Part shown: piece by piece, positions 1 to 64,000 of the stretch
Numbering within the stretch: position 1 is the first letter of the stretch
How the letters are laid out: each line of letters begins with the position of its first letter
From: Ferrimonas futtsuensis DSM 18154
GTDB lineage: Bacteria; Pseudomonadota; Gammaproteobacteria; Enterobacterales; Shewanellaceae
Length of the DNA stretch: 64,000 nucleotides
Direction: 5' to 3'
Assembly: GCF_000422645.1 (NCBI RefSeq)
Contig: NZ_AUGL01000001.1
Span: 310,001 to 374,000 of the forward strand
Program-made: the position numbers and the translations under genes
Notes under the pieces: generated by a model
Seen by the model: only the letters and a program-made list of their open reading frames with translations
What the model was told of the DNA's origin: nothing
Database searches by the model: none

Positions 1-542
1 CACCAGTGGCCGCTGGAAAGACGATGGCCTGGTGCCTCCAGCAGACCCTCCACCAGGAAAAATTCACAAGAGAACGGCTGGGCCGGAAGCCCTTCACCGG
101 GATTCAACCTGAACCAGCTGACCCTTTCTGAACCATGGCGGTGAAGCTCACGTGACGGCGCCCCCAACAGGCCGGGAATCACCAGGGACTGACCGTCATC
201 TTCGGCAAACTGGCAGAGTTTTACCAGCAGCACACAGCCTGGCTCACTGGCCGGGGCATGACCGCTGCCCGGGGGATTCCTCAGGTAACTGCCAGCGCCG
301 AAATGGCCGCTTTCATCACTGAACACCCCTTCCAGCACCAGCAGCTCCTCGCCCGCCGGATGAGCATGGTTGGGAAAGGCACTGCCCGGATCATAACGCA
401 CCAGGCTGGTGACATGGCCCCGCTCTTCCGCTACACACTCCAGGCGTTTTCGCCACACACCGGGGGCAGGGGAGGCCTGCCAGGCCAGGGTATGGGTATC
501 GATCACCAGAGGCTTGTCGAAGGCCATGTTCAACGGCTGCAT
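1..542 (-). CDS. ChrR-like cupin-domain protein, C-terminus cut by window edge
   Basis: Minus-strand reading frame open from ATG at 542 to the window start, 180 codons visible. A strong Shine-Dalgarno (AAGGAGAG) lies just before the ATG and fixes the start. A first cupin motif is clear around residues 53-72: G53, the pair H59 and H61, E65 and G72, which form the metal site in ChrR anti-sigma-like and related cupins. A second weaker beta-rich half follows, in keeping with two-domain ChrR cupin proteins. No N-terminal zinc-binding anti-sigma helix is present, so it may be a stand-alone cupin rather than a true anti-sigma factor. Its 3' partner genes are outside the window. Confidence 0.7.
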   Translation of the reverse strand, partial: MQPLNMAFDKPLVIDTHTLAWQASPAPGVWRKRLECVAEERGHVTSLVRYDPGSAFPNHAHPAGEELLVLEGVFSDESGHFGAGSYLRNPPGSGHAPASEPGCVLLVKLCQFAEDDGQSLVIPGLLGAPSRELHRHGSERVSWFRLNPGEGLPAQPFSCEFFLVEGLLEAPGHRLSSGHW

Positions 543-600
543 CCCTCTCTCCTTAGCAAAGGCCGATCCCCTAAGTATCGTCCCGAGTCGCCCAGGGATC

Positions 601-624
601 AAAAAAGGCAGCCCAAGGGCTGCC
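601..624 (-). terminator. Rho-independent terminator after the porin gene
   Basis: On the minus strand GGCAGCCC-TT-GGGCTGCC (607-624) is followed by six T (601-606). It ends the long minus-strand operon that finishes with the porin gene and separates it from the cupin gene. Confidence 0.85.
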
Positions 625-696
625 TGAAACGCAAGGATGTTAAAAAGGGGAGAGCCAGCAGGGGCAGCAGGCCCTCCCAAGGGTGAGCTGATGGGC

Positions 697-1755
697 TCAG
701 AAATTCCAACCGAGGTCGAAGTCGTAACGCATGCCGACGGCGACGGAGGTGTCCTTGTCGGCGTTGTCGAAGTCCTTCACCAGGTACTCGACATGCAGAC
801 GCAGGTTGCCGGCAGGCTGCCACTCCAGGGTGGTGTTGTAGCCATCGTAGTCGCCGCTGGCCACTGTCTTGCCGTCTTCAAACTTGAAGTAGCCCAGCTT
901 CACCTTGTAATCGTCGGCAAAGGGGTAGGCCAGGGCCGTATCGATGGTGCTGCCACTGCGGTCGGCACCGCCGTCCAGGTTGTACTCCTTGTCCTGGTAA
1001 GCGGCCGCCAGGTAGAGGCCGTTGTCGAAGCTGTACGCCACCACACCGCCCAGAGTCTTGTCGTCACCGATCACCTGGTTGCTGTCATCCAGACGGTCTG
1101 CGGCAACGTAGCCCAGGCCCAGGTGCAGGCCATCCAGGTCATAACCCAGACCCAGGTTCACCAGATCGGCGTTGTCGTCACCCTTGTCACCGCTGATCTG
1201 AGCGCCAGCCATCAGGGTGAAACCCTGATGCTGCAGCTTGTAGGTCACGAAGTTATCGACGAAGAAGGGGCTCTCCGCGTCGTAGGCGTAGGGGCTGTTG
1301 GCGTGGTTGAAGATGTCCACGTACTCAGCCACCAGGGTGTACTGGGCAGGACGCTGCTTACCCACGCCCAGCTGACCGTAGGGAGTCGCCAGAGCCACGT
1401 AGGCCTGGCGCGCCTTGCCAAAGTCACCGTTGTTGGAGATGTCGACGCTCCACTCACCCTGGGCGATGGCCACCCAGCCATTGCTCAGTTCGGTGGTGGC
1501 CTTGATGCCAACACGGGAGAGGGCGTCACGCACGTCCCACTTGGAGTCATCACCGGAGTCCAGGTAGTTGAAGGTGGGGCGCAGGCTGCCGTACAGGTTG
1601 AAGGTGGTGCCTTCGGCGACCTGGGGGCCCTGCTGCTCCAGCTGCTGGACACGCTCGGACAGGACGCGCACCTGCTCTTCCAGGGAATCGGCGGCCAGGG
1701 CATTGAAGGACAGGGCGGCAACGGCGCCGGCAATCAGAGTCATCTTGGTGTTCAT
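697..1755 (-). CDS. Outer-membrane porin with N-terminal coiled coil
   Basis: A 352-residue protein starting MNTKMTLIAG with a typical Sec signal peptide (cleavage near ...NALA-AD). A short heptad-like segment (EEQVRVLSERVQQLEQQ) follows, then a beta-strand-rich region with repeated alternating aromatic/glycine patterns and a C-terminal ...GWNF ending in Phe, as expected for a BAM-inserted barrel. The frame could extend upstream to 1830, but the signal peptide begins at 1755. It is the last gene of the operon encoding a molybdopterin oxidoreductase complex, so it may admit that enzyme's substrate; this is inference from position. Substrate unknown. Confidence 0.75.
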   Translation of the reverse strand: MNTKMTLIAGAVAALSFNALAADSLEEQVRVLSERVQQLEQQGPQVAEGTTFNLYGSLRPTFNYLDSGDDSKWDVRDALSRVGIKATTELSNGWVAIAQGEWSVDISNNGDFGKARQAYVALATPYGQLGVGKQRPAQYTLVAEYVDIFNHANSPYAYDAESPFFVDNFVTYKLQHQGFTLMAGAQISGDKGDDNADLVNLGLGYDLDGLHLGLGYVAADRLDDSNQVIGDDKTLGGVVAYSFDNGLYLAAAYQDKEYNLDGGADRSGSTIDTALAYPFADDYKVKLGYFKFEDGKTVASGDYDGYNTTLEWQPAGNLRLHVEYLVKDFDNADKDTSVAVGMRYDFDLGWNF

Positions 1756-1835
1756 TGTCGTAATTCTCATTCCGTTAGGTACTACGGGGCCGCACCTGCT
1801 CGCGGGGAGAGGTGAACGGCTCGGATTCAATGAAT

Positions 1836-1882
1836 CGGCCCCGGGTGGGGCCGGGAGAGACCGGGGACGCTGGCGTCCCCGG
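1836..1882. other. Two GC-rich hairpins between cytochrome b and porin genes
   Basis: CGGCCCC-GGGT-GGGGCCG (1836-1853) and CCGGGGACGC-TG-GCGTCCCCGG (1861-1882) are strong stem-loops without a T-run. They sit downstream of the cytochrome b gene and could act as mRNA stability or processing elements that set the porin level apart from the upstream genes. Confidence 0.5.
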
Positions 1883-1889
1883 CTTCAAG

Positions 1890-2852
1890 TTAGGACTTGC
1901 TTACCTGCTTGAACCACAGGTTGTGGTGTTGCTTGGCCCAGTTCTCATCACACTTACCGGTAACCATGCACTCCATACCACCTTCGGACATAACGGTGGC
2001 CATGAAGATGTGCACCACGGCGAAGGCGCCGATGATGGCCGCGCTCACCAGGTGCAGCACCAGGCTCAGGTTGGCACCGTCTTTGGTCTCAACCAGGCTG
2101 GGGAACATCATCACCAGACCGGAACCCACAATCAGGGCGCCGCAGATGGCGAAGGTCCAGAACCACAGCTTCTCACCGGCGTTGGCGAAGCCCGCGTCAG
2201 GATGCTGGCCCTTGAAGGGACCGAAGTTCAGGTAACCACCGGCCTTGGCAAACCAGGCAGCGTCGCAGGACTCTGGCAGCTGCTTGGGCAGCCACTTCAG
2301 GACCATCACCGCCCAACCGATGATGAAGGGCCAGGCCATCATGTCGTGCAGGGACACGGAGGTGTTGATCACGCCGACCCAGTGGCTGACGCCCATGTTG
2401 GGCTCCAGCAGGAAGCGACCGGCGCCCATGATCAGGCCGGTGATGATCAGGAACAGGCAGGCGATGCCGCCCAGCCAGTGGACGAAGATGTCCATGCCGC
2501 TCCAACGATCCACCTTGTTGCCGGAGAAACCGCCGTGCAGCTTGGACTTGCCGTTGATCATCACGAACAGAGTCAGCAGGGCGATCATGCCGAAGAAGGA
2601 GTAGGTCAGAATGTCGGCCCAGTAGGTGGCTGGGGACAGGGTCTGCAGGTAACCTTCGTTGACGGCGGTATTCACCACCGGCAGCTCGGGAGACACAGGC
2701 ATGCCGCGCAGCTCAGGAATGTCACCGGCGATGGTGATTTCCTGAATGGGTTGCCACTGCTGAGGTTGCAGCTGGGCCTTCTCTGCGGCCACGGCCTGGC
2801 CGGCAAACGCCGCCACCAGCACCATCTGAAGTAAAGCAATAAAACGTTTCAT
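1890..2852 (-). CDS. Formate-dehydrogenase-type cytochrome b (gamma) subunit
   Basis: A 320-residue membrane subunit of the FdnI/FdhC family that carries electrons between a periplasmic FeS subunit and the quinone pool. It has a signal peptide (residues 1-22), a periplasmic N-terminal extension, then about four transmembrane helices with histidines suited to two b haems (for example in FVHWLGG and VVHIFMAT), and the family C-terminal block MSEGGMEC...DENWAKQHHN. It is longer than E. coli FdnI (about 217 aa) because of the N-terminal extension, like the two fdhC paralogues at 26-33 kb. RBS AAGGA precedes the ATG. Here it serves a catalytic subunit that is not a formate dehydrogenase by its motifs. 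Confidence 0.85.
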   Translation of the reverse strand: MKRFIALLQMVLVAAFAGQAVAAEKAQLQPQQWQPIQEITIAGDIPELRGMPVSPELPVVNTAVNEGYLQTLSPATYWADILTYSFFGMIALLTLFVMINGKSKLHGGFSGNKVDRWSGMDIFVHWLGGIACLFLIITGLIMGAGRFLLEPNMGVSHWVGVINTSVSLHDMMAWPFIIGWAVMVLKWLPKQLPESCDAAWFAKAGGYLNFGPFKGQHPDAGFANAGEKLWFWTFAICGALIVGSGLVMMFPSLVETKDGANLSLVLHLVSAAIIGAFAVVHIFMATVMSEGGMECMVTGKCDENWAKQHHNLWFKQVSKS

Positions 2853-2889
2853 CTCATATCCTTAGGAGCCAAACCGGCGCCTTACAGGC

Positions 2890-2905
2890 GGGGACATCCG
2901 TCCCC
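2890..2905. other. Intra-operon hairpin
   Basis: GGGGAC-ATCC-GTCCCC stem-loop in the short gap between the chaperone gene and the cytochrome b gene. It has no T-run, so it is more likely an RNA processing or stability element than a terminator. Confidence 0.45.
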
Positions 2906-2910
2906 GGAAA

Positions 2911-3504
2911 TTAATGAGTTATTCGGGATGACAGGAACTCACTCAGAGCCGTCGCGTACAGGCGCCAGAACTCCAGCTCGGCATGCTCACACATGCCGTC
3001 GGTGAAGGCCTGGTACCAGGTGCCCAGGTGCTTGTCGAGGAACTCCCCGGCCAGCGCCTTAAGCTCGGCGACGGTGTCGTCGTTACCCTGTTTTTGGTGC
3101 TCGTGGGCCAGAGCCTCCAGGCAGTAGAGGAACTCCAGCTCATTGCCGATGTAATCCGCCGGCTCACTCAACTTCTCGTCGATCACCAGGCCGATGTGCT
3201 GATAGAAATCAGCCACGGCCACGGTCTCGTCGGTGTTGATCTGCCGACCGCTGGCGCGGTGAACGGACTCATAGGGCGGCACCAGCAGGCGAGTCGGTCC
3301 GATACACATCCGGTTGAAGTCACACTCCAACTCCATGGGCGCCTGCAGATGGCGGCGCGCCTCGGACAACAACGCGTCGTTGCTCTCACCGGCTTCGAGG
3401 TAGGAAATCAGGCGCTCGAGCGACTCCTTGCTGGAGGGGTCAAACACCATGCCCTTGAAGGCGTGATACGCCGAAGCAATGGGACCAAACTCGCCGTTCA
3501 TCAT
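2911..3504 (-). CDS. TorD/DmsD-family molybdoenzyme chaperone
   Basis: A 197-residue, largely helical cytoplasmic protein without signal peptide. It resembles the TorD/DmsD redox-enzyme maturation chaperones, which bind the twin-arginine leader of the catalytic subunit and hold it until cofactor insertion; it carries a Y-x-G-N-E-L-E-F segment in the middle and acidic helices. It starts with MM at 3504 after AAGGAG and overlaps the stop of the FeS-subunit gene by 4 nt, so translation is probably coupled. The client is presumably the twin-arginine catalytic subunit encoded at 4060-6267. Confidence 0.75.
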   Translation of the reverse strand: MMNGEFGPIASAYHAFKGMVFDPSSKESLERLISYLEAGESNDALLSEARRHLQAPMELECDFNRMCIGPTRLLVPPYESVHRASGRQINTDETVAVADFYQHIGLVIDEKLSEPADYIGNELEFLYCLEALAHEHQKQGNDDTVAELKALAGEFLDKHLGTWYQAFTDGMCEHAELEFWRLYATALSEFLSSRITH

Positions 3505-4049
3505 GCCCGCTCCTTAATAATCACCATGTTTGGCTTGGTTACGCAGTCACCGTAGCCCACCCCCTGCTTGCTGGCAGAGGCTTTCTGATCCAGTACCTGA
3601 TTGACGTTGTCAGACTTCAGGCACTGCACCGGGCAACCGTCGACACAGGCGGGGTTCTTGCCCTGATCGATCAGCTCGATGCACATGTTGCACTTGGCCG
3701 CTTTGCCGTCGGTGTCCACCATGGCCACCGCGTCATAGGGGCAGGCAGAGACACACAGGCCACAGCCGGTGCACTTCTCGCGATCCAGCACCACCAGGCC
3801 GTCGTGACGCACGGTGTAGGCCTTGGCGGGGCAGACCATCAGACAGGCGGGGTTGCCGCAGTGCATGCAGGAGTGGCTCAGCCATACGTCGACGATGCCG
3901 TCGCCCTTCTGCACTTCGTAGCGGTCCACTTTACGGAAACGCACGTTTTCAGGCAGTTCGTTGTGAATCTGGCACGCAATGGTACAGGCGCCACAACCCA
4001 CACAGTTCTCTTGTCTGAAGACAAATCCACGTTGATGTTTGTTTTCCAT
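3501..4049 (-). CDS. Four-cluster ferredoxin subunit (DmsB/NrfC type)
   Basis: A 182-residue protein with four cysteine groups for [4Fe-4S] clusters: C16-x2-C19-x2-C22-x3-C26, then CMHCGNPACLMVC, then CTGCGLCVSACP, and finally CNMC with a distant C-x3-C. This is the DmsB-like electron-transfer subunit of DMSO-reductase-family complexes. No signal peptide or membrane anchor is seen, so export would be by co-translocation with the twin-arginine catalytic subunit. The RBS AAGGAG is 6 nt before the ATG. It lies 10 nt after the catalytic gene and overlaps the chaperone gene. Confidence 0.9.
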   Translation of the reverse strand: MENKHQRGFVFRQENCVGCGACTIACQIHNELPENVRFRKVDRYEVQKGDGIVDVWLSHSCMHCGNPACLMVCPAKAYTVRHDGLVVLDREKCTGCGLCVSACPYDAVAMVDTDGKAAKCNMCIELIDQGKNPACVDGCPVQCLKSDNVNQVLDQKASASKQGVGYGDCVTKPNMVIIKERA

Positions 4050-4059
4050 CGATTACTCC

Positions 4060-6267
4060 TTACGCCTTGCTCAGGCCTACACGGGTTGAGTGATAGGCAG
4101 AGCAACCGCCCATATCGGTCAACTTGTCGGTGGTCAGGTTGTTGGTACAGCTGTTGAGGCCCTGTGGGTCCATACGACGCCAGTTGTTCTTGGGCGCCAT
4201 GATGGTTCCGGGGATAACCTGACTGGTCACCTGGGCCACGAAGTAGGCCTCACCACGATGGTTGTTCAAGCGGATCCGGTCGTTGTTCTTGATGCCGTAT
4301 TTCTCGGCATCGGCCGGGCTGATCTTGGCAAAGTAAGCCGGGAAGTTACGGATGTACTTCACGTTGTAGAAGGAGCTGTTGGCACGCTGCGGGATCGCAG
4401 GGGACAGCAGACGGAAAGGCAGATCCCGCTCTTCAGGAATCATCTCATCCTCTGGCAGACCCAGGTCGATCACAGGGTTGAAGCCAGCCTTCTTCATGTA
4501 GTCGGAGTAGAGTTCAATCTTGCCGGACTCGGTGAAGTACTTGCCGTCGCCGAAGAATGGCTTAGGCACGTTCACCTTCACGAACTTCTCTTTGGCGATC
4601 TTTTCGTAGGTGATGCCTTCATAGGCGTAATCATCGGTGTCCAGGAAGTCGCGCAGGATCTGCTCGTGATCCACCTTGAACTCAGGATCGTCGTAGCCCA
4701 TGTGCTGAGCCAGCTCTTTGAAGAAGGTCCAGTTGTCCTTGGACTCGCCAACAGGCTCAATCACCTTCTCACAGATCTGCTGGTAGTAGCAGTTGTAGTC
4801 AGGGCAGTAGTCATCAGACTCGAACTGAGTGGCGGCAGGCACGATGATGTCGGCCAGCTCAGCGGTGTCGGTCATGATGAAGTCGTGCACCACCAGGAAC
4901 AGATCCTCACGCATGGCGCCGAGGCGGCAGGCGTTGGAATCCGGGGCAACCGCAACGAAGTTACCGTTGTAGTTGATCAGCGCATGGATAGGCTTGCTGG
5001 GCTTGCCGTACGCGGTGGGGTTGGTGGGGTGAATCGCCTTGGCGATCTCAGTCATGTTGATGTGCTGAGCGGTCTTATAGTTGGTCCGCAGGTGGGACGC
5101 AGTGCCCTTGGCGTAGTTCATGCCGTCATCGGCCTGAACGTTGTCGTAAACGAAGCCGTTACCGATCTCACCGAAGTTACCGGTGATGGCGTGCATCATG
5201 GCGATGGCACGGGACATACGGGCACCGTTGAAGTTACGCTGCATGCCGTAACCCAGGCGCAGAACGGACTTGGGTGACTCGCCGTACACCTTGGCAAACT
5301 CGAACATCTTCTCGCGAGGCACACCGGTGATCTGCTCGACTTCGTCATAGCTGATCTCGTTGAGGCGAGCCACCAGCTCGTCGTAACCCAGGGTGCTCTT
5401 CTTGATGAAGTCGTGATCAACCAGATCCTTCTCCACCAGATACTTCATGATACCGGCCGCCAGGTGGGTATCGGTAGACGGTCTGGGCTGCAGCCAGATG
5501 TCCGCCTGAGACGCGATTGGGGTACGGATGGGGTTAACCACCAGCAGCTTGGCACCATTGTCCATGGCACGGTGGATGTACTTGATGCCGTGTACGTTAG
5601 TGGCGGTCTCGTTCTGACCCCAGGCGATGTAACAGTCGGTCAGAGGGTTGTCCTCTGGGTCCGGACCACGCCAGGTGCCGGTGACGGACTTCAGGCCCTC
5701 GTAGGCCGCGAATACACACACCAGACGATCCAGCTGAGAGGAACCCAGCTTGTGGAAGAAGCGACATGGACCGCCGTACTTGCCGATCATGCCTTCGTGA
5801 CCGGAATAGGAGTAGGGCAGGACCGCTTCAGGGCCGTGCTCGGCGATCACCTGCTTCAGGCGGGTGGAGATTTCGGCGTAGGCCTCATCCCAGGTAATAC
5901 GCTTCCACTTTCCTTCGCCTTTCTTACCCACGCGCTTCATGGGGTGCAGAATACGGTCTGCGGCATAGGTGTACTGTACGTAGGTGTGGCCCTTCACACA
6001 GGGAGAAGTACCGGTCTTTTCCTGCTCTTCCGCACCACTTACGTAGGTCATGCGACCGTTCTGCACACGGAACTTGAGCAGACAGCGGTCTGCACAGTTA
6101 CGGGCACAGGTGTGGTACTTCACTTCACCATTACGCTTGTCCAGCAGGCCGTTATGGGAGCCAGGCTGTTTCGCATTGGCCACGCCAGGGGCCAGTCCAG
6201 ACAAGGAGGTAAAAACCGATGTAGCACCGACTCCTTTCAGGAACTTACGTCTATCGAGTTTCATCAT
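4060..6267 (-). CDS. Periplasmic DMSO-reductase-superfamily catalytic subunit, substrate unknown
   Basis: A 735-residue molybdopterin oxidoreductase. The twin-arginine leader DRRKFLKG at residues 5-12 directs folded export. The [4Fe-4S] site has C54-x3-C58-x3-C62 and C90, the spacing of DmsA-type enzymes rather than the C-x2-C-x3-C of formate dehydrogenases. Where DmsA has its serine metal ligand, aligning on a shared E-G-L places C184 (LVCVFAAYEGL), so a cysteine-ligated Mo or W is likely. That excludes classical DMSO reductase and argues for a sulfur-compound reductase or an undescribed substrate. The C-terminal molybdopterin dinucleotide-binding domain is intact. First gene of the operon; an alternative start is the adjacent ATG at 6264. 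Confidence 0.85.
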   Translation of the reverse strand: MMKLDRRKFLKGVGATSVFTSLSGLAPGVANAKQPGSHNGLLDKRNGEVKYHTCARNCADRCLLKFRVQNGRMTYVSGAEEQEKTGTSPCVKGHTYVQYTYAADRILHPMKRVGKKGEGKWKRITWDEAYAEISTRLKQVIAEHGPEAVLPYSYSGHEGMIGKYGGPCRFFHKLGSSQLDRLVCVFAAYEGLKSVTGTWRGPDPEDNPLTDCYIAWGQNETATNVHGIKYIHRAMDNGAKLLVVNPIRTPIASQADIWLQPRPSTDTHLAAGIMKYLVEKDLVDHDFIKKSTLGYDELVARLNEISYDEVEQITGVPREKMFEFAKVYGESPKSVLRLGYGMQRNFNGARMSRAIAMMHAITGNFGEIGNGFVYDNVQADDGMNYAKGTASHLRTNYKTAQHINMTEIAKAIHPTNPTAYGKPSKPIHALINYNGNFVAVAPDSNACRLGAMREDLFLVVHDFIMTDTAELADIIVPAATQFESDDYCPDYNCYYQQICEKVIEPVGESKDNWTFFKELAQHMGYDDPEFKVDHEQILRDFLDTDDYAYEGITYEKIAKEKFVKVNVPKPFFGDGKYFTESGKIELYSDYMKKAGFNPVIDLGLPEDEMIPEERDLPFRLLSPAIPQRANSSFYNVKYIRNFPAYFAKISPADAEKYGIKNNDRIRLNNHRGEAYFVAQVTSQVIPGTIMAPKNNWRRMDPQGLNSCTNNLTTDKLTDMGGCSAYHSTRVGLSKA

Positions 6268-6283
6268 CTTACTACCAACCTTT

Positions 6284-6330
6284 TTAACTTTTTATGCAAG
6301 GTCAAATCATCGTCAACTTGTTATTTAACA
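6284..6330 (-). promoter_or_regulatory. Predicted promoter of the molybdoenzyme operon with palindromic site
   Basis: On the minus strand CATAAA (6291-6296) is a fair -10 element, giving a start near 6284. The perfect palindrome TGTTA-TT-TAACA (6319-6330) is centred about 40 bp upstream, where class II activators bind. It matches neither the FNR box nor the CRP box, and its binding factor is unknown; the neighbouring LysR regulators are candidates. Confidence 0.4.
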
Positions 6331-6920
6331 CTTGATAAAAGCTGATTAAAAAGACGGCCCGGGGCAAAACAACATTGCTTTAGGACAACTGAGGGTCATG
6401 CTTTAGCAGGGAATGAGAGAGATGAGTCTCACCGCCAGGCCTTATTTGCACCAACTTTTTAATTGCAACTAAATATCAAACAGACAACAGGTAAACGATT
6501 TAAATGTTGTACTGGAAAATCAAGTTAAATCCCTTTCCGAGCCGGTGAGTACATCAAAGCAATCCCCACACACCTCTTCCAGATCTCCACTCCTTACCAG
6601 TACGTCAGGGCCAGGCCTCCGGCACGTCACCCCGACATAGAGTAACCACCAGACTCAGCGCCCTGAAACCACCCCCTGAGCCACCATCCTGCTGACGCCT
6701 CACGGAGTTGATAACCAACAAAAACACTGTCAGTTATCGGGTTCTTTCTCGGTCAAAGCCCAATATTTGATAAGGCTAAGATCCAGGCCCTCAATATTCT
6801 GCAATCAAAATTGAGAACCATTCAAATTTTGGTTGAGCGAAAATTTTGGGCAAAGTCTCCCCGGGAGACCTCGATTGCAGAGGTCACCAATGGCAAGCAA
6901 ATTATTGATTTTGCCTAACA
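6331..6920. other. Long intergenic region, AT-richer than its surroundings
   Basis: About 590 bases without a credible gene on either strand. It contains a perfect 7-bp inverted repeat GTCTCCC-C-GGGAGAC (6856-6870) followed on the minus strand by TTTG, possibly a weak terminator for the LysR gene that ends at 6921. A further pair of arms, CAAAATT and AATTTTG, lies around 6800-6830. The rest is probably regulatory or untranslated sequence. Confidence 0.5.
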
Positions 6921-7883
6921 TTATCGCTCAGAGGCTTTTCGCCACTCTTTTTCAAGCCCGTAGATTAACTTGGATTTAACCCAGTTAAATGACGCGGAGT
7001 TATTAATGTCGCCATAGAGGATATAGTTACCAATATCTCTTTCAGTTCGACGCCGTTCCCGTACTCGTCTTGCCAATTCATCCGGAAGTTTCACGTAGTC
7101 CACGTGAGGCACCATATCCACAAATTGCCGGGTAAACTGATTGCAACTTAATGTAATGCTGTTGGAGTCCGCCAGCATTCTCATCGCCGTCGCCACACTG
7201 TCAGTGTATCCAGCCACTTCCATCTCATGACCCACTTCCCGGCACAAATTCACCAGCAACGGACAAGTCAGATCATTGTAATTATCCAGCTCAAGCAGAG
7301 GATAACGGGCAATATCTGCCAGGTTGGGCTCTTTGGCCAGAATAGGGTGGCGGTGATTGGCGAGAATATAGAGATCGCCGGTTTCCGCAAACATATCCCA
7401 ATTCAGGTTTTTGCCTTCAAAGCCCTCATACACAACCATAAAGTCGATATCGCCATTGGCCACTTCCACGGTGCAGTCGTGGCTAAGGGTACGAATCTCA
7501 AACTTCAGATTGGGCGCTTCGGTAAGAATGTGGTCGTTGACCACCTTCTGCACCGCATAAACGAACTCATCGTAGGCCAGAATGGTGAACTGACCGCCGG
7601 ACTCCTCAGGGGTAAACACCGAGTAGTGCTGCTCAATCTGCTGGTACTGGTCCACCAGCTTCTTTGCCAGGGGGATCAGCTGATTTGTCTTCTCCGTGGG
7701 GATCAGGCCACAGGAGCGACGGACAAACAGGGAGTCCTTGAAGATGTCCCTTAAGCCCTTGAGCGTCCGGCTCACTGCCGACGCCGTCATGCCCAACTCG
7801 TTGGCTGCCTGGTGACCCTGACCGTGCTTATACACCGCCAGCAGGACCTTGAGTTGGTTGTAGTTCAGTTGATCCAGTTTCAT
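6921..7883 (-). CDS. LysR-family transcriptional regulator
   Basis: A 320-residue LysR-type regulator: N-terminal winged helix-turn-helix (residues about 5-65, HQAANELGMTASAVSRTLKGLR) and a periplasmic-binding-protein-like effector domain (about 90-300). It is clearly paralogous to the divergent regulator at 8355-9332: shared blocks include RTLS-x-DC, GDIDF-x-VVYE, ELDNY-x-D and AGYTD. Codon 1 is ATG at 7883. The nearest target is the molybdoenzyme operon downstream at 6267-697. Effector unknown. Confidence 0.85.
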   Translation of the reverse strand: MKLDQLNYNQLKVLLAVYKHGQGHQAANELGMTASAVSRTLKGLRDIFKDSLFVRRSCGLIPTEKTNQLIPLAKKLVDQYQQIEQHYSVFTPEESGGQFTILAYDEFVYAVQKVVNDHILTEAPNLKFEIRTLSHDCTVEVANGDIDFMVVYEGFEGKNLNWDMFAETGDLYILANHRHPILAKEPNLADIARYPLLELDNYNDLTCPLLVNLCREVGHEMEVAGYTDSVATAMRMLADSNSITLSCNQFTRQFVDMVPHVDYVKLPDELARRVRERRRTERDIGNYILYGDINNSASFNWVKSKLIYGLEKEWRKASER

Positions 7884-8047
7884 AACACTCAGTTTCGCGA
7901 AAAGTGGGTGTGCGCTGATGGTCCCCCTTTCGGTGCTGGTTGACTATTACACAGATCACATTACCGGGGGGCCAAATTTGAAGAACTTGAGTTCTCACCT
8001 AACTTTTAAAATTCGATATTTCCTAATTTTTACATCGGCAATCCAGA

Positions 8048-8098
8048 TGTGATGAAGCTCACTCGAAATCGATGCTATTTTGTGCTTTAAGTATTGAA
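8048..8098 (+). promoter_or_regulatory. CRP site and class II promoter
   Basis: TGTGA-TGAAGC-TCACT (8048-8063) matches the CRP consensus TGTGA-N6-TCACA in nine of ten positions. A -10-like TTTAAG (8086-8091) puts the start near 8098, so the CRP site centres about 42 bp upstream, the class II activator position. It would drive rightward transcription of the short ORF at 8108 and the LysR gene at 8355. Confidence 0.6.
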
Positions 8099-8107
8099 GG
8101 GAGCTAA

Positions 8108-8197
8108 ATGACAGCTTTAGTTTTGGTTAATTCAGACGGGCGGAATATAAAGCAAATACTCAAAAGATACACATTCCGGCAACATATCCACACATGA
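8108..8197 (+). CDS. Possible 29-codon leader ORF
   Basis: ATG at 8108 with a good Shine-Dalgarno (AGGGAG) 4-5 nt upstream opens a 29-residue ORF beginning MTALVLVNSD and ending at TGA 8195-8197. It lies directly downstream of the predicted CRP-dependent promoter and upstream of the LysR gene. The product is basic and polar at its C-terminus (KRYTFRQHIHT) and resembles nothing I know. It may be a regulatory leader or not translated at all; the call rests only on promoter plus RBS plus position. Confidence 0.3.
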   Translation: MTALVLVNSDGRNIKQILKRYTFRQHIHT

Positions 8198-8354
8198 GTC
8201 TTTCTTGTATTAGTAAAAATTCATTTTTACGGATATGCAAATTCGGCGTCGGTTAACAGTTTTCGAAATAGAGCTTTTCACCCTGTGATCTTGGGCATAG
8301 TGCCCCGGCTTCCAGGCCATCACAATCGAGGAAAACAACCTTGGGAGACCCCCC

Positions 8355-9332
8355 GTGGATATAGAGCGTCTCGACTACCGTTCCCTGATCGTCTTTGAGT
8401 CCGTGGCCCGCCACCTCAATGCGGGATTGGCCGCCAATGAGCTGGGCATGAGCAGCTCCACCGTCAGCCGCCACATGGGCAACCTGAGGGAGGTGTTCGA
8501 GGATGTGCTGTTCATCCGGCGAAGCCAGGGGTTCATTCCGACGGATAAGGCGATGGAGATTCTGCCTACAGTGCAACACCTCATAAAGAGTTATGGAGAA
8601 TTGAGGCAGTCACACACCCGGTTCGATCCCCGCACCGCCAAGGAACACTTCACCATCTACGCCTACAACGAGTTCACCTACGCCACCAACAGGGCGGTAC
8701 ACGAGGTGATCCTGCCCCAGGCACCACAACTCAGCTTCGAGGTGCGCACCCTCTCCTCCGACTGCAGCCGTGCCATTGAGAATGGCGACATCGACTTTGC
8801 CGTAGTGTATGAAAATTTTGCCGGCAACAAACTGGTGGCGGACCTGATCTCCCCCACCGAAGAGATGTATCTGGCAGCCCGGGAGGGACACCCGGTATTT
8901 CATGAAGAGATCACCCTGGAGAGCCTGTGCCGCTTCCCCTATTTCGAGCTGGATAACTATGACGACATCCCCTGTCCACTGCTGGCCCAGGTGGCCTCCA
9001 AGCAGGGACTGTCAGTCAAGGTGGCTGGCTATACCGACAATCTGGCTGCATTGACCCGCCACCTGCTGGACAGCAGTGCCATCGCCATGAGCTGCAATGC
9101 CTTTACCCGAGACTATCTGAAACTGGTCAAACGGATGCGCACCTGCAAGCTTCCCGATGAGGTCACCGACATGCTGATCGGCCAGATCGATGTAGGCCGC
9201 ACCGTAGGCAACTATCTGGTCTACTCCAGCATCAATCAGTCCGTCTGTCATGACTGGGTCAAACAGCAACTGCTGAATTCGCTGAGAAACCAGTGGTACG
9301 AGGCACTGGAAAAGGGGCCTAAGCCCCTGTAG
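8355..9332 (+). CDS. LysR-family transcriptional regulator, paralogue of the divergent neighbour
   Basis: A 325-residue LysR-type regulator starting at GTG 8355 after GGGAGA. The N-terminal helix-turn-helix (GLAANELGMSSSTVSRHMG) and effector domain align throughout with the product of 6921-7883, including RTLSSDC, GDIDFAVVYE, ELDNYDD and AGYTDN. The pair is transcribed away from a shared 470-bp region. Its stop at 9332 directly abuts the stop of the convergent AraC-type gene. Likely CRP-controlled from the promoter at 8048-8098. Targets and effector are unknown. Confidence 0.85.
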   Translation: MDIERLDYRSLIVFESVARHLNAGLAANELGMSSSTVSRHMGNLREVFEDVLFIRRSQGFIPTDKAMEILPTVQHLIKSYGELRQSHTRFDPRTAKEHFTIYAYNEFTYATNRAVHEVILPQAPQLSFEVRTLSSDCSRAIENGDIDFAVVYENFAGNKLVADLISPTEEMYLAAREGHPVFHEEITLESLCRFPYFELDNYDDIPCPLLAQVASKQGLSVKVAGYTDNLAALTRHLLDSSAIAMSCNAFTRDYLKLVKRMRTCKLPDEVTDMLIGQIDVGRTVGNYLVYSSINQSVCHDWVKQQLLNSLRNQWYEALEKGPKPL

Positions 9333-10235
9333 TCAGGCGATGACTGCACTGCAGAAGCTGACATCGGCCTGGTGAGTGTCCACATCGACACTGTGGTACC
9401 ACTCGAAGCAGGGGCCCTCATCCACCTCGATACCGGATTGCACCACCTGGCTGATCAACTCTTCCCAGGCCAGGGGGTATTGGGCCTTATCGGTGATCTC
9501 CCGCCTCAATGTCGCATAGCGCCCGCCGGGAAAGGGCTTTCGCTCCAGCCACTGGGGCAGAGCTGTCTCCTCCGGCACCATCAGGCAGATGTCGGTTCGG
9601 CAGCGCTCCGCCGGAGTAAGCTCGGGGTTGTCGTGATAGATGAACAGGCAGGGCGCCTCGGTCAGACCCTGCATCTTCGCCCATTGGAACAGGCGGCCAC
9701 AGGGCTCCTCATAGTTTTCACCATAGGGACCGGTGACGCGGATGGCCGCCAGGGAGGCCGGCTCGAAGTGTTTCATTTCCATGTTGCAGCTCCATTTTGG
9801 GGTTGAGTCTGCATGGTAATCCCCCTCCCCGTTGGCCGCGTGTCCCCGCTTGCGCAACCGGTGTCCTATCTTGCTGTTTTGCAGCAGCTCCGACAGCTGT
9901 TCCATGCCGGCACACCCGCTGACCTCGCTGGGGGTGAGCCCGAAGTGGCGGCGAAACGCTTTGGAGAGGCTCTGGGAGCTGGAAAATCCGTGCTCCAACG
10001 CCACCTGGGTGACCGTCCCCTTGTCATAGAACAGGGCACAAGCGGCGCTTTGCAGACGCAGGCGCCGCCTAAAGTCATCCAGGGTTTCGCCGGTGACCGC
10101 CTTAAAGATGCGATGAAAATGATAGGGAGACAGGTGAGCCCTGGCCGCCACCTCTGCCAGGTTCATCGGCTCGGCCAGGTTGTTTTCAAGATACCGGATC
10201 ACCGGAATCAGTCGGGTTGGGTAGTCAACGCTCAT
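9333..10235 (-). CDS. AraC-family regulator with GyrI-like effector domain
   Basis: A 300-residue protein. Residues about 8-105 are an AraC/XylS DNA-binding domain with two helix-turn-helix motifs (NLAEVAARAHLSPYHFHRIF and TQVALEHGFSSSQSLSKAF). Residues about 150-298 form a GyrI/SbmC-like small-molecule-binding domain, as in Rob- and BmrR-type drug-responsive regulators. The architecture suggests sensing of a hydrophobic or toxic compound. It is a single-gene unit with no obvious co-transcribed transporter, so its target is not evident from context. Confidence 0.85.
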   Translation of the reverse strand: MSVDYPTRLIPVIRYLENNLAEPMNLAEVAARAHLSPYHFHRIFKAVTGETLDDFRRRLRLQSAACALFYDKGTVTQVALEHGFSSSQSLSKAFRRHFGLTPSEVSGCAGMEQLSELLQNSKIGHRLRKRGHAANGEGDYHADSTPKWSCNMEMKHFEPASLAAIRVTGPYGENYEEPCGRLFQWAKMQGLTEAPCLFIYHDNPELTPAERCRTDICLMVPEETALPQWLERKPFPGGRYATLRREITDKAQYPLAWEELISQVVQSGIEVDEGPCFEWYHSVDVDTHQADVSFCSAVIA

Positions 10236-10357
10236 CTAAGGAAGCTTCCAGATACTCAGGCCACCAGCCTGCCTAAAGCGGACTGCGGGTGCAAGGCTCT
10301 GGCGTTAGGCGTCCGCAAAGAGGGATAATGGGTCACGTTATTTTACCAAGGCCCCCA

Positions 10358-11047
10358 ATGAGACTGGATAAATACCTCTGCAGCGCCACCGAGCTGACGC
10401 GCTCTCTGGCCAAAAAGCTGCTGCACCGCGGCGAGGTCACCTGCGATGGCGAGGTGATCAAGGACCCAGGGTTTAAAGTTACAGATCAACACATTATCTG
10501 CATAGACGGCGAACCGGTCACCCCGTTGGGAGAGCGCTACCTGATGCTGCACAAGCCGCCAGAGTGCGTCAGCTCCCATACGGACGACGGCTATCCATCG
10601 GTGCTGATCTACATCGATCAGCTCCGCCGGGAGGAGCTCAAGATCGTCGGTCGGCTGGACGCGGACACCACAGGGTTGCTGCTGCTGACCACCGACGGGA
10701 AATGGTCCCACCGCATCACCTCCCCCAACAGCCGTTGCCCTAAGCGCTACCGGGTCACTCTGGCCGACCCCATCGACCAGAACCAGCTGGATTCGCTGAA
10801 CACCGGCGTGCTGCTTCATGGCGAGTCCGAGCCTGTCTCCGGGCAGGCCGAGCAAATCGACAGCCACAACCTGTGGCTGACCATAGGGGAGGGAAAGTAC
10901 CACCAGGTGAAGCGGATGTGTGCCGCCATGGGCAATAAGGTGGTGGGCCTGCACCGCCACAGCATCGGCGACCTGACTCTGGACTCAGAGCTGGCCCCCG
11001 GAGAGTGGCGAGCACTCACTCCAGAGGAGATTGCTCAGTTCCAGTAG
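10358..11047 (+). CDS. rsuA: 16S rRNA pseudouridine-516 synthase
   Basis: A 229-residue protein with an N-terminal S4 RNA-binding domain (MRLDKYLCSATELTRSLAKK) and the RsuA-family catalytic domain; the signature GRLDADTTGLLLL contains the catalytic aspartate D101, one position from E. coli RsuA D102. It isomerises U516 of 16S rRNA. Upstream in-frame codons exist, but family alignment and domain start favour ATG at 10358. A hairpin at 11069-11087 follows the gene. Length and motifs are normal. Confidence 0.93.
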   Translation: MRLDKYLCSATELTRSLAKKLLHRGEVTCDGEVIKDPGFKVTDQHIICIDGEPVTPLGERYLMLHKPPECVSSHTDDGYPSVLIYIDQLRREELKIVGRLDADTTGLLLLTTDGKWSHRITSPNSRCPKRYRVTLADPIDQNQLDSLNTGVLLHGESEPVSGQAEQIDSHNLWLTIGEGKYHQVKRMCAAMGNKVVGLHRHSIGDLTLDSELAPGEWRALTPEEIAQFQ

Positions 11048-11068
11048 AGACAGCCACAGAGACAACAA

Positions 11069-11087
11069 GGGCGCCCCATGGGCGCCC
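11069..11087. terminator. Hairpin between convergent rsuA and glycerate kinase genes
   Basis: GGGCGCC-CCATG-GGCGCCC forms a strong stem followed by TCGTCTT on the plus strand and by a T-rich stretch on the minus strand. It probably terminates both convergent transcripts. Confidence 0.6.
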
Positions 11088-11103
11088 TCGTCTTATGCGA
11101 ACA

Positions 11104-12267
11104 TCACTGGTTGGTCACTGTTCCTGGCCTGGTATATCCGGCCATCTGCCACACCGCCGCCAGGTTGCGTGCGGTCAGGGTCAGGTTCTCCGCCCCTCTG
11201 GCCAGGGCATCGTCTAAATTGGTCACGCCCGGCACCACACTGAACAGGGCAGCAATCCCCTCCTGATGGACCAATTCAGCTCCCGGCCCCAGGGATCCCG
11301 CCAGAGCGACGACAGGCACCCCGGCTTTCTTCGCCATTCGCGATACGCCAACCGGGGTCTTGCCGTGAACAGACTGACCGTCGATGCAGCCTTCCCCGGT
11401 GATCACCAGATCGGCCCCCTGCAGCGCCTGCTCCAGCCCCACGGCGTCCATGACAATCTCAACACCCGGTTTCAATTGAGCCTTCAACAGACCCGCCAGG
11501 GCGGCGCCCAGGCCACCAGCGGCTCCGGCTCCAGGAATCTCGGCCACGGCGACCCCATGTTGCTGCTCAATCACCCGGGCATAGTGCTCCAGGTTGGCAT
11601 CCAGCTGAGCCACCATCGCTGGTGTTGCCCCTTTCTGCGGGCCAAACACCGCCGACGCCCCCTTGGCACCACACAGAGGATTATCCACATCACAGGCCAC
11701 CTCCAGCGACACCTGACTGAGGCGAGGGTCCAGTCCGCAAAGATCCAGATTGGCCAGCCTGCCCAGGGCACCTCCTCCCGGGGGCAGTTCAACGCCCTCT
11801 TCATCCAGCAGTCTGGCCCCCAAAGCCTGCATCATGCCGGCCCCGCCGTCGTTGGTGGCGCTGCCACCGATGCCGATGATGATCTTGTCAACGCCCCGTT
11901 CCAGGGCCGCCAGGATCAGTTCACCGGTGCCGAAGGTGGACGTCAGCATGGGGTTTCGCTGATCTCGGGGTACCAGGTGCAGGCCGGAGGCCTGGGCCAT
12001 CTCCACCACAGCCGTACTGCCATCGCCCAGCAGCCCGAAGCCCGCATCCCTTCTGTTGCCCAGAGGCGCAGAGACCTCGACTCCCAACCAATCCCCTGCG
12101 GTGGCATCCAACAGAGCTTGCACCGTACCCTCGCCGCCATCGGCCATGGGCAGTTTGATCGTCTGAGCTTCAGCATCTATCTGGTGCCAACCCGCTTCGA
12201 TGGCGTTGGCGACCTCCATGGCGGTGAGGCTCTCTTTGAAGGAATCGGGGGCGATCACTATCTTCAT
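11104..12267 (-). CDS. Glycerate kinase
   Basis: A 387-residue protein of the GarK/GlxK family, which phosphorylates D-glycerate with ATP (to 2-phosphoglycerate in the characterised bacterial type). It opens MKIVIAPDSFKESLTA, the family signature, and carries DGGEGT, GIGGSATNDGGAGM and a C-terminal GEGCIDGQS-x-x-GKTPVGV. Length is normal. ATG at 12267 is preferred over the GTG one codon earlier. It stands alone, without glycolate or galactarate genes beside it. Confidence 0.92.
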   Translation of the reverse strand: MKIVIAPDSFKESLTAMEVANAIEAGWHQIDAEAQTIKLPMADGGEGTVQALLDATAGDWLGVEVSAPLGNRRDAGFGLLGDGSTAVVEMAQASGLHLVPRDQRNPMLTSTFGTGELILAALERGVDKIIIGIGGSATNDGGAGMMQALGARLLDEEGVELPPGGGALGRLANLDLCGLDPRLSQVSLEVACDVDNPLCGAKGASAVFGPQKGATPAMVAQLDANLEHYARVIEQQHGVAVAEIPGAGAAGGLGAALAGLLKAQLKPGVEIVMDAVGLEQALQGADLVITGEGCIDGQSVHGKTPVGVSRMAKKAGVPVVALAGSLGPGAELVHQEGIAALFSVVPGVTNLDDALARGAENLTLTARNLAAVWQMAGYTRPGTVTNQ

Positions 12268-12479
12268 CACTGTCTACTCGAGCTGGGACAAAGTGGTCAG
12301 CATAGATCGCCACGCAGCTGCGGGCCAGCGCTGAATCCTCACAGTGAGGCCCAGTATCCGTTTCATAAAAAATTCAATCTAAGTGCGCTTCTGTCAGTAA
12401 GCGAGTACTGACTTTTCTGACAGCAGGTAGATGAACAGACCAGGCTGCCGGCCTTCGCAACCCAGTCTGAATGCGCCCC

Positions 12480-13091
12480 CTACAGGCGGTAGTGGCTGAG
12501 GAACATGGCGGCGGACTCCGCCGCCAGATGCTGGCGCTCCGATTCCCCCAGGGGGGGCATCGACATCAGTACCTGAGGCCAGAACCCGCAGCCCTTGATC
12601 AGGCCATGCAGCTGTTCGACGGCAAACGGAATCTCCAGGGACTTGAGCCGGCCATCGGCCACCGCCGCCGCCAGCCAGCGCTGCAGTCCAGTTTCCAACT
12701 CACCATACTTTTCCATCTCCGCCTGCATCTGTTCCGGATGGAACAGAAAATGGCCAAAGGCCACCCGCATCATATCCAGGTTGACCGGATCGCTCATCAT
12801 CGCCAGCTCCTCCTCCAGCAATGCCTGCAGCTGAGGCGCCAGAGGTTCATCTCCCTGATACTGGATCTTGCTCTGAGTCAGGGCCTGCTGCCACAACTCC
12901 CTGAGCAGATGCATCACCAAGGCTTCCTTACTGGGAAAGTGGTTGTAGACGGTTCGCTTGGACACCTGAGCCAGTGCCGCCACCCTGTCCATGCTGGTGC
13001 CCTGAACTCCCTGCTCGGCAAAGGCATGCCTGGCGGCATCGATGATCGCTTCTCTTTTGATTTCGCTACGGGTTCGCTTTACTTCACTCAT
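12480..13091 (-). CDS. TetR-family repressor
   Basis: A 203-residue TetR-type regulator with an N-terminal helix-turn-helix (TSMDRVAALAQVSKRTVYNHF) and a helical ligand domain. The start at 13091 (MSEVKRTRSEIKREAI) is the first in-family methionine. It is divergent from the lipoprotein gene at 13202, and the 110-bp gap holds a 27-bp perfect palindrome plus a third half-site. It probably represses both itself and that gene. Ligand unknown. Confidence 0.85.
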   Translation of the reverse strand: MSEVKRTRSEIKREAIIDAARHAFAEQGVQGTSMDRVAALAQVSKRTVYNHFPSKEALVMHLLRELWQQALTQSKIQYQGDEPLAPQLQALLEEELAMMSDPVNLDMMRVAFGHFLFHPEQMQAEMEKYGELETGLQRWLAAAVADGRLKSLEIPFAVEQLHGLIKGCGFWPQVLMSMPPLGESERQHLAAESAAMFLSHYRL

Positions 13092-13141
13092 GACCTGCGG
13101 TCGCCTGTGGCTGGATGACACACAGAATTTTACACTTGTCG

Positions 13142-13189
13142 GTTTACTTTTAAAGCACAGAAAGTAAACTACACCGAACAGTTTACTTA
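13142..13189. promoter_or_regulatory. TetR operator, palindromic
   Basis: AAGTAAACT-N9-AGTTTACTT (13162-13188) is a perfect 9-bp inverted repeat. A further half-site GTTTACTTT (13142-13150) pairs with GAAAGTAAAC (13160-13169). The half-sites alternate across the divergent promoter region between the TetR gene and the metallo-beta-lactamase-fold gene, the usual location of a TetR autoregulatory operator. Confidence 0.7.
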
Positions 13190-13201
13190 TTTGGTGTCCC
13201 A

Positions 13202-14269
13202 ATGAAGGTCGTGTTCACCCTATTGATAGGAGCTCTAGTAATGACCAGTTGTGCTCTGAACCGTGACGCCTGGCGTCAACCGAAGTTCACCAACACCGAT
13301 GTCGACATCCGCTACAGCGCGGGTCAAATCTGGGAGATCACCAAGGCCTACTTCCGCGATCAGCGTGAAGCTGCCACCCCCAAGCAGCCCATTCCCCTGC
13401 GCCCCATCCCCCTGGATGAGCTGGATCAGCCCAGCCCCCGAGTCTATCGCCTGGGTCACTCCACCGTCCTGATGCAGTTGGATGGCCACTGGCTGCTCAC
13501 CGACCCGGTCTTCAGTGACCGCGCCTCCCCGGTGCAATGGGCCGGCCCCACGCGGTTTCATCCCAGCCCGCTGGCCATGGAGGATCTGCCCCATATCAAG
13601 GCGGTGGTGATCAGCCACGATCACTATGACCATCTTGATAAGGCCTCCGTCCTGGCCCTGGACAGCAAGGTCGAATGGTTCGTGACTCCCCTGCGGGTGG
13701 GCAGCCACCTGCGTAACTGGGGGATCAGCCCCGACAAGATCATCGAGCTGGCGTGGTGGCAGGAGGTCAATCTGGATGGCCTGATCCTGACTGCCACCCC
13801 CACCCAGCACTTCTCCGGACGCGGACTGCTGGACCGGGACCGCTCTCTGTGGGCCAGTTGGGTGCTGGCCGGTGTCGAAGCCCGGGTCTACTTCAGTGGT
13901 GACTCCGGCTACTTCAGTGGCTTCAAAGAGATTGGCGAGCGGCTGGGCCCCTTCGATCTGACCCTGATGGAAACCGGTGCCTACCACGATCTCTGGAGCG
14001 AGGTGCACATGCTGCCAGAGGAAAGCCTGCAGGCTCACCTGGATCTCAGAGGCAAGGCGATGCTGCCGATTCACAACGGCACCTTTGATCTGGCGCTGCA
14101 CGAATGGTACGAACCCCTGGAACGCATTCATCAACTGGCCCGCCAGCACCAGGTTAATCTGGTGACCCCCATCTTCGGGGAGGCGGTCGCCCTGACAGAG
14201 AGCTTCACCAGCCAGAGCTGGTGGCCCTCTCCCCGAACCCAGACGATACTGGCCCAGGCAACCGAGTAG
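13202..14269 (+). CDS. Metallo-beta-lactamase-fold lipoprotein, NAPE-PLD/UlaG-like
   Basis: A 355-residue protein with a lipoprotein signal (VMTSC, Cys17) and a metallo-beta-lactamase hydrolase domain. The metal motif HDHYDH is followed by a downstream histidine (TPTQHFSGRG), an aspartate in FSGDSGYFSGF and a late histidine (LPIHNGTFD). This arrangement fits the NAPE-phospholipase-D/UlaG branch, suggesting a phosphodiesterase or lactonase in the cell envelope. It starts 111 bp from the divergent TetR gene and is probably under its control. Substrate unknown; a membrane-lipid-derived substrate is a reasonable guess. Confidence 0.8.
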   Translation: MKVVFTLLIGALVMTSCALNRDAWRQPKFTNTDVDIRYSAGQIWEITKAYFRDQREAATPKQPIPLRPIPLDELDQPSPRVYRLGHSTVLMQLDGHWLLTDPVFSDRASPVQWAGPTRFHPSPLAMEDLPHIKAVVISHDHYDHLDKASVLALDSKVEWFVTPLRVGSHLRNWGISPDKIIELAWWQEVNLDGLILTATPTQHFSGRGLLDRDRSLWASWVLAGVEARVYFSGDSGYFSGFKEIGERLGPFDLTLMETGAYHDLWSEVHMLPEESLQAHLDLRGKAMLPIHNGTFDLALHEWYEPLERIHQLARQHQVNLVTPIFGEAVALTESFTSQSWWPSPRTQTILAQATE

Positions 14270-14280
14270 GACAAAGCACC

Positions 14281-14869
14281 TTGAATCCCACTTTGCTGCC
14301 TGACCAATTGGGCAAGATCGCCGTCGTCACCGGCGGCAACATCGGCCTTGGATTTGAATCCAGCCTGCAGCTGGCTCAAGCTGGCGCCCAGGTGGTGATC
14401 GCCTGCCGCGATACCGACAAGGGTGAGTGTGCCAAGCGCAGAATCCGGCTAGAGCCCCCCCAGGCACAAATTGAGATCCTGCCCCTGGACCTGAGTCCAT
14501 CGACCGGTTCAGCCAGGCCTTTGCTGCCCGCCACCCCAAGCTGGACCTGCTGCTCAATAACGCCAGCGTGGTCAATCTGGAGACCTTGCATCACACCGAC
14601 ACCGGCCGCGAGATGCACATGGCCACCAATCACCTGGGTCACTTTGCCCTGACCGGCAGGCTGATGCCCCAACTGCTCGCTTCAGAACAGGCGCGGGTGG
14701 TCACCGTCAGCAGCGGCGGCTACAAGTGGGAGGGGGGATCGACTTCGACGATCCAGACTGGCACCAACGTCCCTACGACCGTCTCAAGGCTGAGATCCTG
14801 AACAGGGAGGTCAGCCAGCGGCTGTGGGCCCTATCTGGGCAACTGGCCGGCGTCCGTTACCCTGAGTAA
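14281..14869 (+). pseudogene. Short-chain dehydrogenase/reductase pseudogene
   Basis: An SDR gene broken by two frameshifts. Frame 1 from TTG 14281 gives the Rossmann motif VTGGNIGLGF and continues to about 14490. Frame 2 resumes with IDRFSQAFAARHPKLDLLLN, then NNAS and NHLGHFALTGRL, up to about 14735. Frame 3 then gives IDFDDPDWHQRPYDRLKAE and a typical C-terminus LWALSGQLAGVRYPE, stop at 14867-14869. The stretch between RLKAE and the C-terminus lacks the catalytic Y-x3-K and about 100 further residues, so there is also an internal deletion. It is not a working enzyme. It follows the lipoprotein gene closely and may once have been in the same TetR-controlled unit. Confidence 0.85.
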
Positions 14870-14874
14870 CCAAT

Positions 14875-14902
14875 AAAAAAGCCGCTGATCTGGGTCAGCG
14901 GC
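14875..14902 (-). terminator. Terminator of the oxygenase gene
   Basis: On the minus strand GCCGCTGA-N6-TCAGCGGC is followed by TTTTTT (14875-14880), ending transcription from the gene at 14927-15781. Confidence 0.8.
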
Positions 14903-14926
14903 TTAAACCATCATCATGAATTTTGG

Positions 14927-15781
14927 CTAGATGACGCCAAGCTCACGCAGTCGTTCCATCAGGTAGCTGTGAGCCGTATGACGCTCCGACAACACCACCT
15001 CAGATCTGGGGTGGATAAAGAGCGGCAATGACACCCGCGACCGGTTGAAGTCCATCCCCTCAGGGTTGATCACCCTGTGGGTGGTGGAGGGGAAATACCC
15101 CTGGGAGGCTTCCTGCAACATGTCACCTATGTTGATGATCAGGTTGCCGAAGTCACAGGGTACATCCAGCCACTGGCCATCTTTTCCCTGCACCTGAAGC
15201 CCGGGCTCATTGGCCGCAGGCAAGATGGTGATCAGGTTGATGTCCTCGTGGGCGGCGGCACGAATGGCGCCGGGCTCCTCCTCGCCGGTCATGGGCGGAT
15301 AGTGCAACACGCGCAGAAGGGACTGCTCACTGCCCTTGATCATATTGGGCAGGGGTTCGCGGTAGTGCTCGGCCACGTCGGCAGGTGTATGCCGCTCAAT
15401 CCACTCCAACAGGGTGGTGGCAAACGCCAGCGTGGTGTCGTAGTACTCCTGCAGTTCCCTCTTCAACTGGGTGGGACATTGACCCCAAGGGTAGTAGTGG
15501 TAGTACTCCTTGATGTCCCGTTTATCTGATCCCTTGGCACTCTCCGCTACCTCCGCAGCAAAGAACCCATCCTGGGCTTCCGGGTTGAAAGCAAACTGGT
15601 GCTTCTCCTCGGTACCAAAAAAGGTCAGCCAGTTGTCGTAGATGCCTTGAACCCTCTGCTGCGACAGCGGATGGTTCTTCAGCACCCCAAACCCGGTATC
15701 CCGCAGAGACTTCACAAAACGCTCGGCGGCGTCCTCGCTGTGAAAGTCCACGGCTTCCAGGCGCGTTACCTGTGTATCCAT
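14927..15781 (-). CDS. Isopenicillin-N-synthase-like 2-oxoglutarate/Fe(II) oxygenase
   Basis: A 284-residue member of the IPNS-like dioxygenase superfamily. The N-terminal DIOX_N region (FVKSLRDTGFGVLKNH) and the 2OG-Fe(II) core are present: H-x-D iron ligands in AAHEDINLITIL, the distal histidine in STTHRV, and the R-x-S 2-oxoglutarate contact in NRSRVSLPLF. The start at 15781 is preceded by AAAGGGG; a longer frame runs upstream to 15910 but lacks homology-like sequence. Such enzymes hydroxylate or oxidise small molecules; the substrate cannot be told from here. Single-gene unit. Confidence 0.85.
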   Translation of the reverse strand: MDTQVTRLEAVDFHSEDAAERFVKSLRDTGFGVLKNHPLSQQRVQGIYDNWLTFFGTEEKHQFAFNPEAQDGFFAAEVAESAKGSDKRDIKEYYHYYPWGQCPTQLKRELQEYYDTTLAFATTLLEWIERHTPADVAEHYREPLPNMIKGSEQSLLRVLHYPPMTGEEEPGAIRAAAHEDINLITILPAANEPGLQVQGKDGQWLDVPCDFGNLIINIGDMLQEASQGYFPSTTHRVINPEGMDFNRSRVSLPLFIHPRSEVVLSERHTAHSYLMERLRELGVI

Positions 15782-15989
15782 ATTGACCCCTTTGCCCTGC
15801 TTGGCAGGTGCGTTTTTTATCATCTTCCGTTGATGCGCTTTGGCGCGGCGCCATTGTAGCCTTGGGGAAAAGCGTGATCCAGCGCAAAATGTCTCAGAAA
15901 AGGTGAGCAACGCACGGAAAGAGGGGTAACCCTTTGGTTAATAGGGATATTTGTGACCTGCAATAGAACCACAAGCCAAACTGCGGCGG

Positions 15990-16760
15990 TCAGAGTTTGG
16001 GAAGCTGGCGGACATCGTTATAGCCATGAAATTTCAGGCAACGCTCACAGTTTTTATTCGGCTTGTAATGTTTATCAAAAAATAGCTCTATCTTATTGGC
16101 CAAATTCTCAAACTTGGTTTCAGTAGCCACCTCATTCCACTTATATCGATTCATCATCTCAGCCAAGTGTCGATAATAAGTTGGGTTCTTTTCGGTTAAA
16201 TATTTGCTTTCCATAAGTTGACTTTCGTAAGAGGAAAGACTGCCCGCCATAAAGAAATAGATTGCCTGAGTTAATTCCATCACCTGGGCTTCGGTCGCCT
16301 GCAAAGCGCCACTCTGCTGAGCCTGCTCTATGTGCAGATGCACCCGGCTCCAGAACAAGTTCACCCGCTCCCTGAGCAGGGCAATCTTCTCGTCGCTGGC
16401 CATCTGCCAGAACATGGAGTTGATAGACACCACCCTCAAAATGTTAAAGGTCTGGCTGCGAGACACCGAGATCAGGGAGAACACCGCCGGCACCGCCGCC
16501 CGCTCAAGCTCGGTCAGCTCGGGGTGCTGTTCAAGAAACAGCGGCATGTAGTTGGAGGTACAGTTGCGCAGGAACAGGCACACCAGCACATCCTCCTTGG
16601 ACTGGAAGAACTTATACAGGGTGTGGTTGGAACAGGAGGCCTCCTTGGCCATCTGGGCAAAACGAAACGAGACCACACCATGCTCGTCAACCAGGCTTTC
16701 GGCCACGTTCAACAGCTCATTACAGCGCATGATATCCAGATTGGTTTTGGGGCAGTGCAT
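15990..16760 (-). CDS. TetR-family regulator with C-terminal CxxC
   Basis: A 256-residue regulator with a TetR helix-turn-helix near the N-terminus (FRFAQMAKEASCSNHTLYKFFQ). It is longer than usual, ending in a basic tail with a CERC motif that could bind metal or form a redox disulfide. ATG 16760 follows GAGGTGACC; a GTG two codons earlier is less likely. It is divergent from the flavoprotein/tetrahaem cytochrome/cupin genes and is their probable regulator. The same TetR/flavoprotein/cytochrome neighbourhood is, to my knowledge, found in Shewanella. Confidence 0.8.
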   Translation of the reverse strand: MHCPKTNLDIMRCNELLNVAESLVDEHGVVSFRFAQMAKEASCSNHTLYKFFQSKEDVLVCLFLRNCTSNYMPLFLEQHPELTELERAAVPAVFSLISVSRSQTFNILRVVSINSMFWQMASDEKIALLRERVNLFWSRVHLHIEQAQQSGALQATEAQVMELTQAIYFFMAGSLSSYESQLMESKYLTEKNPTYYRHLAEMMNRYKWNEVATETKFENLANKIELFFDKHYKPNKNCERCLKFHGYNDVRQLPKL

Positions 16761-16866
16761 GGTCACCTCATCACTGATTAATTTCAGGCGCCGTTACTTT
16801 GTCACAATGTGCGAGTTATTTTCGCTACCCAGACCACAGTTTTTATTTCAATTACAGCGCAAGAAA

Positions 16867-16907
16867 TTTTTTCTGCGAAACACTCACGAAAACTTTTTTC
16901 ACCGAAA
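16867..16907. promoter_or_regulatory. Directly repeated candidate operator
   Basis: TTTTTTCTGCGAAA (16867-16880) and TTTTTTCACCGAAA (16894-16907) agree at 12 of 14 positions and are 27 bp apart. They lie in the 228-bp divergent region between the TetR gene and the flavoprotein gene, and are candidates for the TetR binding sites. A half CRP site (TGTGA) follows at 16914-16918. Confidence 0.4.
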
Positions 16908-16988
16908 TACCACTGTGATCTCGCGCTTATTTTTGCCTCTCCCGCCAGCGATAAAGTAATTCCACATTCACTGCGCGAGATAAACACT

Positions 16989-18494
16989 ATGCATGACAGA
17001 CGTTCGTTTATGAAACTGGGAGCCGGCATGGCCGCCGGCGCCATGATGCCCATGGTGGCATCCGCCAAGTGCGGCGATGAACCGACCCAATGGGACTCTG
17101 AGCACGAGATCATCATCATCGGCTCCGGTTTTGCCGGACTGGCCGCCGCCGTTGAGGCGATGCGCAAAGGCGCCAAGGATGTGGTGGTCTTCGAAAAGAT
17201 GGGGGTCTATGGCGGCAACAGCACCCTGAACGCCGGCCAGGCCTGCTTCGCCGGCACCGAGCTGCAGAAAAAACTGGGCATCAACGACAGCGCCGAGCTG
17301 ATGGTGAAAGACCAGCTGAAGTCCGGCCGCGGTATCGCCAGCGAAACTCTGCTGCGCCACAGCGCCGAACTGGGCCCCTACATCTACCAGATGACCAAGG
17401 ATTGCGGCTGTGTCTACCGCGACCACATCATCACCACCGGCGGCACCAGCGCCACCCGCAGCCACCAGGTTATTGAGCGTTCCGGCTCCGGCTTCATCCG
17501 CCCCATGCTGAAAACCGCTCGTGAAATGGGCGTGAAGACTCACATCCGTCACAAGTTCGAGCACCTGATCCGCGACGCAAAGGGTCGTGTCATCGGCATC
17601 CAGATTCGTAAGGGTTACCACTTCGGCCACGAAGACAGCGGCGAAATCGTCAATGTTAAGGCCAACCGCGGGGTGATCATTGCCACCGGTGGCTTTGGTT
17701 ACAACATCAACTTCCGTCAGGCGCAGGATCCGACCCTGACCGCCGAAGTGGGCTGCACCAACGCCAAGGGCGCCACCGGCGACGGCCTCATCGAGATGCT
17801 GGCCGCCGGCGCGACCCCGGTTCACCTGGCCCACATCCAGTCCGGCCCCTGGGCATCCCCAGACGAGGGTGGCTTCGGTTACGGTGCAGGCTTCTCCCTG
17901 TACAACTTCCCCCACTCCATTGCCATCGACCGCAACACCGGCCAGCGTTTCATGAACGAAATTGCCGACCGTAAGACCCGTGCCGATCTGGAACTTCAGC
18001 GTCGCGACAAGGATGGCAACCCCAACCCTGCCCTGCTGATTGCTCCCAAGCATGAGGCTCAGAAAGACCCCTCCATGCACAACGTCCTCAAGTACAACGT
18101 CGCCTGGGAATTTGACTCTGTCGAAGCCATTGCCAAGCACTTCAACGTGCCCCTGGCGCCGCTGAAGCAGCAGATTGCCGACTGGAACGGTTTCGTAGCA
18201 AGCGGCGAGGACACCCAATTTGGCAAGCGTATGGACGCCGGCCGCGGCATCAAGCTGACACCCCCCTTCATCGTTCAGCGTCTGTGGCCCAAGGTGCACT
18301 ACTGCCAGGGTGGCATCCAGATCAACACCAAGGCTGAAGTGCTGGCCGCCAAGACCGGCAAGCCGATTCCAGGCCTGTACGCCGCTGGTGAGGTCACCGG
18401 TGGCATCCACGGAGTAAGCCGACTCGGTGGCTGCTCTACCCCAGAATGTATGGCGTTCGGCGTGACCGCTGCCCGCTCAATCATGGAGGCCTAA
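16989..18494 (+). CDS. Periplasmic flavoprotein reductase subunit of a split flavocytochrome c
   Basis: A 501-residue FAD protein of the fumarate reductase/urocanate reductase family. The twin-arginine leader (DRRSFMKLG) starts at ATG 16989. The FAD fold is shown by EHEIIIIGSGFAGLAA and the C-terminal GLYAAGEVTGGIHG-x-SRLGG. The proton-donor arginine region (NEIADRKTRAD), the histidine in VHYCQGG and the arginine in SRLGG correspond to fumarate reductase catalytic positions. The H-P-T substrate motif of Fcc3 is replaced by S-G-P-W, so the substrate is probably an enoate other than fumarate. No haem domain is fused; the tetrahaem cytochrome is the next gene, 5 nt downstream. Confidence 0.85.
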   Translation: MHDRRSFMKLGAGMAAGAMMPMVASAKCGDEPTQWDSEHEIIIIGSGFAGLAAAVEAMRKGAKDVVVFEKMGVYGGNSTLNAGQACFAGTELQKKLGINDSAELMVKDQLKSGRGIASETLLRHSAELGPYIYQMTKDCGCVYRDHIITTGGTSATRSHQVIERSGSGFIRPMLKTAREMGVKTHIRHKFEHLIRDAKGRVIGIQIRKGYHFGHEDSGEIVNVKANRGVIIATGGFGYNINFRQAQDPTLTAEVGCTNAKGATGDGLIEMLAAGATPVHLAHIQSGPWASPDEGGFGYGAGFSLYNFPHSIAIDRNTGQRFMNEIADRKTRADLELQRRDKDGNPNPALLIAPKHEAQKDPSMHNVLKYNVAWEFDSVEAIAKHFNVPLAPLKQQIADWNGFVASGEDTQFGKRMDAGRGIKLTPPFIVQRLWPKVHYCQGGIQINTKAEVLAAKTGKPIPGLYAAGEVTGGIHGVSRLGGCSTPECMAFGVTAARSIMEA

Positions 18495-18499
18495 TCGCC

Positions 18500-18850
18500 A
18501 TGAAATCCACTGTAACCCTGTTTGCCGCCACCCTGGCCCTGACCCTGAGCTTTGGCGCCGCCGCCCAGAACAAGCGCGACTACCACATGGACGTCTACGA
18601 CGCCGGCTGTAAAACCTGTCACGACCAGGGCATGAAGCGCTTCCCCTCCGATGAGGCCTGCCTGCAGTGCCACAGCATGGATGAGGTGGCCAAACAGACC
18701 GAACGCCATGGTGAAGAGGCTCGCCAGAACCCCCACGACAGCATGCACTACGGCAAGGAGGCCCCTTGTCAGGAGTGCCACGGCGAGCATGCCGCCAAGA
18801 AAGCGCTGTGCCAGGAATGCCACAACTTCGACTACCCGAAGTTCAAATAA
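18500..18850 (+). CDS. Periplasmic tetrahaem cytochrome c
   Basis: A 116-residue secreted protein: signal peptide (residues 1-22, ending FGAAAQ) and four C-x2-C-H haem sites (CKTCH 37-41, CLQCH 54-58, CQECH 90-94, CQECH 104-108). Size and spacing match the N-terminal cytochrome domain of Shewanella flavocytochrome c3 and the CctA-type small tetrahaem cytochromes. It should pass electrons from a CymA-like quinol dehydrogenase to the flavoprotein encoded just upstream. Confidence 0.93.
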   Translation: MKSTVTLFAATLALTLSFGAAAQNKRDYHMDVYDAGCKTCHDQGMKRFPSDEACLQCHSMDEVAKQTERHGEEARQNPHDSMHYGKEAPCQECHGEHAAKKALCQECHNFDYPKFK

Positions 18851-18871
18851 CAACAACCTTCCGAGGAAACG

Positions 18872-19612
18872 ATGATGAAAAAACTCGCACTCACTCTTGC
18901 TGCTCTGATGGTCAGCGGCGCCGTCTGCGCCGCCGACAAACCAGCGGATCAACCCTGGCACAACGAGAAGCCTCTGCCTTACACCCCATATGCCCCCACC
19001 AAGCTGATGCCTCAGGTGTGTAAGCAGGAGCAGGCCCTGGCCTACCTGGAGGAGCTGAAATCCGGCAAGAAGGACATCTACACCGTTAAGTCCAACGACC
19101 ACGGCGGTAAGGGTGCCAACGACTCCGGCTGGCTGACCTGGACCATCGACAACCCAGACAAGCTGATCCCCTGCCCCAAAGGCGGCGCGTCTGCCACCGA
19201 AGTGGGCATGTGCTGGAAAGAGCTGAACGACGAGCCTACCGTGATCGGTCTGGTGCGCGTGGCTCCCGGTACCGCCATCCCCCACTACCACCGGGAAATG
19301 GAGTGCTACTACGGCCTCAGCGGCGAGGGCCTGACCTGGTCCCAGGGTCGCATGCAGCACTTCCAGCCTGGTGATTACATCGAGATCCCCTCCAAGGCGA
19401 TGCACTACACCCCCAACACCTATGACGATCAGGATCTGATCTACATGTACTGGTTCCCTCAGGATGGCAAGTTCTCCACCTTCAAGTACCAGTGGCCTCA
19501 GGATGTTGGCCCAGGTGAAACCCTGATGTTCGACTTCATCCCCTATACCCAGTCTCACGCCGTCCGTGAAGGCCGTGGTGGCTACGGCTTCGATGCGGTT
19601 CGTCCTCAGTAA
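18872..19612 (+). CDS. Secreted cupin, DMSP-lyase-like metal signature
   Basis: A 246-residue protein with a signal peptide (residues 1-20, VSGAVCA-AD) and one C-terminal cupin domain. The metal ligands are predicted as H138, H140, E144 and H178, with Y146 and G151 in the pattern H-x-H-x3-E-x-Y-x4-G, which is the motif of cupin DMSP lyases (DddQ/DddW/DddY type). It is shorter than DddY (about 400 aa). Co-transcription with a reductase that could use acrylate makes DMSP cleavage to DMS and acrylate an attractive but unproven role; other cupin chemistries are possible. It is followed by a terminator at 19644. Confidence 0.65.
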   Translation: MMKKLALTLAALMVSGAVCAADKPADQPWHNEKPLPYTPYAPTKLMPQVCKQEQALAYLEELKSGKKDIYTVKSNDHGGKGANDSGWLTWTIDNPDKLIPCPKGGASATEVGMCWKELNDEPTVIGLVRVAPGTAIPHYHREMECYYGLSGEGLTWSQGRMQHFQPGDYIEIPSKAMHYTPNTYDDQDLIYMYWFPQDGKFSTFKYQWPQDVGPGETLMFDFIPYTQSHAVREGRGGYGFDAVRPQ

Positions 19613-19643
19613 ATAAACGCCTCGTTTAGTTATCTCCAGGTTT

Positions 19644-19670
19644 ATGGCCGGCGCAAGCCGGCCATCTTTT
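19644..19670 (+). terminator. Rho-independent terminator
   Basis: ATGGCCGGC-GCAA-GCCGGCCAT followed by CTTTT. It ends, or attenuates before the DUF3299 and porin genes, the flavoprotein/cytochrome/cupin transcript. Confidence 0.75.
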
Positions 19671-19683
19671 CCAGGTAAGCACC

Positions 19684-20154
19684 ATGAAACTGACTCCACT
19701 GCTACTGCTGGCCGCCCTGCTCGCCCTGCCAACTCAGGCACAACCCCAGTCCCTGCTATGGCCCGAGCTGGCTGGCAGCAACACCGAGGCCCAATCGGTG
19801 TTTGATCGCATCAATCCGGCCCTGGACGGCAAACTGGTCGTGATCCCCGGCTTTATTATCGAGAACAGTGTGGCCGCCGCCCTGCCCGGTCACGATCACG
19901 TGGACGCCCTGGCCTCCTCGGCGCCCACCATCACCGTTCTCAGCCCTCAGCCGGAGATCTGTCTGCACAAGCCGCCACCACCCGCCAACCAGTTGATCCA
20001 GGTGAAACTCAAGCCGGACGTCAAGCTCGACGCCGAACAGGGCAGGCCGGTCTACCTCATCGGTGAACTGCAGGTGGACAAGCACCTCTCGGGCCTGTTC
20101 AGTACCGCCTACACCCTGTGGGTCTCTGCGGTGGAGCCCTATCCGGTGCCCTAG
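19684..20154 (+). CDS. DUF3299-family periplasmic protein
   Basis: A 156-residue protein with a Sec signal peptide (MKLTPLLLLAALLALPTQAQ). The pattern W-P-E-L near the mature N-terminus, a central VVIPGF, and the block CLHKPPPPANQLIQV identify the DUF3299 family of small secreted proteins, often found near ABC export or lipoprotein genes. Function unknown; the conserved C-x-H could bind metal. It follows the cupin unit after a terminator and precedes a porin by 31 nt. Confidence 0.75.
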   Translation: MKLTPLLLLAALLALPTQAQPQSLLWPELAGSNTEAQSVFDRINPALDGKLVVIPGFIIENSVAAALPGHDHVDALASSAPTITVLSPQPEICLHKPPPPANQLIQVKLKPDVKLDAEQGRPVYLIGELQVDKHLSGLFSTAYTLWVSAVEPYPVP

Positions 20155-20185
20155 CCTGGATTTTCCACGTCAGGAATTGAATAAA

Positions 20186-21268
20186 ATGAATAAGATGAAA
20201 TTGGTCAGCCTGCTGGCATTGACCCAGTTTACCCTCACCCCGCTGGTGCACGCTGCGCCCGCCGATGATGGCATGAACTTCGGCGGCTTCCTGCGAGCCA
20301 ACTATGGCTGGAAAGATTACAGCGACGCCTCCAAGGACAAGGGGGGTGATTTCGCCTTCGACGCCCTCTCCCTCACCTACGACGGGATGATCGACGGCGT
20401 GGGCCTGAGCGCCGATTATCGCATCGCCAACGGCCTCAACTACGTCAAGCGTGCCTACGGTTACATGAACTTCGGTGACACCACCCAGGTTCAGGTGGGC
20501 ATCGTCAAGGTGCCCTTCGGCAAACAGGGCTTTGTCTCCAACTCCTACTGGTTCAGCACCAACTACTATCTGGGCTTCGAAGACGACTACGATGCCGGTG
20601 TGAAGCTGGTGTACGACCGTGATCAGTGGCACCTGGATCTGGCTTATTTCGCCAGCGCCGAGTATGGCCCGGGCACCGCCGATCGCTACGCCGCCGACAT
20701 CATCGGCGACAACGAGGAAAGCAATCAGGTCAATGCCCGCCTGGTGTACACCCTGCCTCTGGACCAGGGTCACCTGAAGCTGGGTGCCTCCGTTGAAATA
20801 GGCCAGCTGTATCACGCCGAACTGTCGGACAATGGCGATCGCCAGGCCTACGCGGTGCACGCCGATCTGCAGCTGGGCCCCTGGAACCTGCAGGCCCAGG
20901 TCACCGACTACCACATCGACAGTGCCGACAAGGCGGACACCGTCACCGTCGGCGTAGTGGGTGCCCGCTACGACATCGCCACCGAAGCGACCGGTTATAA
21001 CCTCAACCTGGCCCGTCACTTTGACACCAGCTGGGGTGGGTTCACCCTCTACAACGACTATGGTCTGGTCTCTCCGGACGGCAAGGGGCAGGACGACTCC
21101 ATGCAGAACGTCTTCGGTGTGTCGGTGAACCGCGGTCCCATCTGGGCCTACTTCGACTACATTGTCGGCGACAACATGACCTTTGCCGGCGGCCCTGGCG
21201 TTGGCCTGTCCAATCCGGACTCCCCCACCGACAGCCGCATCAACATCAACGTCGGCTACTACTTCTAA
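20186..21268 (+). CDS. Porin
   Basis: A 360-residue outer-membrane protein with a signal peptide (ending LVHA-AP) and a beta-barrel composition. The C-terminal strand ININVGYYF ends in Phe. The N-terminal block FGGFLRANYGWKDY and the internal KVPFGKQGF are typical of the Shewanella-type DcaP/porin-O-like family. ATG 20186 was chosen because the signal peptide begins there. It lies with the flavoprotein/cupin locus and could admit its substrate. Confidence 0.8.
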   Translation: MNKMKLVSLLALTQFTLTPLVHAAPADDGMNFGGFLRANYGWKDYSDASKDKGGDFAFDALSLTYDGMIDGVGLSADYRIANGLNYVKRAYGYMNFGDTTQVQVGIVKVPFGKQGFVSNSYWFSTNYYLGFEDDYDAGVKLVYDRDQWHLDLAYFASAEYGPGTADRYAADIIGDNEESNQVNARLVYTLPLDQGHLKLGASVEIGQLYHAELSDNGDRQAYAVHADLQLGPWNLQAQVTDYHIDSADKADTVTVGVVGARYDIATEATGYNLNLARHFDTSWGGFTLYNDYGLVSPDGKGQDDSMQNVFGVSVNRGPIWAYFDYIVGDNMTFAGGPGVGLSNPDSPTDSRININVGYYF

Positions 21269-21276
21269 CCCCCGCA

Positions 21277-21313
21277 GCGGGCGACGCCTCTCTTTTGGTC
21301 GCCCGCTCTTTTG
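21277..21313 (+). terminator. Terminator after porin gene
   Basis: GCGGGCGAC (21277-21285) pairs with GTCGCCCGC (21298-21306), followed by TCTTTTG. Confidence 0.85.
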
Positions 21314-21450
21314 TGGTCATACCTGTTCACACTTCTGCAATAATCTGTTATCAACATAGGGTGCTCACCCCTGAGCCCGCAGCCTTACAGGATGTACAAC
21401 CCATTGGGTTGATGAGGCAAAGATAACGACAACAAAGCAAGGATGACTCG

Positions 21451-23778
21451 ATGAGCTTTACCCGCCGCCGCTTTCTGCACACCCTGGTGGTTTCCGCCGG
21501 GGCCATGACCCTCCCCAGCCTCACCGGCTGTTCCAACGACAACCCGGAAGACAAGGCCACAGTGCTGCCGGAGATCATGCCGGAGTACTTCCCCCAGTCG
21601 GTGATGTCCGGCGATCCCCGTCCCGATTCGGTGATTCTCTGGACCCGGGCCGTGGACGGCGACGGGGACCTGTCCCTGACCCTGCAGCTCTCCACCGACC
21701 CCAGTTTCCAGGAGGTGATGGTGGAGGAGGCCTTTACCGCCGCCGCGGCCAACGGCCACTGCCTGAAGGTACGGGTAACCGACCTGTCCCCCTACAGCCA
21801 CTACTACTACCGTTTCCTCTATGAGAAAGAGGGCAAGCTGATCAGCTCCCGCATCGGCCGCACCAAGACCGCACCGGCCACCGATGCCGACGTGGAGGTC
21901 AAGTTCGGATTTGCCTGCTGCCAGGACTACCTGGGCCGTTACTACAACACCTACCTGTCACTGCTGGCCCGGGATGACCTGGACTTCATGATGCATCTGG
22001 GGGATTACATCTATGAGACCAGCGGTGACGCCAGTTTCCAGGCCACCGACGGCGAGCGCCAGTTCGAGTTTCGCGACGGCGGCGGTGCACTGACCATAGG
22101 CACAGGCGACAGCGCCTTCCAGGCCGCCGCCAGCGTGGACAACTACCGCCAGCTGTATGAGGTCTACCGGGCCGACCCGGTTTTGCAGGAGCTGCATGAA
22201 CGCTACCCCCTGGTGGCGATTTGGGATGACCACGAGTTCTCCGATGACAGCTGGCAGACCAACGCCACCTACCTCGGTGGTGCCGGCAACGAGGAGCAAA
22301 CCAGCCGCAAGCGCAATGCCGAACAGGTCTACTTCGAGTTTATGCCCATCGACCACACCGCCCCCCATGGCGACAGCGGCAGTGGCGCCCTGGAGGTCAG
22401 CGAAGATCAGTTGTTCCCCAACACCAAGATCTATCGCGACCTGAGATTCGGACAGCACCTACACCTGGCGATGACCGACTACCGCACCTTCCGCCCGGAT
22501 CACCTGATCCCTGAGGATGCCTTCCCGGCCACCGTGGTGATGGACAGTGACACCCTGACCGCCTTCCTCGGAGCCCAGGGGATGCCTCAGGCAGCCATCG
22601 ACGCCACCCTGGCCCAAATGAGTCCGGTGGTGGACATCGACACCGATGCCCTGGCTCCCTACAAAACCGCCTTCGCGGAGATCTTCACCGGCCTCTATAC
22701 CCAGGAGCTGATGACCCGGCTGGGACTGGACCAAGAGACCGCCGTCGCCGAGGCCGCCGCCAAAGCCACTGCCGCCGTCACCGGCAAGCTGACCTCCAGT
22801 TACCTTAACCTGGTGCTGGTTCAGGCTCAGGCCGCCCTGCCCGACGGCCATCCGCTCAAGGCACTGCCCCCGCTTCCGGAAACCGGCGTGGACACCGGTC
22901 TGGCCTACTACACCCTGGGCAAGACCACATTGTTCTCCGATCTGGGCGCCCGCTATCTGGTGATCCGCGAAACCTTCGACCTCTACGCCGGCTACCTGGA
23001 GTTCATGGCCCAGCAGCAGGGCAGCAGCGTCCAGACCCCCTATGACCAGGCCCAATTCAGCTGGCTTCAGGGCGTGGTGACTCAGTCTGACGCCACCCAC
23101 AAGGTGATGGCCAGCTCAGTCTCCTTCGCGCCGCTGTTGGCGGATCTCTCACCCAACCGCGCCGACAGCGGTGTGGCGGATCTGGAAGCGGTGCTGGACT
23201 CTGACCTGGTGCCTGCCGCCCTGAAGCAGCGGTTCTACCTGAACGTGGACCACTGGGACGGATTCCCTCAGTTCAAGGGCAGCCTGGTCAATGACCTGCT
23301 CAGCGCCACCGGCACCCTGACGGTGTCCGGGGACATCCACGCCAGCTTCGTCACCCAACACCCGGCCAACCCCAATACCGGCCTGGCCTCGGTGGACTTC
23401 ACCACCTCCTCGGTCAGCTCCGGCACCTTCGGCAGTTTCCTGGACGATGGTCTCAACGGATTGCTGGCCCAGTTGGGGGACGTTCCGCCCGAGGTGAGCC
23501 AGCTGAAGTACTTCTTCGACACCATCGCCCTGACCGCCAGCAAGCGTGACGACGTCAGCTCCAAGTTGGTCTTCTCCCGCATGTGGGAGCATGGGGTCAG
23601 TGTGGCCACCGCCTCCGCCAGTGGTTTCGCGGTGGAGTACTTCAACGTCCCCACGGTGTGGGACGGGGTCAACATGACCAAGACCTCCTTCTACGACAAC
23701 CGGGCCGCCTTCCTGGCTAAGGTGCGTACCCACAGATTCCACTGGGACGGCAGCGATCTGCAGATGCTGCCCGCCTAA
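21451..23778 (+). CDS. PhoD-type alkaline phosphatase/phosphodiesterase, Tat lipoprotein
   Basis: A 775-residue PhoD-family metallophosphatase. The twin-arginine sequence RRRFLHTL is followed by a lipobox (LTGC, Cys27), so export by Tat and lipidation is expected. A PhoD N-terminal domain (YFPQSVMSGDPRPDSVILWTR) precedes the metal site: HLGDYIYE, WDDHEFSDD and SGDIHASF. The protein is about 200 residues longer than Bacillus PhoD; extra segments lie around residues 345-520 and 650-720. RBS AAGGATG precedes ATG 21451. It should release phosphate from phosphodiesters outside the cytoplasm. A convincing Pho box was not found upstream. Confidence 0.9.
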   Translation: MSFTRRRFLHTLVVSAGAMTLPSLTGCSNDNPEDKATVLPEIMPEYFPQSVMSGDPRPDSVILWTRAVDGDGDLSLTLQLSTDPSFQEVMVEEAFTAAAANGHCLKVRVTDLSPYSHYYYRFLYEKEGKLISSRIGRTKTAPATDADVEVKFGFACCQDYLGRYYNTYLSLLARDDLDFMMHLGDYIYETSGDASFQATDGERQFEFRDGGGALTIGTGDSAFQAAASVDNYRQLYEVYRADPVLQELHERYPLVAIWDDHEFSDDSWQTNATYLGGAGNEEQTSRKRNAEQVYFEFMPIDHTAPHGDSGSGALEVSEDQLFPNTKIYRDLRFGQHLHLAMTDYRTFRPDHLIPEDAFPATVVMDSDTLTAFLGAQGMPQAAIDATLAQMSPVVDIDTDALAPYKTAFAEIFTGLYTQELMTRLGLDQETAVAEAAAKATAAVTGKLTSSYLNLVLVQAQAALPDGHPLKALPPLPETGVDTGLAYYTLGKTTLFSDLGARYLVIRETFDLYAGYLEFMAQQQGSSVQTPYDQAQFSWLQGVVTQSDATHKVMASSVSFAPLLADLSPNRADSGVADLEAVLDSDLVPAALKQRFYLNVDHWDGFPQFKGSLVNDLLSATGTLTVSGDIHASFVTQHPANPNTGLASVDFTTSSVSSGTFGSFLDDGLNGLLAQLGDVPPEVSQLKYFFDTIALTASKRDDVSSKLVFSRMWEHGVSVATASASGFAVEYFNVPTVWDGVNMTKTSFYDNRAAFLAKVRTHRFHWDGSDLQMLPA

Positions 23779-23798
23779 CCCGGGCGCTCTGAGTTCAG

Positions 23799-23825
23799 GC
23801 CGACTCCCAGGAGTCGGCTTTTTTG
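23799..23825 (+). terminator. Terminator after PhoD-type gene
   Basis: GCCGACTCC-CA-GGAGTCGGC followed by seven T. Confidence 0.9.
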
Positions 23826-23848
23826 TTGGAATGACTATGATATTCTTC

Positions 23849-23870
23849 TGATATATTGATTATCATATCA
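23849..23870. promoter_or_regulatory. AT-rich palindromic candidate operator
   Basis: TGATAT-N10-ATATCA with an inner perfect TGAT-T-ATCA (23857-23865), directly upstream of the GntR-family gene. Likely an autoregulatory site for that regulator, though untested; the N6 spacing of its TTGAT/ATCAA arms is wrong for FNR. Confidence 0.4.
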
Positions 23871-23895
23871 ATTTATTTCCTCCCTGCCGGTCTTC

Positions 23896-24582
23896 ATGGT
23901 GACACTGCCACCAAAGACCCTTCAACATGACTCACTGGGACAGATGATGGAAAAAGAGGTCTCACTAACGGAAGTCGCCTACTCCGAACTGGAGAGGATG
24001 ATCATCTTTCAATCCCTGAAACCGGGCGCCATGTATTCGGAGAAACAGCTGGCCGAAATGGTGGACGCAGGCCGCACGCCGGTGCGGGAAGCGCTGCAGA
24101 AACTGGCATGGGAGCAGATGGTGATCATCCATCCGCGCCGGGGCATTCAGATCCCTGAAGTGACGGTGGAGAGTCAGTTGAAACTGCTGGAGATCCGCCG
24201 GGCACTGGAGTCCTTGTGCGCCGAACTGGCGGCCCAGCGCAGCACCCCGGAACAGAAGCGTCAGATGCTGGAGCTGGCGGACGCCATCCTCGAGTGTGCC
24301 CAACGCCACGACGACCAGACCTTCTTCACCCTGCTACGCCGGGCACATGAACTGCTGGTGGAGGGATCCCGCAACGAGTATATCCGCCAGACAATGTTGC
24401 CGCTGCAGGGGCTCTCCCGCCGTTTCTGGTTTATCCACAAGGGGCCGGACAGCGAGCACCCCGCCACCCTGCATGCAGAGGTGATGAAAACGGTGGCCTC
24501 AGGGGATGCCAGGGCCGCGGCTGATGCCGCTACCCAGGTGATCGACTACCTGCACCGCTTTGCCCTGGCCCGACTCGGCTGA
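23896..24582 (+). CDS. GntR-family regulator with FCD domain
   Basis: A 228-residue FadR-subfamily regulator. The winged helix-turn-helix (YSEKQLAEMVDAGRTPVREALQKL) is at residues about 45-75, and an all-helical FCD effector domain follows, with the metal-ligand-type histidines in RAHELL, TLHAEV and similar positions. These usually bind a carboxylic acid. The start is uncertain: 23896 gives the longest form, but methionines at 23944 or 23947 are equally plausible. The convergent DUF985 gene begins right after its stop. Target unknown. Confidence 0.85.
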   Translation: MVTLPPKTLQHDSLGQMMEKEVSLTEVAYSELERMIIFQSLKPGAMYSEKQLAEMVDAGRTPVREALQKLAWEQMVIIHPRRGIQIPEVTVESQLKLLEIRRALESLCAELAAQRSTPEQKRQMLELADAILECAQRHDDQTFFTLLRRAHELLVEGSRNEYIRQTMLPLQGLSRRFWFIHKGPDSEHPATLHAEVMKTVASGDARAAADAATQVIDYLHRFALARLG

Positions 24583-25056
24583 TCAGCGGGTCAGCTTCTC
24601 GATGACGGTCCGATGCTGAGGGTAGCGGGCCAACAGATCTTCGCGCTCAAACAGTTCAAAGTCACCGAAGGTGAAGCCGGGGGAAACCATGCAGCCCACC
24701 AGGGAGTAACCCGGGTTGTTCATGGCCGAGCCAAAGATCGCCCCTTTGGGCACCAGCGTCTGAGGACGCTCCCCCGCCGCCAAGTCCATGCCCAACTGCA
24801 CCTGTTCAAGCCGCCCATCCGGGTGAATCATGCTGATGGTCATCGACTGGCCACCGTGGAAATACCACATCTCATCGGCGGTCAGTCGGTGAAAATGGGA
24901 CACCTCGCCGCACTTAAGCAAAAAGTAGATGCTGGTCCACAGGGCGCGCTGCTCATCGAAGGCGGTGTCCGAGGCGAAGCTGGGGGCGTAGTAGCCGCCC
25001 TCCACATGGGGTTGAAGATTCAGGGAGTGAATCAGCTCATCGGCAGTGTGGGTCAT
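24583..25056 (-). CDS. DUF985 cupin-superfamily protein
   Basis: A 157-residue single-domain cupin of the DUF985 family: HVEGGYYAPSF, TSIYFLLK, SHFHRLTADEMWYFHGG and a C-terminal GFTFGDFELF. These proteins have a metal-free or metal-binding jelly-roll with unknown role. ATG 25056 was chosen; the frame extends to 25131 without family sequence and would overlap the upstream membrane-protein gene. Last gene of the ABC ATPase / membrane protein / cupin group on the minus strand. Confidence 0.85.
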   Translation of the reverse strand: MTHTADELIHSLNLQPHVEGGYYAPSFASDTAFDEQRALWTSIYFLLKCGEVSHFHRLTADEMWYFHGGQSMTISMIHPDGRLEQVQLGMDLAAGERPQTLVPKGAIFGSAMNNPGYSLVGCMVSPGFTFGDFELFEREDLLARYPQHRTVIEKLTR

Positions 25057-25106
25057 GGTATCTCGTCGAACAATCAGGAAAGGCCACAGCTTAGCGATCG
25101 GGGCGG

Positions 25107-25922
25107 TCAAATCAAAGCGAGAAGAGCGCAACAGAGGCCCATCAATAGATACCCCAGACGCAACCGCCCCAGAAGCTGTCCTTCAAACTGCCCGGTGACG
25201 TAATTGCCATAGGCTATCCAGGGCGCCAGACCCTTGCGATGACTGGCATAGGCGGTAATCCAGAAGTAGAGCGCCGAGAGGGAGAACATCGCCCCCAGGC
25301 CAAGAGTCAAAGCATCAAACTGCACCCGGTTTAACCAAGTCAGGGCAAACAGACTGAAGGCAATGGCACTGCCCAGACGGAACCACACCTGAGAGCTCAT
25401 GGCGGCCAGCAGCAGCCGGCCATAGATGCCCGGACGGGGCAATGCCAGCCGGTCAAAGCGGATGCGGCTCCACAGGGGCAGCAGAAAACCCAGTACCGCC
25501 AGCAGCACCAGGGTAATCCCATACAGTGACAGGGACCATGGGGTAATCCACTCAGCCGGCAATTTTAAGAAAGCTGCACTCGCCACCACCACAAAAGGCA
25601 GCTGGTATGGCAAGGCTGCCCTCAGGTGATTGAACAAAGAGCGGGCACGGCCATCCACATAACTCAGATACCCCAACTCCTCTCTGTTCCACCAGAGCCA
25701 ATAAAACAGCGACGGCAGCAAGGCGATCAGCAGAAACAGCGACGCCCCAAGAGGCCTTGCCATCGCCTTGGTGGTGTCGAACATCAGGTAACCGGGGAGA
25801 GGCGCAAACAGCAGCATCAGGGGTACCACCAGGTTGACCAGCCCCAGTAACAGGTAGTTGAACCAGGGATGGGAAGCCCGGTAGAGGGCCACTTTTCGAC
25901 GGTGCATTTGACCATAGTTCAT
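25107..25922 (-). CDS. Membrane protein, probable partner of the ABC ATPase
   Basis: A 271-residue integral membrane protein with about six to seven hydrophobic helices (for example residues 22-44, 60-78, 105-125, 131-150, 170-190, 205-225 and 250-271) and basic loops. No family motif is recognised. It follows the ABC ATPase gene after 245 nt on the same strand and could be its permease, as in CcmB- or DUF-type two-gene ABC systems. Start MNYGQMHRRK at 25922 has only a weak RBS. Confidence 0.6.
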   Translation of the reverse strand: MNYGQMHRRKVALYRASHPWFNYLLLGLVNLVVPLMLLFAPLPGYLMFDTTKAMARPLGASLFLLIALLPSLFYWLWWNREELGYLSYVDGRARSLFNHLRAALPYQLPFVVVASAAFLKLPAEWITPWSLSLYGITLVLLAVLGFLLPLWSRIRFDRLALPRPGIYGRLLLAAMSSQVWFRLGSAIAFSLFALTWLNRVQFDALTLGLGAMFSLSALYFWITAYASHRKGLAPWIAYGNYVTGQFEGQLLGRLRLGYLLMGLCCALLALI

Positions 25923-26167
25923 AAGGGGATGTTGACCTATGTTGATTGTTTTTGCGCCAACACTTGGCTGTTATGGGTTTAAAGCACTTGGTGATTGCGT
26001 CAGAGGATGATGAACCCGGGTAACGCGCGGCGCCCGATGGGGCTGGCCTGACAACCACCACTCTGCGTTGTTCGATCTTGACGTAGAACCACTATGCCTG
26101 TGATCGAACGCCTTGATTGGTGGCCGTCACTCTCAGCCAAATCCCAATCGCCATAGACCAACACCCC

Positions 26168-26728
26168 CTAAAGACACACCTCGGTATCCACCGCCAGACG
26201 CCGCTGATGGTCCACCAGGATCATCGGCCTGGGATCAGCCAGTATCACCCGCTCCACCACGGGAAGAGCGGCCGCATCCAGGCCGTTAAAAGGTTCATCC
26301 AACAACAGCCAGCGGGATTGCATGGTCAATGCCCGAAGCAGAGAGGCCTTCTTCTCGGTACCGGTGGAGAGGCTGGCGTAGGTCTTATGCAGATGAGGCT
26401 CCAGCCCCAGTTCGGCGATCAGGCTCTGTTGGAGCTCCGAATCTACCGGGTTGTGCCTGGCCTCAAACGCCAGTACCTCTGCCAGGGTCAGCAGCCCGGG
26501 TGGCGCCAGGCCGTCTGATGCCAATGCCACTTCTCTGCCTGCCCCTGGGACAAACACCACTTTGCCACTGTCGGGTGTCACCGCACCGGCGATGATCTTC
26601 AGTAGCAGGGTCTTACCTCGGCCATTGGGGCCGCTGAGCAGGGTACGGCGGCTGTCGAACCGGGCACTGAAGTTGTCCAGCACCGGGCGACCACCAAACC
26701 CCTTGCTGAGGGCATGACACTCCAGCAT
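26168..26728 (-). CDS. Small ABC transporter ATPase
   Basis: A 186-residue ABC ATPase, near the minimum size for a complete domain. Walker A GPNGRGKT (residues about 33-40), a divergent signature LSTGTEKK in place of LSGGQ, Walker B WLLLDEP and the H-loop VDHQ are all present. RBS AAGGAT precedes ATG 26728. The short size and degenerate signature resemble CcmA-type exporters. The downstream membrane-protein gene is the likely partner. Substrate unknown. Confidence 0.85.
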   Translation of the reverse strand: MLECHALSKGFGGRPVLDNFSARFDSRRTLLSGPNGRGKTLLLKIIAGAVTPDSGKVVFVPGAGREVALASDGLAPPGLLTLAEVLAFEARHNPVDSELQQSLIAELGLEPHLHKTYASLSTGTEKKASLLRALTMQSRWLLLDEPFNGLDAAALPVVERVILADPRPMILVDHQRRLAVDTEVCL

Positions 26729-26832
26729 GGCATCCTTATATCAACCAGTTGAGATAATTGCAGATTACCATTCAATCCATAGAGATTTCTGCGAGAAGAT
26801 GTAACCAGTTCTGACTGAAAAACCCATAAAGA

Positions 26833-26863
26833 AAGCCCCGCCAGCCTAGGCTGTGCGGGGCTT
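26833..26863. terminator. Terminator of the first formate dehydrogenase operon
   Basis: AAGCCCCGC (26833-26841) pairs with GCGGGGCTT (26855-26863); T-rich on both sides (TTTCTTT on the minus strand, TTTTC on the plus strand). It separates fdhC from the ABC ATPase gene. Confidence 0.8.
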
Positions 26864-26897
26864 GGTTTTCCCTTCCGAGGAAAGCGGTATAAACCGA

Positions 26898-27887
26898 TTA
26901 GGCCTTGTACTTCAGGCTGCCGTCGGCTTTGATCTCGTCGTACCACACATTGTGGTGCTGCTTGGCCCAGTTCTCATCACAGTAACCGGACTTCATGCAC
27001 TCCATGCCACCTTCGGACATCACGGTGGCCATAAAGATGTGCACGATGGAGAAGGCACAGATGATGATCGCCGACGCGCCGTGGGCGATGATCGCCAGCA
27101 GGCTCAGGGTGCGGCTGGGCTCGAAGACATTCGGGAACAGCAAGATGGCGCCGGAAGCGACAATCACCGCACCGAACAGCACGAAGGTCCAGAACCACAT
27201 CTTCTCACCGGCGTTGGCAAAGCCAGCGTCCGGGTGCTTGCCCTTGAAGGGGCCAAAGTTGATGTAGCCACCCACCACCATGAACCAATCCAGATCGTAC
27301 TTGGCCGGGATCTGATTCTTGGCCCATTTGATGGTCATCAGCAACCAACCCAACATGAACGGAATCGCCATGTAGTCGTGAATAGGCTTGGCCGCTGCCA
27401 TGATGGCGGCGAAGGTGCCCTGACCCAGGGTTGGCTCAAAGAAGTGACGACCGGCCATCAGCAGCAGACCGGTGATGATCAGCAGCAGACAGGGGATGGC
27501 CCCCAGCCAGTGAATGGCCACGTCCGCCTTGGACCAGCGGAACACCATCTTGCCTGAGTAACCGTCGTGCAACTTGGAGATGCCGTTAACCAGCACGAAC
27601 AGCACAAACACGCCGATCATGCCGAACAGAGCCAGCATCATGCCGGGCGCCAGATACTGCTCACGCACCGGGATGATGCGCTCGTCATAAGTGTTGATGG
27701 GCTTGGCGTGGAACGGGCTCTGGGAGGTGGTGTACCCCTCCTGACCCTGTTGCAGCGCCTGCCATACCACCTCAGTCTGGTTGCCCGCCTGTTGGGCTAC
27801 GGTACCGGGATCATCGGCCGCAAACCCCATCAGCGGCAGCATCAGGGCCACCAGCATCAGCAGAGGTCGTAACAGAGTTTTAGACAT
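26898..27887 (-). CDS. fdhC: Formate dehydrogenase cytochrome b subunit, copy 1
   Basis: A 329-residue membrane subunit. Signal peptide (ending MGFA-AD), a periplasmic N-terminal segment, and about four transmembrane helices with haem-ligand histidines (AIHWLGAIPC, PIHDYMAIPF, AHGASAII, VVHIFMAT-like IVHIFMAT). The C-terminal MSEGGMEC...DENWAKQHHNVWYDEIK block is shared with its paralogues at 32279-33325 and 1890-2852. ATG 27887 follows GGAGAAACTT. It reduces menaquinone or ubiquinone with electrons from FdhB. Confidence 0.93.
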   Translation of the reverse strand: MSKTLLRPLLMLVALMLPLMGFAADDPGTVAQQAGNQTEVVWQALQQGQEGYTTSQSPFHAKPINTYDERIIPVREQYLAPGMMLALFGMIGVFVLFVLVNGISKLHDGYSGKMVFRWSKADVAIHWLGAIPCLLLIITGLLLMAGRHFFEPTLGQGTFAAIMAAAKPIHDYMAIPFMLGWLLMTIKWAKNQIPAKYDLDWFMVVGGYINFGPFKGKHPDAGFANAGEKMWFWTFVLFGAVIVASGAILLFPNVFEPSRTLSLLAIIAHGASAIIICAFSIVHIFMATVMSEGGMECMKSGYCDENWAKQHHNVWYDEIKADGSLKYKA

Positions 27888-27954
27888 AAGTTTCTCCATG
27901 GAGAAAAGGGGCGACTGGCGGCGTCCCGTCCAGCGCCCCTTGGGCCGATGCTAG

Positions 27955-28548
27955 TTAGGCACCCGTCTTGGTGTTAAACACGAAGGCCTGGTTGCCACCG
28001 CGGCTCACCACACGCTCACGGAAGATGGAGGACACAGTGTCCGCATCACCCGCCAGCAGTGCTTTGGTGGAGCACAGCTCGGCGCACATGGGCAGTTTGC
28101 CCTCTGCCAGACGGTTGGCACCGTAGAGCTCGCGCTCCTTGGCACTGCCCGCTTCGACATCGGGGCCACCGGCACAGAAGGTGCACTTGTCCATCTTGCC
28201 CTTGGAACCGAAGGTAGACTGCTTCGGGAACTGAGGGGCGCCGAATGGGCAGGCGTACAAGCAGTAGCCACAACCGATGCAGCGCTCCTTGTCGTGCAGC
28301 ACGATGCCGTCGTCGGTCTTGGAGAACACATTCACAGGGCAAACGGCCATACAGGGCGCGTCGGCACAGTGCATGCAGGCTACGGACAGGGACGCCTCCT
28401 TGCCAACCTGACCATCGTTGATGGTCACTACGCGGCGGCGGGAGATGCCCCATTCCAGGGCACTGTCGTTCTCGTTCTTACAAGCGGTGACGCAGCCGTT
28501 ACATTCGATGCAGCGCTTGGTGTCACACATGAATTTCATGGTTGCCAT
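27955..28548 (-). CDS. fdhB: Formate dehydrogenase FeS (beta) subunit, copy 1
   Basis: A 197-residue protein with four [4Fe-4S] cysteine sets: C13-x2-C16-x2-C19-x3-C23, CMHCADAPCMAVC, CIGCGYCLYAC, and CTFC with a later C-x3-C. It lacks the C-terminal membrane helix of E. coli FdnH, as in the shorter epsilon-type and Shewanella-type enzymes. It links the catalytic subunit to the cytochrome b subunit in the periplasm. Gene order fdhX-A-B-C is preserved in both copies. Confidence 0.93.
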   Translation of the reverse strand: MATMKFMCDTKRCIECNGCVTACKNENDSALEWGISRRRVVTINDGQVGKEASLSVACMHCADAPCMAVCPVNVFSKTDDGIVLHDKERCIGCGYCLYACPFGAPQFPKQSTFGSKGKMDKCTFCAGGPDVEAGSAKERELYGANRLAEGKLPMCAELCSTKALLAGDADTVSSIFRERVVSRGGNQAFVFNTKTGA

Positions 28549-28571
28549 TGAGCTAATCTCCTCTAACGGCC

Positions 28572-31442
28572 TTAAGCTTTAACGATCTGACACAGGGACA
28601 CTTTGGTTTCCTGCATCTGAGTCACCGGGTCATAACCGTAGGTCATGGCGGTGTTGGCAGACTCACCTACCACATAGGGCTTGGTGCTCACGCCACCGCT
28701 CTCCGGATACTGCAGCTCTTCGCCTTCGAAGACACCGGCGAAGTGGTAAGGCATGAAGCACTCACCCTCGATCACACGCTCGGTGACCATCGCCTGCATG
28801 GTCAGCACTGCACCTTCAGGAGACTTGAGCTTGATCTTATCGCCATCACGGATACCGCGGTCAGCAGCGTCGGCAGGGTTGATCTCAACGAACATCTCCT
28901 GCTGCAGCTCGGCCAGCCATGGGTTGGAACGGGTCTCTTCACCACCACCCTCGTACTCAACCAAACGACCTGTGGTGACCACCAGCGGGAACTTCTTATC
29001 CAGGTCCTCTTTGATGACCTTCTGCTGAATGGACTTGTACAGGGTCGGCAGACGGTGAACCTGGCGATCGTCGTACGTGGGGTACTTGGCGATCAGGTCA
29101 CGACGCGGGGTGTACAGAGGCTCGCGGTGTACCGGAATCTCATCGGGGAAGGTCCACACACGTACACGGGCCTTGGCGTTACCGTAAGGGATACAGCCGT
29201 GCTTCATGGCAACACGCTGGATACCACCGGAGATGTCGGTCTTCCAGTTCTTGCCGTCGGCGTGCTTCTTCTCTTCGGCGGTCAGCTCATCCCACCAACC
29301 CAGCTGCTTGAGCATGTCGGCGGTGAACTCTGGGTGACCGTCACCCAGCTCGTTACCCTTGGAGCCTGGGTCTTCAGCCAGGATGTTGACACCGTTGTGC
29401 TCAACACCGAAGCGCGCACGGAAGTTACCGCCACCCTTCATGATGTGCTTGGAGGTGTCATACAGGATGTGGGTGCCTGGGTGCTTAACTTCGGCAGTAC
29501 CCCAGCAAGGCCAAGGCAGACCGTAGGTTTCGCCCTTAGCTGGGCCACCTGGTGCAGCCAGGTCTTCCCAAGAGAAGGTGCCCCAGTTTTCCTGGTGGGT
29601 CTTCAGACGCTCAGGAGACTGACCGGTCATGCCGATGGTCCACATGCCGCGGTTCCACTCGCGGGTGATGTCTTCCACGTTAGGCTGGTCGTTCTGAACG
29701 GAGATGCGCTTGGTGTACTGCTCCGCGAAGCCCAGCTTCTTGGCCAGCAGGTACATGATCTCGTGGTCAGGCTTGGACTCGAACGCAGGCTCAACCACCT
29801 GGGTACGCCACTGGATGGAGCGGTTGGAGGCAGTTACGGAACCATAGGTCTCGAACTGAGTCGCCGCAGGCAGCAGGTAGACACCGTCTTTACGCTGGTG
29901 CATCACACCGGCCATGGTTGGATAGGGATCCACAACCACAACGGCGTCCATCTTGTTCAGGGCTTCACGAACTTCGCGACCACGGGTCTCGGTGTTCACC
30001 GACTGACCCCAGAAGAAGGCCATGCGTACGTTGTCTTTCTGACCCAGCTTCTTGGCATCTTCCAGAACGCCGTCGTGCCAGCGTGAACATGGGATGCCCG
30101 GGGTGTTCATGGGCACCTTGCCCAGGTACTCACCCTGGTCGAACTGGCCTTTCACCCAGTCGTAGTCCAGATCCCAAACGTTGGCCCAGTGCTTCCAGGA
30201 GCCGGTCTTCAGACCGTAGTAGCCAGGCAGGGTGTCGAACAGCAGGCCGATATCGGTGGCGCCCTGTACGTTGTCGTGACCACGGAAGATGTTGGCGCCG
30301 CCGCCGGAGGTACCCATGTTACCCAGGGCCAGCTGCAGGATGCAGTAAGCACGGGTGTTAGCGTTACCTACGGTGTGCTGGGTACCACCCATACACCATA
30401 CGATGGTGCCGGGACGGTGCTCAGCCAGAGTCTTGGCTACGCGCTTCATCTGCTCACCGGTTACGCCGGTGATGTTCTCGACTTCGGCAGGGTGGTAGTT
30501 CTTCACCTCGTCACGGATCATCTCCATGCCGTATACGCGGCGACGGATGAAATCAGGATCTTCCCAACCGTTCTCGAAGATGTGCCACAGCAGGCCGTAG
30601 ATGAAGGGGATGTCGGTACCAGGACGGATGTGCACGTACTCGTCGGCGTGGGCCGCAGTACGGGTGAATCTTGGGTCGACAACGATCATCTTGGCGCCGC
30701 GCTCTTTACCGGTCAGGATGTGCTGCATCGCGACGGGGTGCGCTTCGGCAGGGTTGGAACCGATGAAGATCATGCTCTTACAGTTGTGCATATCGTTGTA
30801 AGAGTTGGTCATCGCACCGTAACCCCAGGTGTTGGCTACACCGGCTACCGTAGTGGAGTGACAGATACGGGCAGAGTGGTCGATGTTGTTGGTGCCCCAC
30901 ATGGCCGCAAACTTACGGTACATGTAACATTGTTCGTTGGAGAACTTAGCGGAGCCCATGAAGAACAGGGCGTCTGGGCCAGACTCTTCACGAATCTTCA
31001 GCATCAGGTCGCCGATCTCGTTGATCGCCTGATCCCAGGACAGTTTCTTCCACTTACCGCCTTCCAGCTTCATGGGGTACTTGACCCGCTTCTCGCTGTG
31101 GCCGTGGTGACGGATGGAGGCACCCTTGGCGCAGTGGCCGCCGCGGTTGATGGGGTGGTCGAAGGCTGGCTCCTGACCGGTCCATACACCGTTCTGCACT
31201 TCGGCGTAGATACCACAACCCACCGAGCAGTGGGAGCAGATGGTACGCTTCACTTCAATCGGCGCGCTGGGATCCACGCTTTGAGACGCTTCAGCCTTAC
31301 GGATCATGCCGGCACCCAGCATGGACGCAGCGGCAATGCCTCCGGTGGTCACACCGGCATTCTTCAGGAATTGACGACGGTTAAGGCCCAGTCCGACCTT
31401 CTTGTCGGCCGCCACAACCTTGGATTGACGTTCCAGTTTCAT
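28572..31442 (-). CDS. fdhA: Formate dehydrogenase catalytic subunit, cysteine type, copy 1
   Basis: A 956-residue twin-arginine-exported enzyme (NRRQFLKNAG) oxidising formate to CO2. FeS cysteines C69, C72, C76 and C104 match the formate dehydrogenase pattern C-x2-C-x3-C. The Mo/W ligand is C194 in HSARICHSTTVAG, where the E. coli enzymes have selenocysteine, so no UGA decoding is needed. The following conserved histidine is present. ATG 31442 follows GAGG; a GTG at 31454 is less likely. Tungstate-uptake genes nearby raise the possibility of W at the active site. Confidence 0.95.
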   Translation of the reverse strand: MKLERQSKVVAADKKVGLGLNRRQFLKNAGVTTGGIAAASMLGAGMIRKAEASQSVDPSAPIEVKRTICSHCSVGCGIYAEVQNGVWTGQEPAFDHPINRGGHCAKGASIRHHGHSEKRVKYPMKLEGGKWKKLSWDQAINEIGDLMLKIREESGPDALFFMGSAKFSNEQCYMYRKFAAMWGTNNIDHSARICHSTTVAGVANTWGYGAMTNSYNDMHNCKSMIFIGSNPAEAHPVAMQHILTGKERGAKMIVVDPRFTRTAAHADEYVHIRPGTDIPFIYGLLWHIFENGWEDPDFIRRRVYGMEMIRDEVKNYHPAEVENITGVTGEQMKRVAKTLAEHRPGTIVWCMGGTQHTVGNANTRAYCILQLALGNMGTSGGGANIFRGHDNVQGATDIGLLFDTLPGYYGLKTGSWKHWANVWDLDYDWVKGQFDQGEYLGKVPMNTPGIPCSRWHDGVLEDAKKLGQKDNVRMAFFWGQSVNTETRGREVREALNKMDAVVVVDPYPTMAGVMHQRKDGVYLLPAATQFETYGSVTASNRSIQWRTQVVEPAFESKPDHEIMYLLAKKLGFAEQYTKRISVQNDQPNVEDITREWNRGMWTIGMTGQSPERLKTHQENWGTFSWEDLAAPGGPAKGETYGLPWPCWGTAEVKHPGTHILYDTSKHIMKGGGNFRARFGVEHNGVNILAEDPGSKGNELGDGHPEFTADMLKQLGWWDELTAEEKKHADGKNWKTDISGGIQRVAMKHGCIPYGNAKARVRVWTFPDEIPVHREPLYTPRRDLIAKYPTYDDRQVHRLPTLYKSIQQKVIKEDLDKKFPLVVTTGRLVEYEGGGEETRSNPWLAELQQEMFVEINPADAADRGIRDGDKIKLKSPEGAVLTMQAMVTERVIEGECFMPYHFAGVFEGEELQYPESGGVSTKPYVVGESANTAMTYGYDPVTQMQETKVSLCQIVKA

Positions 31443-31454
31443 CGAAAACCTCAC

Positions 31455-31652
31455 TTATTGGCCGCGCAGGCTGGCGTAGTAGCTGCGGACATGGTCGGTT
31501 TCACGGTAGCCCTTGTCGGACTCCGCACGCTTCTCTTCGGTGGCAGCGACCGCCTGGGTGCTGGTTACCGCAACCGCTGCGCCTGCAGCGACGGTGCCCA
31601 TTCCCAGGTTCTTCAGAAACGCTCGGCGCGCCTGCTGGGGTTTGTTGGTCAT
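31455..31652 (-). CDS. fdhX: Small twin-arginine formate dehydrogenase accessory protein, copy 1
   Basis: A 65-residue protein of the 'formate dehydrogenase region Tat target' family: RRAFLKNLGMG leader, then a short mature part with the conserved end DHVRSYYASLRGQ. It is encoded directly upstream of fdhA in both local operons and in Shewanella. It is proposed to assist assembly or to be a small subunit; its exact role is not established. RBS GAGG lies before ATG 31652. Confidence 0.88.
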   Translation of the reverse strand: MTNKPQQARRAFLKNLGMGTVAAGAAVAVTSTQAVAATEEKRAESDKGYRETDHVRSYYASLRGQ

Positions 31653-31766
31653 TTGTTACCTCTTTCTAGGTAGACGGGGCTGAATGAGATCAGGCTCCTC
31701 GGTTCGCGAGAACCAGTCACTGCGCCATCACGCTCCAACCCATTTTTTGAGTTTGCTCACATTAGC

Positions 31767-31814
31767 ACCGCCGATTATGCCAGCACCCAAGAGGGAAAAC
31801 GTGATTCAAATCAA
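31767..31814 (-). promoter_or_regulatory. FNR-type box and promoter of the first formate dehydrogenase operon
   Basis: GTGATTCAAATCAA (31801-31814), or TTGAT-TTGA-ATCAC on the minus strand, matches nine of ten defined bases of the FNR box. The minus-strand -10 element CATAAT (31774-31779) puts the start near 31767, so the box centres about 41 bp upstream, as in class II FNR/EtrA-activated promoters. The leader to fdhX is about 115 nt. Confidence 0.65.
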
Positions 31815-32134
31815 CTTTGCTTCTCTCTAATTTTCCAAGAGAAATCATAGGCATTGGGACATATTGACCGCGAATGTTATCAAATTGTGATCACTGGGTC
31901 AGAGTGGGACAAGTGGGGGATATCCCCGCGATAGCCATGGTTATGCCAGCGGGCTTTGAGTCAGGCTTTTTCCGCCAGCAAGTGAAGAATAATCCCCAAA
32001 AAGGGGTAAAAAAAGTGGTCTGGATCGGACTGTTTGCTCACTTTTTGTACAGCAGTTTCCCCTGAGCTGAGGTAACCGCAACAGAATTCGGAAGGTTGGA
32101 CGACCTTTCCCTCCCCTATGCAAGCAGCAAAAGG

Positions 32135-32156
32135 AAAAGACCCCTCTTGGGGCCTT
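32135..32156. terminator. Terminator downstream of the second formate dehydrogenase operon
   Basis: AAAGACCCC-TCTT-GGGGCCTTT forms a 9-bp stem (one G-U pair), with TTTTCC continuing on the minus strand. It lies beyond the duplicated fdhC 3' end and ends leftward transcription. The remaining 31815-32134 sequence holds no credible gene. Confidence 0.65.
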
Positions 32157-32183
32157 TAAATCAGTGTTTTAGCACACAGGAAA

Positions 32184-32325
32184 TCAGGAACGGTACTCGA
32201 TGGAGCCCTCCGCTTTGATTTCGTCGTACCGGAACACGTTGCTGGTGCTGCTCAGCACCGCGCTCACAGCAACTATCATCAAGAACGGTACTCGATGGAG
32301 CCCTCCGCTTTGATTTCGTCGTACC
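32184..32325. repeat. Direct duplication of the fdhC 3' end
   Basis: Bases 32184-32230 repeat 32279-32325 with one mismatch in 47. The second copy is the real 3' end of fdhC copy 2, including its stop codon. The first is an orphan fragment with the same stop, followed by decaying similarity (GGTGCTG...). It looks like a vestige of a local tandem duplication or recombination event. Confidence 0.85.
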
Positions 32326-33325
32326 AGACATTGTGGTGCTGTTTGGCCCAGTTCTCATCGCAGTAACCGGAGACCATACACTCCATCCCCCCTTCCGACA
32401 TCACCGTAGCCATGAAGATGTGCACCACGGTAAAGCCGGTCAGGATGATGGCACTCAGGCCGTGGAGAGTGATCGCCAACAGGCTGCCACTGCGGGTTGG
32501 CTCAACCAGGTCCGGGAACAGCATCACCACTCCGGAACCGATGATGACCAGCCCGAAGATGGTGAAACACCAGAACCACAGCTTCTCGCCGGCATTGGAG
32601 AACCCCGCATCCGGGTGGGCATCCTTGAAGGGCCCGAAGTTGAGGTAACCGCCCACTGTGGTGAACCACTTCAGGTCATAGCCAGCGGGAATGTTGTGCT
32701 TCATCCAGCGCAACATCGCCAGTATGGCCCCGATGGCGAAGGGGATCGCCATGTAGTCGTGGATCGGCTTGGCCATGGCGGCCATAGCGGCCACCGCATC
32801 CTGCCCGAGCCAGGCACCGAACACATAGCGGCCCGCCAGCAGCATCAACCCGGTGATGATCAGCAGCAGGCAGGGGATCGCCATCAGCCAGTGGATAAAG
32901 ACGTCGGTCTTGGGCCAACGCTTCACCATGACATTGGAGAATCCAGCACTGAGCCGCGAAGGACCATTCACCAGCACGAACAGGGCAAAGATCACAAACA
33001 CCCCGAACAGTGCCGCCGCCAGTGCCGGCGCCGTGGTATCACTGCGGGTGGACACCAGCGCCGGGTCATAGGCGTTGATCAGTTGCCCGGCGAAAGGTCC
33101 CTGGGCGGTAGTACGCCCGGACTCACCGGCACGGACCTGGGTCCACAGGGGATCCGGTTCGTTGGTCGCCTGAGCTTCCGCGGCCTGTAACTCCGCCGCC
33201 TGAGCCGCCATCAGCGCCCTGCCCGCCTGCTCCTCGGCATCGGGCGTGGAGGCGTAAACCCCCGCACTCAATACCAGGGCAAGCAGAGGCCAGCACAACA
33301 GGCGCAACAGATTATTGCTTCGCAT
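32279..33325 (-). CDS. fdhC: Formate dehydrogenase cytochrome b subunit, copy 2
   Basis: A 348-residue paralogue of the 26898-27887 product. The N-terminus is longer, with a signal peptide (ending GVYA-ST) and an Ala/Glu/Gln-rich stretch (residues about 30-55) that may be coiled. The transmembrane core and the C-terminal MSEGGMEC...DENWAKQHHNVWYDEIK block are conserved. ATG 33325 follows GGAGGTCGCA and lies 10 nt after fdhB; the frame extends upstream through fdhB as an overlap artefact. Confidence 0.93.
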   Translation of the reverse strand: MRSNNLLRLLCWPLLALVLSAGVYASTPDAEEQAGRALMAAQAAELQAAEAQATNEPDPLWTQVRAGESGRTTAQGPFAGQLINAYDPALVSTRSDTTAPALAAALFGVFVIFALFVLVNGPSRLSAGFSNVMVKRWPKTDVFIHWLMAIPCLLLIITGLMLLAGRYVFGAWLGQDAVAAMAAMAKPIHDYMAIPFAIGAILAMLRWMKHNIPAGYDLKWFTTVGGYLNFGPFKDAHPDAGFSNAGEKLWFWCFTIFGLVIIGSGVVMLFPDLVEPTRSGSLLAITLHGLSAIILTGFTVVHIFMATVMSEGGMECMVSGYCDENWAKQHHNVWYDEIKAEGSIEYRS

Positions 33326-33335
33326 TGCGACCTCC

Positions 33336-33914
33336 TTAGCTGTCCCAGCCCGCTTCCGATGCTCCTCGAACCGCCACCCTCTGGCGGAAGATTTCGGAGA
33401 TGGTCTCGGCATCACCGGCCAGCAGCGACTTGGTGGAGCACACCTCGGCGCAGAAGGGCAGCTTGCCCTCGGCGATGCGGTTAACACCGTAGAGCTCCAG
33501 TTCCTTGGCCGAGCCGGGCTCGGCGTCGGGACCACCGGCGCAATAGGTGCACTTGTCCATCTTGCCCTTGGATCCGAACACCGACTGTTTCGGGAACTGC
33601 GGCGCGCCGAAGGGGCAGGCGTAGAAGCAGTATCCGCAACCAATGCACTTATCCTTGGAGTGACGGACAATGCCGTCGGCGGTGCGCTCGAAGCAGTCCG
33701 CCGGACACACCGCCATGCAAGGGGCATCTGAACAATGCATGCAGGCCACCGAGATGGAGGCCTCCTTACCCACCTGACCGTCGTTGATGGTCACTACCCG
33801 GCGGCGCTGAATGCCCCACTCCAGGGCGGAGTCGTTCTTACTCTTACAGGCGACCACGCAACCGTTACACTCGATGCAGCGCTTGGTGTCGCAGAGGAAT
33901 TTCATCGTTGCCAT
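33336..33914 (-). CDS. fdhB: Formate dehydrogenase FeS (beta) subunit, copy 2
   Basis: A 192-residue four-cluster ferredoxin nearly collinear with copy 1 (27955-28548), with the same cysteine sets CIECNGC, CMHCSDAPCMAVC, CIGCGYCFYAC and CTYC plus a late C-x3-C. It differs mainly at its C-terminus. No membrane anchor. It starts with MATMKF 9 nt after fdhA. Confidence 0.93.
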   Translation of the reverse strand: MATMKFLCDTKRCIECNGCVVACKSKNDSALEWGIQRRRVVTINDGQVGKEASISVACMHCSDAPCMAVCPADCFERTADGIVRHSKDKCIGCGYCFYACPFGAPQFPKQSVFGSKGKMDKCTYCAGGPDAEPGSAKELELYGVNRIAEGKLPFCAEVCSTKSLLAGDAETISEIFRQRVAVRGASEAGWDS

Positions 33915-33923
33915 GGAGCCTCC

Positions 33924-36785
33924 TTATGCCCTGTTGATCTGGCAGATGGACACCTTGGTTTCCTGCATCTGGGTCACCGGGTCATAACCATAGGTCATGG
34001 CGGTGTTGGCAGACTCACCCTGGACATAGGGCACCGTGCCCTCAGGGTATCTTGGAACCAGACTTTCGCCTTCGAAGATGCCGGCGAAGTGATAGGGCAT
34101 GAAGCACTCACCCGGTATCACCCGTTCAGTGATCATGGCGTTGATCTCAAGCACCGGGCCTTCCGGACTGTGCAGGGTCACCGCATCCCCCTCCCTGATG
34201 CCGCGGTCCGCCGCATCCGCCGGATTCATCTCGACGAACATGGTCTGCTGCAGTTCCGCCAGCCAGGGGTTGGAGCGGGTCTCCTCACCACCACCCTCGT
34301 ACTCAACCAGTCGTCCGGTGGTCACGATCAACGGGAACTTCTTATCCAGATTCTCGCGAATCACCTTCTCCTGGATCGACTTGTACAGGGTCGGCAGGCG
34401 GTGCACCTGACGGTCATCCAGGTTGGGGTACTTCAGCGCCAGATCCCGTCTCGGGGTATACAGGGGCTCTCGGTGGATAGGCACGGGGTCCGGGAAGGTC
34501 CACACCTTGCATCGGGCGCGGGCGTTGCCATAGGGGATACAACCATGGGCCATGGCCACTCGCTGGATGCCGCCGGAAAGGTCGGTCTTCCAGTTGCGTC
34601 CTTCGGCCGCTTGTTGTTCTTCGGTGGTCAGTTCGCTCCACCAGCCCAGCTGTTTGAGCATCTGGTCGTTGAACTCGGGATGGCCACCGCCCAGCTCATT
34701 ACCCTTGGAACCCGGGTCGTCTGCCAGCAGATTCTGGCCCTCATACTCCACGCCGAAACGGGCACGGAAGTTACCGCCCCCCTCCATAATGTGCTTGGAG
34801 GTGTCATAGAGGATATGGGTACCTGGGTGTCCCAGTTGCGGGGTGCCCCAACAGGGCCAGGGGAGACCATAGGTTTCACCCTTGGCAGGGCCACCACGGG
34901 CCGCCAGATCCTCGAACTCGAAGGTGCCCCAGTTCATCTGGTGCATCTTCAGCCGTTCTGGGGACTGACCTGTCATACCGATGGTCCACATGCCCCGGTT
35001 CCACTCCCGGGTCACGTCCTCCACCAAAGGCTCGTTGTTATTGAGCTTGATGTTCTTACAGAACTGGTCACCAAAGCCCAGCTTCTTGGCCAGCAGATAC
35101 ATGATCTCCTGATCGGGCTTGGACTCGAACACCGGATCCACCACCTTGTCACGCCACTGAATGGAACGATTGGAGGCGGTGACCGAACCATAGGTCTCAA
35201 ACTGGGTGCAGGCGGGCAACAGGAACACGTTATCCTTGCGGGTGTGCATCACCGCTGCCATGGTGGGATAGGGATCCACCACCACCACCGCATCCATCTT
35301 GTCGAGGGCTTTGCGCACCTCCCGCCCACGGGTCTCGGTATTCACCGACTGTCCCCAGTAGAAGGCCATGCGGATGTTGTCTTTCTGGCCCAGCTTGGCC
35401 GGGTCCTCCATCACACCATCGTGCCAACGGGAACAGGGGATGCCCGGGGTGGTCATCGGCTTCTTACCCAGGTATTCACCCTGGTCAAAGCGGCTTTTCA
35501 CCCAATCGTAATCCAGCTCCCATACCCTGGACCAATGCTTCCAGGCCCCTTCGGAGAGGCCGTAGTAGCCGGGAAGGTTGTCAAACAGCAACCCCAGGTC
35601 GGTGGCACCCTGTACGTTGTCATGGCCACGGAAGATGTTGGCACCGCCGCCGGAGGTCCCCATGTTACCCAGGGCCAGCTGCAGGATGCAGTAGGCACGG
35701 GTGTTGGCGTTACCTACGGTGTGCTGAGTCCCCCCCATGCACCAGACTATGGTGCCGGGACGGTGTTCGGCCAGGGTCTTGGCCACCCGCTTCATCTGTT
35801 CACCGGTCACCCCGGTGATGTCCTCCACCTCGTCCGGTGGATAGTTCTTCACCTCGGCCTTGATCTCATCCATGGCCCAGACCCGGCGATCGATGAAGTC
35901 CTGGTCCTCCCAGCCATTTTCGAAGATGTGCCACAGCAGGCCGTAGATGAAGGGGATGTCGGTACCCGGGCGGATGTGCACGTACTCATCGGCGTGGGCC
36001 GCGGTACGGGTGAACCTGGGATCGACCACAATCATCTTGGCACCGCGCTCCTTGCCCACCAGAATGTGCTGCAGGGAAACCGGGTGCGCTTCGGCGGGGT
36101 TGGAACCGATAAACAGCATGCTCTTACAGTGGTGCATGTCGTTGTAAGAGTTGGTCATCGCCCCGTAGCCCCAGGTGTTGGCCACACCGGCTACCGTGGT
36201 GGAGTGACAGATCCGCGCCGAGTGGTCGATGTTGTTGGTGCCCCACATGGCGGCGAACTTGCGGTAGAGATAACACTGCTCATTGGAGAACTTGGCGCTG
36301 CCCATAAAGAACAGGGCATCGGGGCCGGACTCCTGACGGATCTTCAGCATCAGATCCCCCACCTGATTGATCGCTTCCTCCCAGGTGAGTTTCTTCCATT
36401 TTCCCCCCTCCAGTTTCATGGGGTATTTCACCCGCTTTTCACTGTGAGTGTGGTGAACCACCGACGCGCCTTTGGCGCAGTGGGCTCCCCGGTTGATGGG
36501 GTGGTCGAAGGCGGGTTCATGACCTGTCCAGACACCGCTGCTGACCTCGGCATAGATGCCGCAGCCCACAGAGCAGTGGGTGCAGATGGTTCGCTTGGTT
36601 TCCACCGGCCCCTTGGCCGCGCCGGACGCCTGAGCTTTACGAATCATGCCGGAACCCAGCATGGACGCCGCGGCGATGCCACCGGAGGCAATGCCTGCCT
36701 GCTTAAGGAACTGACGTCGATTCAAGCCCAGCGAGACCGACTCGCGAGCGGGTGTATTGACGTGAAGTTTGCGCATCAATTTCAT
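33924..36785 (-). CDS. fdhA: Formate dehydrogenase catalytic subunit, cysteine type, copy 2
   Basis: A 953-residue paralogue of copy 1 over its whole length. Twin-arginine leader NRRQFLKQAG, FeS cysteines C68, C71, C75 and C103, and cysteine ligand C193 in the identical block HSARICHSTTVAG. RBS GGGAGG precedes ATG 36785. A very long open frame on the opposite strand reflects codon bias only. Both copies look functional; sequence differences cluster at the leader and near the C-terminus (SLVPRYPEGTVPYV against LQYPESGGVSTKPYV in copy 1). Confidence 0.95.
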   Translation of the reverse strand: MKLMRKLHVNTPARESVSLGLNRRQFLKQAGIASGGIAAASMLGSGMIRKAQASGAAKGPVETKRTICTHCSVGCGIYAEVSSGVWTGHEPAFDHPINRGAHCAKGASVVHHTHSEKRVKYPMKLEGGKWKKLTWEEAINQVGDLMLKIRQESGPDALFFMGSAKFSNEQCYLYRKFAAMWGTNNIDHSARICHSTTVAGVANTWGYGAMTNSYNDMHHCKSMLFIGSNPAEAHPVSLQHILVGKERGAKMIVVDPRFTRTAAHADEYVHIRPGTDIPFIYGLLWHIFENGWEDQDFIDRRVWAMDEIKAEVKNYPPDEVEDITGVTGEQMKRVAKTLAEHRPGTIVWCMGGTQHTVGNANTRAYCILQLALGNMGTSGGGANIFRGHDNVQGATDLGLLFDNLPGYYGLSEGAWKHWSRVWELDYDWVKSRFDQGEYLGKKPMTTPGIPCSRWHDGVMEDPAKLGQKDNIRMAFYWGQSVNTETRGREVRKALDKMDAVVVVDPYPTMAAVMHTRKDNVFLLPACTQFETYGSVTASNRSIQWRDKVVDPVFESKPDQEIMYLLAKKLGFGDQFCKNIKLNNNEPLVEDVTREWNRGMWTIGMTGQSPERLKMHQMNWGTFEFEDLAARGGPAKGETYGLPWPCWGTPQLGHPGTHILYDTSKHIMEGGGNFRARFGVEYEGQNLLADDPGSKGNELGGGHPEFNDQMLKQLGWWSELTTEEQQAAEGRNWKTDLSGGIQRVAMAHGCIPYGNARARCKVWTFPDPVPIHREPLYTPRRDLALKYPNLDDRQVHRLPTLYKSIQEKVIRENLDKKFPLIVTTGRLVEYEGGGEETRSNPWLAELQQTMFVEMNPADAADRGIREGDAVTLHSPEGPVLEINAMITERVIPGECFMPYHFAGIFEGESLVPRYPEGTVPYVQGESANTAMTYGYDPVTQMQETKVSICQINRA

Positions 36786-36798
36786 ACTCGAGCCTCCC

Positions 36799-36993
36799 TC
36801 AGTCCTTTAGGGTCTGGTAGTAGGTTTGAACATGAGCCGTCAGCCGGAACCGGGTGTCGGATTGCGCCTCTTGGGTGGGAGACGGCGTCAGTGCCGCCTT
36901 GGCGCTGCCGCTGGCCAGAGCCAGGGTGCCTGCTCCCAGGCCAAAGGCCTTAAGCAGGGCGCGCCGCTGTTGCTGGGTTTGCCTGTCTTTCAT
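36799..36993 (-). CDS. fdhX: Small twin-arginine formate dehydrogenase accessory protein, copy 2
   Basis: A 64-residue paralogue of the 31455-31652 product with leader QQRRALLKAFGLG and C-terminal HVQTYYQTLKD. The ATG at 36993 is directly preceded by a hairpin containing the Shine-Dalgarno sequence, which could limit its translation. Confidence 0.85.
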   Translation of the reverse strand: MKDRQTQQQRRALLKAFGLGAGTLALASGSAKAALTPSPTQEAQSDTRFRLTAHVQTYYQTLKD

Positions 36994-37129
36994 AACACCT
37001 CCAAGGTGTTAATGGATTAAGGTGGGGCGACATCAGGCTGCCCCACCGCCGGGTACTCCGGACTTCAGGGAGTGGCTAGAAGTGTAGGGGGTGTTCACCT
37101 TTGGTGCCTGTTTTTACACCAACAAAGGT
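36994..37129 (-). promoter_or_regulatory. Leader hairpins before fdhX copy 2
   Basis: Three stem-loops lie between the chaperone gene and fdhX. AACACCT-TGG-AGGTGTT (36994-37010) encloses the GGAGGT ribosome site next to the ATG. GGTGGGGC-N11-GCCCCACC (37021-37047) has no T-run. ACCTTTGGTG pairs with CACC-AAC-AAAGGT (37097-37129). They may adjust expression of fdhXABC relative to the upstream accessory genes. Confidence 0.5.
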
Positions 37130-37162
37130 AAGCCCCCTATCTGGCCTCTCCCACCGTTTCGG

Positions 37163-37792
37163 TTAGATACTGCCCTCCTGAACCGGGGTATCCAGGGTCA
37201 GGGCGGCAAACTCATCCGCTTCCTGGGTAAAGAACTGCTCCGCCAGGTGGGCCACCGCCGCATAGAAGGCGGCTGCCTTGGCGTTGGCCAGATCGCCCCA
37301 GAGGCGATCTGCCCAGGGCTTCAGATGTTTGTTCCAGAAGCTCAGCTGCACATGCTGGGGGGTCTCCAGCAGCAGCACAGCCATCACTTCGCAAATGGCG
37401 GCGATGTGATCCTCCGGCTCCTTCACCTGCTCCTCGCGGGCAAAGCCGAGGCGGGCCAGGTCCTGACGCAGCTGCACCAGTTGGGTGTCCATCAGGGTAC
37501 CGGTCATGTACCAGCTGGCGTAGGGGATCACCTCACCATGGCCCAGGCCGATAAACAGATCGGTGTACTCCTGGGTGACGCTGTCGACGCTGTAGGTCTG
37601 CGCCGCCAGTTTCAGGCCACTCCAGGCACGCACCATCTCACCATCTTCGTCGCTGCTCACCTCCAGCTGACTGAGGAAATCCATCAGGTCCTGAGAGGGG
37701 GCGCTGCGCAGCAGGGCCGCCAGCAACTGGTAGATGTCGGCGCGGAACTGTTGCAACTCAGGCACCACTCGATTTTGCTGTTGTTCTGTCAT
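37163..37792 (-). CDS. TorD-family chaperone for formate dehydrogenase
   Basis: A 209-residue helical protein of the TorD/DmsD family; the signature QEYTDLFIGLGHGEVIPYASWY fits the conserved YTxLF...P...S-x-Y region. It lies between the ferredoxin gene and the fdhXABC operon, so its clients are presumably the twin-arginine FdhA and/or FdhX leaders. RBS AGAGGT precedes ATG 37792. In Shewanella the equivalent position is occupied by a TorD-like protein required for formate dehydrogenase maturation. Confidence 0.85.
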   Translation of the reverse strand: MTEQQQNRVVPELQQFRADIYQLLAALLRSAPSQDLMDFLSQLEVSSDEDGEMVRAWSGLKLAAQTYSVDSVTQEYTDLFIGLGHGEVIPYASWYMTGTLMDTQLVQLRQDLARLGFAREEQVKEPEDHIAAICEVMAVLLLETPQHVQLSFWNKHLKPWADRLWGDLANAKAAAFYAAVAHLAEQFFTQEADEFAALTLDTPVQEGSI

Positions 37793-37804
37793 GATTACCT
37801 CTGT

Positions 37805-39499
37805 TTAAACGCGCAGTTGCTTCTCAGGATCGTTCAGGATGTCTTCAAACATGTCTTTGACTCTGCAGTCTTCACACATCTGAATACGCTTGATGGCGTC
37901 GCCGGCAAAGGCGCTGTGGTTCTGCATCTGAGCAGTGATTTTGTTGATCACTGCGGCGGTGGCAAACGCCTTGCCACAGCGAATGCATTCGAATGGGGGC
38001 TCTTCGTGCAGTACCCGGGGTTGCTGACGCACTTCCCGGTCCAGAGTCACCTGGCTGACGAGGGTAATGGCCTTCTCGGGGCAAGCCTGTTCACACAGGC
38101 CGCACTGGACACAGGACTGCTCGATAAAATTGAGCGCCGGCATGTCACCGCCGTCGGTCAGGGCACGGGGCGGACACAGGGCGGAGCAGCTCTGACACAG
38201 GGTACACTTGTCGGTATCCACCACCACCTTGCCGTAGGACAGGTGTGGAATAGTCAGGACCTCCTTGTTGTCTGCGGCGCAGCCATTAAGGTGATCCAGG
38301 CCATTGTAGAAGGCGTCCCGTTTGGCCAGGCTGGCAGGGTAGGCGGCGATGGCCAGCTCGGGCCACTGAGCAGATTCAGCCACCTTTGCAACCAGTTGTG
38401 GCAACTGCTCCACACCCATCAGCTCGATGCGTCCGGGCAGGCCGATGGCCTCCAGTAGCTGGGCAGCAAGCGCCTGCTCCCGGGTCATCAGCGCCATCAG
38501 GGTGGGCGGCGTCACGTCGGTGGTCAGCACCACCACCTGACGGGCCCCCCAGGCCAGGGCGGAGAACCAGCTGTCGGTGGCGGCAACGGCAATCTCCTCC
38601 AGGGCAACAGGCAGCACCTCTCCGGGCAGTGCCTGCATCTGCTTCAGCGCCTCTTCACCGGCACTGGCATCGTGGAGCAGCACCACAGGACGGCTGTCCG
38701 CCAGCTCGATGTAACGGGTGATCAGTCGCTTCAGGTAATCCTGCAGGGTGGCCGGCGCCGGCTGGTCATAGCTGATGGCGCCGGTGGGGCAGGCATTGGC
38801 ACAGCTGCCTGCGCCGTGACACAGGTTATGGTCCACCACGATCTGGTTGTCGACACTGGCGATGGCATCGGCAGGGCAGAAGTTCAGGCAGCGGGTACAG
38901 CCATTGATGCCACTGCCGTGGTGAGCACAGATGTCTGAATTGATCTTCACATAGCGCGGCTTGGAAAACTCTCCCACCAACTCAGGCAACTGAGCCAGGG
39001 CAGACGCCAGCTTGTTGGCGTCCTCACCCACGTGGAAATAGCCCGGAGGCAACAGCTCCAGAGTCAGGCTGGGGCTCTGCCCCAGATCCAATACCAGGTC
39101 GTAGTGGGGACGGCGTACCGCTGCGGGCGCCAGCTCCAACTCCTTGTCGCTCTCCTTGATGAAGGCCTGGTACTGACCCAGGAAACCTTTCAGGCGAACC
39201 TGCTTGCTGTAGTAACTGGGCAGGTTTTCGGTGCGCTCCACGGCCTCCATTACCCTGGTCAGGTGTGTTTCATCCTGGCTGGTGATGGGGTCGGTGGCCA
39301 CCAAAGTCACTGAGGCCATGCCATCGAGATCGGCGGCGGCCAGACGAATGGCATCCTCCGGCCCGAGAATCAAAAGGTGGCCAGCGGTGGTGTAGGTAAC
39401 CGTCTGCGGGATCAGGTTTTCCAGCATCTGGACCTGAGCCAGCGCCTGTTCGGCGTATTGGGTATTGCTCACTGTGCGTTCCTGTTTCATTGTTGCCAT
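37805..39499 (-). CDS. Multi-cluster cytoplasmic ferredoxin, formate dehydrogenase accessory
   Basis: A 564-residue soluble protein with two pairs of ferredoxin cysteine groups. CTRCLNFCPAD and C-x5-CANACP lie near residues 205-240; CTLCQSCSALCPP and CVQCGLCEQACP lie near 440-490. C-terminal CIRCGKAF and CEDCRVKDMF follow. No signal peptide. It belongs to the 4Fe-4S proteins conserved beside DUF3305/DUF3306 and fdhX in proteobacterial formate dehydrogenase loci, probably supplying electrons or sulfur chemistry for cofactor maturation. The start is uncertain: ATG 39499, ATG 39490 and GTG 39472 (AGGAAC upstream) are all possible. Confidence 0.85.
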   Translation of the reverse strand: MATMKQERTVSNTQYAEQALAQVQMLENLIPQTVTYTTAGHLLILGPEDAIRLAAADLDGMASVTLVATDPITSQDETHLTRVMEAVERTENLPSYYSKQVRLKGFLGQYQAFIKESDKELELAPAAVRRPHYDLVLDLGQSPSLTLELLPPGYFHVGEDANKLASALAQLPELVGEFSKPRYVKINSDICAHHGSGINGCTRCLNFCPADAIASVDNQIVVDHNLCHGAGSCANACPTGAISYDQPAPATLQDYLKRLITRYIELADSRPVVLLHDASAGEEALKQMQALPGEVLPVALEEIAVAATDSWFSALAWGARQVVVLTTDVTPPTLMALMTREQALAAQLLEAIGLPGRIELMGVEQLPQLVAKVAESAQWPELAIAAYPASLAKRDAFYNGLDHLNGCAADNKEVLTIPHLSYGKVVVDTDKCTLCQSCSALCPPRALTDGGDMPALNFIEQSCVQCGLCEQACPEKAITLVSQVTLDREVRQQPRVLHEEPPFECIRCGKAFATAAVINKITAQMQNHSAFAGDAIKRIQMCEDCRVKDMFEDILNDPEKQLRV

Positions 39500-39608
39500 C
39501 GCCACCCTGTGTCTGTGCCGGGCGGTCGTGACTGTGGATTCTTTTTTAATCAGTTGATCAGCAAAGGCTGTACCAACAACTCACCTAAGAGGCTGACTTC
39601 AAACCCGG

Positions 39609-40208
39609 TCAGCTCTGCCGAGATGGGTCATCCTGTTCTGCCTCTGGGTCAAGATGTCCCGGCTCACCGGCGGCACCGGGTAATTCTGGCTGGTTATCTC
39701 CGCCTTCGCCGGATTCCTGCTCGGCCTTCGCCAGGGCTTCACGGCGACGCTCCTCCTCCAGGGCCTTATCCAGATGGCGGAACACCTGAGTGGCCACCTC
39801 TTTGGCCACCTGAGCACTGAGCTTGGGTTGATCGCTGTAGTCCAGGGCGTACTCCGCCATGCCGTCGGTGATGTTGTATTGAGGCTGGCTCCACAGGGCT
39901 CGCAGGGCATCACGCTTCTTGGTGGGATCAACCCCCTCCTTGAGAAACGCGGCGAAGCTGCCTCCCTCCTCGATGGCGTCCGGGTCCGGCAGGGCCTCAG
40001 TCTCCTCCTCGGAGCTGGCACGCGCCTCCTCAGACACAGCCTCCTCATCGACCGCCTCTTCCGCCTCCTGTGCGGCCAATGCCTGCTCTTTGGCAGCCTG
40101 TTCTTCGGCTGCCTGCTCCTGAGCCAGGCGCTCCTCCTCCTGCTCCTCCTTGACCTTGGTCAGCCGCTGCTGCCAACGGGAAAGCAAACCGGGCTTAGGG
40201 TCGGTCAT
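39609..40208 (-). CDS. DUF3306 family protein
   Basis: A 199-residue hydrophilic protein. Residues about 8-75 are a charged Glu/Ala/Gln-rich coiled segment, then the DUF3306 core (FAAFLKEGVDPTKKRDALRALWSQPQYN...DGMAEYALDY), then a disordered acidic tail. It overlaps the DUF3305 gene by 14 nt. The family is found with formate dehydrogenase operons; its function is unknown, with an accessory maturation role likely. Confidence 0.85.
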   Translation of the reverse strand: MTDPKPGLLSRWQQRLTKVKEEQEEERLAQEQAAEEQAAKEQALAAQEAEEAVDEEAVSEEARASSEEETEALPDPDAIEEGGSFAAFLKEGVDPTKKRDALRALWSQPQYNITDGMAEYALDYSDQPKLSAQVAKEVATQVFRHLDKALEEERRREALAKAEQESGEGGDNQPELPGAAGEPGHLDPEAEQDDPSRQS

Positions 40209-40662
40209 GGCGTTTCTCCCGACGCTCTTTCATCTCTCCACGCACATCGATGTGCTTGCGGCGATGGGCGCAAATCTGCTGCTCACCGTGGCGGGTAATG
40301 AAGGCTTCAATCCAGCAGCCCACTGCCTTGGGCAGCGGATAGGTAAAGACCGGCTGATCGCTTTCCAGGCAGCCAGCGGCGATGTTCTGGTTGGCGGTCA
40401 CCAGCATGGGGATGGGCATTCCCGACTCATCTTCGTCGCACACCACAAACAGCAGAGGGTTATCCAGGTCCAGGTTGAGGCGGTAGTTGGCGCGCTCATC
40501 CAAGTGCAGCTCCAGTCCCACCAGGGTGGCGCCCTCTACCTGCTCGGCATCGCCGGGAAGCAGTGCTTCCACCGACCAGCGAGTCTCGCTCCAGCGGCCC
40601 ATGGTGACCTGTTCGGATTTCAGCTTGACCTGAAGCGGCCAGACGTTTTCGGTTCGTTGCAT
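40195..40662 (-). CDS. DUF3305 family protein
   Basis: A 155-residue protein with the DUF3305 signature (WPLQVKLKSEQVTMGRWSETRWSVEALLP) and a conserved C-terminal WIEAFITRHGEQQI. It is the first gene of a long minus-strand run: DUF3305, DUF3306, ferredoxin, TorD chaperone, fdhX-A-B-C copy 2. ATG 40662 follows AGGGCGAGGAACCG. A sigma54 promoter lies about 50 bp upstream of the ATG. Role in formate dehydrogenase maturation inferred from conserved linkage. Confidence 0.85.
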   Translation of the reverse strand: MQRTENVWPLQVKLKSEQVTMGRWSETRWSVEALLPGDAEQVEGATLVGLELHLDERANYRLNLDLDNPLLFVVCDEDESGMPIPMLVTANQNIAAGCLESDQPVFTYPLPKAVGCWIEAFITRHGEQQICAHRRKHIDVRGEMKERREKRHDRP

Positions 40663-40712
40663 CGGTTCCTCGCCCTGTGATGGCTGTTCCGCACTTATGT
40701 GTGGTCCACAAG

Positions 40713-40730
40713 CTGCAAAAACCGTTCCAA
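40713..40730 (-). promoter_or_regulatory. Sigma54 promoter for the DUF3305-fdh copy 2 operon
   Basis: Minus strand TTGGAACGGTTTTTGCAG: the -24 GG and -12 GC are separated by exactly 10 nt as sigma54 requires, with TGGAAC/TTGCA close to TGGCAC/TTGCW. Start predicted near 40703, about 40 nt before the DUF3305 ATG. Confidence 0.7.
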
Positions 40731-40781
40731 CGCAAAATGGGGGAGAATACGTGAGAATGATCACATCCTCACGCACAGTAA

Positions 40782-40835
40782 GGACATTTTGTCCCAACCG
40801 GGTCAGGGTGTTGGGTCAAACTGGTCAAAATGGGG
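40782..40835. promoter_or_regulatory. Shared upstream activator sites for two divergent sigma54 promoters
   Basis: GGACATTTTGTCC (40782-40794) is a palindrome around CATTTTG; GGTCAAAATGGGG (40823-40835) is a second copy in reverse orientation (CCCCATTTTGACC), 41 bp away centre to centre. They lie about 85 and 126 bp upstream of the leftward start and 116 and 75 bp upstream of the rightward start. The same core occurs in front of tupA at 46214-46257. Confidence 0.6.
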
Positions 40836-40877
40836 TGACGCCATTCACAGAGTTGGCCGCCACAGGCCCCTAAATGC

Positions 40878-40893
40878 TGGAACAGTTTTTGCT
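40878..40893 (+). promoter_or_regulatory. Sigma54 promoter for fdhD
   Basis: TGGAACAGTTTTTGCT: GG and GC separated by 10 nt, nearly the same sequence as the divergent promoter at 40713-40730. Start predicted near 40904, about 36 nt before the fdhD ATG. Confidence 0.7.
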
Positions 40894-40939
40894 AACAAAT
40901 CACTAGAGTTTGTAGATCCCCTTGAACAGAAGAACCTCT

Positions 40940-41755
40940 ATGCCCCAATTCAGTCGAACCGACACCGATGCCCCACTGACCAAGACGGTGGTGGCCATCG
41001 ATGCCACCGGCCAGCGCCTGGAAAAACAGATCGCCTGTGAGCGCCCCCTGACCCTCTACCTCAATTGGCAGCCCATAGTGACCCTGATGACCCTGGGAGC
41101 CCGCCCGGAGAAGCTGGCGCTGGGTTACCTGAAGAACCAGGGCTTCATCAGCGACGTAGAGAAAGTGGAGTCGGTGATCGTCGACTGGTCCGTCAACTCC
41201 GCCGCGGTGATCACCGGCGAGTCCATCGAAGGACTGCAGGAGAAACTGAGCGAGAAGACCGTCACCTCCGGGTGTGGCCAGGGTTCGGTGTTTGGCAGCT
41301 TCATGGCCGATGTGGACAACATTCGCCTGCCGGTGCCCAGCCTGAAGCAGTCCACCATCTACGGCTTGCTTAAAAATCTCGGCGAATACAACGAAACCTA
41401 CAAAAACGCCGGGGCGGTACACGGCTGCGGCGTCTGCCAACAGACCGAGATCCTCTCCTTCGTGGAGGACATCGGCCGTCACAACGCAGTGGATACCCTG
41501 GCGGGTGAGCTGTTTCTGAAGCGCCAGTCCGGCGATAATCTGATCTTCTACACCACGGGCCGTCTCACTTCGGAGATGGTGATCAAGGTGGCCAAGATGG
41601 GCATTCCGGTGCTGGTCTCCCGTTCCGGCATTACCGAGATGGGGCTTGAACTGGCCCAAAAACTGGGCATCACTCTGGTCTCCCGGGCAAAGGGACGCCA
41701 CTTCCTGGTCTACAACGGCGCTGAAACCATAGAATTCGATGAGGTCCCTGCATGA
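40940..41755 (+). CDS. fdhD: Formate dehydrogenase sulfurtransferase FdhD
   Basis: A 271-residue protein of the FdhD family, which binds the molybdopterin guanine dinucleotide cofactor and passes sulfur from IscS to it so that formate dehydrogenase becomes active. The family motif with its paired cysteines is present (HGCGVCQ), as are the DIGRHNAVD and TTGRLTSEMV blocks. ATG 40940 was chosen over an in-frame TTG at 40922. Its stop overlaps the next gene's ATG by 4 nt. Confidence 0.92.
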   Translation: MPQFSRTDTDAPLTKTVVAIDATGQRLEKQIACERPLTLYLNWQPIVTLMTLGARPEKLALGYLKNQGFISDVEKVESVIVDWSVNSAAVITGESIEGLQEKLSEKTVTSGCGQGSVFGSFMADVDNIRLPVPSLKQSTIYGLLKNLGEYNETYKNAGAVHGCGVCQQTEILSFVEDIGRHNAVDTLAGELFLKRQSGDNLIFYTTGRLTSEMVIKVAKMGIPVLVSRSGITEMGLELAQKLGITLVSRAKGRHFLVYNGAETIEFDEVPA

Positions 41756-42657
41756 CGACGGAACGCGAAAACCTGTTTATGAACGCCAAGGAGGTTGCCG
41801 AGTATCTCGACCTGAACGAGAAAAAGGTATACGCCATGGCCAACGAGCAGCAGTTGCCTGGCACCAAGGTGACTGGGAAATGGTTGTTCCCCAAGCCGAT
41901 GATCGATCGCTGGGTGATGGAGTCCTGCCACTTTGGCATGCTCTCCGACCGGCTGATCATCACCGGCAGCGACGACCCCCTACTGCAGTGGGTGATCAAC
42001 CGGCTGGGGCGCCGCATCGAATCCGCCGGCCTGGTGAACTACTGCTCCACCGGCTCCAAGCTGGGCCTGAACCAGTTGGCCAGGGGTCATGCGGATGTGT
42101 GCGCCATGCACTGGGGGGATGAAGCGGAGCGGGATCTTCGCCACACCGCCCTGCTCAAACGCCATCCTCAGTTTAAACAGTGGGTGATGGTCCACGCCTG
42201 CAGCCGCGATTACGGCCTGATGATGCGCAGTGACCACCAGCACCTGTGCCATGACCTGGGCGAAACCCTGGCCCTGCGCTACCGCTGGGTGACCCGCCAG
42301 GAGGGCGCCGGCGCCCGTCACCACTTCGACAACTGGCTCACCAAGATGCACCGCACCACCACAGACATCAACGTGGTCAGCACCGCCTACAGTGAACGGG
42401 AGCTGGCGGGCATGATCGCCCGCAACGAGGCGGAGTTTGGCATGGGGTGCCAGGGGATCGCCGGCGAGTTTGGTCTGGCGTTTGTGCCCCTGGGCAAGGA
42501 GTCTTTCGACCTGGTGATGCCCCAGGGCGTCTACTTCCGTTACCTGCTGCAACAGCTGTTTGAGCTGATGCAGACCCCGGATACCCTGGCCTTCGCCCAG
42601 CGCCTTGGCGGCTACGACCTCTCCGGCTGTGGCCGGATTATCTGGAGCCCGAGCTGA
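41752..42657 (+). CDS. Helix-turn-helix regulator with molybdate/tungstate-type binding-protein domain
   Basis: A 301-residue protein. Residues about 10-55 are an excisionase/MerR-like helix-turn-helix (AKEVAEYLDLNEKKVYAMANE...KWLFPKPMIDRWV). Residues about 65-295 resemble the PBP-like domain (PF12727 type) that is often attached to MoeA or ModE-like proteins and is related to oxyanion-binding proteins. Translationally coupled to fdhD (ATGA overlap), it is a likely cofactor- or metal-status sensor for formate dehydrogenase genes. Ligand not known. Confidence 0.75.
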   Translation: MTTERENLFMNAKEVAEYLDLNEKKVYAMANEQQLPGTKVTGKWLFPKPMIDRWVMESCHFGMLSDRLIITGSDDPLLQWVINRLGRRIESAGLVNYCSTGSKLGLNQLARGHADVCAMHWGDEAERDLRHTALLKRHPQFKQWVMVHACSRDYGLMMRSDHQHLCHDLGETLALRYRWVTRQEGAGARHHFDNWLTKMHRTTTDINVVSTAYSERELAGMIARNEAEFGMGCQGIAGEFGLAFVPLGKESFDLVMPQGVYFRYLLQQLFELMQTPDTLAFAQRLGGYDLSGCGRIIWSPS

Positions 42658-42672
42658 GGCTGCCCCTCGATG

Positions 42673-42701
42673 AAAAAGGGCGCCCTGTGGGCGCCCTTTT
42701 T
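42673..42701. terminator. Bidirectional terminator
   Basis: AAAAAGGGCGCCC-TGT-GGGCGCCCTTTTT, a near-perfect symmetric hairpin between the convergent regulator and sensor-kinase genes, with a T-run on both strands. Confidence 0.93.
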
Positions 42702-44790
42702 CATTGCAGTCCTCGGAGACTGATGGACTGGGTCTCCTCTTCCTCCGAAGGGGCCTCCTTGGGAAGGTTGATGGTAAAGGTGGTCCCAACCCCCTTGGTG
42801 GAGTCCACCTCAATCTGCCCCCCGAAGCGGCGAATGATGCCGTAGGAAAGGGCCAACCCCAGGCCGGTGCCGGTCTTGCGGGTAGTGAAGAAGGGATCGA
42901 AGATTCTGGGCAACAGCTCGGGATCGATGCCGCACCCGTCGTCGGACACCGCCATCTGCACCCCTTTCACCTGGCCCTGTTCATCCAGCCAGTCGCGGGT
43001 GCTCACCCGAATCTGACCACGCTCCTCCATGGCATGACTGGCGTTGATCACCAGGTTGATCAGTACCTGCAGCAGCTGCTGACGGTTGACCACCACTTCA
43101 GCGCTCGCCTGGGGGTCGAGCGCCACATCGATGGCCCGCTTCTCGATAGAGTGGCGCACCAACACCCGCATCTCTTCGACAATGGGGTTGATCGGCTGGC
43201 GTTCCAGCGGAGCATCGAAGTCGCCAGGTCGGGCGTACTGCAGCAGGGACTGGATGATCGCCTTGATGCGCTGCACCTGCTGCAGCACCAGCTCAATCTC
43301 CTCCTCCACATCCTCGGCCCGATCTCCCAGCTCAAACTTCATCAGCTCCATGTTGCCCAGAATCACCGCGGTGGGGTTATTGATCTCATGGGCAATGCCG
43401 GCGGTGAGCTCACCCAGGGCCACCAGTTTTTCGTTGGTGACCATCTGTGCCCGGGTCTCCTCCAGCAGCTGCAGGTTCTCCTTTAATTCACGGGTACGTT
43501 GCTTGAGACTGCGGGTGCGCTCCTCCACCTTGAACTCCAGCTGTTCCGCCGCCGCCTTGATCTGACGGTTGCGCTGCTGCAGCAGATCCAGCATAAGGTC
43601 AAATTGTCGCGCCAGCTGGGACAGCTCATTGTCCGGATCCAACCCCAGGTTGCCGATGCGCCGCTCCTTGCCCTCCTGCATCGCCCGAACCACGGTATGG
43701 ATACGATCCAGGGGTTTCAGCAGACCGGTGGCACCCTTGTACACCGCCAGGCCGGAGAGGGACAGCACCACCATCAGGATGAAACCCAGTTCGAGGATGT
43801 TCAGCAGATAGTTGTGGATAAAAGGCGCTTCGGTGAACCCGGTGTAGAGCATGCCGATGCGCTTGCCGTCCACGTCATACAGCGGCGCATAGGCCGAGAT
43901 GTACCAGTCGTCGTACACGAAAGCCCGGTCAATCCACACCTGGCCCTTATCCAGCACCTTCATCCGCACCTGATCCGACACCAGGGAACCGATGGCCCGG
44001 CGTTCGCCGTCGCGGGCACCGGGTACATTGGTGCTGATGCGCACGCTGTCCAGAAACAGGGTCACCGTGCCGATGGCATCCTGAGGCAGGGTACCCGGGG
44101 CATAAAGCAGGTCGCGGATGTTATCCACCAGAGTCTGATTGCGGTTGAGCAGCACCCCGCCATCCAGATAACCCACCACTTCACCGCTGGTGGCCTTTAC
44201 CTTGAGCAGGGTGCGCATCACCATGCCTCGGCTCTCCATGCCACCGGTGCTGGAGGCGGACATGGGGGTGGACAAAATGGGCATCTCGGCACGGCGGGCC
44301 AATACCGGTCCCAGGGAGGCCAGCTCAGGCTTTTGCAGGACCTGGATGCCAGAGCGGGCCCGTTCGCCATCGGCAGGCATCAGCTTGGCCAGCCTGGGCT
44401 CCAGCAGCACCTGCTCCAGGGTGAGCAACCGCAGGAAATCCAGACCGAGATCCTCCCGGCTCTTCTCCAGCAACCGGTTGATGGCCACATTGTGGGAGTC
44501 CTGGGCGGTCAGCAGACTCTTCAGCTGCCAGGCACTCTGAACCTGGGAGATCACCTGCTCCTGGTCATTAAGCTGCTCGAGGATCACCCCCTGGGCCACG
44601 CCAAGGTCGGCGCGCACCTTCATAAACAGCTGGCTGCCGGTGTAGGAGACGTTCCAGTAGATGGTGATAAACACCAGACTGGCCAGGGTCAGCAACACAG
44701 GCAGCAACATCAGCACCAGCAAACGGTAACGCACCGTGCTGGTCAACAGGCGAACGTCTCCTTCGAAACGTTTACGCCAATAGGAGAAGA

Positions 44791-44809
<19 letters not shown>
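42701..44809 (-). CDS. Membrane sensor histidine kinase (NtrB-like core, Cache-type sensor)
   Basis: A 702-residue kinase. Transmembrane segments at about 30-52 and 345-370 flank a periplasmic sensor of about 290 residues of double-Cache type (YDDWYISAYAPLYD...RIGMLYTGF). HAMP (about 370-420), a coiled segment (EEQLEFKVEERTRSLKQRT region), the phospho-acceptor histidine in GIAHEINNPTAVILGN, and ATPase boxes NLVINASHAM, DDGCGI and GTGLGLA follow. It starts at GTG 44809 or GTG 44794, the latter giving a 4-nt overlap with the response-regulator gene. Its partner is the sigma54 activator next door; formate or tungstate status is a plausible signal. Confidence 0.88.
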
Positions 44810-46167
<1,358 letters not shown>

Positions 46168-46213
46168 GGCGCTGCATTGTCCGATTGATATGGAGCCAAT
46201 TTGTCCCAGGCTA

Positions 46214-46257
46214 GGCCATTTTGGCCGTGCCCGCTTCAAGGGTGTGTCATTTTGACC
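46214..46257. promoter_or_regulatory. Paired activator sites upstream of tupA
   Basis: GGCCATTTTGGCC (46214-46226) and TGTCATTTTGACC (46245-46257), both palindromic around ATTTT and 31 bp apart (three helical turns), at about -118 and -87 from the predicted tupA start. They share the CATTTTG core with the sites at 40782-40835. Being next to the response-regulator gene, they may also serve autoregulation. Confidence 0.6.
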
Positions 46258-46310
46258 TAGTTGACCAGCAAAATCCTGTGAGACAGCTCAAACTTTTCAA
46301 GGAATTCGAG

Positions 46311-46328
46311 TTGGCATCTAAATTGCTG
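46311..46328 (+). promoter_or_regulatory. Sigma54 promoter for tupABC
   Basis: TTGGCATCTAAATTGCTG: TGGCAT and TTGCT with the -24 GG and -12 GC separated by 10 nt, close to the consensus TGGCAC-N5-TTGCW. Start predicted near 46338, 37 nt before the tupA ATG. Confidence 0.7.
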
Positions 46329-46374
46329 TTCGTATAAAAGAACTTGCCATACCCAAATAAAAATGGAGAAACAG

Positions 46375-47172
46375 ATGAAGCGCATCGTCACCGGCCTGTT
46401 GGCCCTGACCCTAAGTTTTGGCGCCTTTGCGGCCAAGGACGTAAAACTGGCTACCACCACCAGCACCGACAACTCAGGTCTGCTGGCCTACCTGCTGCCC
46501 GCCTTTGAACAGGACAGCGGCTACCACATCCAGGTGATCGCCACCGGCACCGGCAAGGCTCTGCGCCACGGTCGTAACGGTGATGTGGATCTGGTGATGA
46601 CCCACGCCCCAGGTGCCGAAGCCAAGTTTGTCGACGACGGCTTTGGCCGTATGCCACGTCAGATCATGGCCAACGACTTCATTATCCTGGGTCCCGACAG
46701 CGATCCGGCAGACCTGAAACACGCCAACGGCATCGCCGATGCCATGAAGCGCATCCACGATACCAACGCCATCTTCGTGTCCCGTGGCGACGAGTCCGGC
46801 ACCCACATGAAGGAGCTGAACCTGTGGAAGAAGGCCAAGGTATCCAATGAATACGCCGGTTACCGCGCCATCGGCCAGGGCATGGGCCCAGCCCTGCTGA
46901 CCGCCAATGAAATGCAGGGTTACCTGCTGGCAGACCGCGGCACCTACCTGGCCTTTATGCACAAGCTGAAGCTGAAAGTGCTGTTTGAGGGCGACGCGAC
47001 CCTGCAAAACCCCTATCAGGTGATTCTGATCAATGACAAGAAGTACCCAGATCTGAATCATGACGGCGCCAAAGCCTTCTCCGACTGGCTGATCAGCGAC
47101 AAAGGTCAGAAGATGATCAATGATTTCCGCATCAAAGGTCAGCCGCTGTTTAAAGCGACCTACAAAAAGTAG
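46375..47172 (+). CDS. tupA: Tungstate ABC transporter, periplasmic binding protein
   Basis: A 265-residue secreted protein (signal peptide ending FGAFA-AK). The mature N-terminus carries LATTTSTDNSGLL, the TupA/WtpA-type oxyanion-binding motif, and FVSRGDESGTH is the second ligand loop. TupA binds tungstate with much higher affinity than molybdate in characterised species. ATG 46375 follows GGAGAAACAG. First gene of a run tupA-tupB-tupC-mobA-mobB/moeA-moaA. Confidence 0.9.
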   Translation: MKRIVTGLLALTLSFGAFAAKDVKLATTTSTDNSGLLAYLLPAFEQDSGYHIQVIATGTGKALRHGRNGDVDLVMTHAPGAEAKFVDDGFGRMPRQIMANDFIILGPDSDPADLKHANGIADAMKRIHDTNAIFVSRGDESGTHMKELNLWKKAKVSNEYAGYRAIGQGMGPALLTANEMQGYLLADRGTYLAFMHKLKLKVLFEGDATLQNPYQVILINDKKYPDLNHDGAKAFSDWLISDKGQKMINDFRIKGQPLFKATYKK

Positions 47173-47177
47173 TGTGA

Positions 47178-47885
47178 ATGAGTAGCACCCTAGACACCCT
47201 GCAGCAGGCCGTCGGCCTGCTGCTCAGCTTTGATCATAAGGTGTGGAGCATCATCCTGGTCTCCTTCACTGTCTCGGTCAAAGCCCTGGGCCTGAGTCTG
47301 ATACCCGCCATCATGGCGGGTTTTGTGCTTGCTCAGGGACGCTTTCCCGGACGCCACACCTTTATCGCCCTGTTCCAGACTCTGCAGGCGATTCCCACCG
47401 TGGTGGTGGGCCTGATGGTCTACCTCCTGCTGTTCCGCCAGGGCCCAATGGGCGATCTCCGCTGGCTGTTCACCCAGAACGCCATGGTGATGGGTCAGAT
47501 CATGCTGGCCACGCCAGTTTTGGTCTCCACCAGTTACGCCGCCTTCGCCAGCGGTGACTGGCGAGCCTGGGAAACCGCCCGAACCCTGGGTGCGTCCAAG
47601 CTGAGGGCGTTTCTGACCCTGTGTCACGAACTCAGAGTGCCACTGATGGTGGCCATCATCGCCGCTTTCAGCCGTATCATTACCGAAGTGGGCAGTTCCA
47701 TGCTGGTGGGGGGAAACATTCAGAACCTGACCCGCAACATGCCCACAGCCATCGCCCTGGAAACCAGCAAAGGGGAGTTCGCTCAGGCGGCCGCCCTGGG
47801 TATGGTGCTGGTGTTCCTGGCGCTGTTGCTGAACTTCTCTCTGAGCGCGTTGCGCGGAAAACAGGAGCATCGTCATCGTGGTTAA
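47178..47885 (+). CDS. tupB: Tungstate ABC transporter permease
   Basis: A 235-residue permease with about five to six transmembrane helices and the cytoplasmic EAA-type loop ([17 protein letters not shown]). It aligns with TupB-type permeases: [16 protein letters not shown] near the N-terminus and [17 protein letters not shown]. It begins 5 nt after tupA and overlaps tupC by 8 nt. Confidence 0.9.
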
Positions 47886-48558
47886 GGTCTCCCTTATTGA
47901 TCCCCTGATCGCCGTGGAAGGGCGCACCCTGCTGCAGGCGGAAGAGATCAGCATCGAGGCTGGGCAGAGCATCTGGCTGCGAGGCGCCAACGGCGCCGGC
48001 AAAACCACCCTGCTCAAGACCCTGGCCGGACTGCGTAAGCCCGATGGCGGCGAGCGCAGAGTCGATGGCGCACCTGGCCCCTGGTGGCGCCTTAAGGTGG
48101 GTGCGGGTCAGATCATCTATCTGCATCAGACCCCCTATCTGTTCGACGGCAGTGTCCGTCAAAACCTGGCTTACAGCCTCAGCCTGCTGCCGATGAACCG
48201 CAGCGACAAAGAGGCCCGAATCGACGAAGCGCTGCGCGCAGCCGAACTGACTCATCTGGTGGACCGTCCCGCCCAGGTGCTGTCAGGGGGCGAACGTCAG
48301 CGTCTGGCCCTGGCCCGGGCCTGGGTGGTGCGTCCGGCGATCCTGCTGCTCGATGAACCCACCGCCAACCTGGACCAGCACTCCATCGAGGTGGTGGCTG
48401 CCATGGTGACCCAGTTGCAACAGCGAGGCTGCGGCATTATGGTCACCAGTCACCAGACCACAGAGGTGACCAGGCTGTGCCGCGACGTATGGCAGATTCA
48501 CAATGGCCACCTGTTTCATACTGTCAGCGAGGAACACCCCCGTGCCAGCTACCAATAA
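47878..48558 (+). CDS. tupC: Tungstate ABC transporter ATPase
   Basis: A 226-residue ABC ATPase starting at GTG 47878 inside the end of tupB. Walker A GANGAGKT, signature LSGGERQR, Walker B ILLLDEP and H-loop TSHQ are intact. It powers import through TupB. The C-terminus overlaps the mobA start by 17 nt. Confidence 0.9.
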
Positions 48559-49153
48559 CAACATCACCCTGGCCGTACTGGCCGGGGGCCGGGCCCGCCG
48601 CATGGATGGCGAAGACAAAGGCCTGGTGACCGTGGCAGGGAAGCCGATGATCAGCCATGTTCTGGAGCGCTTCACAGAAGACGCCGCCCAGACCCTGGTC
48701 ATCGCCAACCGCAATCAGGACGCCTACGGCGAACTGGGCCACCCCGTGTTCAGCGACGAGCTCGAAGGGTTCCAGGGCCCGATGGCGGGCATGCGCACCG
48801 CCCTGCGTCATTGTGAATCTCCCTACCTGCTGGTGCTGCCCTGTGATGTGCCCATGCTGCCCGGTGACCTGCTTCACAAAATGTTGGATCAGTTGCAGAG
48901 AGAGGATGCGCAGATCGCCGTTGCCTGCGACGATGAGCGCGAACACTCCGTTATCCTACTGATGAAGTCGGATTTAGGCCCCTCCATCGACGAGTTTCTG
49001 GCCAACGGAGACAGAAAAATTCTGCTTTGGTACAACCAAAAGCGCCTGACCAAGGTAACCTTCCCCGGTCAGGCCGAGGCCTTTGCCAATATCAATACTG
49101 CCGAGCAGCGGGACGAGCTGGAACAGCGGCTGCTGGCGAATAAGGATTTGTAA
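48542..49153 (+). CDS. mobA: Molybdenum cofactor guanylyltransferase
   Basis: A 203-residue nucleotidyltransferase joining GMP to molybdopterin to make the guanine dinucleotide cofactor used by formate dehydrogenases. The N-terminal [19 protein letters not shown] motif, the [10 protein letters not shown] metal site and the late NINT block are typical. GTG 48542 with GAGGAA upstream is the likely start. Part of the tup-mob-moe-moa run. Confidence 0.92.
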
Positions 49154-49155
49154 CT

Positions 49156-50955
49156 ATGAATGTCGACCAAATTCTGGCGGATTGCCGGGTGCCGGTACTG
49201 GGCATCTGCGCCTACAGTGGCACCGGAAAAACCACGCTGCTGAAGAAGCTGATCCCAGAGCTCAACCGTCGTGGCAAGAAGCTGGCCGTGATCAAGCACG
49301 CCCACCACAACTTCGACGTCGACATTCCTGGTAAGGATTCCTTTGAGCTGCGCAAAGCCGGCGCCGAGCAGATGCTGGTGGCCTCGCACATTCGCCGCGC
49401 CCTGATGGCGGAAAAGGTCACCGACGGCGACCCCGACCTGAAAGAGCTGCTGGGGATGATCGACCAGACCCGGGTGGACATGATCCTGGTGGAGGGATTC
49501 AAGAAGCTGCCACTGCCCAAGCTGGAGCTGCACCGCGCCGAAGTAGGCAAGCCCTTCGTCTTTACTCAGGATGACGCCATCCGCGGCATCGCCGTGGACG
49601 CCGACACCCAGTTGCCGGACGATCTGGCCCTGCCGGTGCTGGAGATCAACGACGTCGACGCCATTGCCGACTTTATCGAGCAGTTTGCCGCCGACTGGAA
49701 GCCGGTGGGCTACGCGCCACTGGGCACCTGTGGCTGTGACGACGTGGAGCGCAAGCAGCTGTCCGTGGCCCAGGGCCAGGCACGCATCCTTGGTGAAGTG
49801 AAACCGGTGACCGCCACCGAAACCGCCCCCCTGCTGCAGGCGCAGAACCGGGTACTGGGCGCTGACATCGCCTCTCCAGTCAATGTGCCTCAACACACCA
49901 ACTCCGCCATGGATGGCTACGCCATCCGTAACGACGGCCAGCACGACAGCTTCACCGTAGTGGCCGAAGTCCTGGCTGGCCACGGCTATGACGACGAGGT
50001 TCTGTCCGGCGAAGCGGTGAAGATCATGACCGGGGCCCCACTGCCAGCTGGCGTGGATACCGTCATCATGCGCGAACTGGCCACCCAGGAGGGAGACCAG
50101 GTCCGCTTCGACGGCGACATCGAGACCGGCCAGAACATCCGTCAGGCCGGCGAAGACATCGCCGTTGGCGCCACCGCCCTGACCGCCGGCAACCGTATCG
50201 GCCCAGCCGAACTGGGGCTGCTGGCCTCCCTGGGTCTGGGGGAACTGCCGGTCTACCGCAAACCCAAGGTGGCGGTATTCTCCACCGGCGACGAGGTGTG
50301 TCAGCCCGGCGAGCCCCTGAAACCCAACTGCATCTTCGACTCCAACCGCTTCACCATCCAGGGGATGCTGGCCAAGTTAGGCTGCGAAGTGGTGGACCTG
50401 GGGATTCTGGAAGACACCGAAGAGGCGATGGCCGACGCCTTGCAGGCCGCCAGTGAACAGGCGGACGTGGTGATCACTTCGGGTGGTGTCTCCGTGGGTG
50501 ACGCCGACTTCATCAAGCCGGTGATGGAGCGCCTGGGTCACATCGATTTCTGGAAGATCGCCATGCGCCCCGGCCGTCCTCTGGCATTTGGCAAGATCAA
50601 GGACACCCTGCTGTTCGGCCTGCCCGGCAACCCGGTGGCCGTGATGGTCTCCTTTATGCAGTTTGTTCAGCCCGCCCTGCGCAAGATGATGGGCGAGCCC
50701 AACTGGAAGCCGCAGATGATGCGCGCCACCGCCGGCGAGCCGATGCGCTCCAAGCAGGGCCGCACCGAGTTCCAGCGTGGCATCATGCAGCTGAACAGCC
50801 TGGGTGAGCTGACGGTGACCACCACCGGCGCCCAGGGGTCCGGGATCCTGAGCTCGATGGTTCAGGGCAACTGCCTGATTATTATTGAAGAGTGCCAGGG
50901 CAACATCAGCGCTGGCGAGGCGGTCTGGGTTCAGCCCTTCGCCGATCTGCTGTAA
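49156..50955 (+). CDS. MobB-MoeA fusion protein
   Basis: A 599-residue two-domain protein. Residues 1-175 are MobB, the GTP-binding adaptor (P-loop GICAYSGTGKTTLLKKL, then KHAHHNFDVD and LVEGFK). Residues about 190-599 are MoeA, molybdopterin molybdotransferase (HTNSAMDGYA, TGDEV, SGGVSVGDAD, GLPGNPVAV). Fusing guanine-dinucleotide formation to metal insertion suggests channelling toward bis-MGD enzymes. The total length equals E. coli MobB plus MoeA, so neither domain is truncated. Confidence 0.93.
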   Translation: MNVDQILADCRVPVLGICAYSGTGKTTLLKKLIPELNRRGKKLAVIKHAHHNFDVDIPGKDSFELRKAGAEQMLVASHIRRALMAEKVTDGDPDLKELLGMIDQTRVDMILVEGFKKLPLPKLELHRAEVGKPFVFTQDDAIRGIAVDADTQLPDDLALPVLEINDVDAIADFIEQFAADWKPVGYAPLGTCGCDDVERKQLSVAQGQARILGEVKPVTATETAPLLQAQNRVLGADIASPVNVPQHTNSAMDGYAIRNDGQHDSFTVVAEVLAGHGYDDEVLSGEAVKIMTGAPLPAGVDTVIMRELATQEGDQVRFDGDIETGQNIRQAGEDIAVGATALTAGNRIGPAELGLLASLGLGELPVYRKPKVAVFSTGDEVCQPGEPLKPNCIFDSNRFTIQGMLAKLGCEVVDLGILEDTEEAMADALQAASEQADVVITSGGVSVGDADFIKPVMERLGHIDFWKIAMRPGRPLAFGKIKDTLLFGLPGNPVAVMVSFMQFVQPALRKMMGEPNWKPQMMRATAGEPMRSKQGRTEFQRGIMQLNSLGELTVTTTGAQGSGILSSMVQGNCLIIIEECQGNISAGEAVWVQPFADLL

Positions 50956-50967
50956 CGGGAGCACCCC

Positions 50968-51954
50968 ATGAGCCTGATAGACGGCTTTGGCCGTAAGATC
51001 GATTACCTGAGACTGTCCGTCACCGACCGCTGCGACTTCCGCTGCGTCTACTGCATGGACGAAAACCCCACGTTCCTCAAGCGGGATGACGTGCTGACCC
51101 TGGAGGAGCTGAGCGTCATCGCCCAGGCCTTCACCGAGCTGGGCGTCGAACGGATCCGCCTCACCGGCGGCGAGCCCCTGGTGCGCACCGACCTGAGCGT
51201 GCTGGTGCGCAAGCTGTCCAAGCTGCCGGGTCTGAAAGATCTGTCGATGACCACCAACGGGTCGCGACTGACCAAGTTCGCCCATGTAATGTCCGGCAAT
51301 GGCCTGCAACGCCTCAACATCAGCCTGGACACCCTGGATGCGGATCGCTTCGCCGAAGTCACCCGCAAGGGCAACCTGGAACGGGTTCTGGCGGGCATCG
51401 ATGCCGCCCGGGATGCCGATTTCGAGCGGATCAAGATCAACGCCGTCGTGATGAAGGGCAAAAATGACCACGAGGTGCTGGACCTGGTGAACTTCGCCCG
51501 GGACAAGGGGATCGACATCAGCTTTATCGAGGAGATGCCCCTGGGCGCCTTCGACGGTGAGCGCCGGGAGCAGACCCTGTGTACCTCGGAAGAGGTTCGC
51601 GGCTTCATTGAGCCCACCCATCCGCTGACCCCCACCTCGGATCGCACCGGCGGCCCAGCCCGCTACTACAAGATGGCGGACAGCGACATTCGTGTGGGCT
51701 TCATCTCGCCCCACAGCCACAACTTCTGCCACGAATGTAACCGGGTGCGGGTGACGGTGAAGGGTGAACTGCTGCTCTGTCTGGGTAACGAGAACTCGGT
51801 GGACCTGAAACAGATCCTGCGGGACAACGACGGCAGCGTCGACGCGGTGAAGCAGGCGATCATCACCGCCATGAAGGTGAAGCCGGAGAAGCACCTGTTC
51901 GGTCACGAAGAGGGCACCCAGATCCTGCGCTTTATGAGCCTGACCGGCGGCTAA
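50968..51954 (+). CDS. moaA: GTP 3',8-cyclase
   Basis: A 328-residue radical-SAM enzyme, first step of molybdopterin synthesis. The SAM cluster cysteines are C22, C26 and C29 (CDFRCVYC). The C-terminal cluster is indicated by FCHECNRVR and a later LLLCLG, and the chain ends in the essential Gly-Gly. RBS GGGAG precedes ATG 50968. moaBCDE are not in this window. Confidence 0.95.
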   Translation: MSLIDGFGRKIDYLRLSVTDRCDFRCVYCMDENPTFLKRDDVLTLEELSVIAQAFTELGVERIRLTGGEPLVRTDLSVLVRKLSKLPGLKDLSMTTNGSRLTKFAHVMSGNGLQRLNISLDTLDADRFAEVTRKGNLERVLAGIDAARDADFERIKINAVVMKGKNDHEVLDLVNFARDKGIDISFIEEMPLGAFDGERREQTLCTSEEVRGFIEPTHPLTPTSDRTGGPARYYKMADSDIRVGFISPHSHNFCHECNRVRVTVKGELLLCLGNENSVDLKQILRDNDGSVDAVKQAIITAMKVKPEKHLFGHEEGTQILRFMSLTGG

Positions 51955-51971
51955 CGCCGTTGTCCGTCAGA

Positions 51972-51999
51972 AAGCCTCGCCATGGAGCGGGGCTTTTTT
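51972..51999 (+). terminator. Terminator after moaA
   Basis: AAGCCTCGC-CATGGA-GCGGGGCTT followed by TTTT. Confidence 0.85.
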
Positions 52000-52053
52000 A
52001 TGGGCGCAAGAAATTGGGGGAAACAGGGGGGGGTTTCTGGGGGCCAGAAACAG

Positions 52054-52077
52054 AAAAAGCCGCTGATAAACAGCGGC
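52054..52077 (-). terminator. Terminator of the tRNA transcript
   Basis: On the minus strand GCCGCTG-TTTAT-CAGCGGC followed by TTTTT, downstream of tRNA-His. Confidence 0.85.
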
Positions 52078-52091
52078 TTCTCTATGAATAA

Positions 52092-52168
52092 TGGGGTGGC
52101 TGATGGGATTTGAACCCACGACAACCGGAATCACAATCCGGGACTCTACCAACTGAGCTACAGCCACC
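52092..52168 (-). tRNA. tRNA-His (GTG)
   Basis: 77 nt including the family-specific extra 5' G and an encoded CCA. The cloverleaf has acceptor GGTGGCT/AGCCACC, D arm AGCTCAGTTGGTAGAG, anticodon loop ATTGTGAT (GTG) and T arm GTGGGTTCAAATCCCAT. Transcribed with tRNA-Arg upstream. Confidence 0.96.
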
Positions 52169-52208
52169 ACAGAGTCTTTTGTGTCAAACCAAATCCCCTG
52201 GCGGAAAA

Positions 52209-52285
52209 TGGCGCGCCCAGGAGGATTCGAACCCCCGGCCTCACCCTCCGGAGGGGTGCGCTCTATCCAGCTGAGCTATGGGCGC
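52209..52285 (-). tRNA. tRNA-Arg (CCG)
   Basis: 77 nt with encoded CCA. Acceptor GCGCCCA/TGGGCGC, D arm AGCTCAGCTGGATAGAG, anticodon loop CTCCGGA (CCG, reading CGG) and T arm with GGTTCGAATCC. First gene of the tRNA pair. Confidence 0.96.
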
Positions 52286-52400
52286 TTCCTTTGACGGCGG
52301 CTATGTTACGGTGAACACCGGCACAGGTCCAACGTTTTTTCCAAAAACACCGCACGACCGAGCAAAAAATAGCTAACGCGGCGGTTTTTGTCACCAGTCT

Positions 52401-54419
52401 TCACTGTTTGTTCTTCAGCATCGCCCGCAGAGCGGCGATATTGGCCTTGCCGGACTGCTGTCGCTGGGCCTCGCTCTGGCGCTTCCTGCCCTTGTCCCAA
52501 TCCAGATCGTCCTGAGGCAGTTCCGCCAGGAAACGGCTGGGTTCGCAGCGGATCTGTTCACCGAACTGACGACGCTCCCGGCACAGGGTGAAGATCAGCT
52601 CCTTCTGGGCCCGGGTGATCCCCACATAGGCCAGGCGGCGCTCCTCCTCCACGTTGTTCTCGTCCAGGCTGCTCTGGTGAGGCAGCAGCCCCTCCTCCAT
52701 GCCGACCATAAACACATAGTGGAACTCCAGCCCCTTAGAAGCGTGCAGGGTCATCAGCTGCACCTGATCCGCCTCCTCCTCCTCGGAGTTGCGCTCCATC
52801 ATGTCCCTCAGCGTCAGCTTGGTCACCACCTGGGGCAGGGTCATGGGCTCCTCGAGGTCATCCCCCTCCAACATGTCGGTGATCCAGCGGTAGAGCTCGG
52901 AGACGTTCTTCATCCGCATCTCCGCCGCCTTGGGGCTGGGGGAGGTGTCGTAAAGGAAATCCTCATAGTTGATCTCCCGCACCAGGTCCTTCAGCGCGGC
53001 CAGGGTATCGCCCCGCATCGCCCGGTCCGCCAGCTCCACCACCCAGCGGGTGAACACCATCACCGACTCGGCAGCAGACTTGGGCAGGTGCTGCTCCAGA
53101 TCCGGCTCGAAGGCGGCGGCAAACAGGCTCAGCTGTCGCTGGTTGGCCAGCCGCCCCAGGCGCTCCAGGGTCGCCGGTCCCATGCCACGCTTGGGCACAT
53201 TGCAGATGCGCAGGAAGGCGTTGTCATCATCGCCATTCACCAGCAGTCGCAGGTAGCCCATGATGTCCTTGATCTCCGCCCGGGAGAAGAAGGAGGTGCC
53301 TCCGGACAGCTTGTAGGGGATGCGGTTGGTCATCAGCGCCTTTTCGAACAACCGTGCCTGATGGTTTCCCCTATAGAGGATGGCGTACTCTTTATAGTCG
53401 GTGCGATTCACAAAGCGGTGACGGATCAGCTCGGCCACCACCCTTTCCGCCTCGTGATCCTCGTTATTGGCACTGAGCACCCGCAGGGGATCCCCATAGC
53501 CCAACTCAGAGAACAGCCGCTTATCATAGACATGAGGGTTGTTGGCAATCAGGATGTTGGCCGCCTTCAGGATTCGCTGGCTGGAGCGATAGTTCTGCTC
53601 CAGCTTGATCAGCCTCAGCTTGGGGAAGTCCTGACCCAGCAACACCAGGTTCTGCGGTTTGGCGCCCCGCCAGGAGTAGATGGACTGATCGTCGTCCCCC
53701 ACCACGGTGAAGCGGGCCCGCTGGCCCACCAGCAACTTCACCAACTGGTACTGGCTGGTGTTGGTGTCCTGGTACTCGTCCACCAGCAGATAGCGGATGC
53801 GGTTCTGCCAGCGTTCACGCACCTCCTCGCTGCTGGCCAGCAGCAGGGTGGGAATCATGATGAGATCATCGAAATCCAGGGCGTTGTAGGCGGTCAGGTG
53901 CTCACGGTAACGGCCATAGAGCTGGGCGAACAGGATGGATTGCGGGTCCCGGGCCAGCTGCAGCGCCTTGTCCGGCAACACCAGGTCATTCTTCCAGTTG
54001 CTGATGGCATTGATCAGCGCATTCAGCTGGTCCTTGTCCCCCTCCAGCTCATTCTCGGTGAGCTCTTTGAGCAGGGCCAGACTGTCCTGGTCGTCGAACA
54101 GGGTAAAGTTGGGCTTGAGCCCCAGAGACTTGTGCTCCCGGCGAACGATCTCCAGCCCCAGGGTATGGAAGGTGGAGACCCACAGGCCGCGGGCTTCCTT
54201 CTTGCCCAGGGTCTGAGACACCCGTTCACGCATCTCGCGGGCGGCCTTATTGGTAAAGGTCACTGCCGCGATATGTCGCGCCTGATACTCACACTGCTGC
54301 ACCAGATAGGCGATCTTGTTGGTGATCACCCGGGTTTTGCCGCTGCCGGCTCCGGCCAGTACCAAGCAGGGGCCGGACACATACTCTACGGCCTCCTGCT
54401 GACCAGGATTCAGTCTCAT
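52401..54419 (-). CDS. rep: ATP-dependent DNA helicase Rep
   Basis: A 672-residue UvrD/Rep-family superfamily 1A helicase of normal length. Motifs: Q motif (LNPGQQEAV), Walker [10 protein letters not shown], motif Ia TFTNKAA, motif [10 protein letters not shown], motif [16 protein letters not shown], motif IV LEQNYRS, motif [13 protein letters not shown] and motif VI VGITRAQ. It assists replication forks past bound proteins. The TNKAAREM and PSRFLAELP features favour Rep over UvrD. Monocistronic. Confidence 0.94.
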
Positions 54420-54545
54420 TGTTTCTCCCGCTGTCGTTAGGGGCGCTATTCTACCGGAAATGGCGGCTTGGTGCGCCTGTCATGAGACTCCCCCTGTGGG
54501 CGATTTCTTTGTTACCATAAATCCAAGCATTACGGAGTAGATACC

Positions 54546-54806
54546 ATGATTAACACGGACAAGCTGGAACAGATCGCCAAGCAGATGAACGACGCCCTGC
54601 CCCCGGGACTGAAAAGCGCAGCGGAAGATTTTGAGTCCAAAGCCAAAACCATCCTCCAGAGCCAGCTGGCCAAACTGGATATGGTCAGCCGGGAAGAGTT
54701 CGACCGTCAGAGTGCGGTGCTGGCGAAAACCCGCCAGATGGTGGAGCAGCTGGAAGCTCGGCTGGCTGAGCTCGAAGCCAAACAGGAACCGGACACTGAA
54801 GAGTGA
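54546..54806 (+). CDS. ubiK: Ubiquinone biosynthesis accessory factor UbiK
   Basis: An 86-residue protein of the UbiK/YqiC (BMFP) family: an amphipathic N-terminal helix (INTDKLEQIAKQMNDALPPG) and a C-terminal coiled coil (residues about 52-80). It works with UbiJ in assembling the Ubi complex under aerobic conditions. It starts at ATG 54546. The GNAT gene follows with overlapping or near-overlapping start. Confidence 0.92.
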   Translation: MINTDKLEQIAKQMNDALPPGLKSAAEDFESKAKTILQSQLAKLDMVSREEFDRQSAVLAKTRQMVEQLEARLAELEAKQEPDTEE

Positions 54807-55284
54807 TCCCAAGCGTCAGTGGCAGCGGGGTGAGTTCCTGCTGAGCACTGACCGGGCCAGGCTGGATCGGGCCATGGTCCACCGCTACCTGAGCGAGGAG
54901 GCTTACTGGTCTCCCGGCATTCCCAGGGCTTTGGTGGACACAGGCATCGACAACGCCCTGTGCTTTGGCCTCTATCATGGCAGGCAACAGGTGGGCTTCG
55001 CCCGGCTGATCACCGATTACGCCACCTTTGGCTACCTGGCAGACCTGTTTATCCTTCGGGAATGTCGAGGCCAGGGGCTGGCGAAATGGCTGGTGGACTC
55101 CCTGTTCGAAATGGAGGAAACCCAGCGCCTGCGGCGCATCATGCTGGCCACGGTGGATGCCCATGAGCTCTATCGCCATGTCGGTTTCGGCCCCAGTGCC
55201 CACCCGGAGAGGCTGATGGAGATCCACCGCCCGAACCTGTATCGCTCACTCTCCCGGAGCGATGAAAGTTCCCCCGAATTCTGA
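54796..55284 (+). CDS. GNAT-family N-acetyltransferase, start unclear
   Basis: About 155-160 residues with a clear GNAT fold: strand FLLSTDRARL, the substrate loop EEAYWSPGIP, the acetyl-CoA motif FILRECRGQGLAKWLV and a C-terminal LYRHVGFG. Homology-like sequence begins at WQRGEF (about 54820), but no in-frame ATG, GTG or TTG lies between there and 54709. CTG 54796 would fit by position. A GTG overlapping the ubiK stop (54803) is in another frame and runs into a stop. Either a rare start codon is used or there is a one-base frameshift in the first codons. Substrate unknown. Confidence 0.7.
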   Translation: MKSDPKRQWQRGEFLLSTDRARLDRAMVHRYLSEEAYWSPGIPRALVDTGIDNALCFGLYHGRQQVGFARLITDYATFGYLADLFILRECRGQGLAKWLVDSLFEMEETQRLRRIMLATVDAHELYRHVGFGPSAHPERLMEIHRPNLYRSLSRSDESSPEF

Positions 55285-55417
55285 ATAGTTTGCAAAAGGC
55301 GAAGCGGTTCACCCTTTGGCAATATCAGGGATTGACCTTGGTGTAGCACAAGGGTTTAGCATACGCTTCAATAGATGTTCTAAGCTGAATCCACAACCTG
55401 ACCAAAAGGACAACCGA

Positions 55418-56071
55418 GTGAGCAAGCGTTTTGCCCTGGCCCTGGCCCTGATGTTCGCCCCCCTGGCGACCTGGGCGGCCCAATTTGTTGAAGGTACCCA
55501 CTACATGGTCGTCAGCGATAAGCCGGCGTCCGACAAGCCCGTTATCAAGGAGTTTTTCTCCCTCTACTGCGGCCACTGCTACAACATGGAGAAGCGCTAC
55601 CTGCCGCTGATCAAGCCCGGTCTGGACAAGTCCATCGACTTCCAACAGGCCCACGTAGACTTCATGAACTCCGAGATCGGCAATGAGGTCATCCTCTCCC
55701 TGGCCGTGATGCAGGAGATGGGTGTCGAAGAGAAGGTGAAAAAGCCCCTGTTTGCCATCCTGGCGGGTGGCGACCACCACCACGGCGAAGGTGAGTCCCA
55801 CGACCACGAGGCGGAAGCGGGCATCCACAACCGCAACGACATCAAGAAGGTATTCACCGACAATGGCGTCGATGTGGCCGACTACGACAAGATCGCCGCC
55901 AGCGATGCGGTCAAGACCAAGGTGATGGGCTGGATGGTGGATCAGCAGAAATTCCGCATCCAGAGCGTACCCACCTTCGTGGTCAACGACAAATACATGA
56001 TCAACATGAGTCAGATCCGCACCCTGAGCGAACTGACCGAGTTGATGAACTACCTGGCCACCGAGAAGTAA
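55418..56071 (+). CDS. dsbA: Thiol:disulfide interchange protein DsbA with histidine-rich loop
   Basis: A 217-residue periplasmic oxidoreductase. Signal peptide (residues 1-20, LATWA-AQ), the active site C51-G-H-C54 and the cis-proline loop SVPTFVVN are present. GTG 55418 follows AAAAGGA. An unusual insertion at residues about 118-137 (GGDHHHGEGESHDHEAEAGI) is rich in histidine and acidic residues and looks like a metal-binding loop inside the helical domain. DsbA supports folding of secreted proteins and matters for the cytochrome c-rich periplasm predicted here. Confidence 0.92.
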   Translation: MSKRFALALALMFAPLATWAAQFVEGTHYMVVSDKPASDKPVIKEFFSLYCGHCYNMEKRYLPLIKPGLDKSIDFQQAHVDFMNSEIGNEVILSLAVMQEMGVEEKVKKPLFAILAGGDHHHGEGESHDHEAEAGIHNRNDIKKVFTDNGVDVADYDKIAASDAVKTKVMGWMVDQQKFRIQSVPTFVVNDKYMINMSQIRTLSELTELMNYLATEK

Positions 56072-56090
56072 CTCTGGCCCGGATGATGGA

Positions 56091-56118
56091 AAAAGCCTCC
56101 GCCTTCGGAGGCTTTTTT
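56091..56118 (+). terminator. Terminator after dsbA
   Basis: AAAAGCCTCCG-CCTT-CGGAGGCTTTTTT hairpin with T-run. Confidence 0.92.
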
Positions 56119-56198
56119 GTGACTTTTGCCGAACAGTGGCGAAGAAAACCCCAAGGAGATCACACCATCAGGCCCCTGCATTGGGCTAGGCTTGGCTC

Positions 56199-57581
56199 AT
56201 GAATGAGCTGATCCTGTTCAACGTTTACCTCTTCTACGGCTTGGTGTTTTTCACCATCGGCTGCGTCATCAGCTTCCGCAACCTCAAGGTCAGCAAGCTG
56301 GCCATCGCCTCCGCCCTGCCCGCACTGGCCCTGTTTGGGTTCACCCACGCCTTCCATGAATGGTCTGAACTCTATCTCAAGCTTTGGAATGGCACCCTGA
56401 ATCATGAATGGTGGGTGTGGATCAAGCTGATGCGCATCGCCAAGCTGCTGATCTCCTTCCTGGCTCTGGTCTGGTTTGCCTGGAAGATGCTGGACATCCT
56501 CACCGCCCCCCACCGTCGCTGGTTGGGATATCTGGTGCCCGGACTGCTGACTCTCTATCTGATCGCCACCCTGGTGCATCTGACCATTTTTCCAATCGAA
56601 GAATCGCTGCTGCTGTCGGTGCAACTGACACGCTGGATATTCGGCCTGGCCGGGGGCTGCCTGGCCGGAATCGCCATGATCTACTACGCCCGCGAGTTGT
56701 CTGCCCTGCATCATCAGGGCGCGCACCCATTCGCCTGGGCCGGTGTTGCCCTTATCGCCTATGCCATTGCGGCGGGCCTGCTCTCTTCAACCTGGGGCAT
56801 CTGGGTTCCCATAGTGAGAATGCTGTGTGCCTTTGGCCTGCTGGTCAGTCTGCTTAAAGCACTGAAGCTGTTTGATCTGGAGTATCAGGAGCAGATCGAG
56901 GAGCAACAGCGACGCATCATGCGAGGGGAGAAGCTCAGGGCCATGGGGGAATTGGCCTCAGGCATCGCCCATGAGATCAAGACACCGCTGAGCTACGCCA
57001 CCCTCAGTTGCGATCTGCTCGAACGACAACTGGGTGATGACCCCGAGCCCAGGCGGCAGTTGGATCGCATCCGCCATGGCCTGAACAGGGCCAGCCACAT
57101 CAGTCAGGAGGTGCTGCACTTTGCCAGGAACAGCAGCGAACACCGGCTGGTGCGAATAGGCAACGTGGTGGACTCCGCTCTGGGGCTGATGCAACACCGG
57201 CTGAAAAGCTTTGACGTGGAACTGGACCTGCAGGAGGGGTTGCTGGTCGAAGGGGATTCGGTCAAGCTGGAGGAGGTGATCATCAACCTGGTCAACAACG
57301 CCATCGACGCCAGCGGTGATGAGCGCCGATTAAGGCTGTCTGCCCAGGAATATCGAGACCAGGTGCGGGTCACCATCGAGGATTGGGGCAAAGGGATGTC
57401 CACGGAACAACTGAGCCAGGCGATGAGCCCCTTCTTCACCACCAAACCTCAGGGCCGGGGCACCGGACTGGGGCTGGCCATCTGCCAACAAATCATTCAA
57501 CAACACCAGGGCGAACTGGTGCTGTCCAATAAAGCCCCTGGCCTGGAGGCCAGTTTCACCTTGCCAAGGAGCGTCCTGTGA
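56199..57581 (+). CDS. Membrane sensor histidine kinase
   Basis: A 460-residue kinase with a membrane-embedded N-terminal half: about seven hydrophobic helices within residues 5-225 (MASE-like; no large periplasmic domain). A helical linker and the catalytic core follow: H-box ELASGIAHEIKTPLSY, N-box NLVNNAIDA, G1 EDWGKGM and G2 GTGLGLA. The histidine-containing loop near residues 50-70 (HAFHEWSE...NHEWW) could sense a ligand or redox state in the membrane. It overlaps the response-regulator gene by 4 nt (GTGA). Confidence 0.88.
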   Translation: MNELILFNVYLFYGLVFFTIGCVISFRNLKVSKLAIASALPALALFGFTHAFHEWSELYLKLWNGTLNHEWWVWIKLMRIAKLLISFLALVWFAWKMLDILTAPHRRWLGYLVPGLLTLYLIATLVHLTIFPIEESLLLSVQLTRWIFGLAGGCLAGIAMIYYARELSALHHQGAHPFAWAGVALIAYAIAAGLLSSTWGIWVPIVRMLCAFGLLVSLLKALKLFDLEYQEQIEEQQRRIMRGEKLRAMGELASGIAHEIKTPLSYATLSCDLLERQLGDDPEPRRQLDRIRHGLNRASHISQEVLHFARNSSEHRLVRIGNVVDSALGLMQHRLKSFDVELDLQEGLLVEGDSVKLEEVIINLVNNAIDASGDERRLRLSAQEYRDQVRVTIEDWGKGMSTEQLSQAMSPFFTTKPQGRGTGLGLAICQQIIQQHQGELVLSNKAPGLEASFTLPRSVL

Positions 57582-58219
57582 CCCTAACCATATTGCTTGC
57601 AGAAGATGACCAGGAACTCAATGACACCATCACCGAGGTTCTGCAATCGGAGGGGTGCGACGTCTACGCTTGCCACAGTGCCGAACAGGCGTTGGATCTG
57701 GCGGAGCAACGCAAGTTCGACATCGCCCTGTTTGATCTGGTGATGCCCGGCATGTCCGGTGTCGAGGCGATCGCCGCCCTCAAGCGGCTGCAGCCGGGTA
57801 TCAGCGTGGTGATCACCACCGCCTTCGCTACCGTGGACACCGCCGTGGACGCCATGAAAAAGGGCGCCGACGACTTCGTCACCAAGCCCTTCAACCTGGG
57901 TACTCTGATCACCACACTGCGCAGGGTTCAGGCCCAGAAGCAACCTGCCATGGCCCTGGAGGACGACGACGCCAACAAGGTGTTCTCCGCCCTCTCCAAT
58001 CCCATGCGCCGGGCGGTGCTTCAACAGCTCGCCCGGCATAAGAAACTGCGCTTTATGGATCTGTGCCGCCTGGCTGGCGTGGAGAACCACACCCAGTTCA
58101 ACTTCCACCTCCGCCAGCTCAGGCAGAGTGGCCTGGTCGAGCAAAGTGCGAGCAAAGTCTATTTTCTGACAACACAGGGGCAACAAATGGTGGCCCTGCT
58201 CAGCTCATCCACTGATTAA
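57578..58219 (+). CDS. Response regulator with ArsR-type winged-helix output
   Basis: A 213-residue protein. Residues 1-125 are a receiver (acidic pair D10/D11, phospho-aspartate D53, T80-T81 and K103). Residues about 133-210 form an ArsR-like winged helix-turn-helix (FSALSNPMRRAVLQQLARHKKLRFMDL region, then NHTQFNFHLRQLRQSGLVEQ) rather than the usual OmpR, NarL or Fis output. It starts at GTG 57578. The octahaem cytochrome gene just downstream is the likely target. Confidence 0.85.
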   Translation: MTLTILLAEDDQELNDTITEVLQSEGCDVYACHSAEQALDLAEQRKFDIALFDLVMPGMSGVEAIAALKRLQPGISVVITTAFATVDTAVDAMKKGADDFVTKPFNLGTLITTLRRVQAQKQPAMALEDDDANKVFSALSNPMRRAVLQQLARHKKLRFMDLCRLAGVENHTQFNFHLRQLRQSGLVEQSASKVYFLTTQGQQMVALLSSSTD

Positions 58220-58375
58220 TTAAGTCAATAAAATCATCATCTTGACAAACATCTGACAACTCTACTTATCAGAGAGTAAAGTTGTGTCAATTTCCCTAAT
58301 CTGGATGACATTTTCGTCAAATTCGATACTGCAGGTGGGAAACAGACAGTGGAACACCACTGCAGGAGAATGATG

Positions 58376-59968
58376 ATGAAAACCCACACCAAACTATTGG
58401 CGTCCCTTATCGCCGCAACTCTGCTGACCGCGTGCGGCAGCGACGACAACAACAACGATACCGTCCTTCCGGACCCCAATACGCCGCCGGTCGCGGTGGA
58501 TCTGGATGCCACCACCACCAGCGCCACTGCCATCATGATTGATGCCCTGGCCTCCGCCAGCGACGCCGACGGTGACACCCTGACACTGAGCTCCGCCGTC
58601 GCCACCCACGGTAACGCCGAAGTGAAAGATGGCCAAATCCAGTACGACCCTGCCGGTTACGTCGGTGACGATGTCATCGACTACAAGGTCAGCGACGGCA
58701 CTGATGAAACTGCCGCCAAGATCCTGGTGACCGTGACCAAAGAGGTGATTGAGCTGACCTATGTGGGCTCAGAGACCTGTGGTGGCTGCCACAGCGGCAA
58801 GTTCGAGAGCCACCAGAAGCATGGCCACAACTTCAAGATCTCCAAGATCGACGGCGAAATGCCCACCTTCCCTTACACCGATGTGACCGGAGCATTGGAA
58901 ACGGTTCAAGATGGCGCTACCCCACGCAACACCCTGGGTGTGCCTGAGTCCTATCAGGATGTTACCTACACCACCGGCGGCTACTGGAAAAAGATCCGCT
59001 TCTTCGACAAGAACGGCCACATCGTCACCGGTGCCGACGTGCAGTACAACCTGTACGGCTCCGGCGACCAGCAACTCAGCGATTACAAGAACGCAGAGAA
59101 GTACGATGACCTGGTGTACAAGTGCGGTAACTGCCACAACACCGGCTGGAAGCCCTTTGATGAGACTCTGAACCCTCACCGTCAGGATGACCTGGCCGGC
59201 ATGGGCGGTACCTTTGCCCTGGCCGCAGTACAGTGTGAGGCCTGCCACGGCGCCGGTTCCGAGCACGTCAAGGCACCTTCAGCGGAAAACATCACCAAGA
59301 TCGCCAAGCCGCGCAGCTCCGAACTGCTGCAAAGCGACACCATGGGCTTCGGTGCCCCGGTGCATTGTGGTGAGTGTCACACCCGTGACGGTGACCGTAA
59401 CCACGGCAATGGCTACGTGAACAAGTTCCACACCGCCTTCCCCGACAGCGATCTGCCAGAGACTGCCGGCCGCATCGACGCCTCTGGAGGCCTGACCAAG
59501 CACCACCAAACCTACGATGAGTTCCTCGGCATCGATCCGGAAACCGGCGAAGCCACCAACCCGCACTACCTGGCTGGCCTGGATTGCGTGAGCTGCCACG
59601 ATCCGCACAAGTCCACCGTTAACAAGGGCGACTCTGGCGCCAAGCTGTCCGTCTGCTCCGACTGCCACGCCAACAAAGCGTTCAATGACGGCGCGGTCAG
59701 CCTGCACGCCAACTTTGCCTGCACCAGCTGCCACATGCCGGAAGTGGTGAAGAACGCCACCACTACGGTGACTAACGGCGGTGTGACTTTCGGCGACGAG
59801 ATGACCCACGTGGTGACCATCGACCTGTTCAATGAGAAGCCCCAAATTACCGAAGACAACAAGATGAACCCCTTCCTGAAGGACGCCTGGGCCTGTGGTG
59901 AGTGCCACGCAGAAGGCAGCAAGCTGCAGAGCCTGAAGGACAACTTCGGAGGCAAGATTCACAAGTAA
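58376..59968 (+). CDS. Octahaem c-type cytochrome lipoprotein
   Basis: A 530-residue protein. The signal ends in a lipobox (TLLTAC), followed by a polar linker, a cadherin/Ig-like domain (residues about 35-120, TPPVAVDLDATT...DVIDYKVSDGTDETAAKI) and a large cytochrome domain with eight C-x2-C-H sites (CGGCH, CGNCH, CEACH, CGECH, CVSCH, CSDCH, CTSCH, CGECH). It resembles the multihaem cytochromes of dissimilatory respiration, and the Ig-like domain may place the haems away from the membrane. Of three tandem ATGs, 58376 has the best spacing from GGAG. Partner and acceptor unknown. Confidence 0.88.
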   Translation: MKTHTKLLASLIAATLLTACGSDDNNNDTVLPDPNTPPVAVDLDATTTSATAIMIDALASASDADGDTLTLSSAVATHGNAEVKDGQIQYDPAGYVGDDVIDYKVSDGTDETAAKILVTVTKEVIELTYVGSETCGGCHSGKFESHQKHGHNFKISKIDGEMPTFPYTDVTGALETVQDGATPRNTLGVPESYQDVTYTTGGYWKKIRFFDKNGHIVTGADVQYNLYGSGDQQLSDYKNAEKYDDLVYKCGNCHNTGWKPFDETLNPHRQDDLAGMGGTFALAAVQCEACHGAGSEHVKAPSAENITKIAKPRSSELLQSDTMGFGAPVHCGECHTRDGDRNHGNGYVNKFHTAFPDSDLPETAGRIDASGGLTKHHQTYDEFLGIDPETGEATNPHYLAGLDCVSCHDPHKSTVNKGDSGAKLSVCSDCHANKAFNDGAVSLHANFACTSCHMPEVVKNATTTVTNGGVTFGDEMTHVVTIDLFNEKPQITEDNKMNPFLKDAWACGECHAEGSKLQSLKDNFGGKIHK

Positions 59969-60020
59969 ACACAGGTAATTTTTCCGACCTGAAATAACTC
60001 ATCATTACTGTCGGAACCAA

Positions 60021-60044
60021 GCCGCCCTCTCGGGCGGCTTTTTT
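60021..60044 (+). terminator. Terminator after octahaem cytochrome gene
   Basis: GCCGCCC-TCTC-GGGCGGC followed by TTTTTT. Confidence 0.92.
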
Positions 60045-60157
60045 CGTTGCTGGGCGCTGAAGAAACCACCTTTGTGATCCCGACGTCACTTATGGCGCTG
60101 GAATTTTCTACAGCGAAACCCTAATATATTAGAATAATCTAATTCAAGGATGCCCGG

Positions 60158-61135
60158 ATGAATCAGCAAGTACAACTGAGCCACTCCTCCAAGCTGGCCT
60201 ACTTTCCCATCTCCTTCTTCGCCATGATCATGGGCATGAGCGGCCTGACCCTGGCCTGGGAGAAGGCCCATCACGTGTTGGCTGCCCCCGAGTGGGTGGG
60301 ACAGATGCTGCTGGGTCTGACCCTGTGTCTGTTTACCGTCGTCTCCGGCAGCTACCTGATGAAACTGTTCACCCAGCGCCAGGCGGTACAGGCCGAACTG
60401 GACCATCCGGTAAAACTTAGCTTCTTCCCCACCATCTCCATCAGCCTGCTGCTGCTCAGCGCCGCCCTGCTGCCGGTCTCCAGGCCTTTGTCTCTGCTGT
60501 TGTGGGCCATCGGCACCGCTCTGCACCTGCTGTTCACCCTCTATGTGCTGACCCAGTGGATCCACCATCCCAAGTTTCAGATTGCCCACAGCACACCGGC
60601 CTGGTTTATCCCCATCGTCGGTAACGTTATCGTGCCCATCGCCGGTGTGGAGCACGGCTTCATGGAGATCAGCTGGTTCTTCTTCTCCATTGGCATTCTG
60701 TTCTGGCTGATCCTCAAGGCGCTGATTCTCAACCGGGTGATCTTCCACGACCCTCTGCCGGAGAAGCTGCTGCCCACCCTGTTCATCTTCATCGCCCCAC
60801 CCGCGGTAGGCTTTGTCTCCTACACCAAGCTCACCGGCGGCCTGGACCCCATGGGCCAGATACTGTTTAACGTGGCCATGTTCCTGGTGTTGTTGCTGGT
60901 GACCCAGTTCCCCCGCTTCTCCAAGATCCGCTTCTACATCAGCTGGTGGGCCTACTCCTTTCCCCTGGCGGCCGCCTCGGTGGCCTCTCAGGTGATGTAT
61001 ACCGCCACGGGCAATGCGGTGTTCGGCTACCTGGCCTACGCCTTGCTGGCCCTGGTGAGCGGCGTGATCCTGCTGCTGTTGGCACGCACTCTGAAAGCGG
61101 TGCTCAACGACGAGATCTGCCAGCCTGAGGGATAA
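60158..61135 (+). CDS. TDT-family (TehA/SLAC1-like) membrane transporter
   Basis: A 325-residue integral membrane protein with about ten hydrophobic helices and the family features YFPISFFAMIMGMSGLTLAW near the N-terminus, TPAWFIPIVGNVIVPIAG in the middle and the conserved phenylalanine/proline-rich FIFIAPPAVGF. TDT proteins export anions, sulfite, tellurite derivatives or C4-dicarboxylates; the specificity cannot be predicted. RBS AAGGATG precedes ATG 60158. No associated TehB. Confidence 0.85.
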   Translation: MNQQVQLSHSSKLAYFPISFFAMIMGMSGLTLAWEKAHHVLAAPEWVGQMLLGLTLCLFTVVSGSYLMKLFTQRQAVQAELDHPVKLSFFPTISISLLLLSAALLPVSRPLSLLLWAIGTALHLLFTLYVLTQWIHHPKFQIAHSTPAWFIPIVGNVIVPIAGVEHGFMEISWFFFSIGILFWLILKALILNRVIFHDPLPEKLLPTLFIFIAPPAVGFVSYTKLTGGLDPMGQILFNVAMFLVLLLVTQFPRFSKIRFYISWWAYSFPLAAASVASQVMYTATGNAVFGYLAYALLALVSGVILLLLARTLKAVLNDEICQPEG

Positions 61136-61317
61136 TCACAGGCTAAAGATGGCCAGGCTCTGTGCCCGGCCAAACCTTATGCGTCACACTTAAAAAAACC
61201 TTGCCATGTGCCACGCGGCACACACATATCGCTGTAAGGCGATGTAAGATCGCTGGGGTATCGTCGCCCCTCTGGGTACACTTAGGCTCTGGAGAATTGT
61301 CGACTGAGTGGACCAAG

Positions 61318-61998
61318 GTGGCCAAAGCCAAAATTTTGATCGTCGAGGACGATGCTGAAATCGCCCGACTCACCGCCATGTACCTGCAGGCAGAACAGTA
61401 CCAGACCCGGGTTGTAGACCGTGGGGACGATGCCCTGGACGCCATCCGCGAGTTTCAGCCTGACCTGGTGGTACTGGACCTGATGCTGCCGGGAATGAAT
61501 GGCATCGATGTCTGCCGAGCCGCCAGGGAGTTCTTCCAGAGGCCCATCATGGTGCTGACCGCCTGTGACGATGAGTTCAGCGAGATCAGCCTGCTTAAAA
61601 TCGGTGCCGACGACTACCTGACCAAACCGGTCAAACCCCACCTGCTCGCTGCCCGTATCGAGGCCCTGTTGCGGCGCTGGCAACCCCAGGGCCAGGAGTG
61701 TCTGGAGGTCGGCCCCATCACCATCAATCGCCGCCGTCAGAAAGTCAGCCTCAATCATGATGAGTTGGATCTGGCGGAGTCGGAATACAAAATGCTGTTG
61801 CTGCTCGCAGAGAGCGCCGGCCAGGTGGTGACCCGAGAAGAGTGCTGCCGTGCCCTGCGAGGCATCGACTACGATGGCTACGACCGCTCCGTAGACATGC
61901 GCATCTCCGGCCTGAGGAAGAAGCTGGGAGATGCCAAAGCCCCCTACCAGCGAATTCTGACGGTTCGCAACCGAGGCTACATGCTGGTCAATGAGTAA
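61318..61998 (+). CDS. OmpR-family response regulator, RstA-like
   Basis: A 226-residue regulator: receiver (ILIVEDDAEIAR, phospho-aspartate in LVVLDLMLPG, TKP loop DDYLTKPV) and a C-terminal OmpR winged helix (SEYKMLLLLAES...RSVDMRISGLRKKL...VRNRGYML). GTG 61318 is the first start that keeps the receiver complete. Its stop overlaps the kinase ATG by 8 nt. Similarity to RstA/CpxR-type regulators is by overall pattern only. Confidence 0.88.
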   Translation: MAKAKILIVEDDAEIARLTAMYLQAEQYQTRVVDRGDDALDAIREFQPDLVVLDLMLPGMNGIDVCRAAREFFQRPIMVLTACDDEFSEISLLKIGADDYLTKPVKPHLLAARIEALLRRWQPQGQECLEVGPITINRRRQKVSLNHDELDLAESEYKMLLLLAESAGQVVTREECCRALRGIDYDGYDRSVDMRISGLRKKLGDAKAPYQRILTVRNRGYMLVNE

Positions 61999-63421
61999 GC
62001 TTATTCCGCCACTGTTCACCCGCATCTATGTGGGTATGGTTCTGGCTCTGGTGGGCAGCGTCTTCCTGACCTCCAGCTTCAGTGACTCCTGGTATGAAGA
62101 GACCGAGGTTAAGGACTTCTATGCGGACACCTTCGCCATGGTCACCTTCTTCCGCAAGAGCTGGCAGATGCAGTCCATCTCCGCCGAAGAGTACATCGGT
62201 GCCATCGATCTGAGCATGTCTCCCTGGGATACCAGATGGATCGATGGAGTGAATACCCCTCCCTGTGATGACTGCAAGCTGATGGCCTCCTTCGATGACA
62301 GTGAGGTGTACCAGCTGGAGGAGTTTCGCTATCTCGCCACCTTCCCCATCCCTGAGCAAGGGGGGGTGTTGGTGATGTACGACAAGGATTTTGCAGTCTT
62401 TGAAAAAGACCTGAGAGGGATCCTCGAGCAGGATCCGGAAGCCGCCGGCTCACAACTGTTGTACGACTCGGAGTTTCGGGATCTGGACGAAGGCCTGCTG
62501 ACCATTGTCGAGGAGGATCCCGACGTTGCCAGCACCCTGTTGCTGTTTGGCCTGATGCTGTCCGCCTTTGGCGCGGTGATCTACCTACCCGCCCGCCAGC
62601 TGCAACGGCAGATTCGACGCCTCAGTCACACTCAGGCCAAGTTTGGTCAGGGACAGTTGAACGCCAGGGCCGACGTGCCCCGCTCCGAGCCGGTTCGCCA
62701 ACTGAGCAGCGGCTTCAACAAGATGGCGGATGCCATCTCCCGCTCCGTCGAGGAGAGCCGGGTGCTGGCTCAGGCGGTTCCCCATGAACTGCGCACCCCG
62801 CTAAGCCGAATTCAGCTGGCCAATGGCCTGCTGCGCAAACAGTGCGATAAGCCCGAACAGGTGGCGTTGCTGGATGACATCGACAACTACATCGAAGATA
62901 TGGACCAGCTCACCCACCAGGTGCTCACCCTGTTCAGGCTGAACTCTCCGGACAAAGGCAGCTGCAGTCAACAGCCCGACGTAGAACTGGCAGAGATTCT
63001 GGATCAGCGGCTGAAGTGGTTCCAGCAGACCGGCTCTTTGCCGGTACGAGCCTATATCCCCAACCTCCCCGCCCTGGGAGTGAATCCCACCTGTTTCCGG
63101 CTGCTGCTGGATAACCTGATGAGCAACGCCCAACGCTACGGCCACAGCCAGGTTCGCCTCAGCGCCGAAACAACGGCTCAGGGCACCCAAGTCCATGTGG
63201 AGGAGGATGGCGAAGGGATCCCGGAAACAGATCGGGAACTCATCTTCATCCCCTTCTCCCGCCTGGACAGCAGCCGGACCCAGGCCACCGGTGGGCTCGG
63301 GCTCGGCCTGGCCATTGCCCAGGCTGCCGCTCACAGGATGGGGGCCCAGCTGTCCGTCAGTGACAGCGAACTGGGCGGCGCCAGGTTCACCATCGTTTTC
63401 AAGGAGCAAACCGGTGCTTAG
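61991..63421 (+). CDS. Sensor histidine kinase, RstB-like
   Basis: A 476-residue kinase. Transmembrane helices at about 11-30 and 178-198 flank a 145-residue acidic periplasmic sensor with a C-D-D-C motif (PPCDDCKL) that could bind metal or form a disulfide. HAMP, the H-box AVPHELRTPLSRIQ, N-box DNLMSNAQRYG, G1 EDGEGIP and G2 GGLGLGLA follow. In the G1 box the usual D-x-G-x-G is EDGEGI. It overlaps both the regulator upstream and the secreted-protein gene downstream, so the three genes form one unit. Confidence 0.88.
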   Translation: MSKLIPPLFTRIYVGMVLALVGSVFLTSSFSDSWYEETEVKDFYADTFAMVTFFRKSWQMQSISAEEYIGAIDLSMSPWDTRWIDGVNTPPCDDCKLMASFDDSEVYQLEEFRYLATFPIPEQGGVLVMYDKDFAVFEKDLRGILEQDPEAAGSQLLYDSEFRDLDEGLLTIVEEDPDVASTLLLFGLMLSAFGAVIYLPARQLQRQIRRLSHTQAKFGQGQLNARADVPRSEPVRQLSSGFNKMADAISRSVEESRVLAQAVPHELRTPLSRIQLANGLLRKQCDKPEQVALLDDIDNYIEDMDQLTHQVLTLFRLNSPDKGSCSQQPDVELAEILDQRLKWFQQTGSLPVRAYIPNLPALGVNPTCFRLLLDNLMSNAQRYGHSQVRLSAETTAQGTQVHVEEDGEGIPETDRELIFIPFSRLDSSRTQATGGLGLGLAIAQAAAHRMGAQLSVSDSELGGARFTIVFKEQTGA

Positions 63422-64000
63422 ACTCCTGGCCGTTCTGGTGTTGCTTTCAGCTTCCGTTCACGCCAACGATTTTGTCGACAACGGCTGGCTGGCGCCGGAG
63501 AACCTCCCTGACTATCTGAACCAATTCCAGAAACAACAACAGCAGGCACGGCTGGAGCTTGATGGGCAGCGATACCCCTTAGGGTTTCTGGATATGGACT
63601 TGGAGGAGCAGCGAGCCTATCTGAGTTTCGATCAGGGCGTTATCGTCGCCGAGCTGGGGGATGAATCCGACGGCGAGCGCGAGCTGGTGATCCTTCTGGG
63701 CAACCCGGACGACCTGGACGCCATGATGGAGGCGCCGGACAAAGTCCTGATCGATGAACAAGCGCAGCTGACCACAGAGGGGGACAACTCAGTCTTCAGG
63801 AGCCTCCTCGAAGATGAACAGAGCGGTGCACGCCAGCAGGCGCTGTTGGTGTTCAATGATTCTGTGTTTGAAGCGGGCAGCAGCAGCCTGAATGTGGTGG
63901 GACACCAAGCCATACTCAAAGGCGATTTGGGCACCAACGCCTACCTGCAACTGCGAACCCTGATACGTACCCACCCAGAGGTCACCGAGCTGGTATTTCA
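63414..64000 (+). CDS. Secreted protein of unknown function, cut by window edge
   Basis: An open frame from GTG 63414 (overlapping the kinase stop) to the window end, 195 complete codons. Signal peptide LRLLAVLVLLSASVHA-ND, then an acidic polar N-terminal region (Gln-rich, residues about 35-45) and a C-terminal visible part with NAYLQLRTLIRTHPEVTELVF. That last block resembles secreted ClpP-like/alpha-beta hydrolase-type proteins that begin with R-T-L...H-P-E-V-T-x-L-V, but the catalytic part is outside the window. Probably linked to the two-component system's signal. Confidence 0.6.
   Translation, partial: MLRLLAVLVLLSASVHANDFVDNGWLAPENLPDYLNQFQKQQQQARLELDGQRYPLGFLDMDLEEQRAYLSFDQGVIVAELGDESDGERELVILLGNPDDLDAMMEAPDKVLIDEQAQLTTEGDNSVFRSLLEDEQSGARQQALLVFNDSVFEAGSSSLNVVGHQAILKGDLGTNAYLQLRTLIRTHPEVTELVF

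Follow-up and report, generated by a model that had tools for sequence, protein, structure and literature searches.

How a bacterium coordinates a formate dehydrogenase with its maturation proteins, and which regulator does so, is the question raised by the intergenic region between fdhD and a DUF3305 gene in the window, the whole 64-kb stretch of Ferrimonas DNA analyzed here. An earlier note on this DNA proposed that two sigma54 promoters point outward from this region and share a palindromic enhancer. We find it very likely that these promoters belong to a larger sigma54 regulon for formate respiration, in which four promoters under one two-component activator join the fdh genes, their maturation set, and the supply of metal and cofactor. 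The genes concerned are as follows.

33336..33914, minus strand: FdhB Fe-S subunit (name from translation; 70-87% identity in 35 relatives)
33924..36785, minus strand: FdhA, cysteine type, with ARICHST at residue 190 (domain search and translation)
37163..37792, minus strand: TorD/NarJ-type chaperone (PF02613)
37805..39505, minus strand: multi-[4Fe-4S] maturation protein, the Fe-S gene below (domain search)
39609..40208, minus strand: DUF3306 accessory protein (PF11748)
40195..40662, minus strand: DUF3305 accessory protein (PF11749)
40940..41755, plus strand: FdhD sulfurtransferase (PF02634)
41752..42657, plus strand: HTH_17-PBP_like regulator, overlapping fdhD (domain search and ORF list)
42701..44770, minus strand: sensor histidine kinase with a single-Cache domain (domain search)
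44791..46167, minus strand: NtrC-type response regulator with REC, AAA+ carrying GAFTGA, and Fis-type HTH domains (PF00072, PF00158, PF02954); proposed activator
46363..48558, plus strand: tupABC tungstate transporter (TupA by NF041772, below the curated cut-off; TupB and TupC from translations)

We take ARICHST in FdhA to be the cysteine-type site. Homologues of mobA, moeA, and moaA, named from their translations, lie 3′ of tupABC. Between torD and fdhA, a small unlisted ORF (36786-37162, minus strand) has a twin-arginine-type start, MKDRQTQQQRRALLKAFGLGAG, and its predicted product fits the FdhX (fdh Tat) protein. The DUF3305 protein of the window is 93% identical to that of Ferrimonas sediminicola, the nearest named record among the best 80 of 236.

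Sigma54 elements of the fdh and tup genes

The sigma54 (−24/−12) consensus is TGGNAY-N5-TTGCW, and the cluster has four elements that satisfy GG-N10-GC within it.

39560..39576, minus strand: internal element 5′ of the Fe-S gene, TTGGTACAGCCTTTGCT (sequence reading)
40714..40730, minus strand: element of the DUF3305 promoter, TTGGAACGGTTTTTGCA (sequence reading and conservation)
40877..40893, plus strand: element of the fdhD promoter, CTGGAACAGTTTTTGCT (sequence reading and conservation)
46311..46327, plus strand: element of the tupA promoter, TTGGCATCTAAATTGCT (sequence reading)

The two outward-facing elements of the earlier note are thus in place, and the divergent pair is real. The elements at the Fe-S gene, upstream of torD and fdhXABC, and at tupABC with its cofactor genes are additional and make the proposed regulon wider. 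TGGNAYN5TTGCW has 36 matches in the 4.3-Mb genome and its reversed control 6; this 6.8-kb cluster holds 4 of the 36 (Poisson P of about 4e-7). RpoN is encoded in the same genome (PF04552). A short palindrome, TGTGGTCCACA, lies at 40700-40710, just 3′ of the −12 element of DUF3305.

Conservation was read in two sets of loci, an order sample of 197 genomes taken from a larger group and 80 named loci, the best of 236 and nearly all from Shewanella and Ferrimonas; the counts that follow cover related genomes rather than independent events. Judged by DUF3305, 36 of the 197 genomes, spread over five genera, have the cluster, and fdhD is divergent from DUF3305, the Fe-S gene, torD, and fdhABC in 35/35 relatives (this search does not pick up DUF3306 in every case). 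Elements were scored with weights that we set from the consensus. Of 116 fdhD/DUF3305 intergenic regions in the two sets together, 111 are distinct; the DUF3305 side has an element with a score of 17.5 or more in 109 of these and the fdhD side in 103. Both sides reach that score in 103/111, with the divergent order in 102, compared to 1.5% of 1,110 single-letter shuffles. Conservation across Ferrimonas and Shewanella genomes, which the earlier note had suggested as a check, bears out the pair.

Eight regions lack one or both elements. In two of them (G030 and G083) neither side has one. In the other six (L033, L035, L038, L041, L137, and G099), of which five belong to the Shewanella group and one to g22, the fdhD element is missing and the one at DUF3305 is kept. 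The DUF3305-side match of L103 (18.0) is doubtful. At L047 and L049, both in genus group g35, about 1.9 kb separates DUF3305 from fdhD and elements are kept near both genes; regions of this length leave more room for chance elements. Elsewhere in the cluster, an element scoring at least 19.5 faces tupA in 30/30 of the regulator loci examined, and no Fe-S element scoring at least 18 was found in 6/9 order-sample and 15/67 named Shewanella-group loci. One locus with a Ferrimonas-type cluster, L100 (NZ_JAHVJZ010000005.1), comes from a record titled Marinobacter nauticus DP3N21-5, which is probably a mislabelled Ferrimonas. Shewanella sp. ANA-3 also carries the locus (L144).

Palindromic sites and their distances

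Between the two divergent promoters the earlier note had seen a palindrome, which is present as GGACATTTTGTCC at 40782-40794. Using the relatives, we could widen it to TGGGACA-N3-TGTCCCA, and sites resembling this consensus were found near all four promoters.

39645..39661, no strand: candidate enhancer of the Fe-S promoter, CGGGACATCTTGACCCA, within the 3′ end of the DUF3306 gene and 85 bp from the Fe-S element
40780..40796, no strand: main candidate enhancer, AAGGACATTTTGTCCCA, 2 of 14 specified letters off; 66 bp from the DUF3305 element and 97 bp from the fdhD element
40812..40828, no strand: weaker second candidate site, TGGGTCAAACTGGTCAA, 4 of 14 letters off; 65 bp from the fdhD element and 32 bp from the main site
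46192..46208, no strand: enhancer-like site 5′ of tupA, 3 of 14 letters off
46243..46259, no strand: second enhancer-like site 5′ of tupA, 4 of 14 letters off

The feature described as a reversed second copy fits better as the weaker site at 40812-40828, in a different register. The heptamer CAAAATG on which that description was based occurs at 40826-40832 and also at 40733-40739, the latter missing from the earlier note, and we rejected this copy as a full second site.

Support for the palindrome comes from conservation and not from the window, where GGACAN3TGTCC with up to one mismatch is not enriched over the 64 kb (5 found versus 3.3 expected). Across the whole genome as well, there is no enrichment at up to three mismatches (240 matches versus 457 for the control). 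Among relatives, a palindrome with up to three mismatches lies between fdhD and DUF3305 in 82/91 regions of Ferrimonas, Shewanella, and Paraferrimonas (5 of the 91 being duplicates), compared to 0.27% of shuffles. Among the loci read, it has this position only in these three. In genus groups g22, g3, and g35 it is found there in just 1/12, 0/10, and 0/3 loci, with the divergent sigma54 elements mostly persisting, and it is placed instead at the Fe-S and tupA promoters. With this restriction, the earlier note's proposal of a palindromic enhancer between the two promoters is supported. At the same mismatch limit, the palindrome is present 5′ of the Fe-S gene in 11/12 g22, 10/10 g3, 3/3 g35, and 1/2 g1 loci, and in 0/9 of the order-sample Shewanella-group loci; between the regulator gene and tupA it is present in 28/30. 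The shuffle controls for these palindrome counts range from 0 to 3.3%.

In loci with such a site at the Fe-S promoter, it is 83-86 bp from the element in 30/31; four g3 loci have a better site at 116 bp. From the DUF3305 element, the distance is mostly 66-68 bp in Ferrimonas and Shewanella. For the Shewanella group, the distances that match best are 66-67 and 98 bp from the DUF3305 element and 101, 111, and 70 bp from the fdhD element. Strict helical phasing over all promoters was dropped as a rule, since the distances vary by promoter and group (about 66, 85, 90, 97-101, 111, and 119-143 bp).

The exact form TGNGACAN3TGTCNCA falls in the fdh/tup cluster for 15/17 of its matches in g22 and 10/12 in g3. 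None of 6 matches in regulator-bearing Shewanella-group genomes, nor the single one in g35, does so; the genome of the window and G030 have no match. This looser form is nonspecific alone, with 22 occurrences in 38 genomes without the cluster. A search for further regulon members in the genome of the window gave 25 positions with up to two mismatches, and only 2 of these, both in this cluster, are within 200 bp of any of the 36 sigma54 matches. A near-perfect copy, TGGGTCATTTTGACCCA, at 82342-82358 of contig C4 (1843-1859 of L179) was rejected as a regulon site; its nearest element with a score of at least 20 lies within an aroA-like gene at a distance of about 1.1 kb. The copy sits between this gene and a cmk-like one (names read from the ORFs) and may belong to a different regulator.

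A kinase-regulator pair as candidate activator

The regulator encoded beside the cluster, which the earlier note had singled out for a DNA-binding test, gains support as the likely activator from its distribution. Counted at E ≤ 1e-110 over the 197 order-sample genomes, it is found in 35 of the 36 that have DUF3305 and in none of the 161 others. The kinase gene and tupA adjoin it in 30/30 of the regulator loci examined; in the Shewanella group the kinase-regulator pair is located away from the fdh cluster. Its recognition helix, GNKSAAxRxLGVxRKTLxRKxKxW, is nearly invariant in 30/30 regulators. In the window the loop is GAFTGA, the motif that contacts sigma54, and GAFTGA or GSFTGA is present in 46 regulators besides that of G030 (34/35 of the order sample and 12 further genus members). 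For the sensor domain of the kinase, the search for solved relatives gave weak ones only (LuxQ, E of 0.013). As judged from these sequences, we regard the NtrC-type response regulator as the leading candidate to bind the palindrome.

Two genomes have lost parts of this arrangement. G083, the one DUF3305 genome without the regulator, still has the fdh cluster, yet no sigma54 element or palindrome was found in its fdhD/DUF3305 region or 5′ of its Fe-S gene; one look-alike (18.0) lies inside the DUF3305 gene. G030, of the same genus as the window, has both the regulator and RpoN, with no elements at DUF3305, fdhD, or the Fe-S gene and a weak one (19.5) at tupA. Its regulator reads DAFAGG instead of GAFTGA and retains the recognition helix, along with what we take to be the phospho-acceptor region, Walker motifs, and arginine finger. 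The regulator is present in each of the 14 genus members examined. Strong elements stand before both DUF3305 and fdhD in 12 of them; in G341 the fdhD element is good and the DUF3305 one doubtful, and G030 has neither. G030 offers a case from nature in which a regulator has lost its sigma54 contact along with its promoters. This regulator may by now have other target promoters or work as a repressor.

A proposed formate respiration regulon

Part of this control has been described in Vibrio. According to the available text of PMC9817140, expression of VP1508, VP1510-VP1515, and VP1501 is reduced in an rpoN mutant of Vibrio parahaemolyticus; RpoN ChIP peaks in Vibrio cholerae are indicated for VP1508, VP1510, and VP1501; RpoN by itself gave no shift of the VP1510 promoter in vitro; and a link between RpoN and fdh in V. 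cholerae is credited to Dong and Mekalanos (2012). VP1501 and VP1508 are termed hypothetical there. Sequence comparison placed the published VP1508 and VP1501 sites, letter for letter, before DUF3305 and tupA in one genome of group g22 (G273), and the VP1510 site, with one letter different, before its Fe-S gene. From these positions, VP1508 probably corresponds to DUF3305 and VP1501 to tupA; from the same sequences and the gene order we infer that g22 is Vibrio. The Vibrio regulon thus matches ours in orthologous genes, by synteny, and in promoter positions. The statement in the earlier note that sigma54 control of such an enzyme was undescribed for this group is only partly right: we found no description for Ferrimonas or Shewanella, but RpoN control of the orthologous Vibrio operon is published in the text cited.

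Other reports, again as far as their available text goes, touch the same genes. In a ribD mutant of V. cholerae, joint increases are reported for VC1510-VC1518 and VC1523-VC1524, with no mention of VC1519, and VC1514-1516 (one printed as VCA1516) are assigned to the iron regulon (PMC5816637), so that some other control exists as well. VC1519 is called a formate dehydrogenase protein (PMC6479200). VC1522, divergent from VC1523 (PMC6855506), is listed as a response regulator (PMC4441509), and its position and class fit the gene order of the window. DUF3305 and DUF3306 have been noted beside fdh operons (PMC4464133), and a survey lists formate dehydrogenases among predicted sigma54 targets (PMC12316311). 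In the available text of the open-licence literature, we found no publication naming the activator or its site. Our additions are a proposed activator with its motif, the arm for tungstate and cofactors, and the joint decay of regulator loop and promoters.

We propose that sigma54-RNA polymerase would sit closed at four −24/−12 promoters, whose predicted transcripts are DUF3305-DUF3306, fdhD with the HTH/PBP gene, the internal Fe-S-torD-fdhXABC unit, and tupABC with the cofactor genes. The Cache-domain kinase and the response regulator would together sense a signal, and the phosphorylated regulator would bind TGGGACA-N3-TGTCCCA 65-120 bp upstream and open the polymerase. Between fdhD and DUF3305, the two sites about 32 bp apart could serve both promoters. 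The observations beneath this scheme are the elements, their conservation and spacing, the co-occurrence of the regulator, and the parallel decay.

Could the elements instead be chance look-alikes, the genes being read from conventional sigma70 promoters controlled by Fnr, Crp, or Fur? The motif is short, an iron link is reported for V. cholerae (PMC5816637, available text), and G083 manages without sigma54 elements at these genes, as G030 does apart from the weak one at tupA. Nonetheless, the genome count against its control and the conservation far above shuffles led us to rule out a chance origin of the elements; given also the fixed spacing and the RpoN dependence of the orthologues (PMC9817140, available text), such a reading seems very improbable. 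It is somewhat less improbable, though still unlikely, that the promoters are sigma54 promoters activated by another enhancer-binding protein, with the palindrome bound by a different factor such as the HTH-PBP protein, whose gene overlaps fdhD in the window and has the palindrome in its promoter region. That gene is absent from the neighborhood in 6/9 order-sample Shewanella-group loci and 12/12 g22 loci, where elements or palindromes remain except in G083, and we rejected it as the general binder; moreover, the presence and sigma54 loop of the NtrC-type regulator track the elements.

Whether the intergenic enhancer co-activates is a closer matter. That one enhancer pair fires both divergent promoters is plausible from the layout, but a second site in several Ferrimonas, together with the absence of the palindrome from most g22, g3, and g35 loci with divergent elements, leaves room for separate or distant activation. 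Each promoter might have its own site, with the two directions set independently, and we hold this to be a real possibility, if not the one we would choose. It is consistent with five of eight other Ferrimonas-type loci (L099, L100, L101, L102, and L109), which have a second site (up to four mismatches) 67 bp from the fdhD element, the first four of them also having one 66 bp from the DUF3305 element. It is likewise consistent with four of the nine order-sample Shewanella-group loci, where the fdhD element is absent and the DUF3305 element is kept along with a palindrome that has 2 to 4 mismatches. Against it, a single shared pair of sites, spaced about 31 bp, would account in part for the Shewanella-group distances.

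On balance, we favor the kinase-regulator pair as the missing activator of RpoN-driven fdh genes across several gammaproteobacterial genera. It would couple the enzyme to tungstate uptake and cofactor supply through four promoters with enhancers at fixed distances, one enhancer serving two divergent promoters; the enhancer would have moved between promoters by lineage, and the loss of both loop and fdh elements in G030 would be a natural case of sigma-factor rewiring. A single regulator with a defined site would explain how RpoN drives the Vibrio formate dehydrogenase and, in Shewanella, which can be worked with in the laboratory, would link the enzyme to the supply of tungstate and molybdopterin. 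The signal that turns on formate respiration then becomes a directly testable question.

These features can be set beside known systems. At glnA, NtrC binds two palindromic sites about 32 bp apart and about 100 bp upstream. The enhancer proposed here shares the NtrC-type protein and that arrangement of sites and differs in its half-site, GGACA, its divergent layout, and its targets. In the FhlA regulon of Escherichia coli, sigma54 and an enhancer-binding protein control the genes for formate enzymes. That protein, FhlA, differs from a response regulator in having no REC domain, and it binds formate itself through GAF domains. (For formate binding by FhlA, compare the available text of PMC11291172.) The regulator of the window has REC and, in the domain search, no GAF match at E ≤ 0.001, which places it outside the FhlA regulon; the likeness lies in formate enzyme genes controlled by sigma54 and an enhancer-binding protein, and the difference in a REC-domain regulator with a kinase and in the cysteine-type enzyme. 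Closest is the RpoN-dependent fdh operon of Vibrio, where Fe-S and fdh genes are likewise under RpoN with a −24/−12 element; the available text of PMC9817140 names no activator, enhancer motif, fdhD gene or promoter, or tungstate link.
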